A stretch of DNA of 64,000 bases. Source: Rhizobium bangladeshense (GTDB taxonomy: Bacteria > Pseudomonadota > Alphaproteobacteria > Rhizobiales > Rhizobiaceae). The stretch's first letter is position 1. Each line of letters starts with the position of its first letter. The position numbers and the translations under genes are program-made. This document shows, piece by piece, positions 1 through 64,000 of this stretch. The stretch spans positions 3,041,001 through 3,105,000 of the forward strand of contig NZ_CP071612.1 in the NCBI RefSeq assembly GCF_017357245.1, written 5' to 3'. The notes beneath the pieces are model-generated. The model was not told where the DNA came from and did not search any database. It saw only the letters and a program-made list of their open reading frames with translations.

Positions 1-109
1 CGGCAAAATGCCGGTCCTTGACGAGGATGGATCGGAGAAGGTTTTCCTCCTCGCTCGACAGCACGTCACGGCTTCCAAGGTTCAGCAACAAGGCTTCAAT
101 CACGGTCAT
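1..109 (-). CDS. Crp/Fnr-type regulator, N-terminal fragment (cut by window edge)
   Basis: The minus strand opens with ATG at 109 after a purine-rich GGGGGA ribosome binding site and stays open to the window edge, giving 36 residues. The translation (MTVIEALLLNLGSRDVLSSE, continuing into EEENLLRSILVKDRHFA) resembles the short helical lead-in before the cyclic-nucleotide-binding fold of rhizobial Crp/Fnr-family regulators. The cNMP-binding and HTH domains would lie outside the window, so the family call rests on the N-terminal pattern only. It is divergent from the DUF6894 gene at 236. Confidence 0.5.
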   Translation of the reverse strand, partial: MTVIEALLLNLGSRDVLSSEEENLLRSILVKDRHFA

Positions 110-235
110 GTCCCCCAATCTTGCGAGGGTTAGGGACCGCCTCGGTGCGATCCATATTTTCTATGAGAATCAATGCCTAGCCTCGGGAACAATTGTCTTC
201 ATCAGTTATTTCTCCTGTGACGCGCAGGAAAGAAC

Positions 236-481
236 ATGGCTCGCTACTATTTCGATCTGCACAACGGGGAAGGTCCGACGCGCGACGAGCACGGCACCGA
301 GCTCAAATCTCGTGAAGACATCCCCAAAGAGGTGACCCGCATCCTGTTGGACGTGGCCCGTGACGAATTGCCGGGAGGTGACCGCATGACGATTGCCGTC
401 ACCGTCCGCGACGAGCGCGGCGATCCGGTCACGGTCGCCAGCCTCGTCTTCAGCAATGAATGGCTCGACGTCATGCGATGA
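236..481 (+). CDS. DUF6894 family small protein
   Basis: An 81-residue protein starting MARYYFDLHNGEGPTRDEHG. The opening 'yYFDLhnGdgptrDe.G.el' pattern and the closing beta-strand 'vtvrDerGdPVtvasLvF' are typical of DUF6894, short alpha/beta proteins abundant in rhizobia and of unknown function. An AGGAAAG ribosome binding site lies 5-6 bases before the ATG. A paralogue of the same family lies nearby on the other strand (647-877). No signal peptide or membrane segment is visible. It is probably monocistronic, as no gene follows on this strand. No specific role can be assigned. Confidence 0.75.
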   Translation: MARYYFDLHNGEGPTRDEHGTELKSREDIPKEVTRILLDVARDELPGGDRMTIAVTVRDERGDPVTVASLVFSNEWLDVMR

Positions 482-646
482 CGGCCTCCATTGAGGCTGC
501 CGCCGGGTCCCGTATTTGCATCAATCCGACTCGGTCGATGGACGCGACGCTAAGGCCCACTGTCAAAGGCGGCAATTAAATTTGACATAGTTTCGCCGCC
601 CCAAGGCGACGCCTGCAGGCATTGTCCATGCGGATACCAATTACGG

Positions 647-877
647 CTATTTCGCGATTTCTTCGAGAATGAGCCGGATCTCCGCAAGCGGTTTGCGGCT
701 TTCGTCGAAGAGTTCGACCGAAAGCATGTTCAAAGGCGCAGTCGGCAGGCCTTCGGCTGCCATCTCCGCGAGCACCCTTCGCGCTTCGGCCTTGGCGGCC
801 TCGACGGATTCGAATTCGTATCCGGTCTCGGTGCCGACACCATCACGATCGAAGAGCTGGAAGTGGAATTTCGGCAC
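647..877 (-). CDS. DUF6894 family small protein (paralogue)
   Basis: A 76-residue protein starting MPKFHFQLFDRDGVGTETGY. It has the DUF6894 layout: an N-terminal 'FhFqlfD.dG...te.GyEFes', a central helix (VEAAKAEARRVLAEMAAEGL) and a final strand 'svELFDEsrkPLaeIrLileE'. The start has a strong ribosome binding site (GAAGGAG) immediately upstream. It lies 84 bases downstream of the DUF427 gene on the same strand and may be the last cistron of that run. Function unknown; the two DUF6894 copies within 700 bases suggest local duplication or a shared ancestral cluster. Confidence 0.75.
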   Translation of the reverse strand: MPKFHFQLFDRDGVGTETGYEFESVEAAKAEARRVLAEMAAEGLPTAPLNMLSVELFDESRKPLAEIRLILEEIAK

Positions 878-961
878 GGCATGCTCCTTCGATAATGCCC
901 CTAACGATCCCGCAGGCGGCAGGTTCCGCCGGGAGAATTTTCAGCGGCCGCCACCGTGGCG

Positions 962-1360
962 TCAGAAGGCGCCGGGCTCGGGCGAAGCCATTTCCTCAAT
1001 CGCGTCGACACGGTCGGGATAGAAGGCGAGATGGTCCTTGATGTTGCTGACAGCCGCATGCGGGGCTTCGTAAGTCCAGACGGCGTTCTCAGCGCGTTCG
1101 CCACCCAAAGCGATGCTGTAATAGGAGGCGTCGCCCTTATAGGGGCAATGCGTGCGGTGATCGGTGCGCTGAAGCAGGGTCATGTCGACATCCCGACGCG
1201 GAATATAATGGACCGGCGGATAGGAGGCCTCGCGCAGCGTCAGCGCGTTGCGGCTATCGGCTATCGTCCTGTCGCCGAAGGTGACGACGACGCGGCAGGG
1301 ATTGTGCTCGACGGTGATCGGATGGTCCGGACCCGGGATCTTGATCGACTTGTCCAACAT
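962..1360 (-). CDS. DUF427 domain-containing protein
   Basis: A 132-residue protein. I chose ATG at 1360 (MLDKSIKIPGPDHPITVEHN) over the longer frame because CTGGAG precedes it and the upstream extension looks non-coding. The sequence follows the DUF427 pattern: 'HPItve.nP.rVvV.fgdr.iAdS..aL.LrEasYpPVhYiPr.Dvdm.LL.rTdh.ThCPyKGdAsYysi...g...enAvWtYe.P', ending in an acidic stretch. DUF427 proteins are small cytosolic beta-rich proteins of unknown function, often near tRNA- or stress-related genes. Here it lies 80 bases downstream of the B3/B4 gene on the same strand, so a shared transcript is likely. Confidence 0.85.
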   Translation of the reverse strand: MLDKSIKIPGPDHPITVEHNPCRVVVTFGDRTIADSRNALTLREASYPPVHYIPRRDVDMTLLQRTDHRTHCPYKGDASYYSIALGGERAENAVWTYEAPHAAVSNIKDHLAFYPDRVDAIEEMASPEPGAF

Positions 1361-1439
1361 GCAGTTCGTCTCCAGAGGATAGCGATGCTCCTGAGATAGG
1401 GCGCCCATGCCGCCGGCCCAACCCCGGCTTTGCCTCCCA

Positions 1440-2144
1440 TCACGCCTGGAAATCGAAACGCGGCGATGCACGCCCGAGAGTGGCGGTCATCGGCGTCACC
1501 GGCCAGTGACGCGCAAGCGCATCCGCGAGCGTCGCAACCAGCCTGCCCGTGTCCCCGCCGGCGCCGGCATGCAGCGCCTCGGCGACGATCAGCACCGAGC
1601 GCGTCGTCTCCCGAACCGCAGAAAGCCCGCTCTGCCTGTTCGTCCAGCGGCGGGCATGCGCTCTGCCTTCGCCATCCGCGAAAATCACCTCGTTTGGCTC
1701 CGGATGTTCGCTTTCACCGCCGAAGGTGAGATAGGTCTCATGTCCCGTTGCGTGCCTCACCTGGAACTCGCCGGCGATATTTTCCGTGTCGAAGACGGCG
1801 ACAGGGATGGCAAAGGCGAGTGAAATCGCGTTGCAGAGATCGATGAGCGGATGAAGGCGCGGCAGGGCGCGCTCCTTGCGGAAACGGCGCAGCAGCGCCT
1901 CGGAGGCCGAGCGATACTGCGTCGGCTTCAGCCCCATGCGGGAAAAGCCGCGCCGCCAGGCCTGGATCTCCGGGAACTCGCCTTCCTGTGCTTCAGCGAG
2001 GCGGGCCTCGGCAATCGCGCTGAAACTTGCGATCGCCTCCTCGACATCTACCGCCGCATGAATGCCCCCGGCGTGAAGCACGCCGGCGCCAAGTTCCGGA
2101 AAAGCCTGCCATATCGCGTCGGAATGGCTGAACTGCATGGTCAT
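1440..2144 (-). CDS. B3/B4 domain protein (PheRS beta-like tRNA-editing fold)
   Basis: A 234-residue protein starting MTMQFSHSDAIWQAFPELGA. It matches the stand-alone B3/B4 family: a central 'W R.gFs.mGlkPTqYRsAsEALLRRfrKe.aLPrlhPLiDLcNaiSLaFaiPVAvFDtenI.g...VR.A.G.E.Y..fgge.e.P.pgEVIFaD' block. This is the fold that hydrolyses mischarged tRNA in the phenylalanyl-tRNA synthetase beta subunit; free-standing versions are presumed tRNA- or amino-acid-binding, unproven here. The start codon overlaps the stop of the upstream transporter in an ATGA (2141-2144), implying translational coupling. ATG at 2138 is an alternative start. Confidence 0.85.
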   Translation of the reverse strand: MTMQFSHSDAIWQAFPELGAGVLHAGGIHAAVDVEEAIASFSAIAEARLAEAQEGEFPEIQAWRRGFSRMGLKPTQYRSASEALLRRFRKERALPRLHPLIDLCNAISLAFAIPVAVFDTENIAGEFQVRHATGHETYLTFGGESEHPEPNEVIFADGEGRAHARRWTNRQSGLSAVRETTRSVLIVAEALHAGAGGDTGRLVATLADALARHWPVTPMTATLGRASPRFDFQA

Positions 2145-3034
2145 TTCCCCTCGATAATTTTTCTGTGGCTTCCTGCAAAGACAAGCCCTGACATGGCCGC
2201 CAGCACGCAGACCACGCCGGCAATCTGGTTGAAGCCGACCGGCTCGCCGAGAATGACGAAGGCTAGCATGACGGCCGAAACCGGAGCAAGCGCGGTGAAG
2301 AGCGCAGCTTCGGTGCCGCTTACCCTCTCTGCCCCGGCATACCAGAGCAGGAAGCCGCCGACGGTCGGCACCAGGGCATAATAGACGATGGCAGCGGCAG
2401 CGCTTGTGGAAAATCCATGCGCAAAGGGCGCCTCGAAAATGGCCGGAATGATAGAGACGGCGAAGCCGATGCCGGTCATCAGCGTCGACTGGGCAAGCGG
2501 CGCAATGTCAGCCGTCAGCCGCTTGTTCAGGAGAATGAACAAGCCTTCGCAGATCACCGCGAGGAAAATCAACGCATTGCCGGCAAGGGAACCACCGGTC
2601 GCCTCCGGCGTGAAGGCGATCGAAAACACACCGGCGCTCGCGAGCGCCACGGCCAGCAGAAGGGCGCGCCCCGGCCGTTCGCGCAGCACGAGGATCGAAA
2701 CCGCCGCCGAGACCACCGGCAGTGTGCCGATGATGACGCCGGCATCGGCCGCCGAGGTCAGGCTGAGGCCCGATATCAGCAGCGTCGTATACCCGACGCT
2801 GCCGGCGCCGGCCTGAATGACGAGGATCAGACGGTCATGCCCTGAGAGCTTCGGCAACCGGGCGCCGCTTGCCCGCATCAGCAGGAAAAAGACGGGGAGA
2901 GCGAGGGCGAAACGCAAGGCGGTGGCGGTGAACGGCGGCAGTCCCGAAGCAATAATCTTGCTCGCAATGACAGTGCTGCCGACCGTCAGCATTGCCACCG
3001 CCAGATAGAAATAGCCTTGAACCTGTCTCGACAT
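2141..3034 (-). CDS. EamA/DMT-family inner-membrane transporter
   Basis: A 297-residue protein starting MSRQVQGYFYLAVAMLTVGS. I chose ATG at 3034 because CAGGAG sits six bases upstream and the protein then begins at the first membrane helix. About ten hydrophobic segments form two EamA halves, with the family features 'ALRFALALPVFFLLM' in helix 3 and 'APVSAVMLAFVILGEPVGFNQIAGVV' near the end. The family exports metabolites or amino acids; the substrate cannot be read. The AraC-type gene just upstream on the same strand is a plausible regulator, and the stop overlaps the start of the B3/B4 gene. Confidence 0.88.
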   Translation of the reverse strand: MSRQVQGYFYLAVAMLTVGSTVIASKIIASGLPPFTATALRFALALPVFFLLMRASGARLPKLSGHDRLILVIQAGAGSVGYTTLLISGLSLTSAADAGVIIGTLPVVSAAVSILVLRERPGRALLLAVALASAGVFSIAFTPEATGGSLAGNALIFLAVICEGLFILLNKRLTADIAPLAQSTLMTGIGFAVSIIPAIFEAPFAHGFSTSAAAAIVYYALVPTVGGFLLWYAGAERVSGTEAALFTALAPVSAVMLAFVILGEPVGFNQIAGVVCVLAAMSGLVFAGSHRKIIEGK

Positions 3035-3177
3035 GCAGCGCTCCTGTTGGATGCGCCGAGGAAACAGCAGGGACCGGTCCGGGTCTTGAACGAAATTGCA
3101 GGGCGTCACCCACGATCAGCCCTCCTCCCGAGGCGCGCAGGCCGGAGCCTCGAAGGACGAGGGCGAATGGCTGGACC

Positions 3178-3972
3178 TCAGATAAACGCGCCGGCATAAA
3201 GCCGCGGCGACAGGCCGTATTTGCGCACGAAGACGCGCGTCATATGGCTCTGGTCGGCAAAGCCGCTGGCAAAGGCGGCCTCCGCAAGCGGCGTGCCCTG
3301 AGCGATCAGCCGCCGGGCGATATGAATGCGGGCCTGGACGAGATAGGCATGCGGCGTCAGTCCCGTCGCCCTGGCGAAGCCGCGCAGCAGCTGGAAGCGG
3401 CTGAGGCCGCTTTCCCTGGAAAGATCGGCAAGCGAGACGGCGGCAAGAGGGTCGTCATCGATCAGATCCCGCGCCGCGCGAATGGACGCCGGCACCGGTG
3501 GCCTCTCCTCGCCGCCGGCGCTTTCCCGCATGACATCGGCCACGAGTTGCAGAAGCAGCTCCTCGCAAAGCAGCCCGTCGGGGGCTTTCGCGGTCACCGC
3601 GCGAAACAATGCTTCGAAGCGGCCGGCGATCGCCGCGTCACGAATGACGGGGTGCGGGATTTCCGAGCGCGCTGCGCCCATCTCTTGCGAGAGACCAGTG
3701 ACGATCTCGGGATCGAAATAGAGGATGCGCCACGACCGGCGCTCGCCTATCGGCGCGCCGTCATGCACCTCGTTCGGATTGACGGTGATGATATCGCCGG
3801 CCTCGGCCTCCACCATGCCGCGCCCGCTAAGCGATTTCTGTGCCCCCGACGAGACGAGGCCGATGCCAAACTGCTCATGCGTGTGCCTGGCGAAACTATG
3901 AGGCGTTTCGGCTTCCACCGCTTCGACGCCCGTCACCGCCGAGCGCAGCATCCTGAACTGGTTTTTCGGCAT
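3178..3972 (-). CDS. AraC-family transcriptional regulator
   Basis: A 264-residue protein from ATG at 3972 (MPKNQFRMLRSAVTGVEAVE). The N-terminal half is an AraC cupin sensor ('HtHeqfgiglv.sGaq..l.grG...aeaGdiitvNPnEvHdG.P'). The C-terminal ~100 residues hold the double HTH: first helix set 'SLADLSRESGLSRFQLLRGFARATGLTPHAYL' and second 'LAEAAFASGFADQSHMTRVFVRKYGLSPRLY'. The longer open frame to 4224 runs into the decayed phosphotransferase tail and is rejected. It lies 143 bases upstream of the EamA transporter on the same strand, the common layout for an exporter and its ligand-sensing activator. Ligand unknown. Confidence 0.9.
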   Translation of the reverse strand: MPKNQFRMLRSAVTGVEAVEAETPHSFARHTHEQFGIGLVSSGAQKSLSGRGMVEAEAGDIITVNPNEVHDGAPIGERRSWRILYFDPEIVTGLSQEMGAARSEIPHPVIRDAAIAGRFEALFRAVTAKAPDGLLCEELLLQLVADVMRESAGGEERPPVPASIRAARDLIDDDPLAAVSLADLSRESGLSRFQLLRGFARATGLTPHAYLVQARIHIARRLIAQGTPLAEAAFASGFADQSHMTRVFVRKYGLSPRLYAGAFI

Positions 3973-4031
3973 TTCACATCCGCAGGTCCGATCCGGCAAC
4001 TCTGCCAGCCGGGCCCCGGTGACGCAACCGT

Positions 4032-4215
4032 CTAAAAGAATTCGTCGAGCTGCTGGAAGTAATCGAGCCTTGCCGGGTCGGGCGTCGGCAGACCGTAGCG
4101 ATCGAGAAATGGCTGCACCAGCGCCTCGCCGAATAGGCGATGCTACGGCAGGCGAGCGCAATAATCTTGATAGCCGGAGAGACGCGCGCCGAAGAATCCA
4201 GCCGGCAATGCCTTG
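4032..4215 (-). pseudogene. Decayed C-terminal fragment of an aminoglycoside 3'-phosphotransferase
   Basis: Read leftward in shifting frames this stretch gives AGFFGARLSGYQD, then (after about one extra T) a piece like IALACRSIAY, then LFGEALVQPFLDRYGLPTPD followed by PARLDYFQQLDEFF and a TAG stop at 4032-4034. This matches the closing part of APH(3') kinases, which typically run 'sGfiDcgrlg..drYqDlaLa.rdi....g.....pFL..YG...pD..r..fY.lLDEFF'. At least two frame changes and an in-frame TAG break it, and the N-terminal kinase lobe and HGD motif are missing. Inference: relic of a resistance gene. It abuts the end of the 53-residue ORF upstream. Confidence 0.55.
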
Positions 4216-4220
4216 AAATG

Positions 4221-4382
4221 TCAATGAAGCGTTTCGGCAGGGGCTGCTTCGAGCAGGATCTCGAAAGCCTCTTCGAGCGCCGCCACCAGAATATCGGTCA
4301 GCTCATCGCCCTTGCTTTCCAAAAACAGCGCGCTCACGGCTTCGTCCTGCCGCTCCAGAAACTGCTCGATCTCGTTCGACAT
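4221..4382 (-). CDS. Small acidic hypothetical protein (53 aa)
   Basis: ATG at 4382 follows GAAGAAGGGA, a good ribosome binding site, and opens a 53-residue frame starting MSNEIEQFLERQDEAVSALF and ending EILLEAAPAETLH before TGA at 4221-4223. The product is strongly acidic and predicted almost wholly helical, with no signal peptide. I do not recognise a family. It is followed immediately by the decayed phosphotransferase relic, so it could be an intact small gene or the first part of a former neighbour. The good ribosome binding site and clean composition favour a real small protein. Confidence 0.45.
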   Translation of the reverse strand: MSNEIEQFLERQDEAVSALFLESKGDELTDILVAALEEAFEILLEAAPAETLH

Positions 4383-4489
4383 ATCATTGTCCCTTCTTCA
4401 CCGTACCATCACGGCCAATGAGGAGAGGTTAGGTAGAGTTCCTTGCGCGTGGCTGGTTGTTTCTGAGCGCAGTTCAGGATCACGAGGAG

Positions 4490-5611
4490 CTAGTCGCGAA
4501 TGTTAAATTCGGCGTACTGGCTGCGGGGGATCAAGTCTCCGACTTTGTAGAAGAACGCCAGGACCTTTGTGGCATCAGCGTTTACCTCGCACCGGAACTG
4601 AATACGATACCAACGGCCGGAGCCGCTCACGAAACGGCCCCTCTGCCGCACCTCCACCACTGTTTCGTTCGTGAATTTATAGGAAGGAAGACCAGCTCCT
4701 CGATACTTAGGCGATTCGTGCTCAAGCTGTTGGCCGAGCTCGGTTCGACACAGTTCGTCCATGCGTTGACCGCGCGACATATTGCCGATCGCCGTGCGAG
4801 CAACGGGATCATCGGTGATACTACGTGAAAACAGCGTCTTTGCCTGTGGCAATTGCTCCCTCAGCGCCTCGTCCTCCTGTTGCGTCGGCTTTTTTGTTTC
4901 CGAAGGCCTCTCCATTTCGAAGTTCGTCTGCGCTTCTTCCGTTGTAGCGGCGACAGGCGCATCTCGTTCCGGATGAATATCCACCGCCGCAACTTCCGGC
5001 AAATTCACGTCCTTAGGAACAGGATTGCCCGAAGGTTGTTGGATCGAAGCCGGCTTTTCCGCTGCATTCTCGGCGGGCTCAGGTTGCGTCGGTGTCGGCG
5101 CGGATGGTGGAGGGACAGGCGCCGCGTTTGGCTCACCTTGCGAGGAACTTCCGGTGCTCGATTTCTTCGGGCCGGTATCCTCGTCCCCGAATTCAAAGAC
5201 CGGACGCGTCGCTGGCAGTGGGTTGCGCGCCTTGGGCTGAAGCTCTGCAGCTTCCTTTGGCGGAGGAGGCGGCGGTGGTGGTGGCGGCGGAGGCGCCTTC
5301 TTGGCCTCTTGCGGCGGCTTCGGCTCCGGCGGTTTCTCCTCGGGTTTCTTCTCTTCCGGCTTCTTCTCCTCCGGCGGCGGGACGAGCTCCACCTTCACGC
5401 TCTCGTCCTCCGGCGGCTTCGGCTCGATCTTCGGCAGGCCGAAGATAAGGAGGGCAACGACCGGCACATGCAGAAGCACGGACGCGCCGATACCCCAGCG
5501 GATTTCGGGCCGCCGTTTTACCGTTTCATGACTCGTCTCTGCCAGTTCCACTTCTTCGGTCACAGGAGCGATGTGGCCTTTAAAGCCGGCAGCATCAAGC
5601 CGCAAAAGCAA
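4490..5611 (-). CDS. DUF930 domain protein with TonB-like proline-rich linker
   Basis: A 373-residue protein. A TTG at 5611 has GAGG five bases upstream; GTG at 5563 is an alternative. Order: ~40-residue cytoplasmic lead, one membrane helix (WGIGASVLLHVPVVALLIFG), a long Pro/Glu/Lys linker with 'PPEEKKPEEKKPEEKPPEPKP' character and a run of twelve prolines, a Ser/Pro/Ala-rich spacer, then a C-terminal ~110-residue DUF930 domain (from about LFSRSITDDPVARTAIGNMS), ending FNIRD. One helix plus a rigid Pro-Lys linker resembles TonB/TolA energy-transducing proteins, but the C-terminal domain is not TonB. Probably inner-membrane-anchored with a periplasmic domain; partner unknown. Confidence 0.8.
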   Translation of the reverse strand: MLLRLDAAGFKGHIAPVTEEVELAETSHETVKRRPEIRWGIGASVLLHVPVVALLIFGLPKIEPKPPEDESVKVELVPPPEEKKPEEKKPEEKPPEPKPPQEAKKAPPPPPPPPPPPPKEAAELQPKARNPLPATRPVFEFGDEDTGPKKSSTGSSSQGEPNAAPVPPPSAPTPTQPEPAENAAEKPASIQQPSGNPVPKDVNLPEVAAVDIHPERDAPVAATTEEAQTNFEMERPSETKKPTQQEDEALREQLPQAKTLFSRSITDDPVARTAIGNMSRGQRMDELCRTELGQQLEHESPKYRGAGLPSYKFTNETVVEVRQRGRFVSGSGRWYRIQFRCEVNADATKVLAFFYKVGDLIPRSQYAEFNIRD

Positions 5612-5679
5612 AAAACCTCGTGATCGCCGTCCCTCATCGGCCGGCAGGGCGGCCGTCGCCAGCGTATTGTGGCTTCGGT

Positions 5680-5973
5680 CTAGCTGAGCGAACCTATCAG
5701 ATCCCTATAGGCCGCCTCCGGGAAAGCCTTCAGCGTCTCAGTCCTGACATTGCCGCCCATTGACAGAGCCAGGGTGAAATGCGCCATGACGGCATCATCG
5801 GGCGCCTCGCAGACGGCGACCATGTCATGCCCGCCCATCGTCAGATAAAATTGGGTGAAGGAGCCGCCGACGCTGGCGAGCAATTTCTTCGCGGCGTCGA
5901 GCCGTTTTGGCGAATCTCGGACGTTGCGGATGCCCTGGTCCGTCCAATCGATCAAAAGAATGTAAGTGGTCAT
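5680..5973 (-). CDS. GYD domain protein
   Basis: A 97-residue protein starting MTTYILLIDWTDQGIRNVRD. It follows the GYD family: 'yi.LidwTdqGirnvrdsp.Rldaakkll...Ggs...fYltmGghDmvav.EaPdDavma.f.Lals.gGnVrteTLkAf', where the motif is usually G-[YH]-D (here G-H-D). These are ferredoxin-like alpha/beta barrels related to dimeric stress-response proteins, of unknown activity. GGGAGG precedes the start. A mosaic-repeat-like sequence lies just upstream (5986-6027), so the promoter is either within or beyond it. Confidence 0.88.
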   Translation of the reverse strand: MTTYILLIDWTDQGIRNVRDSPKRLDAAKKLLASVGGSFTQFYLTMGGHDMVAVCEAPDDAVMAHFTLALSMGGNVRTETLKAFPEAAYRDLIGSLS

Positions 5974-5985
5974 ATCGCACCTCCC

Positions 5986-6027
5986 AGAGCGTGGTGCCGA
6001 AAAGGTGAGCAGACGACATCATGCTCT
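5986..6027. repeat. Short inverted-repeat element (rhizobial intergenic mosaic type)
   Basis: The ends are near-perfect inverted repeats: AGAGCGTGGTG at 5986-5996 against CATCATGCTCT at 6017-6027 (9 of 11 pair). The body (CCGAAAAGGTGAGCAGACGA) resembles the dispersed elements common between rhizobial genes. It sits 12 bases upstream of the GYD start codon. Family assignment is from memory of rhizobial intergenic repeats, not a search. Confidence 0.5.
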
Positions 6028-6226
6028 ATTTCCTGATGCAGATCCGGATTCGGATTTCAGGCCGGCAGGGCCTGCAATCATCTGGACCAGCGGAGGATAG
6101 GCCGTGCAGGCATATGTCGCCCCTCGGTCGCGCGTTGCGACCGATCCTTCCCCCGCGGCCGGATTATAGGCTTGTCACCACAAAGGGACAAGAAAGCCGC
6201 GGAATCATCGGGACTAATCATAAAGC

Positions 6227-6254
6227 AAAAGCCGGGCGTAAAACCCGGCTTTTT
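6227..6254 (-). terminator. Intrinsic terminator of rpoD
   Basis: Ten-base stem AAAAGCCGGG (6227-6236) and CCCGGCTTTT (6244-6253) with a seven-base loop. It lies 27 bases past the rpoD stop. Both sides are flanked by T/A runs, so it could work in either direction. Confidence 0.85.
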
Positions 6255-6280
6255 CAAATCATGATGGCATTGTCGAAACG

Positions 6281-8335
<2,055 letters not shown>

Positions 8336-8837
8336 TTATATCGTCGCCTTCCTGACGCTATCCAATCTCGCTACGGTGAATGGGCCGTCTCAGGCCTGAC
8401 GCACCGCTCGCGCCGCCCTAGAATCACCTTGCCCACCTAACGGGATGACGTTTAAAGTCTGATTAACCACGATAGCCGGTGCCGGACAGCAAAGATTTCT
8501 TGCTTTTGGCTTTCCGGCCATGGTTGCGCGATCCGCCTTGACCCAGTTCACCGTTTCAACAAGTCGAACGGTGATTCCCACATTTTTTGTTCTCGTCAAG
8601 CTTTTCCAGCAAAAAAGCACGCGAAAACTCGGAAAAAGCCTTATCCACAGGCTTTGAACCGCGGCTGCGATTGCGAACCTTATTTAAGAAGCAGCGAACA
8701 AAAGACAAGGGTGGCAAAGATTTTGCCTGCTGCATCTATCATTGCGGCGGCTTTCGAAGTTGTGCCGGGAATATATGCCCTCTTAGCGGGCGGGCATCGG
8801 CCGGGCCGCAGGGCGCGATGCCGCAATTGCATCCTCC
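8336..8837. other. Intergenic region upstream of rpoD; no gene seen
   Basis: No supportable ORF. On the minus strand a CTTGAC at about 8596-8601 is a plausible rhizobial -35 element for rpoD, but the sequence 17 bases on (GAATCA) is a weak -10. A single consensus DnaA box (TTATCCACA, 8641-8649) is present and could arise by chance. Confidence 0.4.
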
Positions 8838-9875
8838 TCACATCCAGTCCATCACGACCTTGCCTGAGTTCCCGGAGCGCATCGCCTCGAACCCGTCGCG
8901 GAAATCGTCGATTTTGATGCGATGGGTGATGATGGGCGAAAGATCGAGGCCGCCCTGCACGAAGGCGATCATCTTGTACCAGGTTTCGAACATCTCGCGG
9001 CCGTAGATGCCCTTGAGATTGAGCATCTTGAAGATCACCTTGTTCCAGTCGATCTCGAAGCCCGCCGGCGCAATTCCGAGAATGGCGATCTTGCCGCCAT
9101 TGTTCATCTTGTCGATCATGTCGCGGAAGGCAGGCGCCGCGCCCGACATTTCGAGCCCGACATCGAAACCCTCCGTCATGCCGATCGCCTTCATAACATC
9201 GGCAAGATTTTCCTTCGATGCGTCGACGACATGATCGATGCCCAGCTTGCGCGCCAGATCCAGACGGTGCGGATTGATGTCGGTGATAACAACCTTGCGG
9301 GCGCCGGAACGCTTGGCGACCAGTGCTCCCATGATGCCGATCGGCCCGGCGCCGGTGACGAGCACGTCCTCGCCGACGAGATCGAAAGAGAGTGCTGTAT
9401 GCACGGCATTGCCGAACGGATCGAAGATCGCTGCGATCTCGTCTGATATATCGTCCGGGATCGGCACGACATTGCTTTCGGGAATGCAGACGAACTCGCC
9501 GAAGGAACCCGGCCGGTTGACGCCGACGCCGAGCGTGTTGCGGCAGAGATGCCCCCTGCCCGCCCGGCAGTTGCGGCACTTGCCGCAGACAATATGCCCC
9601 TCGCCGGAGACCCGCTCGCCGATATGATAGCGGGTGACCGCCGAGCCGATCTCGGCTATCTGGCCGGAGAACTCATGGCCGACGACCATCGGCACCGGAA
9701 TGGTCTTCTGCGCCCACTGGTCCCAGTTCCAGATATGCACGTCGGTGCCGCAGATCGCCGATTTCTTCACCCGGATCAGCACATCGTTCGGCCCGACCTC
9801 GGGCACCGGCACATTCTCCATCCAAAGCCCGACTTCCGGCTTCGATTTGACCAGCGCCTTCATCATGTTAGACAT
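8838..9875 (-). CDS. tdh: L-threonine 3-dehydrogenase
   Basis: A 345-residue zinc-dependent medium-chain dehydrogenase oxidising L-threonine to 2-amino-3-ketobutyrate with NAD+. ATG at 9875 ([15 protein letters not shown]) is preferred over 9881 for its AGGCGGG spacing and agreement with family length. Visible features: catalytic zinc ligands in '[10 protein letters not shown]' and 'GHEFSG', structural zinc cysteines in '[15 protein letters not shown]', and the Rossmann glycine motif '[18 protein letters not shown]'. The Tdh signature '[19 protein letters not shown]' separates it from other alcohol dehydrogenases. It lies 88 bases downstream of kbl, whose product cleaves the Tdh product, so the two form the threonine-to-glycine operon. 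Confidence 0.96.
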
Positions 9876-9963
9876 ATGCATATCCCGCCTTTGCTTCGCG
9901 CCAGCTTCGCTATCCCCTCTTCCTCCCGCTGGGGAGAAGGAGTAAATCGCGACTTCCCCATCC

Positions 9964-11151
9964 TCAAATCACGCCCAATTCCCGCCCTGCCTCCGCAAAA
10001 GCCGCAATCGCCCGCTCGACGTCCGCCTTCGAATGCGCCGCCGACATCTGCGTTCGGATCCGGGCCTGGCCTTTCGGCACGACGGGGAAAGAGAAGCCGA
10101 TCACATAGATCCCCTTCTTCAGCATCAGGCTTGCCATGTCCTGCGCGAGCTTGGCATCGCCAAGCATGACGGGGATGATCGGATGGCCTTCCCCTGCGAG
10201 CTTGAAGCCGAGCTTCGTCATTTCAGTGCGGAAGAGATCGGCATTGTCGGAAAGGCGCTTGCGCAGGGCATCGCCGTTTTCGATCAGGTCGAAAACTTTC
10301 AGCGAGGCAGCGGCGATGACGGGCGCCAGCGTGTTCGAGAACAGATAGGGCCTAGAGCGCTGCCGCAGCCATTCGACGATTTCAGCTCTCGCCGAAGTGT
10401 AACCGCCGGAGGCTCCGCCGAGCGCCTTTCCGAGCGTGCCTGTTATAATGTCGATCCGGCCTTCGACGCCGCAATATTCCGGCGAACCGCGGCCGTTCTT
10501 GCCGACGAAACCGACCGCATGACTGTCATCGACCATGACCATCGCGCCGTATTTCTCCGCGAGATCGCACACGCCTTGCAGATTGGCGATGATCCCGTCC
10601 ATGGAAAAGACGCCGTCGGTCGCAATCATCTTGAAGCGGCTGCCTTCGGCTTTTTTCAGCTCATCTTCCAGCGCCGCCATATCATTGTTGGCGTAGCGGA
10701 AGCGCTTTGCCTTGGAGAGGCGCACGCCATCGATGATCGAGGCATGGTTCAGCACGTCGGAAATAATCGCATCCTCTTCGCCGAGCACCGTCTCGAACAG
10801 ACCGCCATTGGCGTCGAAACAGGAGGAATAGAGGATCGTGTCTTCCATGCCGAGAAAGGAGGAGATGCGCGCTTCGAGCTGCTTGTGCTCCTCCTGCGTT
10901 CCGCAGATGAACCGCACCGACGCCATGCCGTAACCGTAGCGGTCGAGCGCTCTCTTGCCGGCCTCGGCCAGTTCCTCATTATCGGCAAGGCCGAGATAGT
11001 TGTTGGCGCAGAAATTCAGCACCCGCTCGCCCGTGGAAATCGCAATTTCGCCGGCCTGCTTGGAACTGATGACCCGCTCCGACTTATAAAGGCCGGCATC
11101 CTTCAGGGCCGAAATCTCGGCCCGGAGATGGGAAAGAAATGGCGAGGTCAT
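9964..11151 (-). CDS. kbl: Glycine C-acetyltransferase (2-amino-3-ketobutyrate CoA ligase)
   Basis: A 395-residue PLP enzyme of the alpha-oxoamine synthase family. It converts 2-amino-3-ketobutyrate plus CoA to glycine and acetyl-CoA. Features in order: '[16 protein letters not shown]' at the substrate pocket, '[20 protein letters not shown]', '[20 protein letters not shown]', '[20 protein letters not shown]' around the cofactor aspartate/histidine, and the PLP-lysine motif '[18 protein letters not shown]'. Length is typical. GGAAGG precedes ATG at 11151. It is the promoter-proximal gene of the kbl-tdh pair, and coupling prevents release of the unstable intermediate as aminoacetone. Confidence 0.96.
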
Positions 11152-11214
11152 GGGCAGCCCTTCCTGACGTTTCTATAGGCCTCGGGTTAGCATATCGCCA
11201 CCGGCTTGTCTTCT

Positions 11215-11943
11215 TCAGCGCTGCGCCGAGATCAGCAGGAACATCGGCCGGTCCATTTCCGTCGTCCAGTCGGGATTATCCCGCAATTCCTCCTTGGTCG
11301 GGCTCCACTCCTCGACATGGCGGATGGAAAAGCCAGCCCCGATCAAGGCGTTGAGCGTCGTACTAAGCTTGCGGTGCTGCTTGATCACGCCCTTGGCGAG
11401 CCAGTCCGTCGTGCGCGCGCCTTCGACGGAATAGCGATCGAGCGGCCAGATCCGTCGCCCTTCGGCATCGCTCGTCCAATCCGGCCTGCTTGGCGCCATA
11501 TAGATCGGATGCTCGATGGTGAAGACGAAATGCGATCCCGGCAGAAGCGCGCGTTGGACCATCGCGACGAGCCCGGTGAAATTCTCGATATAGTGCAGCG
11601 CCAGCGAACTGTAGGCGAAATCGAAAGCGCCTTCGGCAAGTTCGAGATATTCGAGATCGGCGATTTCGTAGGTGACCGCCGCATCGCTCGTATCGGCCCT
11701 GGCTCTGGCGATCATCTTTTCTGAAATATCAAGGGCGAGCACGCTTGCGGCACCCTGGCTTCTGGCAAAACGCGAAAACCAGCCGAAGCCACAGCCGAGA
11801 TCGACGACGCGTTTGCCGGTAAGATCGGGCAGAAGCGCACGCACCGCTGGCCACTCGGCCGCTCCGCCGAGCCCGCGAAGAGATCGGCTAAGGTCGCTGT
11901 ATCCGGCGAAGAATTCCGGCCGGTCGTAGATATTCTGAGCCAT
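11215..11943 (-). CDS. Class I SAM-dependent methyltransferase
   Basis: A 242-residue protein from ATG at 11943 (MAQNIYDRPEFFAGYSDLSR); GAGGAGAA lies eight bases upstream, better spaced than ATG at 11949. Motif I is 'VVDLGCGFGWFSRFARSQGA', motif II 'VLALDISEKMIARARAD', then 'DFAYSSLALHYIENF' in the motif IV/post-IV position, placing it with the UbiE/BioC-like small-molecule methyltransferases. The substrate cannot be inferred. It lies between kbl and recQ on the same strand but with gaps (63 and 67 bases) on both sides. Confidence 0.88.
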   Translation of the reverse strand: MAQNIYDRPEFFAGYSDLSRSLRGLGGAAEWPAVRALLPDLTGKRVVDLGCGFGWFSRFARSQGAASVLALDISEKMIARARADTSDAAVTYEIADLEYLELAEGAFDFAYSSLALHYIENFTGLVAMVQRALLPGSHFVFTIEHPIYMAPSRPDWTSDAEGRRIWPLDRYSVEGARTTDWLAKGVIKQHRKLSTTLNALIGAGFSIRHVEEWSPTKEELRDNPDWTTEMDRPMFLLISAQR

Positions 11944-12010
11944 CGGCATTTCTCCTCGGAGCAGCATCTATCATGCCAATCCGGCCGATCTCAAGGATCG
12001 CCCTGACCCT

Positions 12011-13879
12011 TCAGTCCTTGTCGTGAGAGAGAATGATCTCCAGAAACGCGTCGCCATAGCGCTCGAGTTTCGATTGGCCGACGCCCGATATGCCGAGCAA
12101 TTCCTTACGGTTGCGCGGCCGTTCCGTCGCGAAGGCAATGAGCGTCGTGTCGGGAAAGACGACATAGGGCGGCACGCCGAGCGATTTGGCGATCCGCATG
12201 CGCTCGGCCCGCAGCGCCTCGAAAAGCGTGCCGTCGGCGCCCGACAGGCCCGATTTGCGCTCGCTGCGCTCGGCCTTCTTCGTGCGCCGCTCCGAGGCCG
12301 GCCTGTCCTTGCGGAAGAATACCTGTCGCTCTTGCTTGAAGACGGCGCGCGCCTCCGGCTCCAGCTTCAGCGCTCCATAAGCCTCATGATCGATGCGGAT
12401 CAGCCCCATGGCGAGCAGCTGGCGGTAGACGGATTGCCATGTGCGCGCGGGAATGTCCTTGCCGGCGCCGAAGACCGGCATATCGACATGGCCGAAACGT
12501 TCGGTCTTTTCGTTGACGTTGCCGACCAGAACATCGATCACATGGCCGGCGCCGAACCGCTCGCCGGTGCGGTAGACGGCGGCGAGCGCCTTGATCGCCG
12601 CTTCCGTGCCCTCCCAGGTTTCGACCGGTTTCAGGCAGGTGTCGCAATTGCCGCATTGGCCGGCATGAGCCTCGCCGAAATGGGCAAGGATCGCCTGCCG
12701 ACGGCAGGAGGCGGTTTCGCAGATCGCCAGCAAGGCATTGAGCTTGGCGCGCTCGACCCGCTTGATCTCGTCTGCGGCATTGCCCTCGTCGATCATGCGG
12801 CGGCGTTGGATGACGTCGGCCATGCCATAGGCCATCCAAACGTCGGACGGCAGGCCGTCTCGGCCGGCGCGCCCGGTCTCCTGATAATAGGCCTCCACCG
12901 AGCCCGGCAGATCGAGATGGGCGACATAACGCACATTCGGCTTGTCGATGCCCATGCCGAAGGCGACGGTCGCGACCAGGCAGAGGTTCTCTTCTTTCAG
13001 GAAAGCATCCTGATTGGCGTCGCGCAGCGCCCGGTCCATGCCGGCATGATAGGGCAGCGCACGGATGCCCTGCCCGTTCAGCCAGTCGGCCGTATCCTCG
13101 ACTTTGGCGCGCGACAGGCAATAGACGATGCCGCTGTTGCCCTTATGGCCGGACAGGAAGCGCAGGAGCTGCTGGCGCGGCTGGTCGCGCTCGACGATTT
13201 CATAGGCAATATTCGGCCTGTCGAAGCTGGTGGTGAAGACTTCGGCATTGCCGAGCCCCAGCCGCTCGACGATATCGTCACGCGTATGCGGGTCGGCCGT
13301 TGCCGTCAGCGCCACGCGGGGTACATCAGGATACTGCGCGCCGAGGCGGCCGAGTTCGCGATATTCCGGGCGGAAATCATGACCCCATTGGGAGACGCAA
13401 TGGGCCTCATCGATGGCAAACAGCGCGATCTTCTCACTTGCGATCAGCTCGCGGAAACCGTCGGTCAGGATGCGCTCGGGCGTCACGTAGAGAAGGTCGA
13501 GCTTTCCCGCCAAAAGCGCGCGGCGGACCTCGACGAATTCCTCGCGCGATAGTGACGAATTCAGTGCCGCAGCCCTGATGCCGAGCTGCTTCATCGCCTC
13601 CACCTGATCGCGCATCAACGCAATCAACGGCGAAACGACGATGCCGACGCCGTCGCGGCAAAGCGCCGGAATCTGAAAGCACAGCGATTTGCCCGCACCT
13701 GTCGGAAAAAGCACCACCGCATCACCGCCCGAAACCACGTGCTCGACCACCTGCTGCTGCTTGCCGCGGAAGGAGGAATAGCCATAGACCTGCTTCAGGA
13801 CGTCCAGCGGCGAGCGGCCGGCGGAAAACAGCGCATCGGAAGCGGAAAAGCCAGGTTCATTACGTTCGCTGAGCGGCAT
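12011..13879 (-). CDS. recQ: ATP-dependent DNA helicase RecQ
   Basis: A 622-residue 3'-5' superfamily 2 helicase. Walker A 'LFPTGAGKS' at residues 57-65, DEAH at 157-160 in '[19 protein letters not shown]', motif III 'ALTATAD', motif V/VI '[20 protein letters not shown]' and '[12 protein letters not shown]'. The RecQ-C zinc-binding cysteines are in '[12 protein letters not shown]' and 'CGNCDTC', followed by a winged helix and a C-terminal HRDC domain ('[20 protein letters not shown]'). All domains of full-length RecQ are present. Its ATG overlaps the dnaG stop in TGATG at 13877-13881, so translation is coupled to primase. Acts in RecF-pathway recombination and fork repair. Confidence 0.96.
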
Positions 13880-15873
13880 CAGTGGTTCGCCGCCCCCTTG
13901 ACGCGGCCGGAAAGCACGCCGAAGCCGTCGATGATCGCCTCCTGGTTCTCCAGGCGCACACCTTCGTAATGCACTTCCTGTTGCGCCCGCATCAGCTGCG
14001 CTATTGCCTCGCCATCGCCGGCTTCAGTCGCGAGCGCGATTTCGCGCTCGAGTTCCATCTTCTGCCGGCGCAGCGCTTTGGCGCGCTTGTGAAAGGCGAG
14101 CGCCTGGCGATATCCCTCGCGTGCATCCTCAATCGCCGCCTCCTCGGTCGCCGTCCACAGCCGGGCATTGCGCACCTGCTGATCGAGGCTCTTGATGAGC
14201 GGGCCGAAACCTTCGAATTCCAGTCTTTCGGTCAGATATTCCCGCGTCAGATGTGGACCGGCGACGGCAGCCGCAGCCCCCAGCATCGCCGACCAGAGCC
14301 GCTGCAGCGGCTTGCTGTCATATTCGATTGCAGCGATCTCGTCATAATCGTCTATCATCAGCGAGGGATGGTTGACGATCGTCAGCGCCAGCACGCTTTC
14401 ACGCAGAGCCGCATTGTCCTGATGACCGCGCACAAGGCCGGAGCGGGCAAGCCGGTCGGAAATGACGTTCGGAGTTTTCGGCCCCGCCTTGCCGCCATTG
14501 TCGCGGCCTGCCCGGCCGCTGAAGCCGCGCCGCTCGCCATTGCCGCGGTTCTGGAACTGAGGTTGGAAGAAGGCGTTCAGCCGGTCGCGTATATCCTGCT
14601 GGTAGTGACGGCGCACATTTTCGTCGGCGATGACGGAGACGAGCTGTTTCAGCCGCGCCTCAAGCTCGGCGCGCGCTTCCGGCGTGTCGAACTTGCCGGT
14701 GTTGATCTCGCGGTTCCAGAGCATATCGGAGAGCGGCTTTGCCTGGCTCATCACCTTGTCGAAGGGAGCGCGCCCTTCATCACGCACGAGATCGTCGGGA
14801 TCCTTGCCGTCGGGCAGGAGCGCGAAGCGGACGGAGCGGCCGGGCTTCAGATGCGGCAGCGCCAGTTCGGCAGCGCGATTGGCGGCGCGAATGCCGGCGC
14901 CGTCGCCATCGAAGCAGAGCACCGGCTGCGGCACCATTTTCCAGAGCAGCTCGAGCTGGTTTTCCGTGAGCGCCGTGCCGAGCGGCGCAACGGCGTTCTC
15001 GATGCCCGCCTGATGAAGTGCGATCACGTCCATATAGCCTTCGACGGCAATGATGGTGCCGCTCGCATTCTCATCCTGAGGATCGCCGCGCCCGGCTCCC
15101 TGGATTGCGCGGCGCGCGCGGGCGAAATTGTAGAGCACGTTGCCCTTGTGGAAGAGCTCCGTTTCATTGGAGTTCAGATATTTCGCCGGCGCATCGGACG
15201 ACATGGCGCGGCCGCCGAAGGCGATCACCTTTTCCCGGGACGACAGGATTGGGAACATGATCCGGTCGCGGAAGCGATCATAGGAGACCGGCACGTTTTC
15301 ATGAACGACCAGGCCGCAGGCCTCGATCTGCTCCTTGGAAACGCCCTTGCCGGCGAGGAATTCCTTGAGTGCATTGCGGCTGTCAGGCGCGTAACCGAGA
15401 CGGAAGGTCTCGATGGTACGCCCGGTCAGCCCGCGATCGCGCAGATAGGCGCGCGCCTTTGCCCCATTCGCCGTCTGCAGCTGATCCTGAAAGAAGCACG
15501 TCGCCATTTCCATGACGTCGATCAGCGAACCACGTTCCTTTTCGCGCTTCTCCGTCGCGGCATCGGCAAGCGGCATCGGCACGCCTGCCATGTCGGCAAT
15601 CTGCTGCACCGCCTCGGGAAAACTCAAGCCCTCCAGCTCCGTCAGAAAGCGGAAATGGTCACCGGTGACGCCGCAGCCGAAGCAATGATACCGGCCCTTT
15701 CGATCCTCGCAGTGGAAGCTCGGCGATTTCTCGCCATGGAAGGGGCAGCAGGCCCAGTAGTCACCACGCGAGACATTGGTCTTGCGCTTGTCCCAGCTGA
15801 CTCGGCGCGCGATCACGTTCGAAATCGGAACGCGGTCGCGGATTTCATCGAGAAAGGTGTTGGAAAAGCGCAT
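13879..15873 (-). CDS. dnaG: DNA primase
   Basis: A 664-residue primase that lays down RNA primers for replication. The N-terminal CHC2 zinc finger uses Cys43, His46, Cys64 and Cys67 ('[13 protein letters not shown]' to 'YHCFGCG'). The catalytic core follows, with the RNA polymerase motif region '[13 protein letters not shown]', '[20 protein letters not shown]' and the TOPRIM elements '[17 protein letters not shown]' and '[16 protein letters not shown]'. The C-terminal ~200 residues are the DnaB-binding region. GAGG lies just before ATG at 15873. It is the first gene of a dnaG-recQ pair; rpoD, normally the next gene, is 5.5 kb further downstream. Confidence 0.96.
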
Positions 15874-16388
15874 TTATACCTCTTGGCCAAGCTCCATATA
15901 AGCTGCTTTGCCGCACCATGCCACGAAACTCGTCAGGAAAACCCGCTATTCACAGGCAAGTGCACCCGACCTCGGCGGCGTCGTCATCCAATCAACAACG
16001 CGTGAGCACCCCCCGCGACAGGGGTGCGACATTATTTTCGCCGAACAGGCGGAGGCCGGCCACCGCAAGTGCTCCGGCATGAGGGGTGTGCGGACAGAAT
16101 TTGGAATAAAACATCTGAAAACAGAAGCTTACGGCCATCGTCGACGCACGTCGTGATCTTCGTGGCGCCTGCTGAACCCTCGCTTCGAAGCCTCTCAAAG
16201 TGCCATTTCCGGCAATCATTATTTTTTTGTAATTTGAACAAGCCGCCGCACCGCAATAGGTTCGATCTCAACAAAGCGATCCCCGAGCGAAGCACCATCC
16301 CTACCCCCGGCGCCGCTTCGCAAGGGTGCCTTTGCAAATACCCTCCGGCTTGGGCCTCGGCCCTGCGTTGCCGGCGGAAGCAAAGAGC
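15874..16388. other. Gap upstream of dnaG without a recognised gene
   Basis: No convincing ORF on either strand. It presumably holds the dnaG promoter on the minus strand. A GC-rich hairpin GCACCCC/GGGGTGC (16006-16012 and 16021-16027) precedes ATTATTTT and could end a rightward transcript. The right part may belong to a small RNA ending at the terminator at 16389-16430. Confidence 0.4.
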
Positions 16389-16430
16389 AAGAAGGCAGGA
16401 GCGCCCCCAGCTCCTGCCTTCTTAATTTTT
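16389..16430 (+). terminator. Strong intrinsic terminator with no obvious gene upstream
   Basis: Perfect 14-base stem AAGAAGGCAGGAGC (16389-16402) and GCTCCTGCCTTCTT (16410-16423), seven-base loop, then AATTTTT. The T-run is on the plus strand, yet no plus-strand ORF precedes it for over 500 bases, so it may end a small RNA. Confidence 0.75.
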
Positions 16431-16540
16431 GGCTCTCTCCGAGACAGTTTCGCTTTTAGAATTAACCGTTTGTTGACAATAGCATTGACATGCTGCGCTC
16501 GCATGAAAGATGAATGCGCCGACATCCTGGACCGCTTTCA

Positions 16541-17431
16541 ATGGCCTTCACTGCGGAAAATCTTGCAGCCGACGATCGCTTTCTCGCTGCAATCCTTCAT
16601 TGCGCCGATCAGCTCCTTGCGATCTATCACGAGAGCCCGCGCATCGGCTCCATCTTCGCAGCGCAGCAGCGCTGGCTGATGGCGCATGCCGGCTTTGCGC
16701 TTCATTACGGCTTTCCCGACGACGGCCAGAGCCCCGGTCTCTATTCCGGCCGCTTCATCGATTTCGCGGTCAAGCATGACATCGCCAGCCGCAACACGGC
16801 CGCTGCTTTCATGCAGGAAATGCTGGCCTATCGCTTCCTCCGACTGGTTCCCGGCCCCGACAGGCGCACGCGCTATTTGGAACCCACCGAGATCGCCGAG
16901 CAGAATTTCACCCGATGGCTCGTCACCCATATGATGATGCTCGACAGCCTCGACGGCGGCGGGCGCGCCGACAGGATCCTCGCCGATCCTTCGGCCATGA
17001 TGGCGGCGATCCAGCCGCGGATCGCAGCGGCGATCATAGGGAGTGAAGCGGTGCGCAGTCCCGGCCCCACCTTCAACTTATTCAACTGGGCGAATTCCGG
17101 CGGGCTGGTGATGGACTACCTGATCTCACGCCTCCCGGAATTTCCCAAGACGGAAGAACGCGTCGTCCTCGGTTCGCTGTCGCTCAGGGAAATCCGCGAA
17201 CAGTTCATGATCTCCAACACGCATCTGAAACGGCTTCTGACCCAGGCGGCGACCATGGAAAGCATTGGCTGGACCAAACCTGCCCGCAAGGGCGACTTCT
17301 GGCTGTCAGGCCGTTTCATCCTTGAGTATCGCAGTTACCAAGCGGCGAAGTTCGCCATTGTTGACGCCGCCGCCGAGACCGTACTCGGGCCTGCGGTTCG
17401 CAATGAACTGCAGGCAAGGCGGGTCGTCTAG
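16541..17431 (+). CDS. Hypothetical protein with C-terminal HTH-like segment
   Basis: About 296 residues if started at ATG 16541 (MAFTAENLAADDRFLAAILH); ATG at 16514 would add nine. No clear ribosome binding site decides between them. The protein is mostly helical without membrane segments. Its C-terminal quarter looks like a winged HTH ('LSLREIREQFMISNTHLKRLLTQAATMESIGW...GDFWLSGRFILEYRSY'), suggesting a DNA-binding regulator, but I do not recognise the family. A TTGACA at 16474-16479 is a candidate -35 element. The mosaic repeat at 17431-17534 begins exactly at its stop codon. Confidence 0.65.
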   Translation: MAFTAENLAADDRFLAAILHCADQLLAIYHESPRIGSIFAAQQRWLMAHAGFALHYGFPDDGQSPGLYSGRFIDFAVKHDIASRNTAAAFMQEMLAYRFLRLVPGPDRRTRYLEPTEIAEQNFTRWLVTHMMMLDSLDGGGRADRILADPSAMMAAIQPRIAAAIIGSEAVRSPGPTFNLFNWANSGGLVMDYLISRLPEFPKTEERVVLGSLSLREIREQFMISNTHLKRLLTQAATMESIGWTKPARKGDFWLSGRFILEYRSYQAAKFAIVDAAAETVLGPAVRNELQARRVV

Positions 17432-17534
17432 CGCATCGGTCCTAAAATCGGAATCGATTTTCGGAAAAGCACGATGCGCAGATTCAGAGTGTTAGAGCGT
17501 TCTCGTGCGTCCGAAAGGACGCACGGCGCTCTAA
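17431..17534. repeat. RIME-like intergenic mosaic element, copy A
   Basis: About 104 bases containing two palindromes: AAAATCG-GAAT-CGATTTT (17443-17460) and GTGCGTCC-GAAA-GGACGCAC (17505-17524). A diverged copy with the same order lies at 27563-27664. The architecture fits the Rhizobium-specific intergenic mosaic elements (RIME). It starts at the stop codon of the upstream gene and ends beside the YqeY stop. Confidence 0.75.
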
Positions 17535-17538
17535 GCGA

Positions 17539-17991
17539 TCAGTTCAAAAGCTCCTTGACGGTTGCCGACGCCTTGGCGAAATCCATCTGGCCGGCATAAC
17601 GCTCCTTGAGCGCCGCCATCACCTTGCCCATGTCCTTGACCCCGGCAGCACCCGTTTCCGCGATGATCGCCGAGATATTGGCGCGCACTTCGCCGTCGGA
17701 AAGCTGCTTCGGCATGAAGTCCTGGATGACTGCGATTTCCGCACGCTCCTTGGCGGCAAGCTCCGGCCGGGAGTTCTCGCCGTAGATCTTGGCCGATTCG
17801 TCGCGCTGCTTCACCATTTTGGCGAGAATCTGCAGGATCTCGTCGTCGCTCGCCTGCTCCTTGCCGGCGCCGCGATTGGCAATATCGCGGTCCTTGATCG
17901 CGGCCTGAATCAGCCGGACGGTGGACAGCCGCTCCGAATCCTTGGCCTTCATCGCCTCTTTCAGCTGGGTGGCGAGTTGATCGCGCAGCAT
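17539..17991 (-). CDS. YqeY / GatB-like domain protein
   Basis: A 150-residue protein from ATG at 17991 (MLRDQLATQLKEAMKAKDSE) with AGGAG eight bases upstream. It matches the YqeY family: 'L...aMKakDs.RLstvRLI.aAIkdrdI..rg.......DdEIlqilaKMvKQRdESa.iY...gRpELa.kE.aEiaViqdFmPkQLs..E'. This fold equals the C-terminal tRNA-binding tail of the GatB amidotransferase subunit, so a tRNA-linked role is inferred but unproven. It is often found near dnaG/rpoD. Divergent from carA. Confidence 0.92.
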   Translation of the reverse strand: MLRDQLATQLKEAMKAKDSERLSTVRLIQAAIKDRDIANRGAGKEQASDDEILQILAKMVKQRDESAKIYGENSRPELAAKERAEIAVIQDFMPKQLSDGEVRANISAIIAETGAAGVKDMGKVMAALKERYAGQMDFAKASATVKELLN

Positions 17992-18261
17992 GTCTTCACT
18001 CCTTTTTTGATGCCGCTTCATAAACCACGCCGATGCGGGGGATCAAATAAATTGCGCGATCATCGCGAGAAAGCGCAGGAAAACGGCCGCAATCCCGGCT
18101 ACAAAGATTGACGCTAAGCGATTGCGTGGCTATTTACCGCCACCTGCACCAAAATTCGTGATCAGGCCTGAAAGCGCGCGGCATTGCCGTGCCCACACGT
18201 CTGCGAGATCAAATGGCGACGAGCGCGGCTAGGCGCATCGGCCGCCGGAAACGGGATGAAG

Positions 18262-19467
18262 ATGACCGCAACAGCACCCTGGACAACCGAAAAGCCGACC
18301 GCCCTGCTCGTTCTTTCCGATGGCACAGTGATCGAAGGTAAGGGGATCGGCGCCACCGGCAAGGTCCAGGCCGAAGTGGTCTTCAACACGGCGCTGACGG
18401 GTTACGAGGAGATCCTGACGGATCCCTCCTATCTTGGCCAGATCGTCACCTTCACTTTTCCGCATATCGGCAATATCGGCACCAACGAGGAAGACATCGA
18501 GGACCTGACTCCCGCCGCCCGCCACGGCGCCGTCGGCGTCATCTTCAAGGCCGATATCACCGAACCCTCGAACTACCGCGCCGCCAGGCATCTCGACCAA
18601 TGGCTGAAGGCCCGCGGCATCATCGGTCTCTGCGGCATCGACACGCGTGCGCTGACCGCCTGGATCCGCGAGAACGGCGCGCCGAATGCTGTGATCGCCC
18701 ACGACTCCAACGGCGTCTTCGACATCGAGGCGCTGAAGGCCGAAGCCAAGGCCTGGAGCGGCCTTGAAGGTCTCGATCTTGCCAAGATCGCCTCTTCAGG
18801 CCAGTCCTCGCAATGGGCACAGACGCCGTGGGTCTGGAACGAAGGCTACGGCGAACTCGGCGCGGCGGATGCGAAATATCACGTCGTCTGCCTCGATTAC
18901 GGCGTCAAGCGCAACATCCTGCGCCTATTTGCCGGCCTCGATTGCAAGGTAACCGTCTTGCCGGCCACCACCAGTGCCGAAGATGTGCTTGCCATGCAGC
19001 CGGACGGCATCTTCCTGTCGAACGGCCCGGGCGATCCGGCGGCGACCGGCGAATATGCCGTGCCCGTCATCAAGACGCTGATCAAAACCGATATACCGGT
19101 TTTCGGCATCTGCCTCGGCCACCAGATGCTCGGTCTCGCCTTGGGTGCCAAGACCGAAAAGATGCATCAGGGCCATCACGGCGCCAACCACCCGGTCAAG
19201 GATCATACAACAGGAAAGGTCGAGATCGTCTCGATGAACCACGGCTTCGCGGTGGACTCGAAGTCTCTGCCCGACGGCGTTGAAGAGACTCATATTTCCC
19301 TGTTCGACGGCACCAATTGCGGCCTGCGCGTGCTCGGCAAGCAAGTCTTCTCCGTCCAGCACCATCCGGAGGCCTCCCCCGGTCCGCAGGACAGTCACTA
19401 TCTCTTCCGTCGCTTCATCAACATGGTGCGCGAGAAGAAGGGCGAACCGGCGCTCGCAGAACGCTGA
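18262..19467 (+). CDS. carA: Carbamoyl-phosphate synthase small (glutaminase) subunit
   Basis: A 401-residue subunit that hydrolyses glutamine and channels ammonia to CarB, for arginine and pyrimidine synthesis. I take ATG 18262 (MTATAPWTTEKPTALLVLSD); ATG 18256 is two codons earlier. The N-terminal CPSase_sm domain has 'VVFNTALTGYEEILTDPSYLGQ'. The class I glutamine amidotransferase domain shows the oxyanion motif 'LSNGPGDP' and the triad Cys284 ('FGICLGHQM'), His368 and Glu370 ('QHHPEASPGP'). carB is 12 kb away on the same strand, so the two subunits are not in one operon. A terminator-like hairpin follows at 19562-19590. Confidence 0.97.
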   Translation: MTATAPWTTEKPTALLVLSDGTVIEGKGIGATGKVQAEVVFNTALTGYEEILTDPSYLGQIVTFTFPHIGNIGTNEEDIEDLTPAARHGAVGVIFKADITEPSNYRAARHLDQWLKARGIIGLCGIDTRALTAWIRENGAPNAVIAHDSNGVFDIEALKAEAKAWSGLEGLDLAKIASSGQSSQWAQTPWVWNEGYGELGAADAKYHVVCLDYGVKRNILRLFAGLDCKVTVLPATTSAEDVLAMQPDGIFLSNGPGDPAATGEYAVPVIKTLIKTDIPVFGICLGHQMLGLALGAKTEKMHQGHHGANHPVKDHTTGKVEIVSMNHGFAVDSKSLPDGVEETHISLFDGTNCGLRVLGKQVFSVQHHPEASPGPQDSHYLFRRFINMVREKKGEPALAER

Positions 19468-19561
19468 TTTCATGAAGGTCGATCTCGAGAAGGGCCGCCA
19501 AACCGGCAGCCACTCCTGCGATGTGACTCTCTTGAATCTTGAAACACCGCAATAAGAGAAG

Positions 19562-19590
19562 GGCCGCTATCTGCGTGAGCGGTCTTTTTT
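19562..19590 (+). terminator. Intrinsic terminator downstream of carA
   Basis: Seven-pair stem GGCCGCT (19562-19568) with AGCGGTC (19578-19584, one G-U pair) followed by six T residues. It lies about 95 bases after the carA stop. Confidence 0.75.
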
Positions 19591-19978
19591 GGTGTCGAAG
19601 GTAAGGCTGCTTTGCGCCCACCTGTCGCAAGCTCAACATAACCGGGCCGCTCGCCGCAAACCCGGTCTGCCAGTTGTTTGTCACTCCGCAACGAGCATTT
19701 CACGAAGACAAGACGCGGCTTGCCGAAACCGTGCCTAAGGAGAGTGCAATTCCACGAGGGCACTTTTCGATAGCGCACGAGACCCTCGGCAGATCGAGAG
19801 ATCGCTTAACGTCAGTCCTACGCCGCTGACGGGCAGAGTGAACATAGTGAACACCTAAACTGTCTGGCCGTAAGTGCGTTAATCGTCATGAACGGAGCGA
19901 GGAAATTGGCGCTCGTCCGCTAAATCCTGGCCCAAGTGAGCGTGAAAGCCCGCAGCGAACAGGCGTGATATCATAGCT
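19591..19978. other. Gap with no recognised gene at the left edge of an accessory-looking patch
   Basis: No supportable ORF. A hairpin CGTCAG/CTGACG lies near 19810-19831. The sequence has no recognisable transposase remnant or tRNA, so no mechanism for the accessory patch to its right can be read from it. Confidence 0.4.
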
Positions 19979-20857
19979 TCAGCTTCCTCCGCGGCTCTTG
20001 AGCCGGATCAGCTCAAACACGCCTGAAATATCTTCGTTTCCATGTCCAGCACCATCCCGTTTGCGGAACAGTTCCAGCATGGGCTCAAGCAAATAGGTGG
20101 CGACACCCTGCTCGCGGGTGGCGGTGAGGATGTTTTGCAGCGAGGCGGTCTGCATGGCGAGATTCGACACGACATTGACGCCGTGCCGGCCGCTATCGAT
20201 CTTCTCCGCATATCCTGGAAGTTCACCCATCATCGCGGTCATCCAGGGGCCAAGCAGCTTCAGAAATTCACTTGCACGGATGCCTTCAGAATCGACAAGG
20301 GCGCTGGCGTGAAAGAAGCCGGCAAAAAGGCCATACATGCCGCTGAGAAGAGCGAGATCGTGTAGCGATGCCAGTCCGGCATCCGCACCGAGATAGGTCG
20401 CAGCGCCAAGCGCCTCAAGAGTGCGGACATGCGCATCGAAAGTCGCTTTCGAACCGCTGTAGAGGATGAGCGCATGGTCGCCTCCGATCATCGGAGGCGT
20501 CGCCATGATGCCGCCGTCGAGATAGGCGGCGCTGAGGCCTGCGACCCGCTCGGCGACAGCGCGGGCCTGGGCCGGCGTTCCATTGGTTAGATTGACCACC
20601 GCACGCCCAGCGAGCGCCGAGGCCGCACCGTCAAGCACGGAATTCGATGCGGCGTAGTCCAAGACGCAAATCACGGTGACATCGCTTGAGGCGACGGCGT
20701 CTGCCGCGCTGCTGCATTCGCGTGCTCCCTTGGCAACCAAAGAGCCAGCCTTGCCGGGCGTACGGTTCCATAGGGTGACTGAATGACCTTGTTGGAGAAA
20801 GCGGGCCGCCAGCGCCTGCCCCATCGCTCCCAGGCCGAGAACCGAGATATTGGCCAT
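19979..20857 (-). CDS. NAD(P)-dependent oxidoreductase, imine reductase / beta-hydroxyacid dehydrogenase type
   Basis: A 292-residue protein from ATG 20857 (MANISVLGLGAMGQALAARF). N-terminal Rossmann domain: 'vLGLGAMGqALAarflqqGHsVtlWNRTpgKa', where NRT after the second strand indicates NADP preference. The second domain contains 'YLDGGIMATPPMIGGDHALILYSG' and a helical C-terminal dimerisation region. The family includes 6-phosphogluconate-dehydrogenase-like beta-hydroxyacid dehydrogenases and bacterial imine reductases; the catalytic lysine of the former (GxxGxGxxxK) is not obvious, which favours the imine-reductase-like group. Substrate unknown. A LysR gene is divergent 135 bases away and is the likely regulator. 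Confidence 0.82.
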   Translation of the reverse strand: MANISVLGLGAMGQALAARFLQQGHSVTLWNRTPGKAGSLVAKGARECSSAADAVASSDVTVICVLDYAASNSVLDGAASALAGRAVVNLTNGTPAQARAVAERVAGLSAAYLDGGIMATPPMIGGDHALILYSGSKATFDAHVRTLEALGAATYLGADAGLASLHDLALLSGMYGLFAGFFHASALVDSEGIRASEFLKLLGPWMTAMMGELPGYAEKIDSGRHGVNVVSNLAMQTASLQNILTATREQGVATYLLEPMLELFRKRDGAGHGNEDISGVFELIRLKSRGGS

Positions 20858-20992
20858 GTATGTGTCCGTCCTTTCACCTTCTTCTTGCAACGCCCGCCCG
20901 AGCGAGCGGTCGCCGAAAGATGCAATATTGGACGGCTGTGTAGTAGTGGGCTATTCATAGACCCATCGTCTACAAATCGGAACGACGGATCA

Positions 20993-21895
20993 ATGCTGAA
21001 TCTCAACGACCTTCTCGTTTTCGTTCAAGTAGTGGATCACGGCGGTTTCGCTGCAGCCGGTCGCGCGCTGCGCCTTCCCAAGTCCACGCTCAGCAAACGG
21101 CTAGCCGAGTTGGAAAGGGAAATCGGCGTCCGCCTAATCCAGCGAACCTCGCGCAGCTTCGCCGTGACCGAGATTGGCCAGGAACTATATCGTCATGCCG
21201 CCGCCATGCTCATCGAGGCGGAGGCGGCGGAGCATGTCATCAAGGGCCGTCTGGCGGAACCGAGCGGAACTGTTCGGATCACGGCCTCGCTGCCAATTGC
21301 CCAATTCCGCTTGGCGGCGCTGCTTCCGCGCCTCGCAGCGATCTACCCGAAGGTGCGCATCATACTTGACGTTTCCGACAGGTTCGTGGACCTCGTGCAG
21401 GAGGGCTTTGACATTGCCATCCGCAACCACTTCGCCCCGCTGCCCGACACCGATCTCGTGCAACGTCGGATCTATGACGATCCCGCCTGGCTCGTCGCCT
21501 CCGCCGACTATATCAGGGAGAAAGGCGTGTGTTCTCGACCCGAGGAAGCAAGTGAGCTCGATGGGCTCATGGCATCGCCCTCGCAAACGGTATGGACACT
21601 TCGAAATGGCGAAGGCGCCGTCGCCAAGATCACGCCAATGCCGCGCTATGTGGCCAATGAAACTATCTCGCTACTGGAAGCAGCAAAGGCCGGTCTTGGC
21701 GTGGCTTGCCTTGCAAGCAGCTTCTGTGCACCACTCGTTGCATCTCGCGCGCTTATTCGCATTTTACCCGAATGGACAGCAGGTGGCGTGACGACAACCT
21801 TGCTGATCCCCCATCGCCGCGGACAGCTCCCCTCAGTTCGAACGGTCGCGGACTATCTGATCGCAGAACTCTCTCGGCGACCCCAAGATGCCTGA
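20993..21895 (+). CDS. LysR-family transcriptional regulator
   Basis: A 300-residue regulator from ATG 20993 (MLNLNDLLVFVQVVDHGGFA). The N-terminal HTH is 'GGFAAAGRALRLPKSTLSKRLAELEREIGVRLIQRTSRSFAVTEIG'. The effector domain begins 'GTVRITASLPIAQFRLAALLPRLAAIYPKVRI', as in the CrgA/DhcR-like subgroup that usually represses or activates a divergent oxidoreductase. It shares a 135-base divergent region with the imine-reductase-like gene at 20857, its probable target. Inducer unknown. Confidence 0.9.
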   Translation: MLNLNDLLVFVQVVDHGGFAAAGRALRLPKSTLSKRLAELEREIGVRLIQRTSRSFAVTEIGQELYRHAAAMLIEAEAAEHVIKGRLAEPSGTVRITASLPIAQFRLAALLPRLAAIYPKVRIILDVSDRFVDLVQEGFDIAIRNHFAPLPDTDLVQRRIYDDPAWLVASADYIREKGVCSRPEEASELDGLMASPSQTVWTLRNGEGAVAKITPMPRYVANETISLLEAAKAGLGVACLASSFCAPLVASRALIRILPEWTAGGVTTTLLIPHRRGQLPSVRTVADYLIAELSRRPQDA

Positions 21896-22095
21896 TCATC
21901 GAAACAGGTGTCGCTGGGCGGCGACAGAGAACGTCGCATCAGCCATGCTGACGCGCCAAGCTACAGCGGACGGGTTTCTTCGCAAACCAAAAGCGGGTCT
22001 GCGTGCAACTTGCCGTCACCGGTATCCGCTGTATCGGTTGGCCGTCAGCCGCTAGCCCCCCGCGAGATCGACATGCAATGCCCCTCTTGACCGTT

Positions 22096-23022
22096 TTAAC
22101 TTCGATCGTCCTTCGAGATCGCCAAGTCCAGAATCCGAATGTCCGCGGCTTCCATGGCATATTGCGCGTAACGAAAGTCACGGATCGTGTGAAGCATATC
22201 ACCGGCCCAATTTAAGAGAACAAAATAGGCAGGATGACTGCTGTTGGGGCCCTGCTCAAACACCAGTACCGCGGGACGGCCCTCAATTAGGCCAGCCCCC
22301 AGCCTCCATCTGTCTTCGCGGGAGTAGTTACCGAAGTAGGACGAGACCTGGCTCCGACCATGCATCACCACCTCACCAACGAGATCTGCTTTAACGTCGT
22401 CGGCAAGTCTTTGCCTTAGCGCGTCGAAATCGCGCGCGTTGAAGCGATCGATATAAAAGGCGAGGAGCTCTTTCTCCGCGGCCGAAAGAACGGGCAGCAA
22501 CCGCTCTACCGGATCGGCCGCTACGTCGCGCAGCCTGATCCGACCGCGATGTAGAAGCGCCTTGAGGGCGGGCAGGGTAACACCGGTAATCGAGCAAATC
22601 TCACGCAGCGAATAGCCGAGCACATCCATCAGGATGACGCTGCTGCGCTCGCGAACTGGCAGCCGCATGAAGGTGCGTAGGCTGGTGGCAGCGATCTCGC
22701 GCGCCTCGGTCTGGGACAGAGGTTCGACAACCATGTCAACCTCTTCCTCCGTGATGAGATCGGCCAGCCGGCTACGTCGCCTCAGGAAGTCGAGTGCAGC
22801 GTTATGAGCAATGCGAAACAGCCAACCTTCGGGATTGGCAATCGGCGCTGCCGCTGGCAGTGCCTCCATCGCCTTCGCCAGAGCGTCCTGCAAGACATCC
22901 TCTGCGTCGATTACCGAACCGGTCATGCGTGCGCAGTAGCGGTGTAGCTTTGGCCTCAATGTCCCGAGCCGCGGACCGAAGGTTGCGGCAAAGATCTCAC
23001 TCCATGCGGCGGGGGCGGTCAT
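22096..23022 (-). CDS. ECF sigma factor with C-terminal SnoaL-like domain (SigJ/ECF41-type)
   Basis: About 308 residues from ATG 23022 (MTAPAAWSEIFAATFGPRLG). Sigma region 2 spans 'LHRYCARMTGSVIDAEDVLQ' to 'GWLFRIAHNAALDFLRRRSR'; region 4 is 'LPVRERSSVILMDVLGYSLREICSITGVTLPALKALLHRGRIRLRD'. The last ~120 residues ('FYIDRFNARDFDALRQRLAD...') form a SnoaL/NTF2-like extension, which in ECF41-like factors replaces a separate anti-sigma and autoregulates activity. No anti-sigma gene is adjacent. The start is eight bases after the stop of the small ABM-fold gene, so they are one operon. Confidence 0.85.
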   Translation of the reverse strand: MTAPAAWSEIFAATFGPRLGTLRPKLHRYCARMTGSVIDAEDVLQDALAKAMEALPAAAPIANPEGWLFRIAHNAALDFLRRRSRLADLITEEEVDMVVEPLSQTEAREIAATSLRTFMRLPVRERSSVILMDVLGYSLREICSITGVTLPALKALLHRGRIRLRDVAADPVERLLPVLSAAEKELLAFYIDRFNARDFDALRQRLADDVKADLVGEVVMHGRSQVSSYFGNYSREDRWRLGAGLIEGRPAVLVFEQGPNSSHPAYFVLLNWAGDMLHTIRDFRYAQYAMEAADIRILDLAISKDDRS

Positions 23023-23029
23023 TCGTCGC

Positions 23030-23332
23030 TCATTTGCTGAACATTTCAAAGTCGCCAATTACCTGCACTACGGCTTGGGCCGGTTCCTCAAGGCAGCGAT
23101 TAAGAATGCCGTTCCGGAACGCACGGAACGCGTGGAGGCTGGCGACAGAGTCGTCTACACCATCCTCCACTGCGAGGAGATGCAGAAAGACGGATTCATC
23201 GAGCCGCAGAGCAGCGTATTTCACGCCGGAAGGTGCCTTTTCGGTCAGCTCCCGGAATACCTCCTCGATCAGCCTCTGGTTCTCGTCAGCGCTCTCGGGT
23301 CTCGTTCTATAGCGGATTGCGATGCGTTTCAT
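23030..23332 (-). CDS. Small ABM-fold (dimeric alpha/beta barrel) protein co-transcribed with the ECF sigma factor
   Basis: A 100-residue protein from ATG 23332 (MKRIAIRYRTRPESADENQR); GAGGAGG lies about five bases upstream. The pattern 'i.iRYrtrPEsADeNqrLieeVf.eL.e.aPsGvkYaalrLdesvFlHLl...dg..sl..l.AFraFr.gi..R...pp..' fits small ABM-like dimeric barrels. It occupies the position that a carboxymuconolactone-decarboxylase-like protein holds beside classical ECF41 genes, so it may be an enzyme or sensor linked to the sigma factor. Activity unproven. Confidence 0.7.
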   Translation of the reverse strand: MKRIAIRYRTRPESADENQRLIEEVFRELTEKAPSGVKYAALRLDESVFLHLLAVEDGVDDSVASLHAFRAFRNGILNRCLEEPAQAVVQVIGDFEMFSK

Positions 23333-23520
23333 CAATGCCTCCTCGATTAGCGATCTCCTCTACGAGACGCGCGTCGGGCTTAGAAAGATTCGCCTACCGT
23401 GGAAAAATCTCTGCGAATCCTTTTCGACAATCCGGTCGTCTTCTCCTGTGTAGTCCCCGGTCCAAGCACTGTTTCTGTGCGAAGCCGGACAGCGCCACTG
23501 ATTTAACCAGGAGAAACGAC

Positions 23521-23928
23521 ATGCCCACTTTTATTATCGAAGGCCCTCAGGGTCTGCGAAGCGAGGCCAGGACGAAGATGATGGGAGAGATAGCCTCTGC
23601 GCTCGAGGAGGCGTACCACATCCCAGATGTCCGCATCTTCCTCCGTGAGCACGCACCTGCCAATGTGGCACAGGACGGTCGTATCGAAGCAGAACCAGTC
23701 CGGCCGGTCTGCTTCGTCGAGGCGCCGCGGTTGCCAGGTCTCGACGCTCGGCGTTCGCTGATAGAGAAGTTGAATGGCGCCGTCGCGAGGGCGTTTGCCG
23801 GCATTGCCAACACTGATGACATCTTGATCCTATGCAATGAATATCCGTTGGAGCTTGCCGGCGCGGGTGGACGTCTTCAGTCGGAGAATCCAGACGTTGT
23901 CGCAGCGCTGAAAGATGCCGCCGAATAG
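23521..23928 (+). CDS. Tautomerase-superfamily protein
   Basis: A 135-residue protein starting MPTFIIEGPQGLRSEARTKM. The Pro immediately after the initiator Met is the catalytic base of the 4-oxalocrotonate tautomerase / MIF superfamily and is exposed when Met is removed. A second half-repeat around 'PVCFVEAPRLPGLDARRSLIEKLNGAVARAF' gives the two beta-alpha-beta units of the longer subgroup. CCAGGAGAAA is a good ribosome binding site. It diverges from the ABM/ECF operon with a 188-base shared promoter region and is a plausible target of that sigma factor, though I found no clear ECF promoter. Substrate unknown. Confidence 0.75.
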   Translation: MPTFIIEGPQGLRSEARTKMMGEIASALEEAYHIPDVRIFLREHAPANVAQDGRIEAEPVRPVCFVEAPRLPGLDARRSLIEKLNGAVARAFAGIANTDDILILCNEYPLELAGAGGRLQSENPDVVAALKDAAE

Positions 23929-24383
23929 GCCTGCGGGACGGGACGCGCTGCTCTACCCGGTACCTCCCCTTAATTGACTGCAGGTTCCACGCCCCGCTGG
24001 TGCGGCTCTTGAGGGTCGCACCGCCAAAAAACATCTGGCGCGCCTTTTTCGCCGGACGGAGGGCTTCGATCCCACCTGCCGCGAAATCGTCGGCGGCGAT
24101 CGTATCAGGCGTTCAACGAGGTAACTGCCCCGCGGTGACGATCTTGGCGCCACCCATAACCGCCAGGCCACGTTCTTAGCTAGCATTAGGACGTGAGGTC
24201 GACGAACTGCTCTGCAGTGTCGGGCGAAATGTGCGCTCTGATTTAATCCGCGCTTGCGGCAAGCCTTCCATAGATCGGCGCGAGGCGCTTCGCGGTCTAA
24301 CGGGTCCCTTTCACTTCCATATTGACCTCAACCATGGTTGAGGAATTACAGAAGTGCCTGCAGATCCGATGCAGGAGAAACAA
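23929..24383. other. Gap with no convincing gene
   Basis: Several short leftward frames cover this stretch but shift against each other and have no ribosome binding site. It may be decayed coding sequence; I cannot name a parent gene. Confidence 0.35.
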
Positions 24384-24704
24384 ATGAGCGGAACTTTCTA
24401 TCGTGTCGACAAGTTCATCGTGCCGGCTGCGGCGCGTGAGGAGTTTCTTGTCAAAGTGATGATGACCCACAAGCTGCTGGAGGCACAGGAGGGATTCGTC
24501 GATCATAGGGTGCTGGAGCAGGTCGCAGGTCCCGGCAAGTTCAATTTCGTCACCATTGCCGAATGGCAAAATTCCGAGGTCGTCGAACGCGCGCGGGCAG
24601 CCGTGGCGGCCGCCCATAAGGCTGCAAATTTCGATCCGCAGGAAATGTTTTCGCGTCTCGGTATCAGAGCCGATATCGCCAGCTACAAGCCTGTCGCAGC
24701 TTAA
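24384..24704 (+). CDS. Putative quinol monooxygenase (ABM domain)
   Basis: A 106-residue protein starting MSGTFYRVDKFIVPAAAREE with GCAGGAG seven bases before ATG 24384. The antibiotic-biosynthesis-monooxygenase pattern is clear: 'fyrvdkFiVPaaareEFl.kv..th.lLeaqeGFvdhrvlEq...pg.fnfVTiaEWqn.eav..ArAav.aahk...fdp'. These proteins form ferredoxin-like dimers that oxidise quinols or quench electrophiles without a cofactor, or are merely structural homologues. Monocistronic; the MATE gene converges on it with an 18-base gap. Confidence 0.8.
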   Translation: MSGTFYRVDKFIVPAAAREEFLVKVMMTHKLLEAQEGFVDHRVLEQVAGPGKFNFVTIAEWQNSEVVERARAAVAAAHKAANFDPQEMFSRLGIRADIASYKPVAA

Positions 24705-24721
24705 GGAGAGAGGGGGCCGGC

Positions 24722-26125
24722 TCAGGCGCCGGCCGCTGCCCCTTCCCGACGAAGCAGAAGGTAGAACCGTCCGCAGAGCATTGTCGCGGCGGCTGCCAGC
24801 CCGACGAGGAAGCCGAACCAGATGCCGATGCCGCCGAAACCCAGCGGAAAGGCGAAGGCCCAGGCGAGGAGGAAGCCGATCGGCCAGTAAGCAATCAGCG
24901 CCATGATCATCGGCACGCGCGCGTCCTTCAATCCACGCAGCAATCCATTGGCGATCACCTGCAGGCCGTCGACCAGCTGGAATAGCCCGGCAACGACGAT
25001 CAGCGGCCCGGCATAGGCAAGCACCTCGGGCGCCTCGGGCGAGCTGACGTCGAGGAACCAGCTGCCGAGGAATTGCGGCATGGTGGCGAAGATGACCGAT
25101 CCGACCGCCGACATGGCGCAAGCGATGATCACGACCATGATCGAAGCGCGCACCAGTCCGTCATAATCGCCCTGCCCGTGAGCAACGCCGATGCGCACCG
25201 TCGCCGCCTGGCTGAGACCGAGCGGGATCATGAAGGCGATCGAGGCCCATTGCAGCGCGATGCCGTGGGCGGCGAGCTCGATGGTGCCGATATAACCCAT
25301 CAAGAGCGACGCGACCGTAAACAGACTGACCTCGGCAAGTACGGTGACGCTGATCGGGAAACCGAGCCGGATGACCTCCAGCAGCGCGTGCCAATCCGGC
25401 TTCCAGAACCGCACGAAGATCTCATAGCGCCGTGTCTCTTCCCGCCGCTGGACGAAAACGAGAATGAAGAGAAAGCCGGCCGTCTGTACGACCACGGAGA
25501 CGATCGCCGCGCCCTCGAGCCCCATGGCCGGCAAGCCGAAATGGCCGAGCACGAGCGCATAGGCGAAGATCGCATTCATCACCAGCGTGACGATGGTGAC
25601 GTTGAGGATGATGCCTGCCTTGCCGATGGCGCTGACCAGCGCCCGCAGGACATTGAAAAGAAGGGCCGGCAGCACGCCGAATTGGCCGATCAGAATATAG
25701 CCATGGGCGAGCCTGGCCACCTCCGGCTTCTGCTGCGCAAAAAGCAGTATCTGCTCTGCATTGAAAAAGGCCGGTTGCGCGATGATCCAGAATCCGATGA
25801 CCACCCAGAGCCCCATGCGCAGCGATCGGCGCACCGAGACGACGTCGCCGCGGCCATAGGCCTGCGCCACCATCGGAATGACGGCAATGGAAAAGCCCGA
25901 ACCGAAGATGAGGATCGTGAACAGGAACTGGGCTGACAGCACCATGGCCGCCAACTGCTCGGCGCCAAGGCGGCCGATGATCATCACATCGGTGGTGTGG
26001 ATGCCGAGCTGTGCGAGCTGGGCGCCGATCAGCGGAATGCCGAGCGCCAGCGTCGCACGGAAATGTGCGCCCCAACGATTATCGTTTGTCGGCGCAAGGC
26101 TGCGCGCGTCGATCGACGTGTCCAT
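24722..26125 (-). CDS. MATE-family multidrug efflux transporter (NorM type)
   Basis: A 467-residue inner-membrane protein with about twelve hydrophobic helices in two homologous halves. Family features include 'LALGIPLIGAQLAQLGIHTTDVMIIGRLGAEQLAA' in helix 1-2 and the corresponding second-half 'IRLGFPISVTVLAEVSLFTVASLLMGYIGTIELAAHGIALQ', each with the MATE proline and asymmetric Gly pattern. Length is typical for NorM-like Na+/H+ antiporters exporting cationic drugs and flavonoids. ATG at 26125. Faces a tetracycline-type exporter upstream (26269-27513) on the same strand across a gap holding a 21-base palindrome. Confidence 0.93.
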   Translation of the reverse strand: MDTSIDARSLAPTNDNRWGAHFRATLALGIPLIGAQLAQLGIHTTDVMIIGRLGAEQLAAMVLSAQFLFTILIFGSGFSIAVIPMVAQAYGRGDVVSVRRSLRMGLWVVIGFWIIAQPAFFNAEQILLFAQQKPEVARLAHGYILIGQFGVLPALLFNVLRALVSAIGKAGIILNVTIVTLVMNAIFAYALVLGHFGLPAMGLEGAAIVSVVVQTAGFLFILVFVQRREETRRYEIFVRFWKPDWHALLEVIRLGFPISVTVLAEVSLFTVASLLMGYIGTIELAAHGIALQWASIAFMIPLGLSQAATVRIGVAHGQGDYDGLVRASIMVVIIACAMSAVGSVIFATMPQFLGSWFLDVSSPEAPEVLAYAGPLIVVAGLFQLVDGLQVIANGLLRGLKDARVPMIMALIAYWPIGFLLAWAFAFPLGFGGIGIWFGFLVGLAAAATMLCGRFYLLLRREGAAAGA

Positions 26126-26227
26126 GACACCGGTCCTGTGATTGAAATATGTGGTCGTCGCAACTTGCTGCGAAATATCATTCGGACTTAGATCAAAGCC
26201 CGGACAAGAACTACCCCAAAACGAGCA

Positions 26228-26248
26228 GATGATGAAAAATTCATCATC
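26228..26248. promoter_or_regulatory. 21-base palindrome between two exporter genes
   Basis: GATGATGAA (26228-26236) and TTCATCATC (26240-26248) are perfect inverted repeats around AAA. It has no adjoining T-run, so it is not a good terminator and may be a repressor operator or a weak hairpin ending the TetA-type gene (stop at 26269). Confidence 0.4.
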
Positions 26249-26268
26249 GCATCACCATTTCTGATCAA

Positions 26269-27513
26269 TCAGCCGGCGGCTTCCAGCGCCTCGGCCGGCT
26301 CCCTCGCCCGAACCCGTGTCAGGAATACCGCGGCGGCCAGAAGGATGAGCACGGCGGCCGTGAGATACGGCGCGCCGGCGAAAGTGACGGGCGCCTCAGG
26401 CCGTGTGAAATAGCCGAACATCTGCGTGAAGATCAGCGGGCCGACGATGGTGGTGATGCTGCTGAGGCTGGTCAGCGCACCCTGCAATTCGCCCTGCGCC
26501 GACGGCGGCACCATGCCGGCGGCAATGCTGCGCAGTGGCGGATCGGCGACATTTTCGATGACGGTCGCGACGATAACGACGTAAACCACCCAGCCCTCCC
26601 AGGCGAAGGCATAGCCGGTCAGTCCTGCGGCGGAGAAGCAGAGGCCGAGAAGCGCCGTCTTCCATTCGCCAAGCAGAGGCACGACACGCGGCAGGACCAA
26701 GCCCATGACGAGCGCCGCGCCGATGCCGTAAATGCCGAGCGACAGGCCGATCTGGCCCTCGCTCCAGCCATAGCGGTAGGTCGAGACGAAAGACCAGACC
26801 GAGGGATAGACGGCATGCGCCAGGAAGAACAGGAACATGACGAGGCTGACCCCGCCGATGCCGGGGTAATGGCGCATCTGGCGCAGCGCGCCGAGCGGAT
26901 TGGCACGTTTCCACTCGAAGCGGCGTCGGTTCTTCGCTTCCAGCGTTTCCGGCAGCAAGAAGCAGGCGGCAATGAAATTGAGAAGCGACAAAGCGGCTGC
27001 GCCGAGGAACGGCACGCGCGGGCCGAATTCCCCGAGAAATCCACCGATGACGGGGCCGATGGTGAAGCCGACGCCGAAGGCGATACCGATCAGCCCGAAA
27101 TTTTTCGCCCGGTTCTCCTCGGTGCTGATATCGGCGATATAGGCCGAACAGGTGGCGAAGCTGCCGCCGCTGATGCCGGCAAGCACACGGCCGACGAACA
27201 GCATCCAGAAGCTGGTGGCGATGCCGCAGATGAAATTGTCGATCGCAAAGGTCAGCACCGAAAGAAGAAGGATCGGCCTGCGGCCGAAACGGTCGGAGAG
27301 GTTTCCGAGCAGCGGCGCGAACAGGAACTGCATGCCGGCATAGACGAGCATCAGCCAGCCGCCGTCGATCGCCGCGTCGCTGACGCTGCCGCCGGTCAGC
27401 TGCTCCAGATAGGCGGGCAGCACCGGCATGATGATGGCGATGCCGATAATGTCGAGGAAGAGGATGATGAAGACCAGGAAAAGGCCACGGCGAACGAATC
27501 TGGGATCAAGCAT
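26269..27513 (-). CDS. MFS transporter, TetA/tetracycline-resistance type
   Basis: A 414-residue, twelve-helix major facilitator protein starting MLDPRFVRRGLFLVFIILFL. Motif A 'GNLSDRFGRRPILLLSV' follows helix 2, and 'RVLAGISGGSFATCSAYIADI' plus 'FGLIGIAFGVGFTIGPVIGGFLGEFG' (motif C) in helices 4-5 are characteristic of the drug:H+ antiporter-1 TetA/TCR family. The actual substrate need not be tetracycline. No TetR gene is adjacent. The RIME-like copy B lies just upstream of its start (27563-27664). Confidence 0.92.
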   Translation of the reverse strand: MLDPRFVRRGLFLVFIILFLDIIGIAIIMPVLPAYLEQLTGGSVSDAAIDGGWLMLVYAGMQFLFAPLLGNLSDRFGRRPILLLSVLTFAIDNFICGIATSFWMLFVGRVLAGISGGSFATCSAYIADISTEENRAKNFGLIGIAFGVGFTIGPVIGGFLGEFGPRVPFLGAAALSLLNFIAACFLLPETLEAKNRRRFEWKRANPLGALRQMRHYPGIGGVSLVMFLFFLAHAVYPSVWSFVSTYRYGWSEGQIGLSLGIYGIGAALVMGLVLPRVVPLLGEWKTALLGLCFSAAGLTGYAFAWEGWVVYVVIVATVIENVADPPLRSIAAGMVPPSAQGELQGALTSLSSITTIVGPLIFTQMFGYFTRPEAPVTFAGAPYLTAAVLILLAAAVFLTRVRAREPAEALEAAG

Positions 27514-27562
27514 GAAGCATCTCTACAGCAATCGTTTCTGAAAAGACGATCTCGTCACCGCG

Positions 27563-27664
27563 AGCGTATCGGCCCGAAAGTCGGCATCGATTTCGGAAAG
27601 CACGATGCGCAGCTTCAGAGTGTCAGAGCTTCCTTCGTGCATCCGAAAAGATGCACGGCGCTCC
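27563..27664. repeat. RIME-like intergenic mosaic element, copy B
   Basis: Diverged copy of the 17431-17534 element with the same block order. The hairpin here is GTGCATCC-GAAA-AGATGCAC; relative to copy A the arms change G-C to A-T on both sides, a compensatory pair that keeps the stem. Confidence 0.72.
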
Positions 27665-27969
27665 ACAGTGACATAGCTCAGAAAAGACACCGAAACAATC
27701 CGTGAACATTCAAATGTATCCGCTGAGTTGTACGGGAAAATCATCAGAGCCTCAACCGATGCACGCAAGATCGCCGGGGGTCCGTTCCCCTGCAAAGGCC
27801 GCGAAGGCATCCAGATTGAGCAGGGCAAATTATCCATTGTGCATTCTCCCGCACAGCCTGTCCGACACCGTCCGATTATCGCCCGAATGCGGAAACGGTA
27901 AAACGGCGTCGGCAGCGCCGCGGTGGCGCGGATGTCCCTCGCGCCAGCGGCGCAACAAAGGAGAAGACA
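27665..27969. other. Gap upstream of the aldo/keto reductase; no gene seen
   Basis: About 300 bases with no supportable ORF. It should contain the divergent promoters of the TetA-type exporter and the aldo/keto reductase. No clear -35/-10 pair was identified. Confidence 0.35.
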
Positions 27970-28962
27970 ATGCAGACCTATCGTTTGGGACACACCGGAC
28001 CCGATGTCTCGGCCATCGGCCTCGGCTGCATGGGCATGTCGGGCATGTATGGTCCCGCCGACCGCGCAGAGAGCATTGCGACAATCCATGCCGCGCTCGA
28101 TTCCGGCATCAACCTGCTCGACACGGGCGACTTCTACGGCATGGGCCACAATGAAATGCTGATCGGCGAGGCATTGAAGGGCCGCAGGCGCGAAGACGCC
28201 GTCATCAGCGTCAAGTTCGGCGCGCTTCGCGATCCCGCAGGCGGATGGAGCGGCATCGATGCCCGCCCCGTAGCCGTGAAGAATTTCCTCGCCTACACGC
28301 TACAGCGCCTCGGCGTCGACTATATCGACATATACCGCCCTGCCCGCCTCGATCCGAATGTGCCCATCGAGGACACGGTCGGCGCGATCGCCGATTTGAT
28401 CGAGGCCGGTTACGTCAAACATATTGGTCTGTCGGAAGTCGGCGCCGACACGATCCGCCGTGCCGCCGCCGGCGCCCCGATCGTCGATCTGCAGATCGAA
28501 TATTCGCTAATCTCGCGCGGGATCGAGGACCGCATCCTGCCGACGACCCGGGAACTAGGCATTTCGATTACCGCTTACGGCGTGCTTTCGCGCGGCCTAA
28601 TCAGCGGGCATTGGCAGAAGGGGCAGGCCACCGCCGGCGACTTCCGTACCCATAGCCCGCGCTTCCAGGACGGCAATATCGATCAGAACCTCGCACTGGT
28701 AGAAAAGCTGCGCGAGATCGCCCAAGCAAAAAGCGTCTCAGTCGCCCAGATCGCCATCGCCTGGGTCGCCACCAAGGGCAAGGACATCGTCCCGCTCATC
28801 GGCGCCCGCCGCCGCGACCGGCTGAGCGAGGCGCTCGGCTCACGCGCGGTCGACCTGTCGCCGGAAGATTTCGCTGCAATCGAAAGGGCAATTCCGAAGG
28901 ATGCGGCGGCCGGCGGGCGTTATCCCGAGCATATGCTCCAGCATATGGATAGTGAGAAGTAA
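27970..28962 (+). CDS. Aldo/keto reductase
   Basis: A 330-residue NADPH-dependent oxidoreductase starting MQTYRLGHTGPDVSAIGLGC with AAAGGAGAA ahead of ATG 27970. The (beta/alpha)8 family motifs are present: 'GLGCMGMSGMYGP', 'IHAALDSGINLLDTGDFYGMGHNEMLIGEALKGRR' with the catalytic Asp and Tyr, 'VISVKFG' with the Lys, and 'VKHIGLSEVGADTIRRA'. The family is the YhdN / L-glyceraldehyde 3-phosphate reductase-like AKR group; the usual catalytic His of 'DLYQxHR' is here in 'DIYRPARLDP', i.e. His is replaced by Pro-Ala, worth noting. Substrate unknown. A hairpin terminator follows at 28987-29010. Confidence 0.92.
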   Translation: MQTYRLGHTGPDVSAIGLGCMGMSGMYGPADRAESIATIHAALDSGINLLDTGDFYGMGHNEMLIGEALKGRRREDAVISVKFGALRDPAGGWSGIDARPVAVKNFLAYTLQRLGVDYIDIYRPARLDPNVPIEDTVGAIADLIEAGYVKHIGLSEVGADTIRRAAAGAPIVDLQIEYSLISRGIEDRILPTTRELGISITAYGVLSRGLISGHWQKGQATAGDFRTHSPRFQDGNIDQNLALVEKLREIAQAKSVSVAQIAIAWVATKGKDIVPLIGARRRDRLSEALGSRAVDLSPEDFAAIERAIPKDAAAGGRYPEHMLQHMDSEK

Positions 28963-28986
28963 GGTCGGGTAAAAGGGCTGAAGCGT

Positions 28987-29010
28987 CATGCCGTGCAGTT
29001 GCACGGCATG
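28987..29010. terminator. Hairpin between convergent genes
   Basis: Eleven-base arms CATGCCGTGCA (28987-28997) and TGCACGGCATG (29000-29010) with a two-base centre, followed by ATCTCGCCTTTT on the plus strand. It sits between the convergent aldo/keto reductase and zinc peptidase genes and probably serves the former. Confidence 0.6.
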
Positions 29011-29021
29011 ATCTCGCCTTT

Positions 29022-29939
29022 TCAGACCGGACCTGAAAACGTATCGCACGCCGTCAGCTGTCCGCTGTCGAAACCGCGCTTGAACCACCTGGCGCGCTGC
29101 GCCGAGGTGCCGTGGTTGAAGCTCTCGGGCACGACGTAGCCCTGCGAGCGTTTCTGCAGCGTATCGTCGCCGATCTGCTGGGCGGCGTTGAGCGCCTCCT
29201 CCAGATCGCCGGCCTCAAGCAGGCCTTTCTGCTGGGTATATTTGCCCCAGATGCCGGCGAAGCAATCGGCCTGCAGCTCGACACGCACCGACATCTTATT
29301 GGCCTCCTCCTCGCTCATGCGCTGACGTGCCTGGTTGAATTTCGGCAGGATGCCGAGAAGGTTCTGCACGTGATGGCCGACCTCATGGGCGACGACATAG
29401 GCTTCGGCGAAATCGCCCGATGCGCCGAACCGGTCGGACAGCTCCTTGAAGAAGGTCGTGTCGAGATAGACCTTGCGATCGCCAGGGCAATAGAACGGAC
29501 CGGTGGCGGCTGACGCGAAGCCGCAGGCCGACTGCGTCTGGTCGGAGAACAGCACGAGACGTGGCTCTTCGTAGGTCTGGCCTCGTGCCTGGAAAATGCC
29601 GTTCCAGGTATCCTCGGTCTCGGCAAGAACGGTGCGCATGAAGGCGGTCATCTCGTCATTAGCCGGCGTGCGGGTGTCCGATTGGCTCTGCTCGTAACCT
29701 GGGCCGCTCGACATGCCGCCGGTTTCCAGCACCTGCAGCAGATCGACACCCATCAGCTTGAAGATGAAATAGATGACGATAAGGAAAATGATCGTGCCGA
29801 TGCTCAAGCCGCCGCCGGCGCGGCGGACGCCGCCGCCGGAGGGAAAGCTGAAACCGCCGCCGCGGCCAAAACCACCTCCTGTGCGACTGCCGCGACGATC
29901 TTCGACATTGTCGGACTGACGCCGGCCTCTCCATTCCAT
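29022..29939 (-). CDS. Neutral zinc metallopeptidase (YpfJ family)
   Basis: A 305-residue protein from ATG 29939 (MEWRGRRQSDNVEDRRGSRT) with GGGGAGAA upstream. A Gly/Arg-rich cytoplasmic head is followed by one membrane helix ('IGTIIFLIVIYFIFKLMGV') and a periplasmic domain. The zinc site HEVGHH is at residues 185-190 with the third ligand in 'VELQADCFAGIW'. Also typical: 'ACGFASAATGPFYCPGDRKVYLD' with two cysteines, likely a disulphide. Family members are membrane-tethered metallopeptidases without a defined substrate. Confidence 0.92.
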   Translation of the reverse strand: MEWRGRRQSDNVEDRRGSRTGGGFGRGGGFSFPSGGGVRRAGGGLSIGTIIFLIVIYFIFKLMGVDLLQVLETGGMSSGPGYEQSQSDTRTPANDEMTAFMRTVLAETEDTWNGIFQARGQTYEEPRLVLFSDQTQSACGFASAATGPFYCPGDRKVYLDTTFFKELSDRFGASGDFAEAYVVAHEVGHHVQNLLGILPKFNQARQRMSEEEANKMSVRVELQADCFAGIWGKYTQQKGLLEAGDLEEALNAAQQIGDDTLQKRSQGYVVPESFNHGTSAQRARWFKRGFDSGQLTACDTFSGPV

Positions 29940-30044
29940 TTTCGTTCTCCCCGGCAACGCTCGTGCTTGCGCTCAAGAATTTATATAACCGCCGCCGGGA
30001 GGAATTCCAGCGGCTTCATCACACGGAACAAGGGGTTGAACAGC

Positions 30045-30197
30045 TCACTTTTTCCTCGGGCTTGGTTGCGCCGGTCCCTTTTGTCCGTCGCTTTTGCCGG
30101 CGCTGCTATGCGACTTGCCCTCCCCCTGACGTGCCAGCTCCTTATCCACGGTCTCCCGCGACCCTTCTGCCGGGTCCTTGTCTTTCGGATCTACCAT
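30045..30197 (-). CDS. Small Lys/Gly-rich hypothetical protein (50 aa)
   Basis: ATG at 30197 follows GGAGG with five-base spacing and opens a 50-residue frame starting MVDPKDKDPAEGSRETVDKE and ending in 'SPRKK'. It is highly charged, with many Lys, Glu, Gly and Ser and no hydrophobic core, so probably disordered. The longer frame in the same phase (to 30791) is the shadow of the dehydrogenase opposite and is rejected. No family recognised; the strong ribosome binding site is the main support. Confidence 0.5.
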   Translation of the reverse strand: MVDPKDKDPAEGSRETVDKELARQGEGKSHSSAGKSDGQKGPAQPSPRKK

Positions 30198-30419
30198 CAC
30201 GACCTCCAGCTTCTCGACCGCAAACCTGAAGGACGCGATATTGTTCCCCCGACGGAGCAAGCGCTCGCTCTTCCGATCGTGACGGCCGCGAAGCCCCGAT
30301 CGGCCGCGACCATGCCTCGGCATTTGTCTTCCATTGCGTAAAGAAGATGCGTCAAGCGCTTGACGAGACTCCCTTTTTCGCTCTTCCTGAAAAAGAGGAG
30401 AATGCGGGAGGAGATGGCG

Positions 30420-31448
30420 ATGAAGGCGGTGCGCCTGCAGGCAACAGGACAGTTGCAGCTTTGCGAGATCGAAAAACCGGCGCCACGTCCGGGCGAATTG
30501 CTCGTCCGGATCGAGGCCTGCGGCATCTGCGGCACCGACCGCCATATCTTCCACGGCGAATTTCCGTCGAAGCCGCCGGTGACACTCGGCCATGAATTCG
30601 CAGGCATTGTCGAGACGGTCGGACCGGGCGTGACCGATTTCCGCCCCGGCATGCGCGTGACAGGGGATCCGAACATTTCCTGCGGCGGCTGCGAGGAGTG
30701 CCGGCGCGGCCGCGTCAATCTCTGCCGGAACCTGCGGGCGATCGGCATTCACCGCGACGGCGGTTTTGCCGACTATGTCTGCATGCCGCAAAGCCAGGCC
30801 TTCGCGCTGCCGGCCGATCTAGATCCGCTTCACGGCGCCTTCTGCGAACCGCTCGCCTGCTGCATACACGGAGTCGATCTTGCCGGGCTGCACACCGGCT
30901 CATCGGCCATCGTGCTCGGCGGCGGCGTGATCGGCCTGCTCACCCTTCAGCTGGCCAGGCTTGCCGGCGCAACTCGCCTCGTGCTGGTGACGCGGAGCGC
31001 CGAGAAACGGCGCTTGGCCGAAAGCCTCGGTGCCACCGCAACGGCCGATCCGGGTGACGGCGATGTCATTGCGCGCATCACCGCCGCAGACGGACTGCTC
31101 CCCGGCGGCGCCGACGTCGTCTTCGAATGCGCCGGCGTCACCGACACCATGCAGCAGGCGCCGCGGCTTGCCCGCCGTGGCGGCAGCGCCGTCATTCTGG
31201 GCGTCATGCCGCAGGGGGCAAAGATCGAGATCGAGCCCTTCGACCTGCTGTTTCGCGAAGTCAGGCTGATAAGCTCCTTCGTCAACCCTTTCACCCATGG
31301 CCGCGCCGCCGATCTGATCGCCACCGGCAGGATCAAGATCGAGCCGTTGATCTCCCGCAGGATTACGCTCGCGGAAGCTCCCGATGCGATCATCAACCCG
31401 GCTCGCGGCGGCGAAATCCGGGCGCTCGTCATTCCCGGCCGGCAGTAG
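30420..31448 (+). CDS. Zinc-dependent alcohol / sorbitol-type dehydrogenase
   Basis: A 342-residue medium-chain dehydrogenase from ATG 30420 (MKAVRLQATGQLQLCEIEKP), GGGAGG upstream. Catalytic zinc: 'CGICGTDRHIFHGEFPSKPPVTLGHEFAG'; structural zinc cysteines in 'CGGCEECRRGRVNLC'; Rossmann 'IVLGGGVIGLLTLQLARLAGA'. The architecture is that of the sorbitol/threonine/galactitol dehydrogenase group acting on sugar alcohols or related polyols. No sugar transporter is adjacent, so the substrate cannot be deduced. Divergent from the 50-residue ORF. Confidence 0.9.
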   Translation: MKAVRLQATGQLQLCEIEKPAPRPGELLVRIEACGICGTDRHIFHGEFPSKPPVTLGHEFAGIVETVGPGVTDFRPGMRVTGDPNISCGGCEECRRGRVNLCRNLRAIGIHRDGGFADYVCMPQSQAFALPADLDPLHGAFCEPLACCIHGVDLAGLHTGSSAIVLGGGVIGLLTLQLARLAGATRLVLVTRSAEKRRLAESLGATATADPGDGDVIARITAADGLLPGGADVVFECAGVTDTMQQAPRLARRGGSAVILGVMPQGAKIEIEPFDLLFREVRLISSFVNPFTHGRAADLIATGRIKIEPLISRRITLAEAPDAIINPARGGEIRALVIPGRQ

Positions 31449-31617
31449 CCTCCCGCGCCGGTTCGAATTCCTGTCGATTCCGCGATTTATGGGGTTCCGT
31501 TTGCAAATACATTTGCCTATAAGCCGCTTCTAGCCTGAAAAGACCCAGCATGCGCAACCGACCCGGTGATCTCCCACCCTGGCCGGTTTTCTGCGCAGCC
31601 AGAAAATGGATATCGCC

Positions 31618-34600
31618 ATGCCGAAGCGCCAAGACATCAAATCGATCCTCATCATCGGCGCGGGACCGATCGTCATTGGCCAGGCTTGCGAATTCGACTA
31701 TTCCGGCACCCAGGCCTGCAAGGCGTTGAAGGAAGAAGGCTACCGCGTCATCCTCGTCAATTCCAATCCTGCAACGATCATGACCGATCCGGGGCTGGCC
31801 GACGCAACTTACGTCGAGCCGATCACCCCCGAGGTCGTCGCCAAGATCATCGCCAAGGAACGCCCTGACGCGCTACTGCCGACCATGGGCGGCCAGACGG
31901 CTCTGAACACCGCCCTCTCCCTCAAGCGCATGGGCGTGCTCGACCGCTACAATGTCGAGATGATCGGCGCCAAGCCGGCGGCCATCGACATGGCCGAAGA
32001 CCGCGCGCTGTTTCGCGAGGCCATGGCTCGCATCGGCCTGGAAACGCCGCGCTCGATGCTTGCGAACGCCACCGACATCAAGGATCTGGACCGTAAGACG
32101 CACGAGGCCGAGCGCAATAAGCTGCGCGAAAGCCTTTCCGGATCCGATCTCGACAAGGCGTTGGACGAGCTGGAAAATCAGTGGAATCTCGGCGAGAGCG
32201 ACCGCAAGCAGCGCTACATGAACCACGCCATGGCGATTGCCGCCCAGGCGCTCGACCATGTCGGCCTGCCCGCTATCATCCGCCCGTCTTTCACGCTCGG
32301 CGGCACCGGCGGCGGCATCGCCTACAACCGTTCGGAATTCTTCGAGATCGTCGGCGGCGGCCTCGACGCCTCGCCGACCACCGAAGTGCTGATCGAAGAG
32401 TCCGTGCTCGGCTGGAAGGAGTATGAGATGGAAGTCGTCCGCGACAAGGCGGACAACTGCATCATCATCTGCTCGATCGAAAACATCGATCCGATGGGCG
32501 TGCATACCGGCGATTCCATCACCGTCGCGCCGGCGCTGACGCTGACCGACAAGGAATACCAGATCATGCGCAACGCCTCGATCGCGGTGCTGCGCGAGAT
32601 CGGCGTCGAGACCGGCGGCTCTAACGTCCAGTTCGCGGTCAATCCGAAAGACGGCCGCCTCGTCGTCATCGAAATGAACCCACGTGTGTCGCGTTCTTCG
32701 GCGCTTGCATCCAAGGCAACCGGTTTCCCCATCGCCAAGGTCGCGGCCAAGCTCGCCATCGGCTATACGCTGGACGAACTGGAAAACGACATCACCGGCG
32801 GCGCGACGCCCGCTTCGTTCGAGCCGTCGATCGATTATGTCGTGACAAAGATCCCGCGCTTCGCCTTCGAGAAATTTCCCGGCGCCTCGCCGGTGCTGAC
32901 CACGGCCATGAAGTCGGTCGGTGAAGTCATGGCGATCGGCCGCACCTTCGCTGAATCGCTGCAGAAGGCGCTGCGCGGCCTCGAGACCGGCCTGACCGGC
33001 CTCGACGAAATCGAGATCCCCGATTTCGAGGAAGGCGAATCCAGCCAGAACGCCATCCGCGCCGCCATCGGCACGCCGACGCCGGACCGCTTACGCATGG
33101 TCGCCCAGGCGTTGCGCCAGGGCCTCAGCATCGAAGAGGTGCATGAGGGCTGCAAGATCGATCCCTGGTTCATCGCCCAGCTCAAGAATATAGTCGACAT
33201 GGAAGCCCGCATCCGCGAGCACGGCCTGCCGGAGGATGCCGCCAACCTGCGCATGCTGAAGGCGATGGGCTTCTCCGACGCCCGCCTTGCCACGCTGACC
33301 GGCAAGCGCCCGAAGGAAGTTGCCGAACTCCGCAACGGCCTGAACGTCCGCCCCGTTTTCAAACGCATCGATACCTGTGCGGCCGAATTCGCTTCGCCGA
33401 CCGCTTACATGTATTCGACCTACGAGACGCCCTTTGTCGGCGCCGCCCGCTCGGAAGCTCAGGTCTCCGACCGCAAGAAGGTCGTCATCCTCGGCGGCGG
33501 CCCGAACCGCATCGGCCAGGGCATCGAATTCGACTATTGCTGCTGCCATGCCGCCTTCGCGCTGAAGGATGCAGGCTATGAAGCGATCATGATCAACTGC
33601 AATCCGGAAACCGTCTCGACCGACTACGACACGTCAGATCGCCTCTATTTCGAGCCGCTGACGGCCGAGGACGTGATCGAAATCCTGCGCGCCGAACAGG
33701 AAAAGGGTGAAGTCGTCGGCGTCATCGTCCAATTCGGCGGACAGACGCCGCTGAAGCTTGCCGAGGCGCTGGAAAAGAACGGCATCCCGATCCTCGGCAC
33801 CGCCCCCGACATGATCGATCTTGCCGAAGACCGCGACCGCTTCCAAAAGCTTCTGATGAAGCTCGACCTCAATCAGCCGAACAACGGCATCGCCTATTCT
33901 GTCGAGCAGGCCCGCCTGGTCGCCGCCGAGATCGGCTTCCCGCTGGTCGTGCGCCCCTCCTACGTGCTCGGCGGCCGAGCCATGCAGATCATCCACGCCG
34001 AGAGCCAGTTGCAGACCTATCTGCTCGACACGGTGCCGGAACTGGTGCCTGAGGATATCAAGCAGCGTTACCCCAATGACAAGACTGGCCAGATCAACAC
34101 CCTGCTCGGCAAGAACCCGCTGCTCTTCGACAGCTATCTCACCCACGCGATCGAAGTCGATGTCGACTGCCTCTCCGACGGCACCGACGTCTATGTCGCC
34201 GGTATCATGGAACATATCGAGGAAGCCGGCATCCACTCGGGCGACTCGGCCTGCTCGTTGCCGCCCCGTTCGCTGTCCGTGGAACTGATCGACGAGCTGG
34301 AGCGCCAGGCAAAGGCGATGGCAAAGGCGCTCAACGTCGGGGGCCTGATGAACGTCCAGTTCGCCATCAAGGACGGCACGGTCTACGTTCTCGAGGTCAA
34401 CCCGCGTGCCTCGCGCACCGTGCCCTTCGTCGCCAAGACCATCGGCGCGCCGATCGCCAAGATCGCCGCCCGCGTCATGGCCGGCGAGAAACTCGATGCG
34501 ACCTTCGCCGCCTATGGGCAGAAGCCCGATCCGCGCAAGCTCAAGCATATTGCCGTCAAGGAAGCCGTCTTCCCCTTCGCTCGATTCCCCGGCGTCGACA

Positions 34601-35106
34601 CGCTGCTCGGCCCGGAAATGCGCTCGACCGGTGAAGTGATCGGTCTCGACACCGATTTTGCGTTGGCCTTCGCCAAGTCGCAGCTCGGCGCCGGCGTCGA
34701 ACTGCCGCGCGATGGAACGGTCTTCGTTTCCGTGCGCGACGAGGACAAGCCGCGCGTGCTGCCGGCAATCCGCATCCTCGTCGAAGAGGGCTTCAAAGTG
34801 CTGGCGACCGGCGGCACCGCCCGCTTCCTCGGCGAAAACGGCATCACCGCCACCAAGATCAACAAGGTTCTGGAGGGCCGCCCGCACATCGAGGACGCCA
34901 TCCGCAACCGCCAGGTCCAGCTCGTCATCAACACTACCGACGGCAACAAGGCGATCTCGGACTCCAAGTCGTTGCGCCGCGCGACGCTGATGCAGAAGGT
35001 GCCCTATTACACGACGATGGCCGGCGCCGAAGCCGCCGCCCAGGCGATCAAGGCGCTGAGGGCAGGCAATCTCGAAGTCCGGCCGCTGCAGAGCTACTTC
35101 GCTTGA
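31618..35106 (+). CDS. carB: Carbamoyl-phosphate synthase large subunit
   Basis: A 1162-residue enzyme from ATG 31618 ([20 protein letters not shown]); ATG 31606 would add four residues. It joins bicarbonate, ammonia from CarA and two ATP into carbamoyl phosphate. Two homologous ATP-grasp halves are evident, the first starting '[28 protein letters not shown]' and the second '[28 protein letters not shown]', each followed by '[11 protein letters not shown]' or '[12 protein letters not shown]'. The C-terminal MGS-like allosteric domain begins around '[27 protein letters not shown]'. Full length. It stands alone, separated from carA by 12 kb. Confidence 0.97.
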
Positions 35107-35186
35107 GATGAGAGCAATTCCAGCAAAATAGTGCCGTGTTTTGTATCCCGAATTGAGTGAAAACAAAGAGATAGCGCCAACGCCCG
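35107..35186. repeat. Degenerate rhizobial intergenic repeat
   Basis: The block order AATTCCAGCAAAA ... GTTTTG ... GAATTGAGTGAAAACAAAGAG resembles the element at 44560-44662 (CATGTCGCGCAAAAGTG ... GTTTTGCGG ... ACATGCGTAAAAACAAA). Only the order and short cores are shared, so membership of one family is tentative. Confidence 0.4.
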
Positions 35187-35203
35187 CGGGCGGTGGCGCC
35201 AGC

Positions 35204-36673
35204 TCAGCCGGAATCAATTTGTTTGACTGATGCCATAAGCCGCTGAATTTTCAGCATATCCACACGAAACCGTGCCATCTCTTCCGCCTTCAGCCGCTCG
35301 TCCGGAATGCGCAGGAGATAGGATGGATGCACGGTCACGAAGAGCGTGCGCCCTCCCTCGATCGCCATCGCCTTCCCCCTGACATCCTGCAGGCGCTCCT
35401 TCACATCGGTCAGCGCCGCAAGCGCCGTCGCCCCCATCGCGACGATGAGTTTCGGCTTGACGAGCGCCAACTCCAGATCAAGCCACCGGCGGCAATGCTT
35501 CACCTCCCCCATGTTGGGCTTCTGGTGGATGCGGCGCTTGCCGCGTGGCTCGTATTTGAAATGCTTTACCGCATTGGTGACGTAGAGCGTCGACCGGTCG
35601 ATGCCAGCCTCCGATATCACCTGATCAAGAAGCCTGCCGGCTGGACCAACGAAGGGACGCCCTGCAATATCCTCCTGATCGCCCGGCTGTTCGCCGACGA
35701 ACATGACCTGCGCATCCTGCGGCCCTTCGCCAAATACCGTCTGCGTCGCATTGGCGTGAAGCGGGCAGCGCGTGCAGACGGCGGCTTCCGCGCGCAGTGC
35801 TTCCCATGTGCCCGCCGGAGCATCAGGTTCTGCGGGGAGATTGCGTGCGGCCTCCTGTAAGCGGTCGTGAAAAGGCAGCGATTGCGTCGTCTCCCGCGCT
35901 ACCATCTCCCGCACCTTGCTTTCGGCCGAGGCAATCAAGTCAGGAATGAGATCGGCTTCCGGCAGGTTCTTCCAGTACTTCTTCGGCATCTCCGCCTGCA
36001 TTGCCTTCACCTTCAAACGCGCCGGATTGAAGATGCTGGAATAGTAGGTGCGCCAGAGTTCGTCGGTGGCGTCGCTGAGATCAGGCTTTTCGCACGGCTC
36101 GTCGGCAATCGTCAGCCGATCCCCGTCCCAGGCGGCCGATCCCTTGGGCGTAACAATCAGCCAGTCCATATCGGTGAAACGCCGCTGGAAGAAGGGAGCG
36201 GTGCGCCTGACGATATGATGGTCCGGCTCAAACCAGGCGAGGAATTTTCGGCGACCCGCCGATACCGCCCCGACTTCCTTGAAGCGGACGAAAGCCGTCA
36301 TCTTGTGCGCGTCGCGGCGAACGTTCTTCGCCATCAGACGGGCACGCGCGACATCCTCGTCAGACGCAACCTCAAGCAGTCGCCGGTCCAGCTGCAGCCG
36401 CCAAAGCAGACGGTAAAGCAGGGAAAACCGCGCCGTATCGCAATGGCAAAGAACCGTCTCCGCAAGCTCGATGAAGGCGGGCGGCACCGTCATCGGCTTG
36501 CGTGATGCCGCCGGCGCCGGCGGCATGGCGTCACGTCGAAACGACAGATCGGCCTCGGCGCTTTTTTCGCGCCAGTCGATCTCCTCGGGCAAAATGCCGG
36601 CGGCCGCCAAGGCGCGTGCGGCATCACGCCATTCGGCAAGCTCTCCGCGTCCCGAAAGCACGACCCGGCGCAT
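35204..36673 (-). CDS. udgX: DUF4130-UdgX fusion: UdgX-type uracil-DNA glycosylase/cross-linking protein
   Basis: A 489-residue protein from ATG 36673, overlapping the radical SAM stop (TGATG). Residues 1 to about 270 are a DUF4130 (TIGR03915-like) domain: 'LLYRLLWRLQLDRRLLEVASDEDVARARLMAKNVRRDAHKMTAFVRF'. From about 295 a uracil-DNA glycosylase domain carries Cys300, Cys303 and Cys394 for an iron-sulphur cluster, the family-4 motif 'GEQPGDQED' at 327-335, and 'HPSYLLR' from His449. The insert 'GKRRIHQKP' with His383 is the UdgX R-loop; in mycobacterial UdgX that His attaches covalently to the abasic sugar after uracil removal. Where family-4 enzymes have Cys in 'VVKC', this protein has His371. 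SOS-controlled promoter upstream of its partner gene. Confidence 0.9.
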   Translation of the reverse strand: MRRVVLSGRGELAEWRDAARALAAAGILPEEIDWREKSAEADLSFRRDAMPPAPAASRKPMTVPPAFIELAETVLCHCDTARFSLLYRLLWRLQLDRRLLEVASDEDVARARLMAKNVRRDAHKMTAFVRFKEVGAVSAGRRKFLAWFEPDHHIVRRTAPFFQRRFTDMDWLIVTPKGSAAWDGDRLTIADEPCEKPDLSDATDELWRTYYSSIFNPARLKVKAMQAEMPKKYWKNLPEADLIPDLIASAESKVREMVARETTQSLPFHDRLQEAARNLPAEPDAPAGTWEALRAEAAVCTRCPLHANATQTVFGEGPQDAQVMFVGEQPGDQEDIAGRPFVGPAGRLLDQVISEAGIDRSTLYVTNAVKHFKYEPRGKRRIHQKPNMGEVKHCRRWLDLELALVKPKLIVAMGATALAALTDVKERLQDVRGKAMAIEGGRTLFVTVHPSYLLRIPDERLKAEEMARFRVDMLKIQRLMASVKQIDSG

Positions 36674-37905
36674 CACAGCAACGACAGTTGCTCAGGCTGC
36701 GGCCCGAACATGGCGCGCAGATCCGGCCGGTCGATCAGCCGTCGCGGCGACCAGCCTTCCGCCGAGATGAAGGACCGGACCTTTTTGATTGAGACGCCGA
36801 GCCGGGAGAGATCATCGAGCCGTAGGCGCCGAAATCGGCGCGCCGAGACGATCGCCTTGACTGTTTTGGTGCCGAGACCGGGGACACGCAGCAACCGCTC
36901 GCGCTCGGCCTTGTTAATGTCGACCGGAAATTCCCCGCGATTCGCAAGCGCCCAGGCAAGCTTCGGATCGAGATTGAGATCGAGCATGCCGCCCGCCTGG
37001 TTTGCGGTGATCTCCTCGATGCCGAAACCGTAGAACCGATAGAGCCAGTCGGCCTGGTAGAGCCGATGTTCGCGCATCAGCGGCGGCTTGATCAGCGGCA
37101 GGTTTTTAGAGGCGTCGGGGATGGGGCTGAAGGCGGAATAATAGACACGCTTCAGTCCATAGCTGCTGTATAGCCGGCTGCTGCTGGCAAGGATGGTCGC
37201 GTCATTGGCTCCATCCGCCCCGACGATCATCTGTGTGCTCTGGCCAGCCGGGACGAAACGCTGGCGTTTCCTGGTCTTGAGCGTCGGCTCATCAGCCGCC
37301 TCGATCTTCAATCTGAGATCCGCCATAGATCGCCTGATATTGGCGGGCTTCTTTTCCGGCGCGAAGCGGGAAATCCCGCTGTCGGTCGGCAGCTCGATGT
37401 TGAGCGACAGCCTGTCGGCATGAAGCCCCGCCTCCTCCATCAGATGCGGCGATGCCTCAGGGATCGCTTTGAGATGGATATAGCCGCGGAAATTATGCGT
37501 CAGGCGCAGCTCGCGGACGATGCGGACCATCTCCTCCATCGTATAATCGGACGAGCGGATGATGCCGGAGGAAAGGAACAGGCCTTCGATATAATTGCGG
37601 CGGTAGAATTCCAGCGTGAGCCAGACGACCTCCTCGGCGGTAAAGCGTGCCCGCTCGACATTGCTGGAGGAGCGATTGACGCAATAGGCGCAGTCGTAAA
37701 TGCAGAAATTGGTCAGCAATATCTTCAGAAGCGAAATGCACCGCCCGTCCGGTGCATAGGCGTGACAGATGCCGGATCCCTCCGTCGAGCCGAGCCCGCC
37801 GCTCACGCTTGAATCTCGCTTAACCGTGCCGCTGGAAGCGCAGGACGCGTCATATTTTGCGGCGTCGGAAAGGATGGCGAGGCGTTCGGCAAGCGACTTC
37901 TTCAT
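36673..37905 (-). CDS. Putative DNA modification/repair radical SAM protein with C-terminal HhH motifs
   Basis: A 410-residue protein from ATG 37905 ([20 protein letters not shown]); GTG 37917 is an alternative but lies inside the LexA box. The radical SAM cluster motif is CxxxCxxC: Cys68, Cys72, Cys75 in '[10 protein letters not shown]'. Next come '[20 protein letters not shown]' and '[12 protein letters not shown]', typical of the TIGR03916-like family. The C-terminus holds helix-hairpin-helix DNA-binding sequence ('[43 protein letters not shown]'). The family always tends to sit beside DUF4130/UdgX genes, as here. Its reaction is unknown; DNA binding plus radical chemistry plus SOS control suggests lesion repair. 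Confidence 0.88.
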
Positions 37906-37913
37906 TCTTTTGT

Positions 37914-37928
37914 TCACTATACGTTCTA
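37914..37928 (-). promoter_or_regulatory. LexA (SOS) box of the radical SAM-udgX operon
   Basis: On the plus strand GTTC (37914-37917), seven bases, GTTC (37925-37928); on the coding strand GAAC-GTATAGT-GAAC. This is the exact alphaproteobacterial LexA direct-repeat operator. It overlaps the predicted -10 and lies eight bases upstream of the chosen ATG. Confidence 0.85.
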
Positions 37929-37944
37929 ATGTACATAGTCAACC
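37918..37944 (-). promoter_or_regulatory. Predicted sigma-70 promoter of the radical SAM-udgX operon
   Basis: On the minus strand TTGACT (37939-37944) and TATAGT (37918-37923) with 15-base spacing, slightly short. The start point would fall close to ATG 37905, so the leader is very short or absent. LexA bound at 37914-37928 would block it directly. Confidence 0.6.
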
Positions 37945-38155
37945 TAGACGATCCGGCCGTTGCCCATTTTGGGGCGTATCGCTTGATGTCGCAGTGGGTT
38001 GCGTTTCGCTTATGCGAATTTTCTGGAAATCGGCCTTGCCGATCTGCTATAAGCATTCGACTAAGTTTGTGGCACGGTTCCGAAGCTCCCCTTCGGGACC
38101 TGTTTTCTTTTGTGTGTGCTCGAGCGTGCAGACGCAGGGAGTGAAGGACAGAAAA

Positions 38156-38632
38156 ATGGTTGATAAGGTACCGATGACACAGGGTGGTTTCGTCAAGCTG
38201 CAGGAAGAACTGCGCTGGCGTCAGCAGGAAGAGCGTCCCCGAATCATCGAGGCGATCGCCGAAGCCCGTGCCCACGGCGACCTTTCCGAAAACGCCGAAT
38301 ACCATGCCGCCAAGGAAGCTCAGAGCCACAATGAGGGCCGCATCACCGAGCTCGAAGATCTGACGGCGCGCGCCGAGGTCATCGATCTCACCAAGATGTC
38401 CGGCGACAAGATCAAGTTCGGCGCCAAGGTGAAGCTCGTCGACGAGGACACCGAGGAAGAAAAGACCTACCAGATCGTCGGCGACCAGGAAGCCGACGTC
38501 AAGGCCGGCCGTATCTCCATCTCCTCTCCGATCGCGCGCGCGCTGATCGGCAAGGAAGTCGGCGATTCCATCGAGGTCAACGCGCCGGGTGGTTCCAAGG
38601 CCTACGAAATCCTCCAGGTTTCCTGGGGCTGA
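38156..38632 (+). CDS. greA: Transcription elongation factor GreA
   Basis: A 158-residue protein starting [20 protein letters not shown] with GGGAGTGAAGG upstream. The N-terminal coiled-coil contains the acidic tip '[21 protein letters not shown]', whose Asp/Glu pair reaches into the RNA polymerase secondary channel to stimulate cleavage of backtracked RNA. The C-terminal FKBP-like domain includes '[55 protein letters not shown]'. Full length. It is divergent from the radical SAM-udgX operon and is followed 26 bases on by the LPS mannosyltransferase, a gene order conserved in rhizobia. Confidence 0.97.
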
Positions 38633-38658
38633 TCGCCGCCACACACGAGACTCATTCC

Positions 38659-39717
38659 TTGCCGGACATTCGTGACGTCGAGATCATCGCGCCCAACTTC
38701 AAGCGCCGGCTCTCCGGCGTCACCTCGACCATCGTTCAGCTCATCCCATGCCAGATCCGGCTTGGCATCAGGATCGCAACGCTCGGTGCCGGCCTGCCGG
38801 AGGGCCTGGAAAAGCTGAAATGGCCGCAGCTCCTTGGCCTGTGGCGCCCGCCGGCGCGCCGGCGCCACCGCATCTGGCACGCCCGCCGCAACAATGAGAT
38901 GGCCGTCGGCATCCTGCTCCGTCATGTCGTGCGCATGCCGCTGAAGCTGCTCTTCACTTCGGCTGCGCAACGCCGTCACACCGCCTATACGAAATGGCTG
39001 ATCCGCCGAATGGATGCGGTGATCGCAACCAGCGACCGTTCCGGCTCCTTCCTCGAAGTGCCTCACACCGTCATCCAGCACGGCGTCGACCTTTCCCTGT
39101 TCCACCCGCCGGAAACGGCCGAGGACGCTATTGCCGCCACCGGCCTGCCCGGCCGTTACCTCGTCGGCTGTTTCGGACGCGTACGTCACCAGAAGGGCAC
39201 CGATCTCTTCGTGCAGGCGATGATCGAACTGCTGCCGCAACACCCGGAATGGACAGCCGTCGTCTCCGGCCGGGTGACGGCGGAGCACGCCGCCTTCGGG
39301 GAGAAGCTCAAGGCCGATGTCGCCGCCGCAGGCCTTAGCGACCGTATTCTTTTCCTCGGCGAAGTACCCGATATCAAAATCTGGTATCGCCGCCTGACGC
39401 TTTACGTCGCCCCTTCCCGCAATGAGGGCTTCGGCCTGACGCCGCTCGAAGCCATGGCTTCACGCACGGCGGTGGTGGCGTCTGATGCCGGCGCCTATGC
39501 CGAACTCGTCGCCGAAGGCGAAACGGGCTCTGTGGTGGCCGCCGGCGATCGCGAGGCGCTGACACGGGCGATCGCCCGCTATCTCGCAGACCCGGCATTG
39601 GCAATTGCGCATGGCGACAATGGGCTGCGTCATGTCAGGGAAAATTTTGCGCTGGAGAAGGAAGCAAGCGCGATCGGGGCGGTCTACGATCGCCTTCTTG
39701 GCGACAATCGCGGCTAA
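38659..39717 (+). CDS. lpcC: LPS-core mannosyltransferase, GT4 family (LpcC/LpsB)
   Basis: A 352-residue GT-B glycosyltransferase, starting at TTG 38659 (PDIRDVEIIAPNFKRRLSGV); the ribosome binding site is weak and no ATG fits. The GT4 donor-binding half shows 'YLVGCFGRVRHQKGTDLFVQA' and the E-x7-E motif 'APSRNEGFGLTPLEAMASRTAVVASDAGAYAE'. The length and the position directly after greA match R. leguminosarum lpcC and S. meliloti lpsB, which add the first mannose to Kdo in the LPS core from a nucleotide- or lipid-linked donor. Loss of this enzyme gives symbiotic and antimicrobial-peptide sensitivity defects in rhizobia. Confidence 0.78.
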   Translation: MPDIRDVEIIAPNFKRRLSGVTSTIVQLIPCQIRLGIRIATLGAGLPEGLEKLKWPQLLGLWRPPARRRHRIWHARRNNEMAVGILLRHVVRMPLKLLFTSAAQRRHTAYTKWLIRRMDAVIATSDRSGSFLEVPHTVIQHGVDLSLFHPPETAEDAIAATGLPGRYLVGCFGRVRHQKGTDLFVQAMIELLPQHPEWTAVVSGRVTAEHAAFGEKLKADVAAAGLSDRILFLGEVPDIKIWYRRLTLYVAPSRNEGFGLTPLEAMASRTAVVASDAGAYAELVAEGETGSVVAAGDREALTRAIARYLADPALAIAHGDNGLRHVRENFALEKEASAIGAVYDRLLGDNRG

Positions 39718-39727
39718 GCGAAAAGAA

Positions 39728-39748
39728 CGGCCCGCTGATAGCGGGCCG
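39728..39748 (-). terminator. Intrinsic terminator between lpcC and dctA
   Basis: Nine-base arms CGGCCCGCT and AGCGGGCCG around GAT. On the minus strand it is followed by TTCTTTT, so it ends dctA; it lies 27 bases beyond the dctA stop. Confidence 0.78.
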
Positions 39749-39774
39749 CTGCCAACACCGAACAAGTCGGCCTT

Positions 39775-41109
39775 TTATTCGGCCGGCTGAAGCGCGACAG
39801 CCGGAGCGCCCTCTTCTGCCTGACCGCCGAGAGCCACGGCGAGCTGCGCCGTATCCAGCTCCTTTTCCCAGCGTGCCACGACGATCGTCGCGACCGCATT
39901 GCCGACAAGGTTCGTGAGTGCCCGGCATTCCGACATGAAACGGTCGATGCCGAGGATCAGCGCCATGCCGGCGACGGGAACGGAGGGTACGACGGAGAGC
40001 GTCGCGGCAAGGGTGATGAAGCCGGCGCCGGTGATGCCGGCTGCACCTTTCGAGCTCAGCATCGCCACGAGCAGCAGCAGGATCTGGTCGCCCCAGGAGA
40101 GCTGGATGCCCGTTGCCTGGGCAATGAACAGTGCGGCCAGCGTCATATAGATGTTGGTGCCGTCGAGGTTGAAGGAATAGCCTGTTGGGATGACGAGGCC
40201 GACGACCGAGCGCTTGCAGCCGGCCTTTTCCATCTTGTTCATCAGGCCCGGAAGGGCTGCCTCGGAAGATGAGGTGCCGAGAACCAGCAGCAGCTCTTCC
40301 TTGATGTAGCGCAGCAGCGCCAGGATCGAGAAGCCGTTGTAGCGGGCGACGGCGCCGAGAACGAAGAGAACGAAGAGCAGCGATGTGATGTAGAAGGTGC
40401 CGATCAGCATGGCGAGATTGGCGATCGATCCGATGCCGTACTTGCCGATGGTGAAGGCCATGGCGCCGAAGGCGCCGATCGGGGCGGCCTTCATCAGGAT
40501 GGCGACCAGCTTGAAGATCGGAGCCGTCAGCGCATTGAGGATATTGATGACCGGCTCGCCCTTTTCGCCGACCATGGCGAGCGCAATGCCGAAGAGCACC
40601 GAGAAGAACAGCACCTGCAGAATATCGCCATCGGCAAAGGCGCCGACGATGGTCGACGGAATAATGTTGGTGAGGAAGCCGACAATGCTCTGCTCATGCG
40701 CCTTCTCGGCAAAGGTGGCGACGGCCTTCGGGTCAAGCGAAGCCGGATCGATGTTCATGCCGGCGCCGGGCTGAACGACGTTGGCGACGACCATTCCGAT
40801 CACAAGGGCCAAGGTCGAGACGGTCAGGAAGTACAACATCGCCTTGCCGGCGACGCGCCCGACCTTCTTCAGGTCGCTCATCCCGGCAATGCCGGTTGCC
40901 ACCGTCAGGAAGATGACTGGGGCGATGACCATCTTCACAAGCTTGATGAATGCATCGCCGAGCGGCTTCAGCTGCGTACCGAGCTCGGGGTAATAATGGC
41001 CGAGAAGGATGCCCGCCGCGATGGCGGCGAGAACCTGAACGTAAAGATGGGTATAAAAGGGCTTCTTGCCCTTGCTGTCTGCAACTGCATCGAATGGTGC
41101 TGCGATCAT
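39775..41109 (-). CDS. dctA: C4-dicarboxylate:H+ symporter DctA
   Basis: A 444-residue inner-membrane carrier for succinate, fumarate and malate, the plant-derived carbon sources of bacteroids. It has the DAACS family marks: '[19 protein letters not shown]' (serine-rich re-entrant loop), '[31 protein letters not shown]' and '[25 protein letters not shown]'. AGGAGG lies just upstream of ATG 41109. Transcribed from a sigma-54 promoter (41201-41217) activated by DctD, and divergent from dctBD as in all rhizobia. Length equals that of the characterised R. leguminosarum protein. Confidence 0.97.
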
Positions 41110-41200
41110 GATGTCCTCCTAAAGGCTCCTACGGAACGAACTCCAGCCTCCCGAGCCGTTCGCTTCACTCCAACAGCTCAGCCGTTGTTGCCATCTCTTT

Positions 41201-41217
41201 CGCAAGCGTCGTGCCAG
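41201..41217 (-). promoter_or_regulatory. Sigma-54 (RpoN) promoter of dctA
   Basis: On the minus strand CTGGCACGACGCTTGCG, matching YTGGCACG-N4-TTGCW with GG at -24 and GC at -12. It lies about 92 bases upstream of the dctA ATG. Confidence 0.92.
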
Positions 41218-41290
41218 TTTCGTATCTCCGCTCCAACGCATTGTATTTCTTGTTAAAAATCTTTTTCTGATCGCTAGATCGTTCAAGAAA

Positions 41291-41338
41291 TGCGAAAAAC
41301 CACACAAATCCGTTTGCGTTTCGTGCGGAAAAATGCAC
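41291..41338. promoter_or_regulatory. Tandem DctD upstream activator sites
   Basis: Two similar imperfect dyads: TGCGAAAAACCACACA (41291-41306) and GTGCGGAAAAATGCAC (41323-41338), both fitting TGTG-N-TTTTTC-GCA on the minus strand. They lie 75-120 bases upstream of the sigma-54 element, where R. leguminosarum DctD sites are known. The second overlaps the extreme 5' end of the dctB frame. Confidence 0.7.
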
Positions 41339-41347
41339 AAATCCACC

Positions 41348-43207
41348 ATGTCCTTATCAGCCGCGCAAAGGCTTTGGCCCACCTTGCCCTTGCAGCACCG
41401 CATCCGCCGGATGTGGTGGGCCTACGCGGTGCTCGCCCTCTCAGCCGTCATCTCAAGCCTGTGGGTGAGCGGCGAGATCGGCCGGCGCCGGGCGGAGGCG
41501 GCCCTGGAGGAACAAGCCCGAACCGATGCGGGGATGAATGTGGCGCTGCTGCGCACGGTGCTCGAAAAATACCGGGCGCTGCCCTTCGTGCTGTCGCAGG
41601 ATGCCGCGCTTGCCGCCGCCCTGGCGGGGCGCGACGCCGGCATGTTCGATGAACTCAGCCGGAAGCTGGAGACGCTGGCCGCCGGCACGAAGGCTGCCGT
41701 CATATACGTCATAGACAAGAATGGTATCGCGGTTTCGGCAAGCAACTGGCGCGAACCGACGAGCTTCGTCGGCAACGACTATCGATTCCGCGAATACTTC
41801 CAGAGCGCGGTCACTGAAGGACAGGCCGAACATTTCGCGCTGGGCACGGTCAGCAAGAAGCCCGGCCTTTATATTTCCGAGCGGATATCTGGCAGCGGCG
41901 GTTTTCTGGGGGTCGTCGTCGTCAAGGTGGAATTCGACGATGTCGAGGCGGATTGGAATGCCTCGGGCGCACCGTCCTACGTCATCGACGATCGCGGCAT
42001 CGTCCTCATCACCAGCGTTCCCTCATGGCGGTTCATGACGATCGGCCGCATCGCCGTGGATCGGCTGACGGCGATCCGCGACAGCCTTCAGTTCGGCGAT
42101 GCGCCACTTCAGCCGTTGCCGCTCGAGGTCGTCCGGCAGCTGGGCGCCCGGCTGGACGTCGTCGAGATCGTCATGCCCGGCGGCGCTGGAAAAACCAGCT
42201 TCCTCAATGTTGCAATGCCGGTTCCTGCGACCGGATGGCATCTGCAGCATCTTGTGGCGCTGGGGCCCTCCGTCGACGCGGCGGTCCGCGAAACGCGCAT
42301 GCTGGCGCTACTCTTGCTTTTGCCGCTTTTGGCAACCGCAGCCTTCCTCTTGCGCCGCCGCCAGACGATCACCCTCAGGATTTTCAGGGAACAGCGGGCG
42401 CGCGAAGAACTGGAACGGCGCGTCGCCGAGCGGACGGTCGATCTCAGCCAGGCGCGGGATCGCCTGCAGGCTGAGATCGCCGGTCACCGCAGCACGGAGC
42501 AGAAGCTCCAGACAGTGCAGCAGGATCTGGTTCAGGCCAACCGGCTGGCGATCCTCGGTCAGGTGGCCGCCGGTGTCGCCCATGAAATCAACCAACCGGT
42601 AGCGACCATACGGGCCTATGCGGACAATGCCCGCACCTTCCTCGAGCGCGGCCAGACCGCGCCTGCCGGCGAAAATCTTCAGAACATCGCGGCACTGACG
42701 GAGCGCATAGGCACGATCACCGAGGAGCTGAAGACTTTCGCCCGCAAGGGCCGCGGCAGTGCCGAACCGACGGGTCTGAGGGACGTCGTCGAGGGCGCGG
42801 TGATGTTGTTGCGCAGCCGCTTCGCCGGCCGCATGGATACGCTTGACATTGAGCTGCCGCCGGCCGAGCTGCAGGTCATGGGAAACCGTATCCGCCTCGA
42901 GCAGGTGCTGATCAACCTGCTTCAGAACGCCCTGGAGGCGGTGGCGCCGAAGGCCGAAGCGGGGCGCGTCGAGGTGAGGACGTCAGCCGATGCGGAGACG
43001 GTGACGCTGACTGTCGTCGACAATGGCCCCGGCATTTCGCCTGAAATCCGCAAGGGACTGTTCACGCCGTTCAACACATCGAAGGAAAAGGGTCTCGGCC
43101 TCGGGCTCGTCATCTCCAAGGACATTGTCGGCGATTATGGTGGCCGAATGGAGGTGGAGAGCAATGGCGAAGGAAGTCGGTTCATCGTTCATCTGAGAAA
43201 GGCCTGA
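41348..43207 (+). CDS. dctB: C4-dicarboxylate sensor histidine kinase DctB
   Basis: A 619-residue sensor from ATG 41348 ([20 protein letters not shown]); an ATG at 41333 lies inside the DctD site and is less likely. Membrane helix 1 ('[19 protein letters not shown]'), a periplasmic double PDC/Cache ligand domain of about 270 residues, helix 2 ('[18 protein letters not shown]'), a coiled coil, then the HisKA domain with phospho-acceptor His412 in 'GVAHEINQP' and an HATPase domain ('[10 protein letters not shown]', '[12 protein letters not shown]', '[13 protein letters not shown]'). It senses succinate/malate/fumarate and phosphorylates DctD. dctD starts four bases after its stop. Confidence 0.96.
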
Positions 43208-43211
43208 TGCC

Positions 43212-44558
43212 ATGGACACACCAAGCCCCGTTGCGCTGATCGACGACGACAGGGATCTGCGCCGCGCCACGGCCCAGACGCTGGAGCTCGCCGGCTTCTC
43301 CGTTTCCGCCTATGACGGCGCCAAGGCAGCGCTGGCGGACTTGCCGGCCGACTTCGCCGGCCCTGTCGTCACCGATATCCGCATGCCCGAGATCGACGGG
43401 CTGCAGCTCTTCGCCACGCTGCAAGGCATGGATGCCGACCTGCCGGTGATATTGATGACCGGCCACGGCGATATCCCGACGGCGGTCCAGGCCATTCAGG
43501 ATGGCGTCTATGATTTCATCGCCAAACCTTTCCCCGCCGACAGGCTCGTCCAGAGCGTGCGCCGCGCCAGCGAAAAACGTCGGCTCGTTCTGGAAAACCG
43601 AATGCTGCGCAGGGCGGCCGAAGATGCGCAAGAGACTTTGCCGCTGATCGGCCAGACGCCCGTCATGGAGAATCTCAGAAAGATTCTCCGCCACATCGCC
43701 GATACCGACGTCGACGTGCTCGTTGCCGGCGAGACAGGTAGCGGCAAGGAAGTGGTCGCGCAGATCCTGCATCAGTGGAGCCACCGCCGGAAAGGCAATT
43801 TCGTGGCGCTGAACTGTGGGGCGCTACCCGAAACCGTCATCGAAAGCGAGCTGTTCGGCCACGAGGCCGGCGCCTTTACCGGCGCCCAGAAGCGCCGCAC
43901 CGGCCGCATCGAGCATGCAAGCGGCGGTACGCTTTTCCTCGACGAGATCGAGAGCATGCCTCTCGCCACGCAGGTCAAGATACTGAGAGTGCTGGAGATG
44001 CGCGAAATCACCCCGCTCGGCACCAACGAGGTGCGCGCGGTCGACCTGCGCGTCGTCGCGGCAGCCAAGATCGACCTTGGCGATCCCGAGGTGCGCGGAG
44101 ATTTTCGCGAGGATCTCTATTACAGGCTGAATGTCGTGACGATTTCCATCCCGCCGCTGAGGGAGCGTCGCGACGATATCCCGCTGCTGTTTTCCCATTT
44201 CGCCGCCCGCGCCGCGGAGCGCTTCCACCGCGATGTGCCCCAGCTTTCAGAGAAAGTTCGCCGCCACCTCGCCACCCATGCATGGCCGGGCAATGTCCGC
44301 GAGCTCTCCCACTATGCCGAACGCGTGGTGCTCGGAGTGGAAGGCGGCGGAGCCGCACCCGTCCCCGCGCAGCCGACGGGCGGAACGCTGCCCGAACGGC
44401 TGGAACGTTACGAGGCGGAGATCATCCGCGACGCGCTCACCGCCAATGAGGGCGACGTGCGCCGCACCATCGAAGCGCTCGGCATTCCGAGAAAGACATT
44501 CTACGACAAGCTGCAGCGCCACGGCATCAATCGAGGCGGCTACGCTTCGCGCAAATAA
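43212..44558 (+). CDS. dctD: Sigma-54-dependent response regulator DctD
   Basis: A 448-residue NtrC-class activator. Receiver domain with phospho-acceptor Asp55 ('[13 protein letters not shown]') and the acidic pair Asp11-Asp12. AAA+ domain with Walker A 'GETGSGKE' at 173-180, the sigma-54 contact loop GAFTGA at 220-225, Walker B '[12 protein letters not shown]' and the arginine-finger region '[22 protein letters not shown]'. C-terminal Fis-type HTH '[25 protein letters not shown]' binds the tandem sites upstream of dctA. Translationally linked to dctB. The usual final Lys/Arg tail is present. Confidence 0.97.
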
Positions 44559-44559
44559 G

Positions 44560-44662
44560 GCATGTCGCGCAAAAGTGTGCAGCGGTTTTGCGGCAACGAC
44601 ATGCGTAAAAACAAAACCTGAAGGCGCAACGAGCGAACCTGAAAGATCGCAACGCGCTTTAG
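44560..44662. repeat. Dispersed rhizobial intergenic repeat
   Basis: About 100 bases between dctD and lrp: CATGTCGCGCAAAAGTGTGC, then AGCGGTTTTGCGGCAACGAC and ATGCGTAAAAACAAAACCTG, ending AAAGATCGCAACGCGCTTTA. I recognise this order as a common rhizobial intergenic element. CATGTCG and CGACATG at its left part form inverted repeats. Confidence 0.6.
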
Positions 44663-44668
44663 GCTGTT

Positions 44669-45136
44669 TCAGACCTCGACCAGTCCCAGCTTCTTCACCT
44701 GCCGGATCGTCAGCATGGTGCGCACGGTGTCGACATGTTCGTTCGCCGTCAGAATTTCGATGACGAAATCCTGGAAGTGGGTGAGGTTCTCCGCCACGCA
44801 ATGCAGCAGGAAATCGCTGTCGCCCGAGACCATCCAGGCCTGGCGCACCAGCGGCCATCCGGTGGTGGCGGCGGCAAACGCCTTGAGGTTGGCTTCCGAC
44901 TGATGCTTGAGGCCGACCATGCAGAAAGCGACGAGATCGAAGCCGAGCTTCGGGCTGTTCAGCATGGCGTGATAGCCTTCGATAATGCCGGCTTCCTCGA
45001 GCTTGCGCACCCGGCGCAAGCAGGGCGGCGCCGAGATGCCGACGCGGTCGGCGAGCTCGACATTGGTCATGCGGCCGTCGGCCTGCAGCTCCCGGAGTAT
45101 CTTTATGTCGATGACGTCGAGTTCGGTGCGACCCAC
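44669..45136 (-). CDS. Lrp/AsnC-family transcriptional regulator
   Basis: A 155-residue protein from GTG 45136 (residues GRTELDVIDIKILRELQADG) with AAAGG about eight bases upstream; the upstream extension to 45196 is unlikely. N-terminal AsnC HTH 'RMTNVELADRVGISAPPCLRRVRKLEEAGIIEGYHAMLN' and C-terminal RAM ligand domain with 'FVIEILTANEHVDTVRTMLTIRQVKKLGLV'. This subgroup is the leucine/alanine-responsive Lrp-like protein that in alphaproteobacteria sits opposite trxB. It probably controls amino-acid metabolism and itself; direct targets cannot be read. Confidence 0.9.
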   Translation of the reverse strand: MGRTELDVIDIKILRELQADGRMTNVELADRVGISAPPCLRRVRKLEEAGIIEGYHAMLNSPKLGFDLVAFCMVGLKHQSEANLKAFAAATTGWPLVRQAWMVSGDSDFLLHCVAENLTHFQDFVIEILTANEHVDTVRTMLTIRQVKKLGLVEV

Positions 45137-45366
45137 ATCGTGGCCTTTCTTTAATTCTTCGCGGCGAGCTTCTATATAAAGCGGCGGAATACGCAAGAAA
45201 GTTTCAAGCCGATGACGGATTCTTGCACATCAAGGCGATTTGCCTTGTTGGTAATGCAAGGCTGCCCTTGAATAATAGCATTGGACGTTCATAAATGGCG
45301 CATGGACCGCGAAACGGCCGCAATCGCCTTTTAGCCGCCGCCTCCTGACAGTCGAAAGGAAATGAC

Positions 45367-46341
45367 ATGCCCGCCCGCCACACCAAGGTGCTCATCATCG
45401 GTTCCGGACCCGCCGGCTATACTGCCGCGGTCTACGCCGCGCGCGCCATGCTCAAGCCGGTTCTGATCGCCGGCCTCGAACAGGGCGGACAGCTGATGAT
45501 CACCACCGATGTCGAGAACTATCCGGGCTTTGCCGATCCAATTCAGGGTCCCTGGCTGATGGACCAGATGCTGCAGCAGGCAAAACATGTCGGCACCGAG
45601 ATCGTCAACGACCTCGTGACCGAGGTGGACTTGAACCAGCGCCCCTTCATCGCCCGCACCGATAGCGGCCAGGTATGGACGGCTGATACGCTGATCATCG
45701 CTACCGGCGCCAAGGCCAAGTGGCTCGGAATCGAAAGCGAGCAGCACTTCCAGGGCTTCGGCGTTTCGGCCTGCGCCACCTGCGACGGTTTCTTCTATCG
45801 CAACAAGGATGTGATCGTGGTCGGCGGCGGCAACAGCGCCGTTGAAGAGGCGCTGTATCTCTCTAACATCGCCAAGTCGGTCACATTGGTACACCGCCGC
45901 GACTCCTTCCGCGCCGAGAAGATCCTGCAGGAACGCTTGTTCGCCAAAGAAAACGTCAAGGTGCTGTGGAACACCGAAGTGGCTGAGATCACCGGCACTC
46001 CGGCAAAGCCGCCGATGCCCCAATCGGTGACTGGCGCGCGCCTGCGCGACGTCAGAACGGGCACAATCACCGAAATGCCGATCGACGGCGTCTTCGTTGC
46101 GATCGGCCATGCCCCGGCGACCGAGCTTTTCAAGGGCAAGCTGAAGCTGAAGGACAATGGCTATCTGTGGACCGCGCCGGATTCGACCGCGACCAGCCTC
46201 GAGGGGGTCTATGCCGCAGGCGACGTGACGGACGATACATTCCGCCAGGCGGTCACCGCTGCCGGCATGGGTTGCATGGCCGCGCTTGAAGCGGAGCGAT
46301 ATCTGACAGGCCATATGCCCGTCGCCGTGGCAGCGGAGTAA
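45367..46341 (+). CDS. trxB: Thioredoxin reductase
   Basis: A 324-residue flavoenzyme that reduces thioredoxin with NADPH. GAAAGGAAATGAC precedes ATG 45367. FAD-binding 'LIIGSGPAGYTAAVYAARA' at the N-terminus; the redox-active disulphide Cys136-Cys139 in 'SACATCDGFFYR'; NADPH-binding 'VVGGGNSAVEEALYLSNIA' with 'HRRD' for the 2'-phosphate; and the C-terminal FAD motif 'GVYAAGDVTDDTFRQAVTAAGMGCMAA'. Followed 22 bases later by lsrB; the trxB-lsrB order is conserved in Sinorhizobium, consistent with a redox link. Confidence 0.97.
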   Translation: MPARHTKVLIIGSGPAGYTAAVYAARAMLKPVLIAGLEQGGQLMITTDVENYPGFADPIQGPWLMDQMLQQAKHVGTEIVNDLVTEVDLNQRPFIARTDSGQVWTADTLIIATGAKAKWLGIESEQHFQGFGVSACATCDGFFYRNKDVIVVGGGNSAVEEALYLSNIAKSVTLVHRRDSFRAEKILQERLFAKENVKVLWNTEVAEITGTPAKPPMPQSVTGARLRDVRTGTITEMPIDGVFVAIGHAPATELFKGKLKLKDNGYLWTAPDSTATSLEGVYAAGDVTDDTFRQAVTAAGMGCMAALEAERYLTGHMPVAVAAE

Positions 46342-46363
46342 AATCGGCATGAGGGGTGGGGGA

Positions 46364-47260
46364 ATGCCATTGGATTGGGACAAGCTGCGTATTTTCCACG
46401 CAGCAGCCGAAGCGGGTTCGTTTACACACGCGGCGGATAAACTTCATCTGTCCCAATCCGCCATCAGCCGCCAGGTGAGCGCGTTGGAGCAGGATGTCGG
46501 CACCAAGCTGTTTCACCGCCACGCGCGCGGGCTGATTCTCACGGAACAGGGCGAACTGCTCTACCGCACCGCCCATGACGTCCTGCTGAAGCTCGAAACC
46601 GTCAAGATGCAGCTTACCGAGACGACCGAGACGCCGTCCGGCAAGCTGCGCGTGACGACGACCGTCGGCCTCGGCCAGGGTTGGCTCACCGACAAGATCC
46701 AGGAATTCCTGCAGCTCTACCCCGACGTTCAGATCCAACTGATCCTCGACAACGAGGAAGTGGATGTGAACATGCGCCATGCTGATTGCGCGATCCGGCT
46801 GCGCCAGCCGCAGCAGTCCGACCTCATTCAGCGCAAGCTCTTTACCGTGCACATGCACGTTTATGCGGCCCCCTCCTATATCAATCGCCACGGCGAACCG
46901 CAGAAGATCGAGGATCTCGACAACCACCGCATCATTACCTTCGGTGAACCGGCGCCGAGCTATCTGCTCGACGTCAACTGGCTCGAAGTCGCCGGCCGTT
47001 CGTCCGACAACAAGCGGATCCCGCATCTGCAGATCAACAGCCAGACCTCTATCAAGCGGGCCTGCCTGCTCGGAATCGGTGTCGCCTGCCTGCCGGACTA
47101 CATCGTCGGACGCGATCCCGGCCTGATTCAGCTCGCAATAAATGCCGATGTCCCTTCATTCGACACTTATTTCTGCTATCCCGACGAAATCAAGAACGCA
47201 GCCAAATTGAAGGCTTTCCGCGATTTCATTGTCAGCAAGGCCAGAAACTGGAATTTTTAA
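46364..47260 (+). CDS. lsrB: LysR-family regulator LsrB/VtlR
   Basis: A 298-residue LysR protein from ATG 46364 (MPLDWDKLRIFHAAAEAGSF), preceded by GAGGGGTGGGGG. HTH: 'GSFTHAADKLHLSQSAISRQVSALEQDVGTKLFHRHARGLILTEQG'. The effector domain has several cysteines ('RHADCAIRLRQ', 'RACLLGIGVACLPDY', 'FCYPDE'), relevant because S. meliloti LsrB is redox-responsive. It lies directly downstream of trxB and directly upstream of two AbcR-type sRNAs, the S. meliloti lsrB/SmrC15-C16 arrangement. In Brucella and Agrobacterium the orthologue VtlR controls AbcR-class sRNAs. Required for symbiosis or virulence in relatives. Confidence 0.88.
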   Translation: MPLDWDKLRIFHAAAEAGSFTHAADKLHLSQSAISRQVSALEQDVGTKLFHRHARGLILTEQGELLYRTAHDVLLKLETVKMQLTETTETPSGKLRVTTTVGLGQGWLTDKIQEFLQLYPDVQIQLILDNEEVDVNMRHADCAIRLRQPQQSDLIQRKLFTVHMHVYAAPSYINRHGEPQKIEDLDNHRIITFGEPAPSYLLDVNWLEVAGRSSDNKRIPHLQINSQTSIKRACLLGIGVACLPDYIVGRDPGLIQLAINADVPSFDTYFCYPDEIKNAAKLKAFRDFIVSKARNWNF

Positions 47261-47310
47261 GCCAGTTTTATGAAATGTTTTCCATACTATGCATTGAGCG
47301 CATGACTGGC

Positions 47311-47354
47311 ATGCACAAATGTGGGTTGCCGTTTGCCCATTAAACCACCATATC
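47311..47354 (+). promoter_or_regulatory. Promoter and upstream motif of the first AbcR sRNA
   Basis: -35 TTGCCG (47326-47331), 17-base spacer, -10 CATATC (47349-47354), start about 47361. CATGCACAAA begins about 16 bases upstream of the -35 and recurs at the same distance at the second sRNA; a likely LsrB/VtlR binding site. Confidence 0.68.
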
Positions 47355-47360
47355 GCACAT

Positions 47361-47477
47361 AGCTGATGCACATGGTGGCTTTTCCTCCCAGTTCCACCGC
47401 ATTAGCTGTTCCCCTCTGGAGGTTTTTAAACCTTCACACTTATAAGGGCCCTGGTTTTCCAGCGGCCCTCTTTTTTT
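47361..47477 (+). ncRNA. abcR1: AbcR-type trans-acting sRNA, copy 1 (alpha-r15 family)
   Basis: About 117 nucleotides. A 5' stem-loop pairs AGCTGATGC (47361-47369) with GCATTAGCT and GGTGG with CCACC, exposing the CCTCCCAGTT loop, which is anti-Shine-Dalgarno and the known AbcR seed. A second single-stranded CCCCTCTGGAGG segment follows. It ends in an intrinsic terminator (AGGGCC...GGCCCT then seven T, to 47477). AbcR sRNAs bind Hfq and silence ABC-transporter mRNAs for amino acids and sugars. Position (between lsrB and an ArsR gene) matches S. meliloti SmrC15/16. The 1/2 numbering is arbitrary. Confidence 0.88.
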
Positions 47478-47534
47478 GCCTTACCTCCTCGATAAATGCC
47501 GCACCGCAAAAAAATTGTGCGGCGCATAGCAGAC

Positions 47535-47578
47535 ATGCACAAAAAAGCATTGAAACCTGCTCAAGGAAGCACCATATC
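47535..47578 (+). promoter_or_regulatory. Promoter and upstream motif of the second AbcR sRNA
   Basis: -35 TTGAAA (47550-47555), 17-base spacer, -10 CATATC (47573-47578), start about 47585. CATGCACAAA again begins about 16 bases upstream of the -35. The -10 is identical to copy 1; the -35 is closer to consensus. Confidence 0.68.
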
Positions 47579-47584
47579 CCTCAT

Positions 47585-47699
47585 GGCTGATGCACTTCGT
47601 GGTTTCTCTCCCAGTTCCACCGCATTAGCTGTTCCCCTCTGGAGGTTTTTGACCTTCACAATTACAAGGGCCCTGGTTTTCCGGTGGCCCTCTTTTTTT
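47585..47699 (+). ncRNA. abcR2: AbcR-type trans-acting sRNA, copy 2 (alpha-r15 family)
   Basis: About 115 nucleotides, closely similar to copy 1. The loop region TCTCTCCCAGTTCCACCGCA and the GCTGTTCCCCTCTGGAGGTT segment are conserved. The 5' stem arm begins GGCTGATGC, the spacer before the terminator differs slightly, and the terminator is again AGGGCC...GGCCCT plus seven T (to 47699). Tandem duplicates of this kind respond to different growth conditions in S. meliloti (AbcR1 in exponential phase, AbcR2 under stress); whether that holds here cannot be read. Confidence 0.88.
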
Positions 47700-47795
47700 G
47701 CCCAAAATTTGCTCAGTTGCTAAAACCCATCGCCTCACGTCTCCGTGATTTGCATATCGACGGGCATCGAACCATATATCGGGAAAGTACGATTT

Positions 47796-48107
47796 ATGGA
47801 TCGAACAACATCGATGGACAAAGACGAGATTATCAAGGCGCTCGCCCACCCCACCCGGATGGACATTCTGAGCTGGCTGAAAAATCCCGAGGAACATTTC
47901 CCCACGCAAGAACACCCCTTTGAAATGGGTGTCTGCGCCAGCCAATTTGAGCGCTGCGGCCTGTCTCAATCGACGGTTTCCGCCCATCTCGGAACGCTCC
48001 ATCGCGCCGGCCTCGTCACCACCAGGCGCGTCGGCCAATGGATCTTTTACAAACGCAACGAAGAAACCATCGCCGCTTTCCTCAAGCAGCTGACACAGGA
48101 TCTTTAG
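47796..48107 (+). CDS. ArsR-family transcriptional regulator
   Basis: A 103-residue winged-helix protein from ATG 47796 (MDRTTSMDKDEIIKALAHPT); ATG 47814 is an alternative. 'IIKALAHPTRMDILSWLKNPEEHF' is the ArsR N-terminus and 'CGLSQSTVSAHLGTLHRAGLVTTRRVGQWIFYKRNEETI' the recognition helix and wing. Two Cys (in 'GVCASQFERCGLSQ') lie just before the recognition helix, which might sense metal or thiol reagents. One base separates its stop from the MFS start, so both genes, and probably the following ene-reductase, form an operon under its control. Confidence 0.9.
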   Translation: MDRTTSMDKDEIIKALAHPTRMDILSWLKNPEEHFPTQEHPFEMGVCASQFERCGLSQSTVSAHLGTLHRAGLVTTRRVGQWIFYKRNEETIAAFLKQLTQDL

Positions 48108-48108
48108 A

Positions 48109-49275
48109 ATGCCCCTAGCCCTTCTCGTGCTGGCCTTGAGCTCCTTTGCGATAGGCACGACCGAATTCGTCATCATGGGGCTGCTACCGGAAGTCGCCGC
48201 CGATCTCTCGGTGACCATCCCGCAGGCAGGATGGCTGGTGACCGGTTATGCGCTGGCGGTCGCAATCGGCGCGCCGGTCATGGCAGTGTCGACCGCCAAG
48301 CTCAAGCGCCGCACAGCGCTGATTGCGTTGATGGCCTTCTTCATCGCCGGCAACCTGCTTTGCGCCCTGGCGAGCGGCTATTGGGTGCTGATGATTGCCC
48401 GCATCATCACCGCGCTTTGCCATGGCGCCTTCTTCGGCATCGGCTCGGTCGTCGCCGCCGGTCTTGTCGCCGAAGACCGCAGGGCCCGCGCCGTGGCGCT
48501 GATGTTTACCGGCCTTACGCTTGCAAATGTGCTCGGCGTGCCGCTCGGCACCGCCATCGGCCAGGCCTATGGCTGGCGCGCCACCTTCGGCATCGTCACC
48601 GTCATCGGTATCATCACCATATCAGGCCTGATCGCCATCCTGCCGAAGGACCGGCAGCATGAGAGCGGCAGCATCCTGCGCGAGATCGCAGCACTGAGGA
48701 ATGGCGGCCTTTGGCTGGCGCTGTCCACCACCGTCTTCTTCTCCGCCTCGATGTTCGCCCTCTTCACCTATATTGCGCCGCTGCTGCGTGATGTCACTGG
48801 CGTTTCGCCCGAGGGCGTCACTTGGACGCTTTTCCTGATCGGTCTCGGCCTGACCGTCGGCAATCTCGTCGGCGGCAAGCTTGCCGATTGGCGGCTCGGC
48901 GCGACGCTTGCCGGCGTCTTCGCCGCTATCGCCATCACTTCGGTCGCCTTCAGCTATACCAGCCGCTTCTTCATTCCAGCGGAAATCACCCTCTTCCTCT
49001 GGGCACTAGCGAGCTTTGCCGCCGTGCCGGCGCTGCAGGTCGGCGTCGTCGGCTTCGGCAAGGACGCGCCCAACTTGGTCTCGACGATCAATATCGGCGC
49101 CTTCAACACCGGCAATGCGCTCGGCGCCTGGGCCGGCGGCCTGGTCATCGATTCCGGCTTCGATCTCACCCGCGTTCCGCTCGCCGCTGCCCTGATGGCC
49201 CTGATCGGCCTTGGAGCGACGGCGCTCACCTATCTCTCCGCCAGGGGCCGGGCCGCCCTTGCCCCTGCCGAGTAA
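48109..49275 (+). CDS. MFS transporter (AraJ/YdhP-like exporter)
   Basis: A 388-residue twelve-helix major facilitator protein starting MPLALLVLALSSFAIGTTEF. 'ALSSFAIGTTEFVIMGLLPEVAADLSVTIPQAGWLVTGYALAVAIGAPV' is the hallmark of the AraJ/YdhP/purine-efflux drug:H+ antiporter subgroup, as is 'FHGAFFGIGSV'-like 'CHGAFFGIGSVVAAGLV' in helix 4. Substrate unknown. It starts two bases after the ArsR stop and is followed 25 bases on by an ene-reductase, a combination suggesting response to a toxic electrophile. Confidence 0.92.
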   Translation: MPLALLVLALSSFAIGTTEFVIMGLLPEVAADLSVTIPQAGWLVTGYALAVAIGAPVMAVSTAKLKRRTALIALMAFFIAGNLLCALASGYWVLMIARIITALCHGAFFGIGSVVAAGLVAEDRRARAVALMFTGLTLANVLGVPLGTAIGQAYGWRATFGIVTVIGIITISGLIAILPKDRQHESGSILREIAALRNGGLWLALSTTVFFSASMFALFTYIAPLLRDVTGVSPEGVTWTLFLIGLGLTVGNLVGGKLADWRLGATLAGVFAAIAITSVAFSYTSRFFIPAEITLFLWALASFAAVPALQVGVVGFGKDAPNLVSTINIGAFNTGNALGAWAGGLVIDSGFDLTRVPLAAALMALIGLGATALTYLSARGRAALAPAE

Positions 49276-49300
49276 TCCCCCAGCAAAAGAAAGGACCATC

Positions 49301-50425
49301 ATGGCAAAGCTTTTCGAACCCACCAAGGTTGGCGACATATCGGTCAAGAATCGCATCGTCATGGCGCCGCTCACTCGCAACCGCTCGCCGGGTGCGATCC
49401 CGAACGACCTCAACGTCGAATATTACCGCCAACGCGCCACGGCAGGTTTGATCATCACTGAAGCCACTGCCATCACTCATCAGGGCCAGGGCTATGCCGA
49501 TGTACCCGGTCTCTACAGCAGGGAAGCGCTCAATGGCTGGCGGCGAGTAACCGACGCCGTTCACACCGCAGGCGGCAAGATCGTCGTCCAGATGTGGCAT
49601 GTCGGCCGCATCTCGCACACGACGCTGCAGCCAAACGGCGCGAAGCCGGTGTCCTCAACCAACCGCGTTGCCAAGGCCAAGACCTATCTGGTCAATGAAG
49701 ATGGCAGCGGCAGCTTTGCCGACGCTTCCGAACCGCGTGCGCTCGAAACCGCCGAGATTCCCGGCATCGTCGAGGATTACCGCAGGGCAGCCCGCGCCGC
49801 CATCGACGCCGGCTTTGACGGTGTCGAGATCCATGGCGCCAACGGCTACCTGCTCGACCAGTTCATCCGCGACGGCGTCAACGACCGCGCCGATCAATAT
49901 GGCGGTTCGATCGAAAACCGCACCCGTCTTACATTCGAAGTCGTCGATGCCGTTGTGAAGGAGATCGGCGCAGGCCGCACGGCGATCCGTATTTCACCGG
50001 TGACGCCCTCGGGCGAAAGCTATGATTCCAATCCGCAGGCGACCTTCACCCACGTCGTCGAGGGCCTGGCCAAACAAGAACTCGCCTATATCCACGTTAT
50101 CGAAGGCCAGACCGGCGGCGACCGAGACTACAGGCAGGGAAACCATGCCTCTTTCGATTACAAGGCGCTGCGCCAAGCCTATGAAAAGGCCGGCGGCAAG
50201 GCCAGCTGGATGGTCAACAACGGCTATGACCGCGATCTCGCGATCGACGCCGTCGATAGCGGCCGCGCCGATCTCGTCGCCTTCGGCAAGCCCTTCATCG
50301 CCAATCCTGATCTCGTCGAACGACTGGCAAAAAACCTGCCGCTCAATACGCCCGATCAATCGACCTTCTATGGCGGCACCGCCAAGGGCTACATCGACTA
50401 TCCAACCCTCGAAAAGGTCGCTTGA
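49301..50425 (+). CDS. Alkene reductase of the old yellow enzyme family (NemA type)
   Basis: A 374-residue FMN-dependent ene-reductase starting MAKLFEPTKVGDISVKNRIV. Family marks: 'NRIVMAPLTRNRSPGAIPN' with the FMN-contact Thr, 'QMWHVGRISH', 'GFDGVEIHGANGYLLDQFIRDGVNDRADQYGGSIENRTRLTFEV' with the catalytic His-x2-Asn, and 'DLVAFGKPFIANPDLVERL'. Reduces activated C=C bonds and nitro compounds with NADPH. AGAAAGGA is the ribosome binding site. Last gene of the ArsR-MFS-OYE run; terminator at 50447-50470. Confidence 0.95.
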   Translation: MAKLFEPTKVGDISVKNRIVMAPLTRNRSPGAIPNDLNVEYYRQRATAGLIITEATAITHQGQGYADVPGLYSREALNGWRRVTDAVHTAGGKIVVQMWHVGRISHTTLQPNGAKPVSSTNRVAKAKTYLVNEDGSGSFADASEPRALETAEIPGIVEDYRRAARAAIDAGFDGVEIHGANGYLLDQFIRDGVNDRADQYGGSIENRTRLTFEVVDAVVKEIGAGRTAIRISPVTPSGESYDSNPQATFTHVVEGLAKQELAYIHVIEGQTGGDRDYRQGNHASFDYKALRQAYEKAGGKASWMVNNGYDRDLAIDAVDSGRADLVAFGKPFIANPDLVERLAKNLPLNTPDQSTFYGGTAKGYIDYPTLEKVA

Positions 50426-50446
50426 ACCCTCAGGATACGAACCGCA

Positions 50447-50470
50447 AAATCCCGCCGAGAGGCGGGATTT
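50447..50470 (+). terminator. Intrinsic terminator after the ene-reductase
   Basis: Ten-base arms AAATCCCGCC (50447-50456) and GGCGGGATTT (50461-50470) with a GAGA loop, 21 bases past the stop codon. Confidence 0.82.
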
Positions 50471-50499
50471 CTGCGTTCAAGATCCCTATATAAGGCGCC

Positions 50500-51300
50500 A
50501 TGTTCGCTCCCTATCTCGATCGCTGGTCGCTCATCTCAGACGGCGAGCCCATCATCACCCATTCGAGCCGCCTGCTACCGGTCCTCTGGCAGGATAGGCC
50601 CGCCATGCTGAAAGTAGCCGCCGACATCGACGAACGATACGGCGCGCTGTTGATGCGATGGTGGGATGGCGATGGGGCAGCTCATGTCTACGCCCATGAG
50701 GGCGACGCCGTGCTCCTGGAACGGGCAATGGGAAAACGCTCGCTGCTCGCCATGGCGATGGACGGCGAGGACGACGAGGCAAGCCGCATCCTCTGCCGCA
50801 CCGCCGCGCGGCTGCATGCCCCGCGCGAAAAGCCGCTTCCTGATCCCATACCCCTCATCCGCTGGTTCCGCGATCTCGAACCGGCCTCCGCCAAATATGG
50901 CGGCACGCTTGCCGATTGCTCGGCAATCGCCAATGCCCTTCTTGCCGATCCGCGCGATCTCACCGTCCTCCATGGCGATATCCACCACCAAAACATTCTC
51001 GATTTCGAGGCGCGCGGCTGGCTGGCGATCGATCCGAAGCGGCTCCACGGCGAGCGCGGTTTCGATTTCGCCAATATTTTTGCCAACGAGGAACTGCCTG
51101 TTATCACCGATCCCGCCCGTTTCCGCCGCCAGCTCGCAGTCGTCTCCAGGGAGGCGGGTCTGGAGCCGAAACGGCTGCTGCAGTGGATCGCTGCCTATTC
51201 CGGCCTTTCCGCCGCCTGGTTCTTAGGCGACCCAAACATCGAGCAGGCTGAAACGGCCTTGACGGTCGCCCGGATTGCACTTTCCGAACTGGCCGCCTAA
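50500..51300 (+). CDS. Aminoglycoside/hydroxyurea phosphotransferase family protein (APH(6)-like)
   Basis: A 266-residue kinase-fold protein starting MFAPYLDRWSLISDGEPIIT. Features: nucleotide-lobe 'MLKVAADIDERYGALLMRWWDGDGAAHVYAHEGDAVLLERAMGKRSL', catalytic loop 'VLHGDIHHQNILDF' with the HGD-x4-N pattern, and the metal-binding 'LAIDPKRLHGERGFD'. This is the streptomycin 6-kinase / hydroxyurea kinase group (PF04655). Chromosomal members in soil bacteria are common and often do not give clinical resistance. Its stop overlaps the stop of the convergent NAD(P)-binding gene. Confidence 0.88.
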   Translation: MFAPYLDRWSLISDGEPIITHSSRLLPVLWQDRPAMLKVAADIDERYGALLMRWWDGDGAAHVYAHEGDAVLLERAMGKRSLLAMAMDGEDDEASRILCRTAARLHAPREKPLPDPIPLIRWFRDLEPASAKYGGTLADCSAIANALLADPRDLTVLHGDIHHQNILDFEARGWLAIDPKRLHGERGFDFANIFANEELPVITDPARFRRQLAVVSREAGLEPKRLLQWIAAYSGLSAAWFLGDPNIEQAETALTVARIALSELAA

Positions 51301-52316
51301 CGCGCCCTCTGCGGTAAAGATCCAACGAAGGCCGCCGCCATGTCCCGATGCGGTTCCGGCAGGCAGCCGAGCGCCACCAGTGTGGCTCTCACTGCCTCGT
51401 CGATCGGCGTCTGCGGCTCCTTGCCGAGTTCGGCCACGAGCTTGGCGTTGTTCATCCTGAGCGGCACCTTCCATTGATAGCGCATTTCCCTGATCTCCCG
51501 CATGAGCGGAACGAAAGGGGCGGCGAGCGGCACGATCCACCAGGGGAAACGCCCGATCTTTGCCTTGCCGCCGCAAACGCGCTTGATTGCTTCTGCCATC
51601 TGCATGCCATCTGCGTCCCAGAACCCATCCATATGGTAGACAGCAAAGGGCGGCAACTGATCGGCCCGCTCGATGAGCTGGGCGACGGCTTCCGCCATGT
51701 CGGGCAGATAGGCCCACTGATGGCCGACGCCGCGCCGCCCCGGATTCTTGATCGTGCCGACCGGTTTTCCCGGCGTCACCAGCCCCGACGAGAACCAGCT
51801 ATTGGCTGTCGCGCCCGGACCGAAGAAATCGCCGGCGCGGACGATGATGGCGCCCGCGCCGGATTGCGACGCCGACTTCAGCCGCTTCTCCATTTCGACG
51901 CGGATCGCCCCCTTCTTCGTCAGCGGATGCTGCGTACTTTCCTCCATCGGCGCCGGCAGAGCATCAGGACCGAAATTGTAGACATTCCCAGGCAGCACGA
52001 TGCGGACGCCGACGACGCGGGCAGCAGCGATGCTATTGTCGAGCATCGGCAGCACCAGCCTTTCCCAGTGGCGATAGCCGGGCGGATTGACCGCATGGAC
52101 GACAACGCCGACATCTTCGGCAGCCTTCAGCACATCGGCGGCATTCATCGCGTCGCCCTGCACCCATTCGAATGCCGGCTCGTTCCTCGATGCCTTAGCC
52201 GCCTGACGGTTGAGTGCCCGGATGCGCCAGCCACGCTCCAGCAGCTTGCGCGCTACTGCGCTGCCGATACCACCGGTCGCGCCGAGCACCAGGGCCGTCT
52301 TAACTTCTCGACTCAT
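51297..52316 (-). CDS. NAD(P)-binding epimerase/reductase-like protein (extended SDR)
   Basis: A 339-residue protein starting MSREVKTALVLGATGGIGSA. N-terminal Rossmann 'ALVLGATGGIGSAVARKLLERGWRIRALNRQ' and 'VVHAVNPPGYRHWERLVLPMLDNSIAAARVVGVRIVLPGNVYNFGPD'. The canonical YxxxK of active extended SDRs is not obvious in the expected position, where 'KKGAIRVEMEKRL' occurs, so it may be an atypical reductase. A LysR gene is divergent 90 bases away and probably regulates it. Substrate unknown. Confidence 0.82.
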   Translation of the reverse strand: MSREVKTALVLGATGGIGSAVARKLLERGWRIRALNRQAAKASRNEPAFEWVQGDAMNAADVLKAAEDVGVVVHAVNPPGYRHWERLVLPMLDNSIAAARVVGVRIVLPGNVYNFGPDALPAPMEESTQHPLTKKGAIRVEMEKRLKSASQSGAGAIIVRAGDFFGPGATANSWFSSGLVTPGKPVGTIKNPGRRGVGHQWAYLPDMAEAVAQLIERADQLPPFAVYHMDGFWDADGMQMAEAIKRVCGGKAKIGRFPWWIVPLAAPFVPLMREIREMRYQWKVPLRMNNAKLVAELGKEPQTPIDEAVRATLVALGCLPEPHRDMAAAFVGSLPQRAR

Positions 52317-52406
52317 GACTATCTCCTCGATCGCATGAGAGGAGTATGCACCTCGAAGGAGATAGACAAAATTGACGAAATTAGTGCATCTGTTATACGA
52401 AAATAT

Positions 52407-53309
52407 ATGAGCATCGAACCAAGCTGGGATTTCTACCGCAGTTTTCTGACCGTGCTTCAGCAGGGTTCACTTTCGGCCGCCGCGCGTGAACTCGGGCTGA
52501 CCCAACCAACGATCGGTCGTCACGTCGATGCGCTGGAAAAAGCAATCGGCGCCGAACTTTTCATCCGTTCTCCGAACGGACTGCTGCCGACCGACGCCGC
52601 GCAGGCGCTGAAACCCTATGCGGAGACGCTGGCCGCAACCACAGCCGCGCTCTTGCGCACCGCCTCCGGCGAGCGTGAACGCGTTGCGGGAACGGTGAGA
52701 GTCAGCGCCAGCGAGGTCATCGCCGTTGAGGTGCTGCCGAAAATTCTCGGGAGCCTGCAGGACGCCTATCCGGAACTCCAGATCGAGCTCTCGGCATCCG
52801 ATGTGATCGAGGATCTGGTGAACCGCGAAGCCGATATCGCCGTGCGTATGGCAGAGCCGCAGCAGGGAGCGCTCATCGTGCGCCGCATCGGCGACATACC
52901 GATCGGCTTTCACGCACACCGCTGTTATCTCGAACGGCACGGCAATCCGCAAACCATAGCGGATCTCGCCAACCACAGGCTCATCGGCTTCGACCGGCAG
53001 ACAGCCTATGTGCGCATGGTGATGAAACGCTACCCGGTGCCCGCAGACATTAAATTCTCCTACAGGACCGACAGCAATCTTGCCCAGCTTTGCGCAATCC
53101 GCGCCGGCGTCGGCATCGGCCTCTGCCAGATCGGACTGGCTCGGGAAAATCCTGACCTCGTGCACATCCTGTCCGATGCTTTCTCCATACCGCTCGGCAC
53201 ATGGGTGGTGATGCATGAGAGCCTGAAGACCTCGCCGCGCTGCCGCGCCACTTTCGACGCGCTGGTCAGGGGCCTCCAGGCTTATCATCGTCACTGCACG
53301 GGCACGTAA
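52407..53309 (+). CDS. LysR-family transcriptional regulator
   Basis: A 300-residue regulator from ATG 52407 (MSIEPSWDFYRSFLTVLQQG); the much longer open frame upstream is the shadow of the neighbouring gene. HTH: 'GSLSAAARELGLTQPTIGRHVDALEKAIGAELFIRSPNGLLPTDAA'. Effector domain starts 'GTVRVSASEVIAVEVLPKILGSLQDAYPELQIELSASDVIEDLVNREADIAVRMA'. No clear ribosome binding site. The 90-base divergent gap with the SDR-like gene is AT-rich and must carry both promoters and the LysR operator. Confidence 0.9.
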   Translation: MSIEPSWDFYRSFLTVLQQGSLSAAARELGLTQPTIGRHVDALEKAIGAELFIRSPNGLLPTDAAQALKPYAETLAATTAALLRTASGERERVAGTVRVSASEVIAVEVLPKILGSLQDAYPELQIELSASDVIEDLVNREADIAVRMAEPQQGALIVRRIGDIPIGFHAHRCYLERHGNPQTIADLANHRLIGFDRQTAYVRMVMKRYPVPADIKFSYRTDSNLAQLCAIRAGVGIGLCQIGLARENPDLVHILSDAFSIPLGTWVVMHESLKTSPRCRATFDALVRGLQAYHRHCTGT

Positions 53310-53376
53310 GCACAAAATTGAGATCGATTTTCGACGAGAATCATGGGCAATGTCGCAGCATCGTATGGAGATGACG

Positions 53377-53886
53377 ATGCACAGGCCGGTTGAACTCGTA
53401 AATTATGACAGGGAATGGCCGGTTGCTTTCCAACGCATCCGGGCCAAGCTAGCGGCCTTGCTGCCGCAGGCGCTCGCCATCGATCACGTCGGCAGCACCG
53501 CCATACCTGATATGACCGCCAAGCCCCTCATCGATATCGACATCGTTCTTCCCGGTCTGGAGCACATCGAGAGCGCAACCCAGGTGCTTCTCTCGGAAAA
53601 CTATGAACCGCGCGGCAACCGCTATGATGACCAGGTGTGGGCATTTTTATCGAGAGATTCGCTGCCGGCGGAGCGCGTCTATCTTTGCCCGGTCGGCAAC
53701 GGAACCCACCGAAACAGGCTGGCTTTCCGGAATTATCTCATCGCGCATCCAGAGGCGGCGGGCGAATATGCCGCGCTAAAACGCAGGCTGGCAGCCGAAT
53801 TCAAAATGGACGGCGATCGCTATACCGCGGAGAAACGCGAGTTCGTCGACACAATCGTCACGCGGGCATTGACGGGCGGAGGTTAG
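53377..53886 (+). CDS. GrpB / UPF0157 family nucleotidyltransferase-fold protein
   Basis: A 169-residue protein from ATG 53377 (MHRPVELVNYDREWPVAFQR), GGAG six bases upstream. Typical GrpB sequence: 'V.Yd.eWp..f..i...L.......aIdHVGSTAIPdm.AKPlIDIdIVlp' with the nucleotidyltransferase-like GS and D-x-D residues, then 'LCPVGNGTHRNRLAFRNYLIAHPEAAGEYAALKRRLAAEF'. These are minimal nucleotidyltransferase-fold proteins; some are implicated in CoA-related chemistry, but function here is unknown. Convergent and overlapping by a few bases with the DUF2188 gene. Confidence 0.9.
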   Translation: MHRPVELVNYDREWPVAFQRIRAKLAALLPQALAIDHVGSTAIPDMTAKPLIDIDIVLPGLEHIESATQVLLSENYEPRGNRYDDQVWAFLSRDSLPAERVYLCPVGNGTHRNRLAFRNYLIAHPEAAGEYAALKRRLAAEFKMDGDRYTAEKREFVDTIVTRALTGGG

Positions 53887-54170
53887 CGTCCGGCGCTCTG
53901 CGAGGCTCCGGCCGCACGCTCTTGCCAAAAACCGTCGACCACTTCAGTTTCCGGCCGGTCTCCGCCCTCAGCATATTCCTCATGCCATTTGCCGTTCTCG
54001 TCCTGCCAGCTGATCTCGGCGGAATCGCCGCCGACCTGCTGTTCGGCCGCCACGATGCGCGCGGCTTCGAGCGCCTCGGCATGGGTCGGGAATGCCTCGG
54101 AATAAACGCCTCCCAGCCTGTAGGCCCAACCGCCGTCATGCGGCACGACTTCATAGACCACCTTGATCAT
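53883..54170 (-). CDS. DUF2188 domain protein
   Basis: A 95-residue protein starting MIKVVYEVVPHDGGWAYRLG with GAGGAG eleven bases upstream. 'vvyevVPHdGGWAYrlGGvySEaFpThaeAleAARivAaEQqvgGdsaeIsWQDenGkWheE' is the DUF2188 pattern (two beta-strands, helix, beta-strand). Small cytosolic protein of unknown function, frequent in rhizobia. Stop codons overlap those of the convergent grpB-like gene. Confidence 0.88.
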   Translation of the reverse strand: MIKVVYEVVPHDGGWAYRLGGVYSEAFPTHAEALEAARIVAAEQQVGGDSAEISWQDENGKWHEEYAEGGDRPETEVVDGFWQERAAGASQSAGR

Positions 54171-54401
54171 GCATCCGTCTCCTCATCATCTTGTTGCGCA
54201 TTCGCATGCTTCCGGACAGGGTCCGGATCATCGCGGCCGCGTGACGAGAATTCGAGGACGCCGCGATCTGCTTTCCGGCCCCGATAGCATTCAGTATTCC
54301 ATTAAACGCCGAAGACTGCAAATAGCAGAGTGCCGCCGCGTGCTTCCCATCCGAAATCAGTGACTTAGTTAACAGGCGTGAATTGCAACGGGAGCTGAGA
54401 A

Positions 54402-55499
54402 TTGGGCATCGCGGCACAGCTTGAAGAGGAAAAATTTTTGATTGCTGCACTCATCGTCGCAGTGATCGCCTATCTTCTGGAGCATACGGTTATGGAGATG
54501 GGGCGGAGCTGGGCGCTCATCGCCGCCGCCGCCCTGGTCGCCACCATCGTGCTCGCCTCGATCCGCGTTGCCCACCATGCCGAACTGCTCGCGGTCAAGG
54601 TCGGCGATCCCTACGGCACGATGATCTTGACGCTTTCGGCCCTCGCCGTCGAAGTCATCATCCTTGCCATCATGATGACTGGCGAGAACTCTCCAACGCT
54701 TGTGCGCGACACGATCTATTCCGCCCTGATGTTCGATATCAATGGCATTCTCGGCCTCGCAGCCCTTCTCGGCGGACTCAAGCACGGGGAGCAGCCCTAC
54801 AACGACAATTCCGGCAAGACCTATGGCGTGATGATCCTCACCGCCATGGGCATCTCCATGGTCGTGCCGGAATTCGTGCCGAGCGATAAATGGCACTATT
54901 ATTCCGCCTTCACCATCGTTGCGATGATCGCTCTCTACGGTCTCTTTCTGCGCATGCAGGTCGGCCAGCACAGCTATTTCTTCAGCTATAGCTACCCGCG
55001 TTCCGAACGGAACAAGGAAAGTCACAATAAAGAAGGCGCCGACGGACCGGCCGCCGTTTCAATCGCCATCATCCTCGTCGGCGTCGTCATCATCGGCCTG
55101 CTGGCGGAGTTCATGTCGGCCTTCATGACCGAAGGGCTGCGCGACAGCGGCGCGCCGATCGCCGTGACCGCCGTCGTCGTCGCGGCGATTTCGGCTGCGC
55201 CCGAGATCCTGACCGCATTGAGGGCAGCGCTGAGGAACCGCATGCAGGCGACGGTCAACATCGCCATGGGCGCCTCACTGTCGACAGTGATCCTGACGGT
55301 GCCCGTGATGGAGGCGATCGCGCTTTATACCGGCCAACCCTTCATCATGGCGATGACGCCGGTGCAGACGGTGATGGTGGCGATCACGTTGATTGCTGCT
55401 GCGATCAATCTCAACGACGGCGAGACAAACGCCATCGAGGGCATGACACATTTCATCCTCTTTGCCACCTTCGTCATGCTGACGGCGCTCGGGCTTTGA
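54402..55499 (+). CDS. Ca2+/H+ antiporter, ChaA / CaCA family
   Basis: A 365-residue inner-membrane protein starting at TTG 54402 (residues GIAAQLEEEKFLIAALIVA) with GGAG nine bases before. About eleven helices in two halves. The CaCA ion-binding repeats are visible as 'GTMILTLSALAVEVIILAIMM' (alpha-1, Glu in helix) and 'VVVAAISAAPEILTALRAALRNRMQATVNIAMGASLSTVILTVPVMEAI' (alpha-2, Glu). An acidic or polar cytoplasmic loop separates them. Probably exports Ca2+ or Na+/K+ in exchange for H+ at alkaline pH. Monocistronic. Confidence 0.9.
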   Translation: MGIAAQLEEEKFLIAALIVAVIAYLLEHTVMEMGRSWALIAAAALVATIVLASIRVAHHAELLAVKVGDPYGTMILTLSALAVEVIILAIMMTGENSPTLVRDTIYSALMFDINGILGLAALLGGLKHGEQPYNDNSGKTYGVMILTAMGISMVVPEFVPSDKWHYYSAFTIVAMIALYGLFLRMQVGQHSYFFSYSYPRSERNKESHNKEGADGPAAVSIAIILVGVVIIGLLAEFMSAFMTEGLRDSGAPIAVTAVVVAAISAAPEILTALRAALRNRMQATVNIAMGASLSTVILTVPVMEAIALYTGQPFIMAMTPVQTVMVAITLIAAAINLNDGETNAIEGMTHFILFATFVMLTALGL

Positions 55500-55531
55500 A
55501 GCGGTGTGCTGCCGGAAACCGCCCGCGACCA

Positions 55532-56401
55532 TCATTCCTTCGACTTTTCGAGGAAGCGCTCTTTGCGGGTTTTCGGCTTGAATCGCCGGAAGAAATTTTC
55601 GATGGCGCGAATGGACTTGGTGACGGACATCAGTCTGTCGATCTGGCTGTTGGCATTATGGAGCCGTTCGGACAAGACCTCCGCCGCCGTCATAGCGATC
55701 TCGATCGGCGGCACCTGCGGAAACCGTTTGGAGAGCGCTGCGTAAGGGCTGGCGTCGACGCCGCCCATCATCGAAATCGAACCCATCCGGGCAAAGAGAC
55801 GCAAAAAGATCTGCTCGAACGTCCAATCATGCACGTCGAAGACCTTCCACTTCTCGCTCCTCTTCGCCGAAAAGCCGGCGAGCAGGATCTTGCCCGGCAG
55901 TTGCAAGTCGGCGAGCCAGAGCGCCATTGCAAAGCCGCTCGTCGCGATCTTGCCTGCCGGATAGAGATCGCCGATCATTTGCGTCAGATCGAGGTGGCGG
56001 GCTCTGACGCCTTTGAAGCGGCTCTCCTCGCTGAAGTTTTCTTCCGGGGAGACGCGAATGTTGACGACGCCCAGAAAATCGTAGCCGGCAAAGAAGCGCA
56101 GGACATCCCCCACCTCGCGCCGGTGAACTATATTGGCGCCCATCACGCCGCTGCGGGCAACAAGCACCGCATGGCCAGCGAAAGGTTCATCGAGCACCTT
56201 ATAGACATTGTTGAAGAAGACGTAGAGCGCCGTCTCCGGCAGTTCGCTTCTGAGCCGCTCGAAATCCACCGCCTCGCTGTTTGCCACCAGCACGATGTGC
56301 GAGTAGCGCGACAGCAGCGCCTTCCACGCATCCTGCGTCAGGACATTCAAACCGCCGTCTGCGGTGGTCGTAATTTGCGTGTCGCTGGGGATCGATTCCA
56401 T
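55532..56401 (-). CDS. Hypothetical protein, second gene of a glycan-type operon
   Basis: A 289-residue protein starting MESIPSDTQITTTADGGLNV. I do not recognise the family with confidence. The pattern 'HIVLVANSEAVDFERLRSELPETALYVFFNNVYKVLDEPFAGHAVLVAR' (nucleotide-binding-like beta-alpha units) and 'PAGKIATSGFAMALWLADLQLPGKILLAGFSAKRSEKWKVFDVHDWTFEQIFL' resemble sugar-transferase-like domains of surface-polysaccharide genes. The C-terminus is basic ('RRFKPKTRKERFLEKSKE'). No membrane segment. It lies 47 bases downstream of a GT8 glycosyltransferase on the same strand, supporting a role in glycan synthesis, but this is inference. Confidence 0.7.
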   Translation of the reverse strand: MESIPSDTQITTTADGGLNVLTQDAWKALLSRYSHIVLVANSEAVDFERLRSELPETALYVFFNNVYKVLDEPFAGHAVLVARSGVMGANIVHRREVGDVLRFFAGYDFLGVVNIRVSPEENFSEESRFKGVRARHLDLTQMIGDLYPAGKIATSGFAMALWLADLQLPGKILLAGFSAKRSEKWKVFDVHDWTFEQIFLRLFARMGSISMMGGVDASPYAALSKRFPQVPPIEIAMTAAEVLSERLHNANSQIDRLMSVTKSIRAIENFFRRFKPKTRKERFLEKSKE

Positions 56402-56448
56402 ATCGGCTCACATGCACTTTCCAAGGACGATGCGCTCGGCCCGCCTCA

Positions 56449-57354
56449 CTAGCTGTTGCTGAAATAGGCGCGCATTCGGGCAAGCCGCGTCAATCCGCCA
56501 ATCTGCTTTCCCACATGCGAGAGGAAGCCCGTGACCCGGCCTGCCATCGACGGCTGCCTGCAAAAGGAAGCCCAGGGCGTGTTTCGCAGATCCTCGGCAT
56601 AACGTTTGGACATCCGCCGGTGCACCCAGGGGACGGTCGCCTGCCAGGGCTTCTTGCGGCCGGTAAAATGAAAGATGGCCGGCCGATCGACGAAAGGCAG
56701 CAGGCCCGTCTGCGTATTCCAGCGCGGATCGAGCACCAGCCAGTCGCGGTCGAAAGTGACGTTCAGCGCATCCTGGTCGTTATTTTCGAACAGATGCGAC
56801 CGCTCCTCGAAGATGTCCCGGGTCCTGGCGAAAAGCCCCTTCGCCCGACAAGCCGACCAGTCGAACAGCAGCACGCCGGCATTGAAATAGCGGCCGCCTT
56901 CGCCCATGCCGATCTTGCGCTGCCGTGCACCGGCCTTGTCGGGAAAGGCCATGACGTAATCGTCGACGGCGGCAAGCGCCTTGCCTCGGAGATCAAGTGC
57001 AAAGAGTTGATCGACGGGCGCAACCGCCAGTACGTCAGCATCGAGGTAAAGCAAGCGTTCGATATGGTCGGGTATATCCCGATCCATGTAGAGCCGCGCC
57101 AGCGTCGCGGCGGACCAGCGGCCCCGCGCCTGAAGGCCGGTATCAGGCGTCTTATAGGGAAGAACCCTGATCGCCATACCGTGAAGCCGCCCAAAGTTAT
57201 CGACCTCGGCGACCTCCTTCTGCTTGAGGTCGATGCCGAGAAGCAGGAACTCTATCCCGGCGTTGGCCAGATTGCGCTTGACGGAAAGCAGGGTGCAGCA
57301 GGCGGCCGGCAGCATGTTAACGTCCGAACATACGATGACGGCACTGTGCGGCAA
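56449..57354 (-). CDS. GT8-family glycosyltransferase
   Basis: A 301-residue enzyme. I take TTG 57354 (PHSAVIVCSDVNMLPAACCT) because a perfect AGGAGG lies six bases upstream; the longer frame to 57459 has no ribosome binding site. GT8 marks: 'VIVCSDVNML', 'WSAATLARLYMDRDIPDHIERLLYLDADVLAV' with the DxD metal site, 'GRYFNAGVLLFDWSA' and 'HFTGRKKPW'. These enzymes transfer galactose or glucose from UDP-sugars to LPS core or exopolysaccharide. Forms an operon with the following hypothetical protein; no other polysaccharide genes are adjacent. Confidence 0.88.
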   Translation of the reverse strand: MPHSAVIVCSDVNMLPAACCTLLSVKRNLANAGIEFLLLGIDLKQKEVAEVDNFGRLHGMAIRVLPYKTPDTGLQARGRWSAATLARLYMDRDIPDHIERLLYLDADVLAVAPVDQLFALDLRGKALAAVDDYVMAFPDKAGARQRKIGMGEGGRYFNAGVLLFDWSACRAKGLFARTRDIFEERSHLFENNDQDALNVTFDRDWLVLDPRWNTQTGLLPFVDRPAIFHFTGRKKPWQATVPWVHRRMSKRYAEDLRNTPWASFCRQPSMAGRVTGFLSHVGKQIGGLTRLARMRAYFSNS

Positions 57355-57562
57355 ATCCGGCCTCCTGAAGCGGCGGTTTAAACTTGATGCCGGATATCTA
57401 TTTGGTTTGACAGCTGCCCGCAACCGCTGATCACCAGCCAAACACGCCCTCCCCGTCACGTTTTGAATCGAAATTCAACGACTTGCGAGGCAAAGCGGAA
57501 TCGCTGGCGCAAGACCTTGAATCCGAATGTGAGCCCAGGGTCGAAGCGCCAACGGCAAACAA

Positions 57563-57590
57563 AAAGGCCCGCCGTCACCGGCGGGCCTTT
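57563..57590 (-). terminator. Intrinsic terminator of the aspartate aminotransferase gene
   Basis: Eleven-base arms AAAGGCCCGCC and GGCGGGCCTTT with a six-base loop; on the minus strand it continues into TTTTTGTTTG. It lies about 24 bases after the aminotransferase stop. Confidence 0.85.
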
Positions 57591-57613
57591 CGATGATGTT
57601 GTCGCGGCCCGCT

Positions 57614-59125
<1,512 letters not shown>

Positions 59126-59296
59126 ATGACAAAGCCGCACAGCAAGCCTTTCAAGCCACGGCTCCGTGATGGCGCGCCGCTCCCCGCAGCCGGGCGCCCC
59201 AGCGGCGAGAACCTGCCCAGCATCATCTTTCTCTCGATCCGATGCCGGCGCGTACCGCGCCGCGTCGAGTGTCCGGGAGGACACGGCTTCAGATGA
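59126..59296 (+). CDS. Small basic hypothetical protein (56 aa), coupled to the GT39 gene
   Basis: ATG 59126 (GGTGAAG upstream) opens a 56-residue frame starting MTKPHSKPFKPRLRDGAPLP and ending HGFR, whose TGA at 59294-59296 overlaps the ATG of the next gene in an ATGA. The peptide is Arg/Pro-rich and not a recognised family. It may be a leader or coupling ORF for the membrane glycosyltransferase, or a chance frame; the overlap is the main evidence. Confidence 0.35.
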   Translation: MTKPHSKPFKPRLRDGAPLPAAGRPSGENLPSIIFLSIRCRRVPRRVECPGGHGFR

Positions 59297-60924
59297 CGGA
59301 CGCCCGGGGATTGAATCAGGTCGAAGGTCAGCAATATCAGCACCGGACGACCAGCCGGAGCATCGCCGCTCGCAGCTACATCAGCATCGACACGGCAATC
59401 TTGCTTGGAATCGTGTTTATCGCGATCGTCTTCCGGTTCTACAAGATCACCTTGCCGCTGGTCGACGGCTTCAGCTGGCGCCAAATAAGCACCGCGATGA
59501 TGGCCGATAATTTCCAGCAGCGTAGCTGGAATATCTTCTTTCCAGAGGTCAGCTGGAGCGGCCCCGGGCCAAGTTATCAGGGCCGCGAGTTCCAGATTGT
59601 CAGCTATCTCACCGCCCTGCTCTACCAACTCTTCGGCTGGCACGACTGGTTCGGCCGCGTGGTTGCGGCCATCTTCGGTCTGGTGACGGTGGTTTCGTTG
59701 CACAGGCTGACAGCGCTGTGCTGGGACAAGATGCACGCCCACGCGGCGGCACTTGCCTATGCGCTGATGCCGGCGGCGATCATGATCGACAGCTCGTTTC
59801 TTCCCGATCCAGCGATGCTCGCCTTGGTGACCCTTGGCGTTTGGCTGTTCGTCAAGTACTGGGCCGGTGGCAGCGGCTGGCTCTTGCCGCTCGCCACCGC
59901 CAGCTTTTCGCTCGGCGCGCTGTCGAAGCCACCGGGCATCGCTGCCGGCGCCGTCATCTTTTACCTGATGGTCTGCTGGATTCTGGAGAGGAAGTGGAAG
60001 CAGGCACGCTTGGTTTTCCTCTTCGGGCTTTTGAGCCTTGCCATCATCGGCGCTTATTTCAGCTGGGCGATCTATCTCGCCCGCAGCTATCCGCCGTTCC
60101 ATTTCGCTGGCAGCGGCGGCTATATCTGGGATTACGGCGTCTGGTCTTATGTCAAGGACAGGTTCTACTTCCAATCCGTCTGGAACACCTCGGTTTTGTG
60201 GTTCTATGGCTACCCGTTCATGCTGCTGTTTGCGGTTGGCTTGTGGATGCCGCTCAGCCGCGCCAAAGATCCGAGGCAACGCGCCCTTTCGGCGATTCCC
60301 TATGTCTGGCTGGCCGCGGCTGTGATCCTCTATCTGGCCGCAGCGGGCGAGATCACCAGCAATGTGTGGAACTTGCACGTCTTCCATGTGCCGGCCGCGA
60401 TGTTCTGCGGCCACGGCGCGCTTCTTCTGGCGAAGCTTTCATCGAAAACCGTTCTAAACCCGACGGTCGTGCTCCGCTCCATCTGCATCGTGATCGTCGC
60501 GGTGGGCTGGTCGACCCTTCCCCTCGTCAGGACAATGAAAAAGCCAATCGCCATGAACGGCAAGCTGCTTGGCGAGGAACTGGCGCGACTGGCCCAGCCG
60601 GGCGACCTCGTCGTCGCCATCGCGCCCGAGGTCGGCGATCCCGTCGCCGTCTACTACAGCAGGGCGCGCGGCTGGGTATTCCCGCCTGGCGGAGGCGATG
60701 CCGAATGGTCGAAATTCGTCGCCGATGACACCACCGCGATCGCCCAGCTCGAGGAACTACGCGCCCAGGGCGCGGATCTGTTCGGCGTGGCCAAGAACGC
60801 CACCGACAAGGAGGCCCGGCTGTTCCTCGAGCACCATGATGGGATTATCGATCATCTCGACAGGACCGCAACCAAGCTTGTAGATTCGGAGAATCTGTTG
60901 ATCTACAGGATCACCCGTCCTTAG
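59293..60924 (+). CDS. GT39-family (PMT/ArnT-like) membrane glycosyltransferase
   Basis: A 543-residue polytopic membrane protein from ATG 59293 (MTDARGLNQVEGQQYQHRTT), GGGAGG about 13 bases upstream. After a ~35-residue cytoplasmic lead come about ten to twelve helices ('TAILLGIVFIAIVFRFYKIT', 'VVAAIFGLVTVVSLHRLTAL', 'ALAYALMPAAIMIDSSFLPDPAMLALVTLGVWLFVKYW') and a soluble C-terminal ~130 residues. The first periplasmic loop carries 'DGFSWRQISTAMMADNF', where the usual catalytic Asp/Glu of the family lies. Such enzymes move a sugar from a polyprenyl-phosphate donor to lipid A, protein or glycan; acceptor unknown. Confidence 0.78.
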   Translation: MTDARGLNQVEGQQYQHRTTSRSIAARSYISIDTAILLGIVFIAIVFRFYKITLPLVDGFSWRQISTAMMADNFQQRSWNIFFPEVSWSGPGPSYQGREFQIVSYLTALLYQLFGWHDWFGRVVAAIFGLVTVVSLHRLTALCWDKMHAHAAALAYALMPAAIMIDSSFLPDPAMLALVTLGVWLFVKYWAGGSGWLLPLATASFSLGALSKPPGIAAGAVIFYLMVCWILERKWKQARLVFLFGLLSLAIIGAYFSWAIYLARSYPPFHFAGSGGYIWDYGVWSYVKDRFYFQSVWNTSVLWFYGYPFMLLFAVGLWMPLSRAKDPRQRALSAIPYVWLAAAVILYLAAAGEITSNVWNLHVFHVPAAMFCGHGALLLAKLSSKTVLNPTVVLRSICIVIVAVGWSTLPLVRTMKKPIAMNGKLLGEELARLAQPGDLVVAIAPEVGDPVAVYYSRARGWVFPPGGGDAEWSKFVADDTTAIAQLEELRAQGADLFGVAKNATDKEARLFLEHHDGIIDHLDRTATKLVDSENLLIYRITRP

Positions 60925-61147
60925 GAGCCGCGACAGTCCGGTCCCAGGGTATGGCCTCGACTCCGGCGCTTTCGCAGTTGGGGCGATCCGGCCTTTCGTC
61001 TTTAGAAATCAGAGAGATCGTCGGATTTCGTCATCGCCACGAATAAGCCGCAACAAATGCCGCACGCCGCCGCAATTCGGTCGCGAGCGCGCCGAGATCG
61101 AAGCCGCATCATTGCTTCATCCAAAATTGGTTATTGAGGGTACACCA

Positions 61148-63532
61148 ATGTTTCTGGAAGATGAGTTCGCCATTGGGCGCATGCGCATGCGCCGAATTTC
61201 CATTTCATTTCTTGTCGCCGCCACCGCCTTTGTGGCCTGCGTCGCCGCTATGCTGGGACTGGCCTCAGCCGCGCGGGCCGAAGCGCAGCACGCGTCCGGC
61301 CAGCTCGTGGCACTTGTCCGGCCGAATGACGTCAACAGCGGCTCGCTGCTCTTTCCGTCGAAGGAGCCCGGCTTTTATGTCGAAGCGCCGCGACTGAAGA
61401 CCGACGTCGCAATCGACGTCTCCGGACCGATCGCCAGGGTGAAGGTGACGCAGCGCTTCCAGAACCCGAGCCCGGGCTGGGTCGAGGGCACCTATGTCTT
61501 CCCGCTGCCGGTGAATTCCGCCGTCGACGCATTGAAGATGCAGATCGGCGAGCGCTTCATCGAAGGCCAGATCAGGCCGCGCCAGCAGGCCCGCGAGATC
61601 TACGAGCAGGCCAAAGCCGAGGGCAAGAAGACGGCGCTGCTCGAACAGCAGCGCCCGAACATTTTCAGCAATCAGGTTGCCAATATCGGACCCGGCGAAG
61701 ACATCGTCGTGCAGATCGAATATCAGCAGACGGTCCGCCAGTCCGGCGGCGAGTTCTCGTTGCGCTTCCCGATGGTCGTCGCGCCGCGCTACAATCCGGC
61801 GCCGATCGTTCAGACCGTCGAATTCAACAACGGTGCCGGCTTCGCCACGCCAAGCGACCCAGTGGAAAATCGCGACAGGATAGAAGCCCCCGTGATCGAT
61901 CCGCGCGAGAACGCCAAAATCAATCCGGTTTCTCTGACCGTGGATCTCAAGGCCGGTTTCCCTCTCGGCGACGTCAAATCCTCCTTCCACGAGGTCGAAA
62001 TCCGGCAGGACGGAGACCAGTCGAGAGCGATCAGCTTGAAGGGGGACTCCGTTTCCGCCGACAAGGATTTCGAGCTCACCTGGAAGGCCGCGCCCGGAAA
62101 GACGCCGAGCGCCGGCCTTTTTCGTGAGGTGATGAACGGCAAGACCTATCTGCTCGCCTTCGTCAACCCGCCGACGGCACCGGATGCGGCGGAGCCGCCG
62201 GCAAAACGCGAGGTGGTCTTCGTCATCGACAATTCCGGATCCATGTCCGGCCAATCCATCGAGCAGGCAAGGCAGAGCCTGGCCCTTGCCATTTCCAAGC
62301 TGAAGCCGGAGGACCGCTTCAACGTCATCCGTTTCGACGACACGATGACCGATTATTTCAAGGGTCTCGTCGCCGCCACGCCAGACAATCGCGAAAAAGC
62401 CATCGCCTATGTCCGTAGCTTGACCGCCGATGGCGGCACGGAAATGTTGCCAGCGCTCGAGGATGCGCTGCGCAACCAGGGTCCGGTCGCAAGCGGAGCG
62501 CTGCGCCAGGTCGTGTTCCTCACAGATGGCGCGATCGGCAACGAACAGCAGCTCTTCCAGGAAATCACCGCAAACCGCGGCGATGCCCGTGTCTTCACCG
62601 TCGGCATCGGCTCCGCGCCGAACACCTATTTCATGACCAAGGCTGCCGAAATCGGCCGCGGCACCTTCACGCAGATCGGCTCGACCTATCAGGTGGCGAG
62701 CCGCATGAGCGAACTCTTTGCCAAGCTGCAAAACCCGGCCATGACCGATATCGCCGCAAATTTCGAAGGCATCGCTGCTGAAGATATCACGCCGAACCCG
62801 ATGCCCGACCTCTATAGCGGCGAGCCTGTCGTCCTGACGGCGGAGCTGCCGCAGGGCAAACCCGCCGGCAAGCTGCAGATCGTCGGCACGACGGGCGACC
62901 GGCCCTGGCGGGTCGAGATGGATATCGCCAATGCTGCCGACGGGAGCGGCATCTCCAAGCTTTGGGCGCGGCGCAAGATCGACGATTTCGAAGCCCGCGC
63001 CTCTGAGCGGCGGGATCCCGTCGCCCTCGACAAGGATATCGAGACGGTGGCGCTCGCCCACCACCTCGTCTCGCGCGTCACCAGCCTTGTTGCCGTCGAC
63101 GTCACCCCGTCGCGGCCGGTGAACGAACCGCTCGGCTCTGCGAAGCTGCCGCTCAACCTGCCCGAAGGTTGGGACTTCGGGAAGGTCTTCGGCGAAAATG
63201 CCGTCCCATCAGGCGGCGCAGAGCGCCACGGCGCGGCGACGCCGGCCGGAAGCGCTGAGCCACAACTGGTCGCAGCCGCAACGCAGGATCTCGCCGCATC
63301 GTCCGAGATCGCCCACTTGATGGCCGCTGCGCCAACGGCGAGAGCCGCCACGCTGATCGCGCAGAAGAGCTCGACCGTGAACTTGCCGCAGACGGCGACA
63401 CGCGCCGACGAGCAGATCATGCGCGGGCTCACCATGCTGCTGCTGGCGCTGGCAGCCGCGAGCGGCCTCGCCATCTGGCGCCGCCGCCTTAAGAAGCTCG
63501 TCACGGTCGGAGCCAAGCGCGATGGTTTCTAG
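61148..63532 (+). CDS. VIT and von Willebrand A protein, sortase substrate (LPQTA signal)
   Basis: A 794-residue secreted protein from ATG 61148 (MFLEDEFAIGRMRMRRISIS), GAGGG seven bases upstream. Signal peptide near residues 15-45 ('FLVAATAFVACVAAMLGLASAARAEA'). VIT domain in the first third ('RVKVTQRFQNPSPGWVEGTYVFPLPVNSAVDALKMQIGERFIEG'), then a VWA domain with MIDAS 'VFVIDNSGSMSGQSIEQARQSL' (DxSxS). The C-terminus is a sorting signal: LPQTA at 746-750, a hydrophobic helix ('MLLLALAAASGLAIW') and a basic tail 'RRRLKK'. This is the marine-proteobacterial sortase target family (TIGR03788-like), followed by its sortase. Confidence 0.92.
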   Translation: MFLEDEFAIGRMRMRRISISFLVAATAFVACVAAMLGLASAARAEAQHASGQLVALVRPNDVNSGSLLFPSKEPGFYVEAPRLKTDVAIDVSGPIARVKVTQRFQNPSPGWVEGTYVFPLPVNSAVDALKMQIGERFIEGQIRPRQQAREIYEQAKAEGKKTALLEQQRPNIFSNQVANIGPGEDIVVQIEYQQTVRQSGGEFSLRFPMVVAPRYNPAPIVQTVEFNNGAGFATPSDPVENRDRIEAPVIDPRENAKINPVSLTVDLKAGFPLGDVKSSFHEVEIRQDGDQSRAISLKGDSVSADKDFELTWKAAPGKTPSAGLFREVMNGKTYLLAFVNPPTAPDAAEPPAKREVVFVIDNSGSMSGQSIEQARQSLALAISKLKPEDRFNVIRFDDTMTDYFKGLVAATPDNREKAIAYVRSLTADGGTEMLPALEDALRNQGPVASGALRQVVFLTDGAIGNEQQLFQEITANRGDARVFTVGIGSAPNTYFMTKAAEIGRGTFTQIGSTYQVASRMSELFAKLQNPAMTDIAANFEGIAAEDITPNPMPDLYSGEPVVLTAELPQGKPAGKLQIVGTTGDRPWRVEMDIANAADGSGISKLWARRKIDDFEARASERRDPVALDKDIETVALAHHLVSRVTSLVAVDVTPSRPVNEPLGSAKLPLNLPEGWDFGKVFGENAVPSGGAERHGAATPAGSAEPQLVAAATQDLAASSEIAHLMAAAPTARAATLIAQKSSTVNLPQTATRADEQIMRGLTMLLLALAAASGLAIWRRRLKKLVTVGAKRDGF

Positions 63533-64000
63533 CAACAATGAGGAAGCGGCTGAATTCGAGCCGCTTCCGACTTATCTGGAACTCGCAATGGCCGCCGCCA
63601 CGGCCCACGAAACTCCGAAGGCACGCCAGAGGAAGGGTTTCTTCCTCTGGCGTCTTTCGCCGATCGAAAAGACGATTGCCCTCGCCATCGCCGGCCTTGC
63701 CTTCTACGGCCTGGCGCTGATCGGCGACGGCTTTCTGCTGAAGGCGAAGGCAGAAATCTCGCAGGTCCTGCTGAAGCGTGCTTTTGCCGCCGAATTGAGC
63801 GGCAAGGAGACGAAGCCCTGGCCCTGGGCCGATTTCACCACGGAAGCGAAGGTGCGCGCGCCGCGCCTTGGCCAGGAGGCGATCGTGCTTTCCGGCGCCT
63901 CGGGCGAGGCGCTCGCCTTCGGTCCGGCCTGGCTCGCCAACACACCGCAGCCGGGCGAAGAAGGCACCTCCGTCATCGCCGCCCATCGCGACACACACTT
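63522..64000 (+). CDS. Class GN sortase, partial (cut by window end)
   Basis: ATG 63522 overlaps the end of the VIT/VWA gene (stop 63530-63532). 159 residues are visible, starting MVSSNNEEAAEFEPLPTYLE. One membrane helix ('IEKTIALAIAGLAFYGLALIG') precedes the sortase fold 'WPWADFTTEAKVRAPRLGQEAIVLSGASGEALAFGPAWLANTPQPGEEGTSVIAAHRDTHF', ending just at the catalytic His motif AAHRDTHF. The catalytic Cys and Arg lie beyond the window. Sortases join LPxT-type signals to an acceptor; in Gram-negatives the acceptor is unknown. Confidence 0.9.
   Translation, partial: MVSSNNEEAAEFEPLPTYLELAMAAATAHETPKARQRKGFFLWRLSPIEKTIALAIAGLAFYGLALIGDGFLLKAKAEISQVLLKRAFAAELSGKETKPWPWADFTTEAKVRAPRLGQEAIVLSGASGEALAFGPAWLANTPQPGEEGTSVIAAHRDTH

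Follow-up and report, generated by a model that had tools for sequence, protein, structure and literature searches.

The closest described counterpart of the locus considered here is an operon that joins COG1573 to COG4277 and is controlled by LexA in Bacteroidetes; the same report, in the sections available, cites this LexA-controlled operon for Verrucomicrobia and Alphaproteobacteria as well (PMC8565304). An association with SOS control is therefore not new, since the available part of PMC8565304 has it in print, and the names of the NCBIfam models, rSAM_link_UDG and SAM_7_link_chp, already reflect the linkage. The preliminary description of this DNA had called the module under-described, which is half true: LexA control (in the portion of PMC8565304 at hand) and the linkage are on record; the literature search found no reaction assigned to the TIGR03916 family, and the constant pairing of radical SAM and DUF4130 with an optional UdgX, the clamp-like peptide and the extra cysteines set out below were not met in the literature searched. 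For Caulobacter, PMC1839093 describes four genes of the uracil-DNA-glycosylase family and, in the part available, notes no operon of this radical SAM/UdgX kind, and in the accessible main text of a 2025 study of the Caulobacter SOS response (PMC12700426) neither uracil nor glycosylase nor radical SAM comes up.

The window analysed is a 64-kb stretch of the Rhizobium bangladeshense genome, and its open reading frames include both operon genes, intact and on the minus strand. The upstream gene (36673..37905, minus strand) encodes 410 residues from its ATG and belongs to TIGR03916, putative DNA modification/repair radical SAM protein, with 571.1 bits against a cut-off of 343.5; the general radical SAM family PF04055 scores 26.9 bits, slightly below its cut-off of 29.5. 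The second gene (35204..36673, minus strand) encodes, from its ATG, a 489-residue fusion of DUF4130 (TIGR03915) and UdgX (TIGR03914). The two overlap in a TGATG stop/start at 36671..36675 (minus strand), so that the coupled arrangement reported earlier stands, with each family over its cut-off. The range originally given for the module, 36673..37944, covers the radical-SAM gene and the promoter, and the fusion gene lies beyond it. An alternative GTG start of the radical-SAM gene at 37917 falls within the LexA box. No conserved third operon gene was found: nine proteins directly downstream of DUF4130 in UdgX-less loci have no Pfam family in common, and six of them lack any Pfam match. Some loci accommodate an extra gene between radical SAM and DUF4130, such as a hemerythrin in L172, a feature that is not general.

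The operon promoter bears a LexA box, GTTCACTATACGTTC (coding strand: GAACGTATAGTGAAC), at 37912..37926, which follows the alphaproteobacterial operator pattern GTTC-N7-GTTC. The window contains five copies of the bare pattern; shuffled versions average 1.5 and get to five in 2 of 100 cases. Genome-wide the pattern occurs 170 times against 141 for the reversed control. As the genome count barely exceeds this control, the box was dropped as an argument by itself, and the claim of SOS control is carried by conservation. Of 137 alphaproteobacterial loci, 135 have an exact box close to the start and the other two differ by one mismatch, where chance would supply about 0.006 per 165-nt interval and the reversed control appears in 4 of 142 loci; the site goes beyond chance because it is conserved across relatives. 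The distance from box to start codon is 0–6 nt in 96 of the 135 loci. Outside Alphaproteobacteria, an E. coli-type box, CTGT-N8-ACAG, is present in six of the ten loci examined, and the operator therefore tracks the local LexA motif; no recognised LexA box was seen in L041 or L104, and L059 and L176 carry a different palindrome. In the R. bangladeshense genome, the promoter of the best LexA match bears the same motif as the operon (GAACACATATGGAAC). The operon thus has what characterizes the alphaproteobacterial LexA regulon, namely a conserved operator at the promoter in a genome where lexA is present, and from operator and conservation it is predicted to be under LexA/SOS control, in agreement with the LexA box first reported at this promoter. 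A -10-like TATAGT, proposed from the sequence and from column frequencies over 123 loci, would lie within the box (37916..37921, minus strand), and a -35-like TTGACT (37937..37942, minus strand) may be read 15 nt away from it. A consensus scan, which requires a spacer of 16–18 nt, finds no sigma-70 promoter at the operon.

The radical-SAM protein displays the cluster motif C68-x3-C72-x2-C75 (37681..37704, minus strand; two alignments), whose cysteines are kept in 266, 267 and 267, respectively, of 267 other sequences. The motif, CX3CX2C on a partial TIM barrel with lipoyl synthase and HydE as fold neighbours, is that of the radical SAM superfamily; HydE, lipoyl synthase and biotin synthase are the first-listed structural neighbours of the predicted model. 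Three further N-terminal cysteines, C22, C47 and C56, accompanied by H48 and D53-G54-R55 (37738..37842, minus strand), are near-invariant among the same 267 sequences and form a candidate auxiliary Fe-S site, which suggests a second Fe-S cluster. The C-terminal helix-hairpin-helix (HhH) that had been claimed is present at residues ~325–357 (36835..36933, minus strand), albeit as a weak match: HHH_3 (26.2 bits) and HHH_5 (22 bits) both fall under the 27-bit cut-off, and a profile search retrieves the HhH of ComEA and RuvA at E 0.003–0.03.

The protein ends in the pentapeptide QLSLL (residues 406–410; 36676..36690, minus strand), one letter away from the beta-clamp-binding consensus QL[S/D]LF given in the available part of PMC3716654. 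The pattern Q[LM]xL[FL] closes 125 of 148 distinct radical-SAM C-termini, 23 being missed by this strict form, and is found in 116 of the 120 proteins P0121–P0240; Q406 is kept in 262 of 267 other sequences. Elsewhere in the radical-SAM proteins the pattern occurs at none of 69,524 positions, and no clamp-like peptide was detected in 168 DUF4130 frames. A QL[S/D]LF-like terminal peptide is the mark of a beta-clamp client, and the radical-SAM protein has one. The tail resembles a tag for docking on the replication clamp, and the motif would be consistent with clamp binding; five terminal residues could also serve another use. Neither this peptide nor the extra cysteines featured in the preliminary description.

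The DUF4130 domain (35954..36649, minus strand) matches TIGR03915 with 214.7 bits (cut-off 112.25) and PF13566 with 140 bits (cut-off 27), and a Pfam scan at E 10 adds to it only a chance-level DUF2026. The UdgX domain (TIGR03914; 35252..35950, minus strand) scores 347.5 bits against a cut-off of 189.95; its best PDB match is Mycobacterium smegmatis UdgX (6ajo, E 1.7e-48), and its predicted structure is matched by Foldseek to 8iil (E 2.5e-20, TMt 0.85). The model of the whole fusion has a mean pLDDT of 87.2 and a pTM of 0.49, and the matches listed for it are mostly of UDG type or unnamed. Alignment to 6ajo recovers the motifs GEQPG, KRRIH and HPS, and the R-loop KRRIH (35525..35539, minus strand) contains the DNA-linking histidine, which is found in 119 of 120 classified UdgX sequences, with 10 more unclassified. 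The fused UdgX looks intact, and covalent capture of uracil- or AP-DNA is predicted for it.

The distribution of the three families, surveyed in 299 Pseudomonadota genomes with presence defined as a score over the cut-off, separates a constant pair from a variable third member. TIGR03916 is present in 53 genomes, all 53 of which harbour DUF4130; UdgX was not found over its cut-off in 13 of these 53, although not every first-look candidate was scored, and 12 of 52 genomes with UdgX are devoid of the radical-SAM protein. The sampled genomes share kinship, so that P values for co-occurrence overstate independence, and the genome sets of the separate profile surveys overlap. DUF4130 occurs without a detected radical-SAM gene in three genomes (G389, G405 and G473) and may therefore have a function of its own. 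A survey of how often the genes and a LexA box occur together, proposed at the outset, thus yields the radical SAM–DUF4130 pair in 53 of 53 genomes and the box in 135 of 137 alphaproteobacterial loci. Where DUF4130 is complete, 121 of 137 loci have UdgX fused to it; a tree of 80 radical-SAM proteins implies 10 or more changes of this fusion state, of which five or more are forced by starred branches. UdgX is decayed in L151, and no fused UdgX exists in L110, L114, L117 and L098. The control genome of Bacteroides ihuae matches TIGR03916 and TIGR03915, not TIGR03914. No alphaproteobacterial LexA box precedes any of seven stand-alone UdgX genes without a DUF4130 remnant, three further UdgX-only genomes being outside this count. 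These patterns argue that radical SAM and DUF4130 are the core pair and UdgX an optional add-on with repeated loss or gain. A module centred on UdgX was rejected on the co-occurrence, the repeated fusion changes, the decay in L151 and the loci that lack a fused UdgX. A role in anti-phage defence was also rejected, as neither protein matches a PADLOC family at E 0.001. PHROGs yielded only a radical-SAM hit of generic kind, a DNA-polymerase family that covers the UDG part, and a single family whose function is unknown. As to carriage by phages, two relatives (L187 and L188) are among 28 pattern matches in IMG/VR.

DNA repair is the likeliest role of the operon, as was proposed from the outset, and the radical-SAM product probably acts as a DNA repair enzyme linked to replication. 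Chances are about even that the locus is a LexA-repressed operon encoding a radical-SAM DNA-processing enzyme which operates with its constant DUF4130 partner at replication forks. A more specific scheme can be put forward tentatively, with the balance somewhat against it: an enzyme induced by the SOS response and equipped with two Fe-S clusters would ride the DnaN clamp and, together with DUF4130, reverse or rewrite a fork-blocking lesion by radical chemistry, UdgX being an add-on. In the main reading, DNA damage would lead to LexA cleavage, and the radical-SAM and DUF4130 proteins would be made together; the radical-SAM protein would dock on DnaN via QLSLL/QLSLF and hold DNA by its HhH. Cleavage of SAM would then generate a 5'-deoxyadenosyl radical which, aided by the second Fe-S cluster and DUF4130, might reverse or modify a replication-blocking base lesion, and the fused UdgX, where present, could trap uracil or abasic intermediates. 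Here the docking on the clamp, the Fe-S content and the choice of DNA as substrate are read from motifs.

Translesion factors, too, typically have SOS control and a clamp peptide, and the operon might instead serve damage tolerance or mutagenesis, the clamp-docked protein and DUF4130 modifying template bases or helping translesion polymerases. PMC3765255, in its accessible part, predicts for DUF4130 an enzymatic role related to mutagenesis and suggests that its associates might act on thymines as modifiers. No adjoining ORF of the window looks polymerase-like by eye, and none of the nine proteins downstream of DUF4130 matches a polymerase family; both tests are partial, six of the nine having no Pfam match. 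This reading is unlikely. A slightly less probable proposal casts the radical-SAM protein as an activase that matures DUF4130, with DUF4130-UdgX as the enzyme acting on DNA. The constant pairing, the overlapping genes and the placement of the two proteins on separate frames in the loci listed would suit it; yet three genomes have DUF4130 without the radical-SAM protein, and HhH and clamp peptide both sit on the latter, which suggests that the radical-SAM protein meets DNA itself.

To our knowledge, no radical SAM enzyme other than spore photoproduct lyase (SPL) is established in DNA repair, and the operon might directly reverse a UV thymine dimer in the manner of SPL. The available text of PMC3765255 does tie DUF4130 to SplB-like proteins, but PMC8565304, as far as accessible, keeps SplB (COG1533) as an SOS gene distinct from COG4277. 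The NCBIfam matches of the radical-SAM protein include no SPL model, though the library itself may hold none; a PDB profile search at E 10 gave no match to spore photoproduct lyase, which is not evidence of absence; and the first-listed structural neighbours are the HydE, lipoyl synthase and biotin synthase folds, other folds possibly standing unlisted. SPL-like reversal appears improbable. The earlier suggestion that the pair resolves the covalent UdgX-DNA adduct draws on the frequent fusion (121 of 137 loci), but as a general job it is very improbable, given that UdgX is missing over cut-off from 13 of 53 genomes with the pair, radical SAM from 12 of 52 with UdgX, the fusion state switched no fewer than 10 times and the stand-alone UdgX genes examined show no LexA box (0 of 7).

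Should the more specific scheme of a clamp-riding enzyme with two Fe-S clusters hold, the operon would supply, next to spore photoproduct lyase, a second chemistry of radical-SAM DNA repair, and its radical-SAM enzyme for DNA would be one tethered to the clamp. The family as such is predicted to be under SOS-type control via differing operators. If DUF4130 rather than UdgX is the core partner, the label of uracil base-excision repair would name the wrong half of the operon. The annotation 'putative DNA repair' becomes directly testable through the clamp-like peptide, the additional cysteines and the optional nature of UdgX.

Set against known systems, the locus is a typical alphaproteobacterial member of the TIGR03916/COG4277 family, with all three partner families over curated cut-offs, and it is the same operon as that of PMC8565304, with no difference in kind from what the available part of that report describes. 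M. smegmatis UdgX has the GEQPG, KRRIH and HPS motifs and the fold in common with the UdgX domain; its solved chains comprise ~200 residues without DUF4130, whereas here UdgX is fused behind DUF4130 in a LexA-controlled operon. Lipoyl synthase, HydE and biotin synthase share, in the matches listed, 12–20 % identity and have no known substrate in common with the radical-SAM protein, which is set apart from them by the C-terminal HhH and the clamp-like peptide. SplB resembles it as a radical SAM protein in a DNA-repair context that is SOS-regulated in several species (PMC8565304, available part), but belongs to COG1533 rather than COG4277, and it is the protein described here that combines a constant DUF4130 partner with a clamp-like peptide.

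The window carries, on the minus strand of a 6.35 Mb genome, a radical-SAM gene (36673–37905) whose 410-aa product scores 571.1 bits against TIGR03916, over the curated cut-off, and whose nearest relatives with names come from Rhizobium. A DUF4130-UdgX gene (35204–36673, minus strand) accompanies it, with 214.7 bits for TIGR03915 and 347.5 bits for TIGR03914, both over curated cut-offs. The coupling of the two genes proposed in the preliminary description is borne out: TGATG at 36671–36675 (minus strand) serves as stop and start. As a 1166-aa ORF on the plus strand (31606–35106) converges on the DUF4130-UdgX gene, no gene of the same direction follows directly. SOS control of this operon is not new. 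For Bacteroidetes, PMC8565304 reports a two-gene operon, COG1573-COG4277, predicted to be under LexA control, and it cites SOS regulation of this uracil-DNA-glycosylase system in Verrucomicrobia and Alphaproteobacteria; because LexA/SOS control is already stated there, that of the radical SAM + DUF4130-UdgX operon is previously described. PMC3765255 predicts that DUF4130 itself is a mutagenesis-related enzyme and associates it with SplB-like radical SAM proteins and uracil DNA glycosylases. A literature search returned no paper joining 'UdgX' with 'radical SAM'; among the matches listed, none joined 'radical SAM' with 'clamp-binding motif' and, in their available text, none was an experimental study of the TIGR03916 family.

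A pattern match places a LexA box, GTTCACTATACGTTC, at 37912–37926. The pattern occurs five times in the window against a shuffle mean of 1.5 (five or more in 2 of 100 shuffles) and 170 times in the genome against 141 for the reversed control: since these counts barely exceed the controls, a lone match is little proof. The same genome has three matches to the LexA DNA-binding family, a clear one of 63.7 bits, whose promoter bears GAACACATATGGAAC, and two others of 24.8 and 22.7 bits. A second, AT-rich LexA-like box, GTTCTTATTATGTTC, lies at 59042–59056, ∼190 nt upstream of a 560-aa ORF (59242–60924), and this 15-mer recurs, identical, at G000:C1:3293716 in the window's genome.

Comparison across genomes is more telling. 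The radical-SAM gene exceeds the cut-off in 31 of 61 genomes of the window's family, and all 30 loci fetched carry an exact GAAC-N7-GAAC beginning 17–33 nt upstream of the aligned start. The preliminary description had placed a LexA box at the operon promoter, and this holds widely: of 142 radical-SAM loci whose upstream DNA could be read, 135 have an exact box within −150 to +15, against 4 of 142 for the reversed control and a background expectation of 0.006 per 165-nt window. Among the 137 of these loci that are alphaproteobacterial, a group that includes L152, whose title says Pseudomonadota only, the box is exact in 135 and has one mismatch in L113 and L130; in 130 it is at most 60 nt away. 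Ten further loci examined lie outside this class; nine come from the 17 non-alphaproteobacterial genomes that pass the radical-SAM cut-off in the survey of 299 genomes below, and the tenth is from Xanthomonas dyei. Six (L063, L066, L101, L103, L105 and L106) bear the E. coli-type CTGT-N8-ACAG, two (L059 and L176) another palindrome, and in two (L041 and L104) no box was recognised upstream. The nearest relative of the L041 radical-SAM protein (96 %) is from Psychrobacter, a member of the Moraxellaceae. The absence of a box in L041 fits expectation, as this family has no known LexA according to PMC8565304. The operator thus tracks the local LexA motif, the alphaproteobacterial box in Alphaproteobacteria and CTGT-N8-ACAG in 6 of 10 others, a correspondence that argues strongly for selected damage control of the operon.

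Over 123 loci, column frequencies show that the box encloses a hexamer resembling TATA(A/G)T, with values that fall off after the first three positions (T 0.88, A 0.88, T 0.64), and that TTG is modestly favoured (0.59, 0.43, 0.59) at the position of a −35 with a 17-nt spacer; a start codon follows the box by 0–6 nt in 96 of 135 loci. On these grounds LexA probably covers the −10, and the operon mRNA probably has almost no leader. The window's own −35-like to −10-like spacer is 15 nt, and a promoter scan called no promoter at its LexA box.

The palindrome of L059 (genome G285) and L176 (Xanthomonas dyei) is GTCTCA-N5-TGAGAC, 17 bp, with three sites in G285, two in X. dyei and none for the reversed control. 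The second G285 site is flanked by uvrA, recognised by its UvrA domains, and by a ribosomal L21 gene that runs divergently; the third is upstream of a DEAD/DEAH helicase and has, on its opposite flank, a divergent ORF lacking a Pfam match. Half of the helicase gene is covered, and its scores are below the cut-offs (TIGR03817, 487 bits against 874; HRQ1-type winged helix, 22.2 against 27). The helicase that follows the second X. dyei site shares 88.6 % identity with that of G285. The palindrome occurs in 87 of 119 genomes of G285's family (reversed control, 0); the loci noted for it are L059/L194, L176/L193, L192, L195, L196 and L200–L226. Thirty loci were fetched, one per genome, and 12 assigned: this helicase starts nearby in 10 (73–89 % identity, omitting L198 at 27 %) and the radical-SAM gene in two. 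GTCTCA-N5-TGAGAC may be a separate, candidate damage operator tying the operon to uvrA and the helicase.

The preliminary description had called for a genome survey of the gene pair, and in it radical SAM and DUF4130 prove to be the constant pair. Among 299 Pseudomonadota genomes, 53 exceed the cut-off for radical SAM, 56 for DUF4130 and 52 for UdgX; DUF4130 is found in 53 of 53 radical-SAM genomes and without radical SAM in three (G389, G405 and G473). UdgX is looser: it occurs without radical SAM in 12 of its 52 genomes and was not found in 13 of the 53, a count from which a diverged UdgX elsewhere in the genome could escape, the search being strict (E 1e-50, at most nine first-look candidates scored per genome). 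Nine of the 13 were fetched, none with UdgX in the locus stretch examined; in the other four (G379, G449, G472 and G484) the DUF4130 frames, 299–343 aa, are too short for a fusion. In 142 genomes of the class, some of them also in the first set, radical SAM is present in seven, DUF4130 in six, all with radical SAM, and UdgX in 12, six of them without radical SAM; the seventh radical-SAM genome, G105, is an assembly 85 % complete. As the sampled genomes are related, Fisher values exaggerate independence and the counts stand as the evidence. Three genomes of one genus in the same taxonomic order (L093, L094 and L095) keep DUF4130 and the LexA box, now upstream of DUF4130, with no radical-SAM gene found. 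In a plasmid collection, 158 of 72,556 records hold a relative of the radical-SAM gene; in 142 of these the replicon is predicted to be non-mobilizable, and the most frequent genus is Phaeobacter (58). Two IMG/VR contigs (L187 and L188) also encode such a relative, by either phage carriage or host contamination.

Among 147 distinct radical-SAM loci, a count without duplicates of one place, without the two IMG/VR loci and without L070 and L085, which were new places removed along with the duplicates, 121 have the DUF4130-UdgX fusion, 15 DUF4130 alone and one DUF4130 with a separate UdgX; three are cut and seven lack DUF4130 in the stretch examined, two of which (L058 and L061) have it ∼3 kb off on the same contig. 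A tree built by a quick method from 80 radical-SAM proteins (77 inner branches, of which 18 are starred and 29 open; L041 sits on a long branch) requires at least 10 changes of fusion state. Starred branches force at least five of these. With shuffled labels 14.7 changes are needed, so the state is also clustered. The alphaproteobacterial LexA box is absent from seven of eight stand-alone UdgX loci examined, a set without the UdgX-only genomes G344, G401 and G470. L089 is the exception: it retains both the box and a C-terminal DUF4130 remnant and looks like a fossil of the operon, the scar of joint radical SAM and DUF4130 loss. Another UdgX gene of the window's genome stands alone on a different contig, C3 (L096, G000:C3:208730-209305; TIGR03914, 287 bits), and has no LexA box. 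In Sphingomonas locus L172 a hemerythrin-domain gene (7482–7958) separates the radical-SAM and DUF4130-UdgX genes, and in L150 a deaminase-like ORF occupies the operon's gap.

The radical-SAM protein of the window ends in QLSLL, and QLSLF is common in relatives. Q[LM]xL[FL] lies within the last 30 residues of 125 of 148 distinct C-termini; among the other 23 are QLSLI, QQSLF and extended endings like QLSLAF, and a looser Q[LMI]x[LIMVF] fits 17 of them. The strict pattern is absent from the protein bodies (0 of 69,524 positions in 169 frames, repeats included), and the clamp-peptide pattern from 168 DUF4130 frames. It is matched by 116 of 120 collected relatives (P0121–P0240), whose members with names are of Moraxellaceae and Bacteroidota genera. 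According to PMC3716654, the clamp-binding consensus is QL[S/D]LF and usually sits at the very N- or C-terminal end; the C-terminus here is a putative clamp-binding-like peptide.

A working model takes the LexA box, gene coupling, motifs and radical SAM/DUF4130 pairing as observed; from these we infer docking, clusters, substrate and chemistry. DNA damage would take LexA off the operon promoter, and radical SAM and DUF4130 would be made jointly from the coupled genes. The radical-SAM protein would dock on DnaN and on DNA and, with DUF4130, process a lesion, and UdgX, in loci that have it, would capture uracil or abasic sites. We give this outline an even chance of being right. Its bolder form, in which the radical-SAM protein would be a two-cluster, clamp-tethered repair enzyme, is tentative and rather doubtful.

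UdgX forms its covalent link through a histidine, and UdgX activity is reported for Bradyrhizobium diazoefficiens (PMC10359453). The DNA-linking His is present in 119 of 120 classified UdgX sequences, including L115 and L120 (stretch RRRIHQ), with 10 further sequences unclassified (no anchor); L151 has Pro instead, its UdgX motifs decayed and DUF4130 retained. The window's UdgX domain matches M. smegmatis UdgX, including the GEQPG, KRRIH and HPS motifs, with a Foldseek TMt of 0.85.
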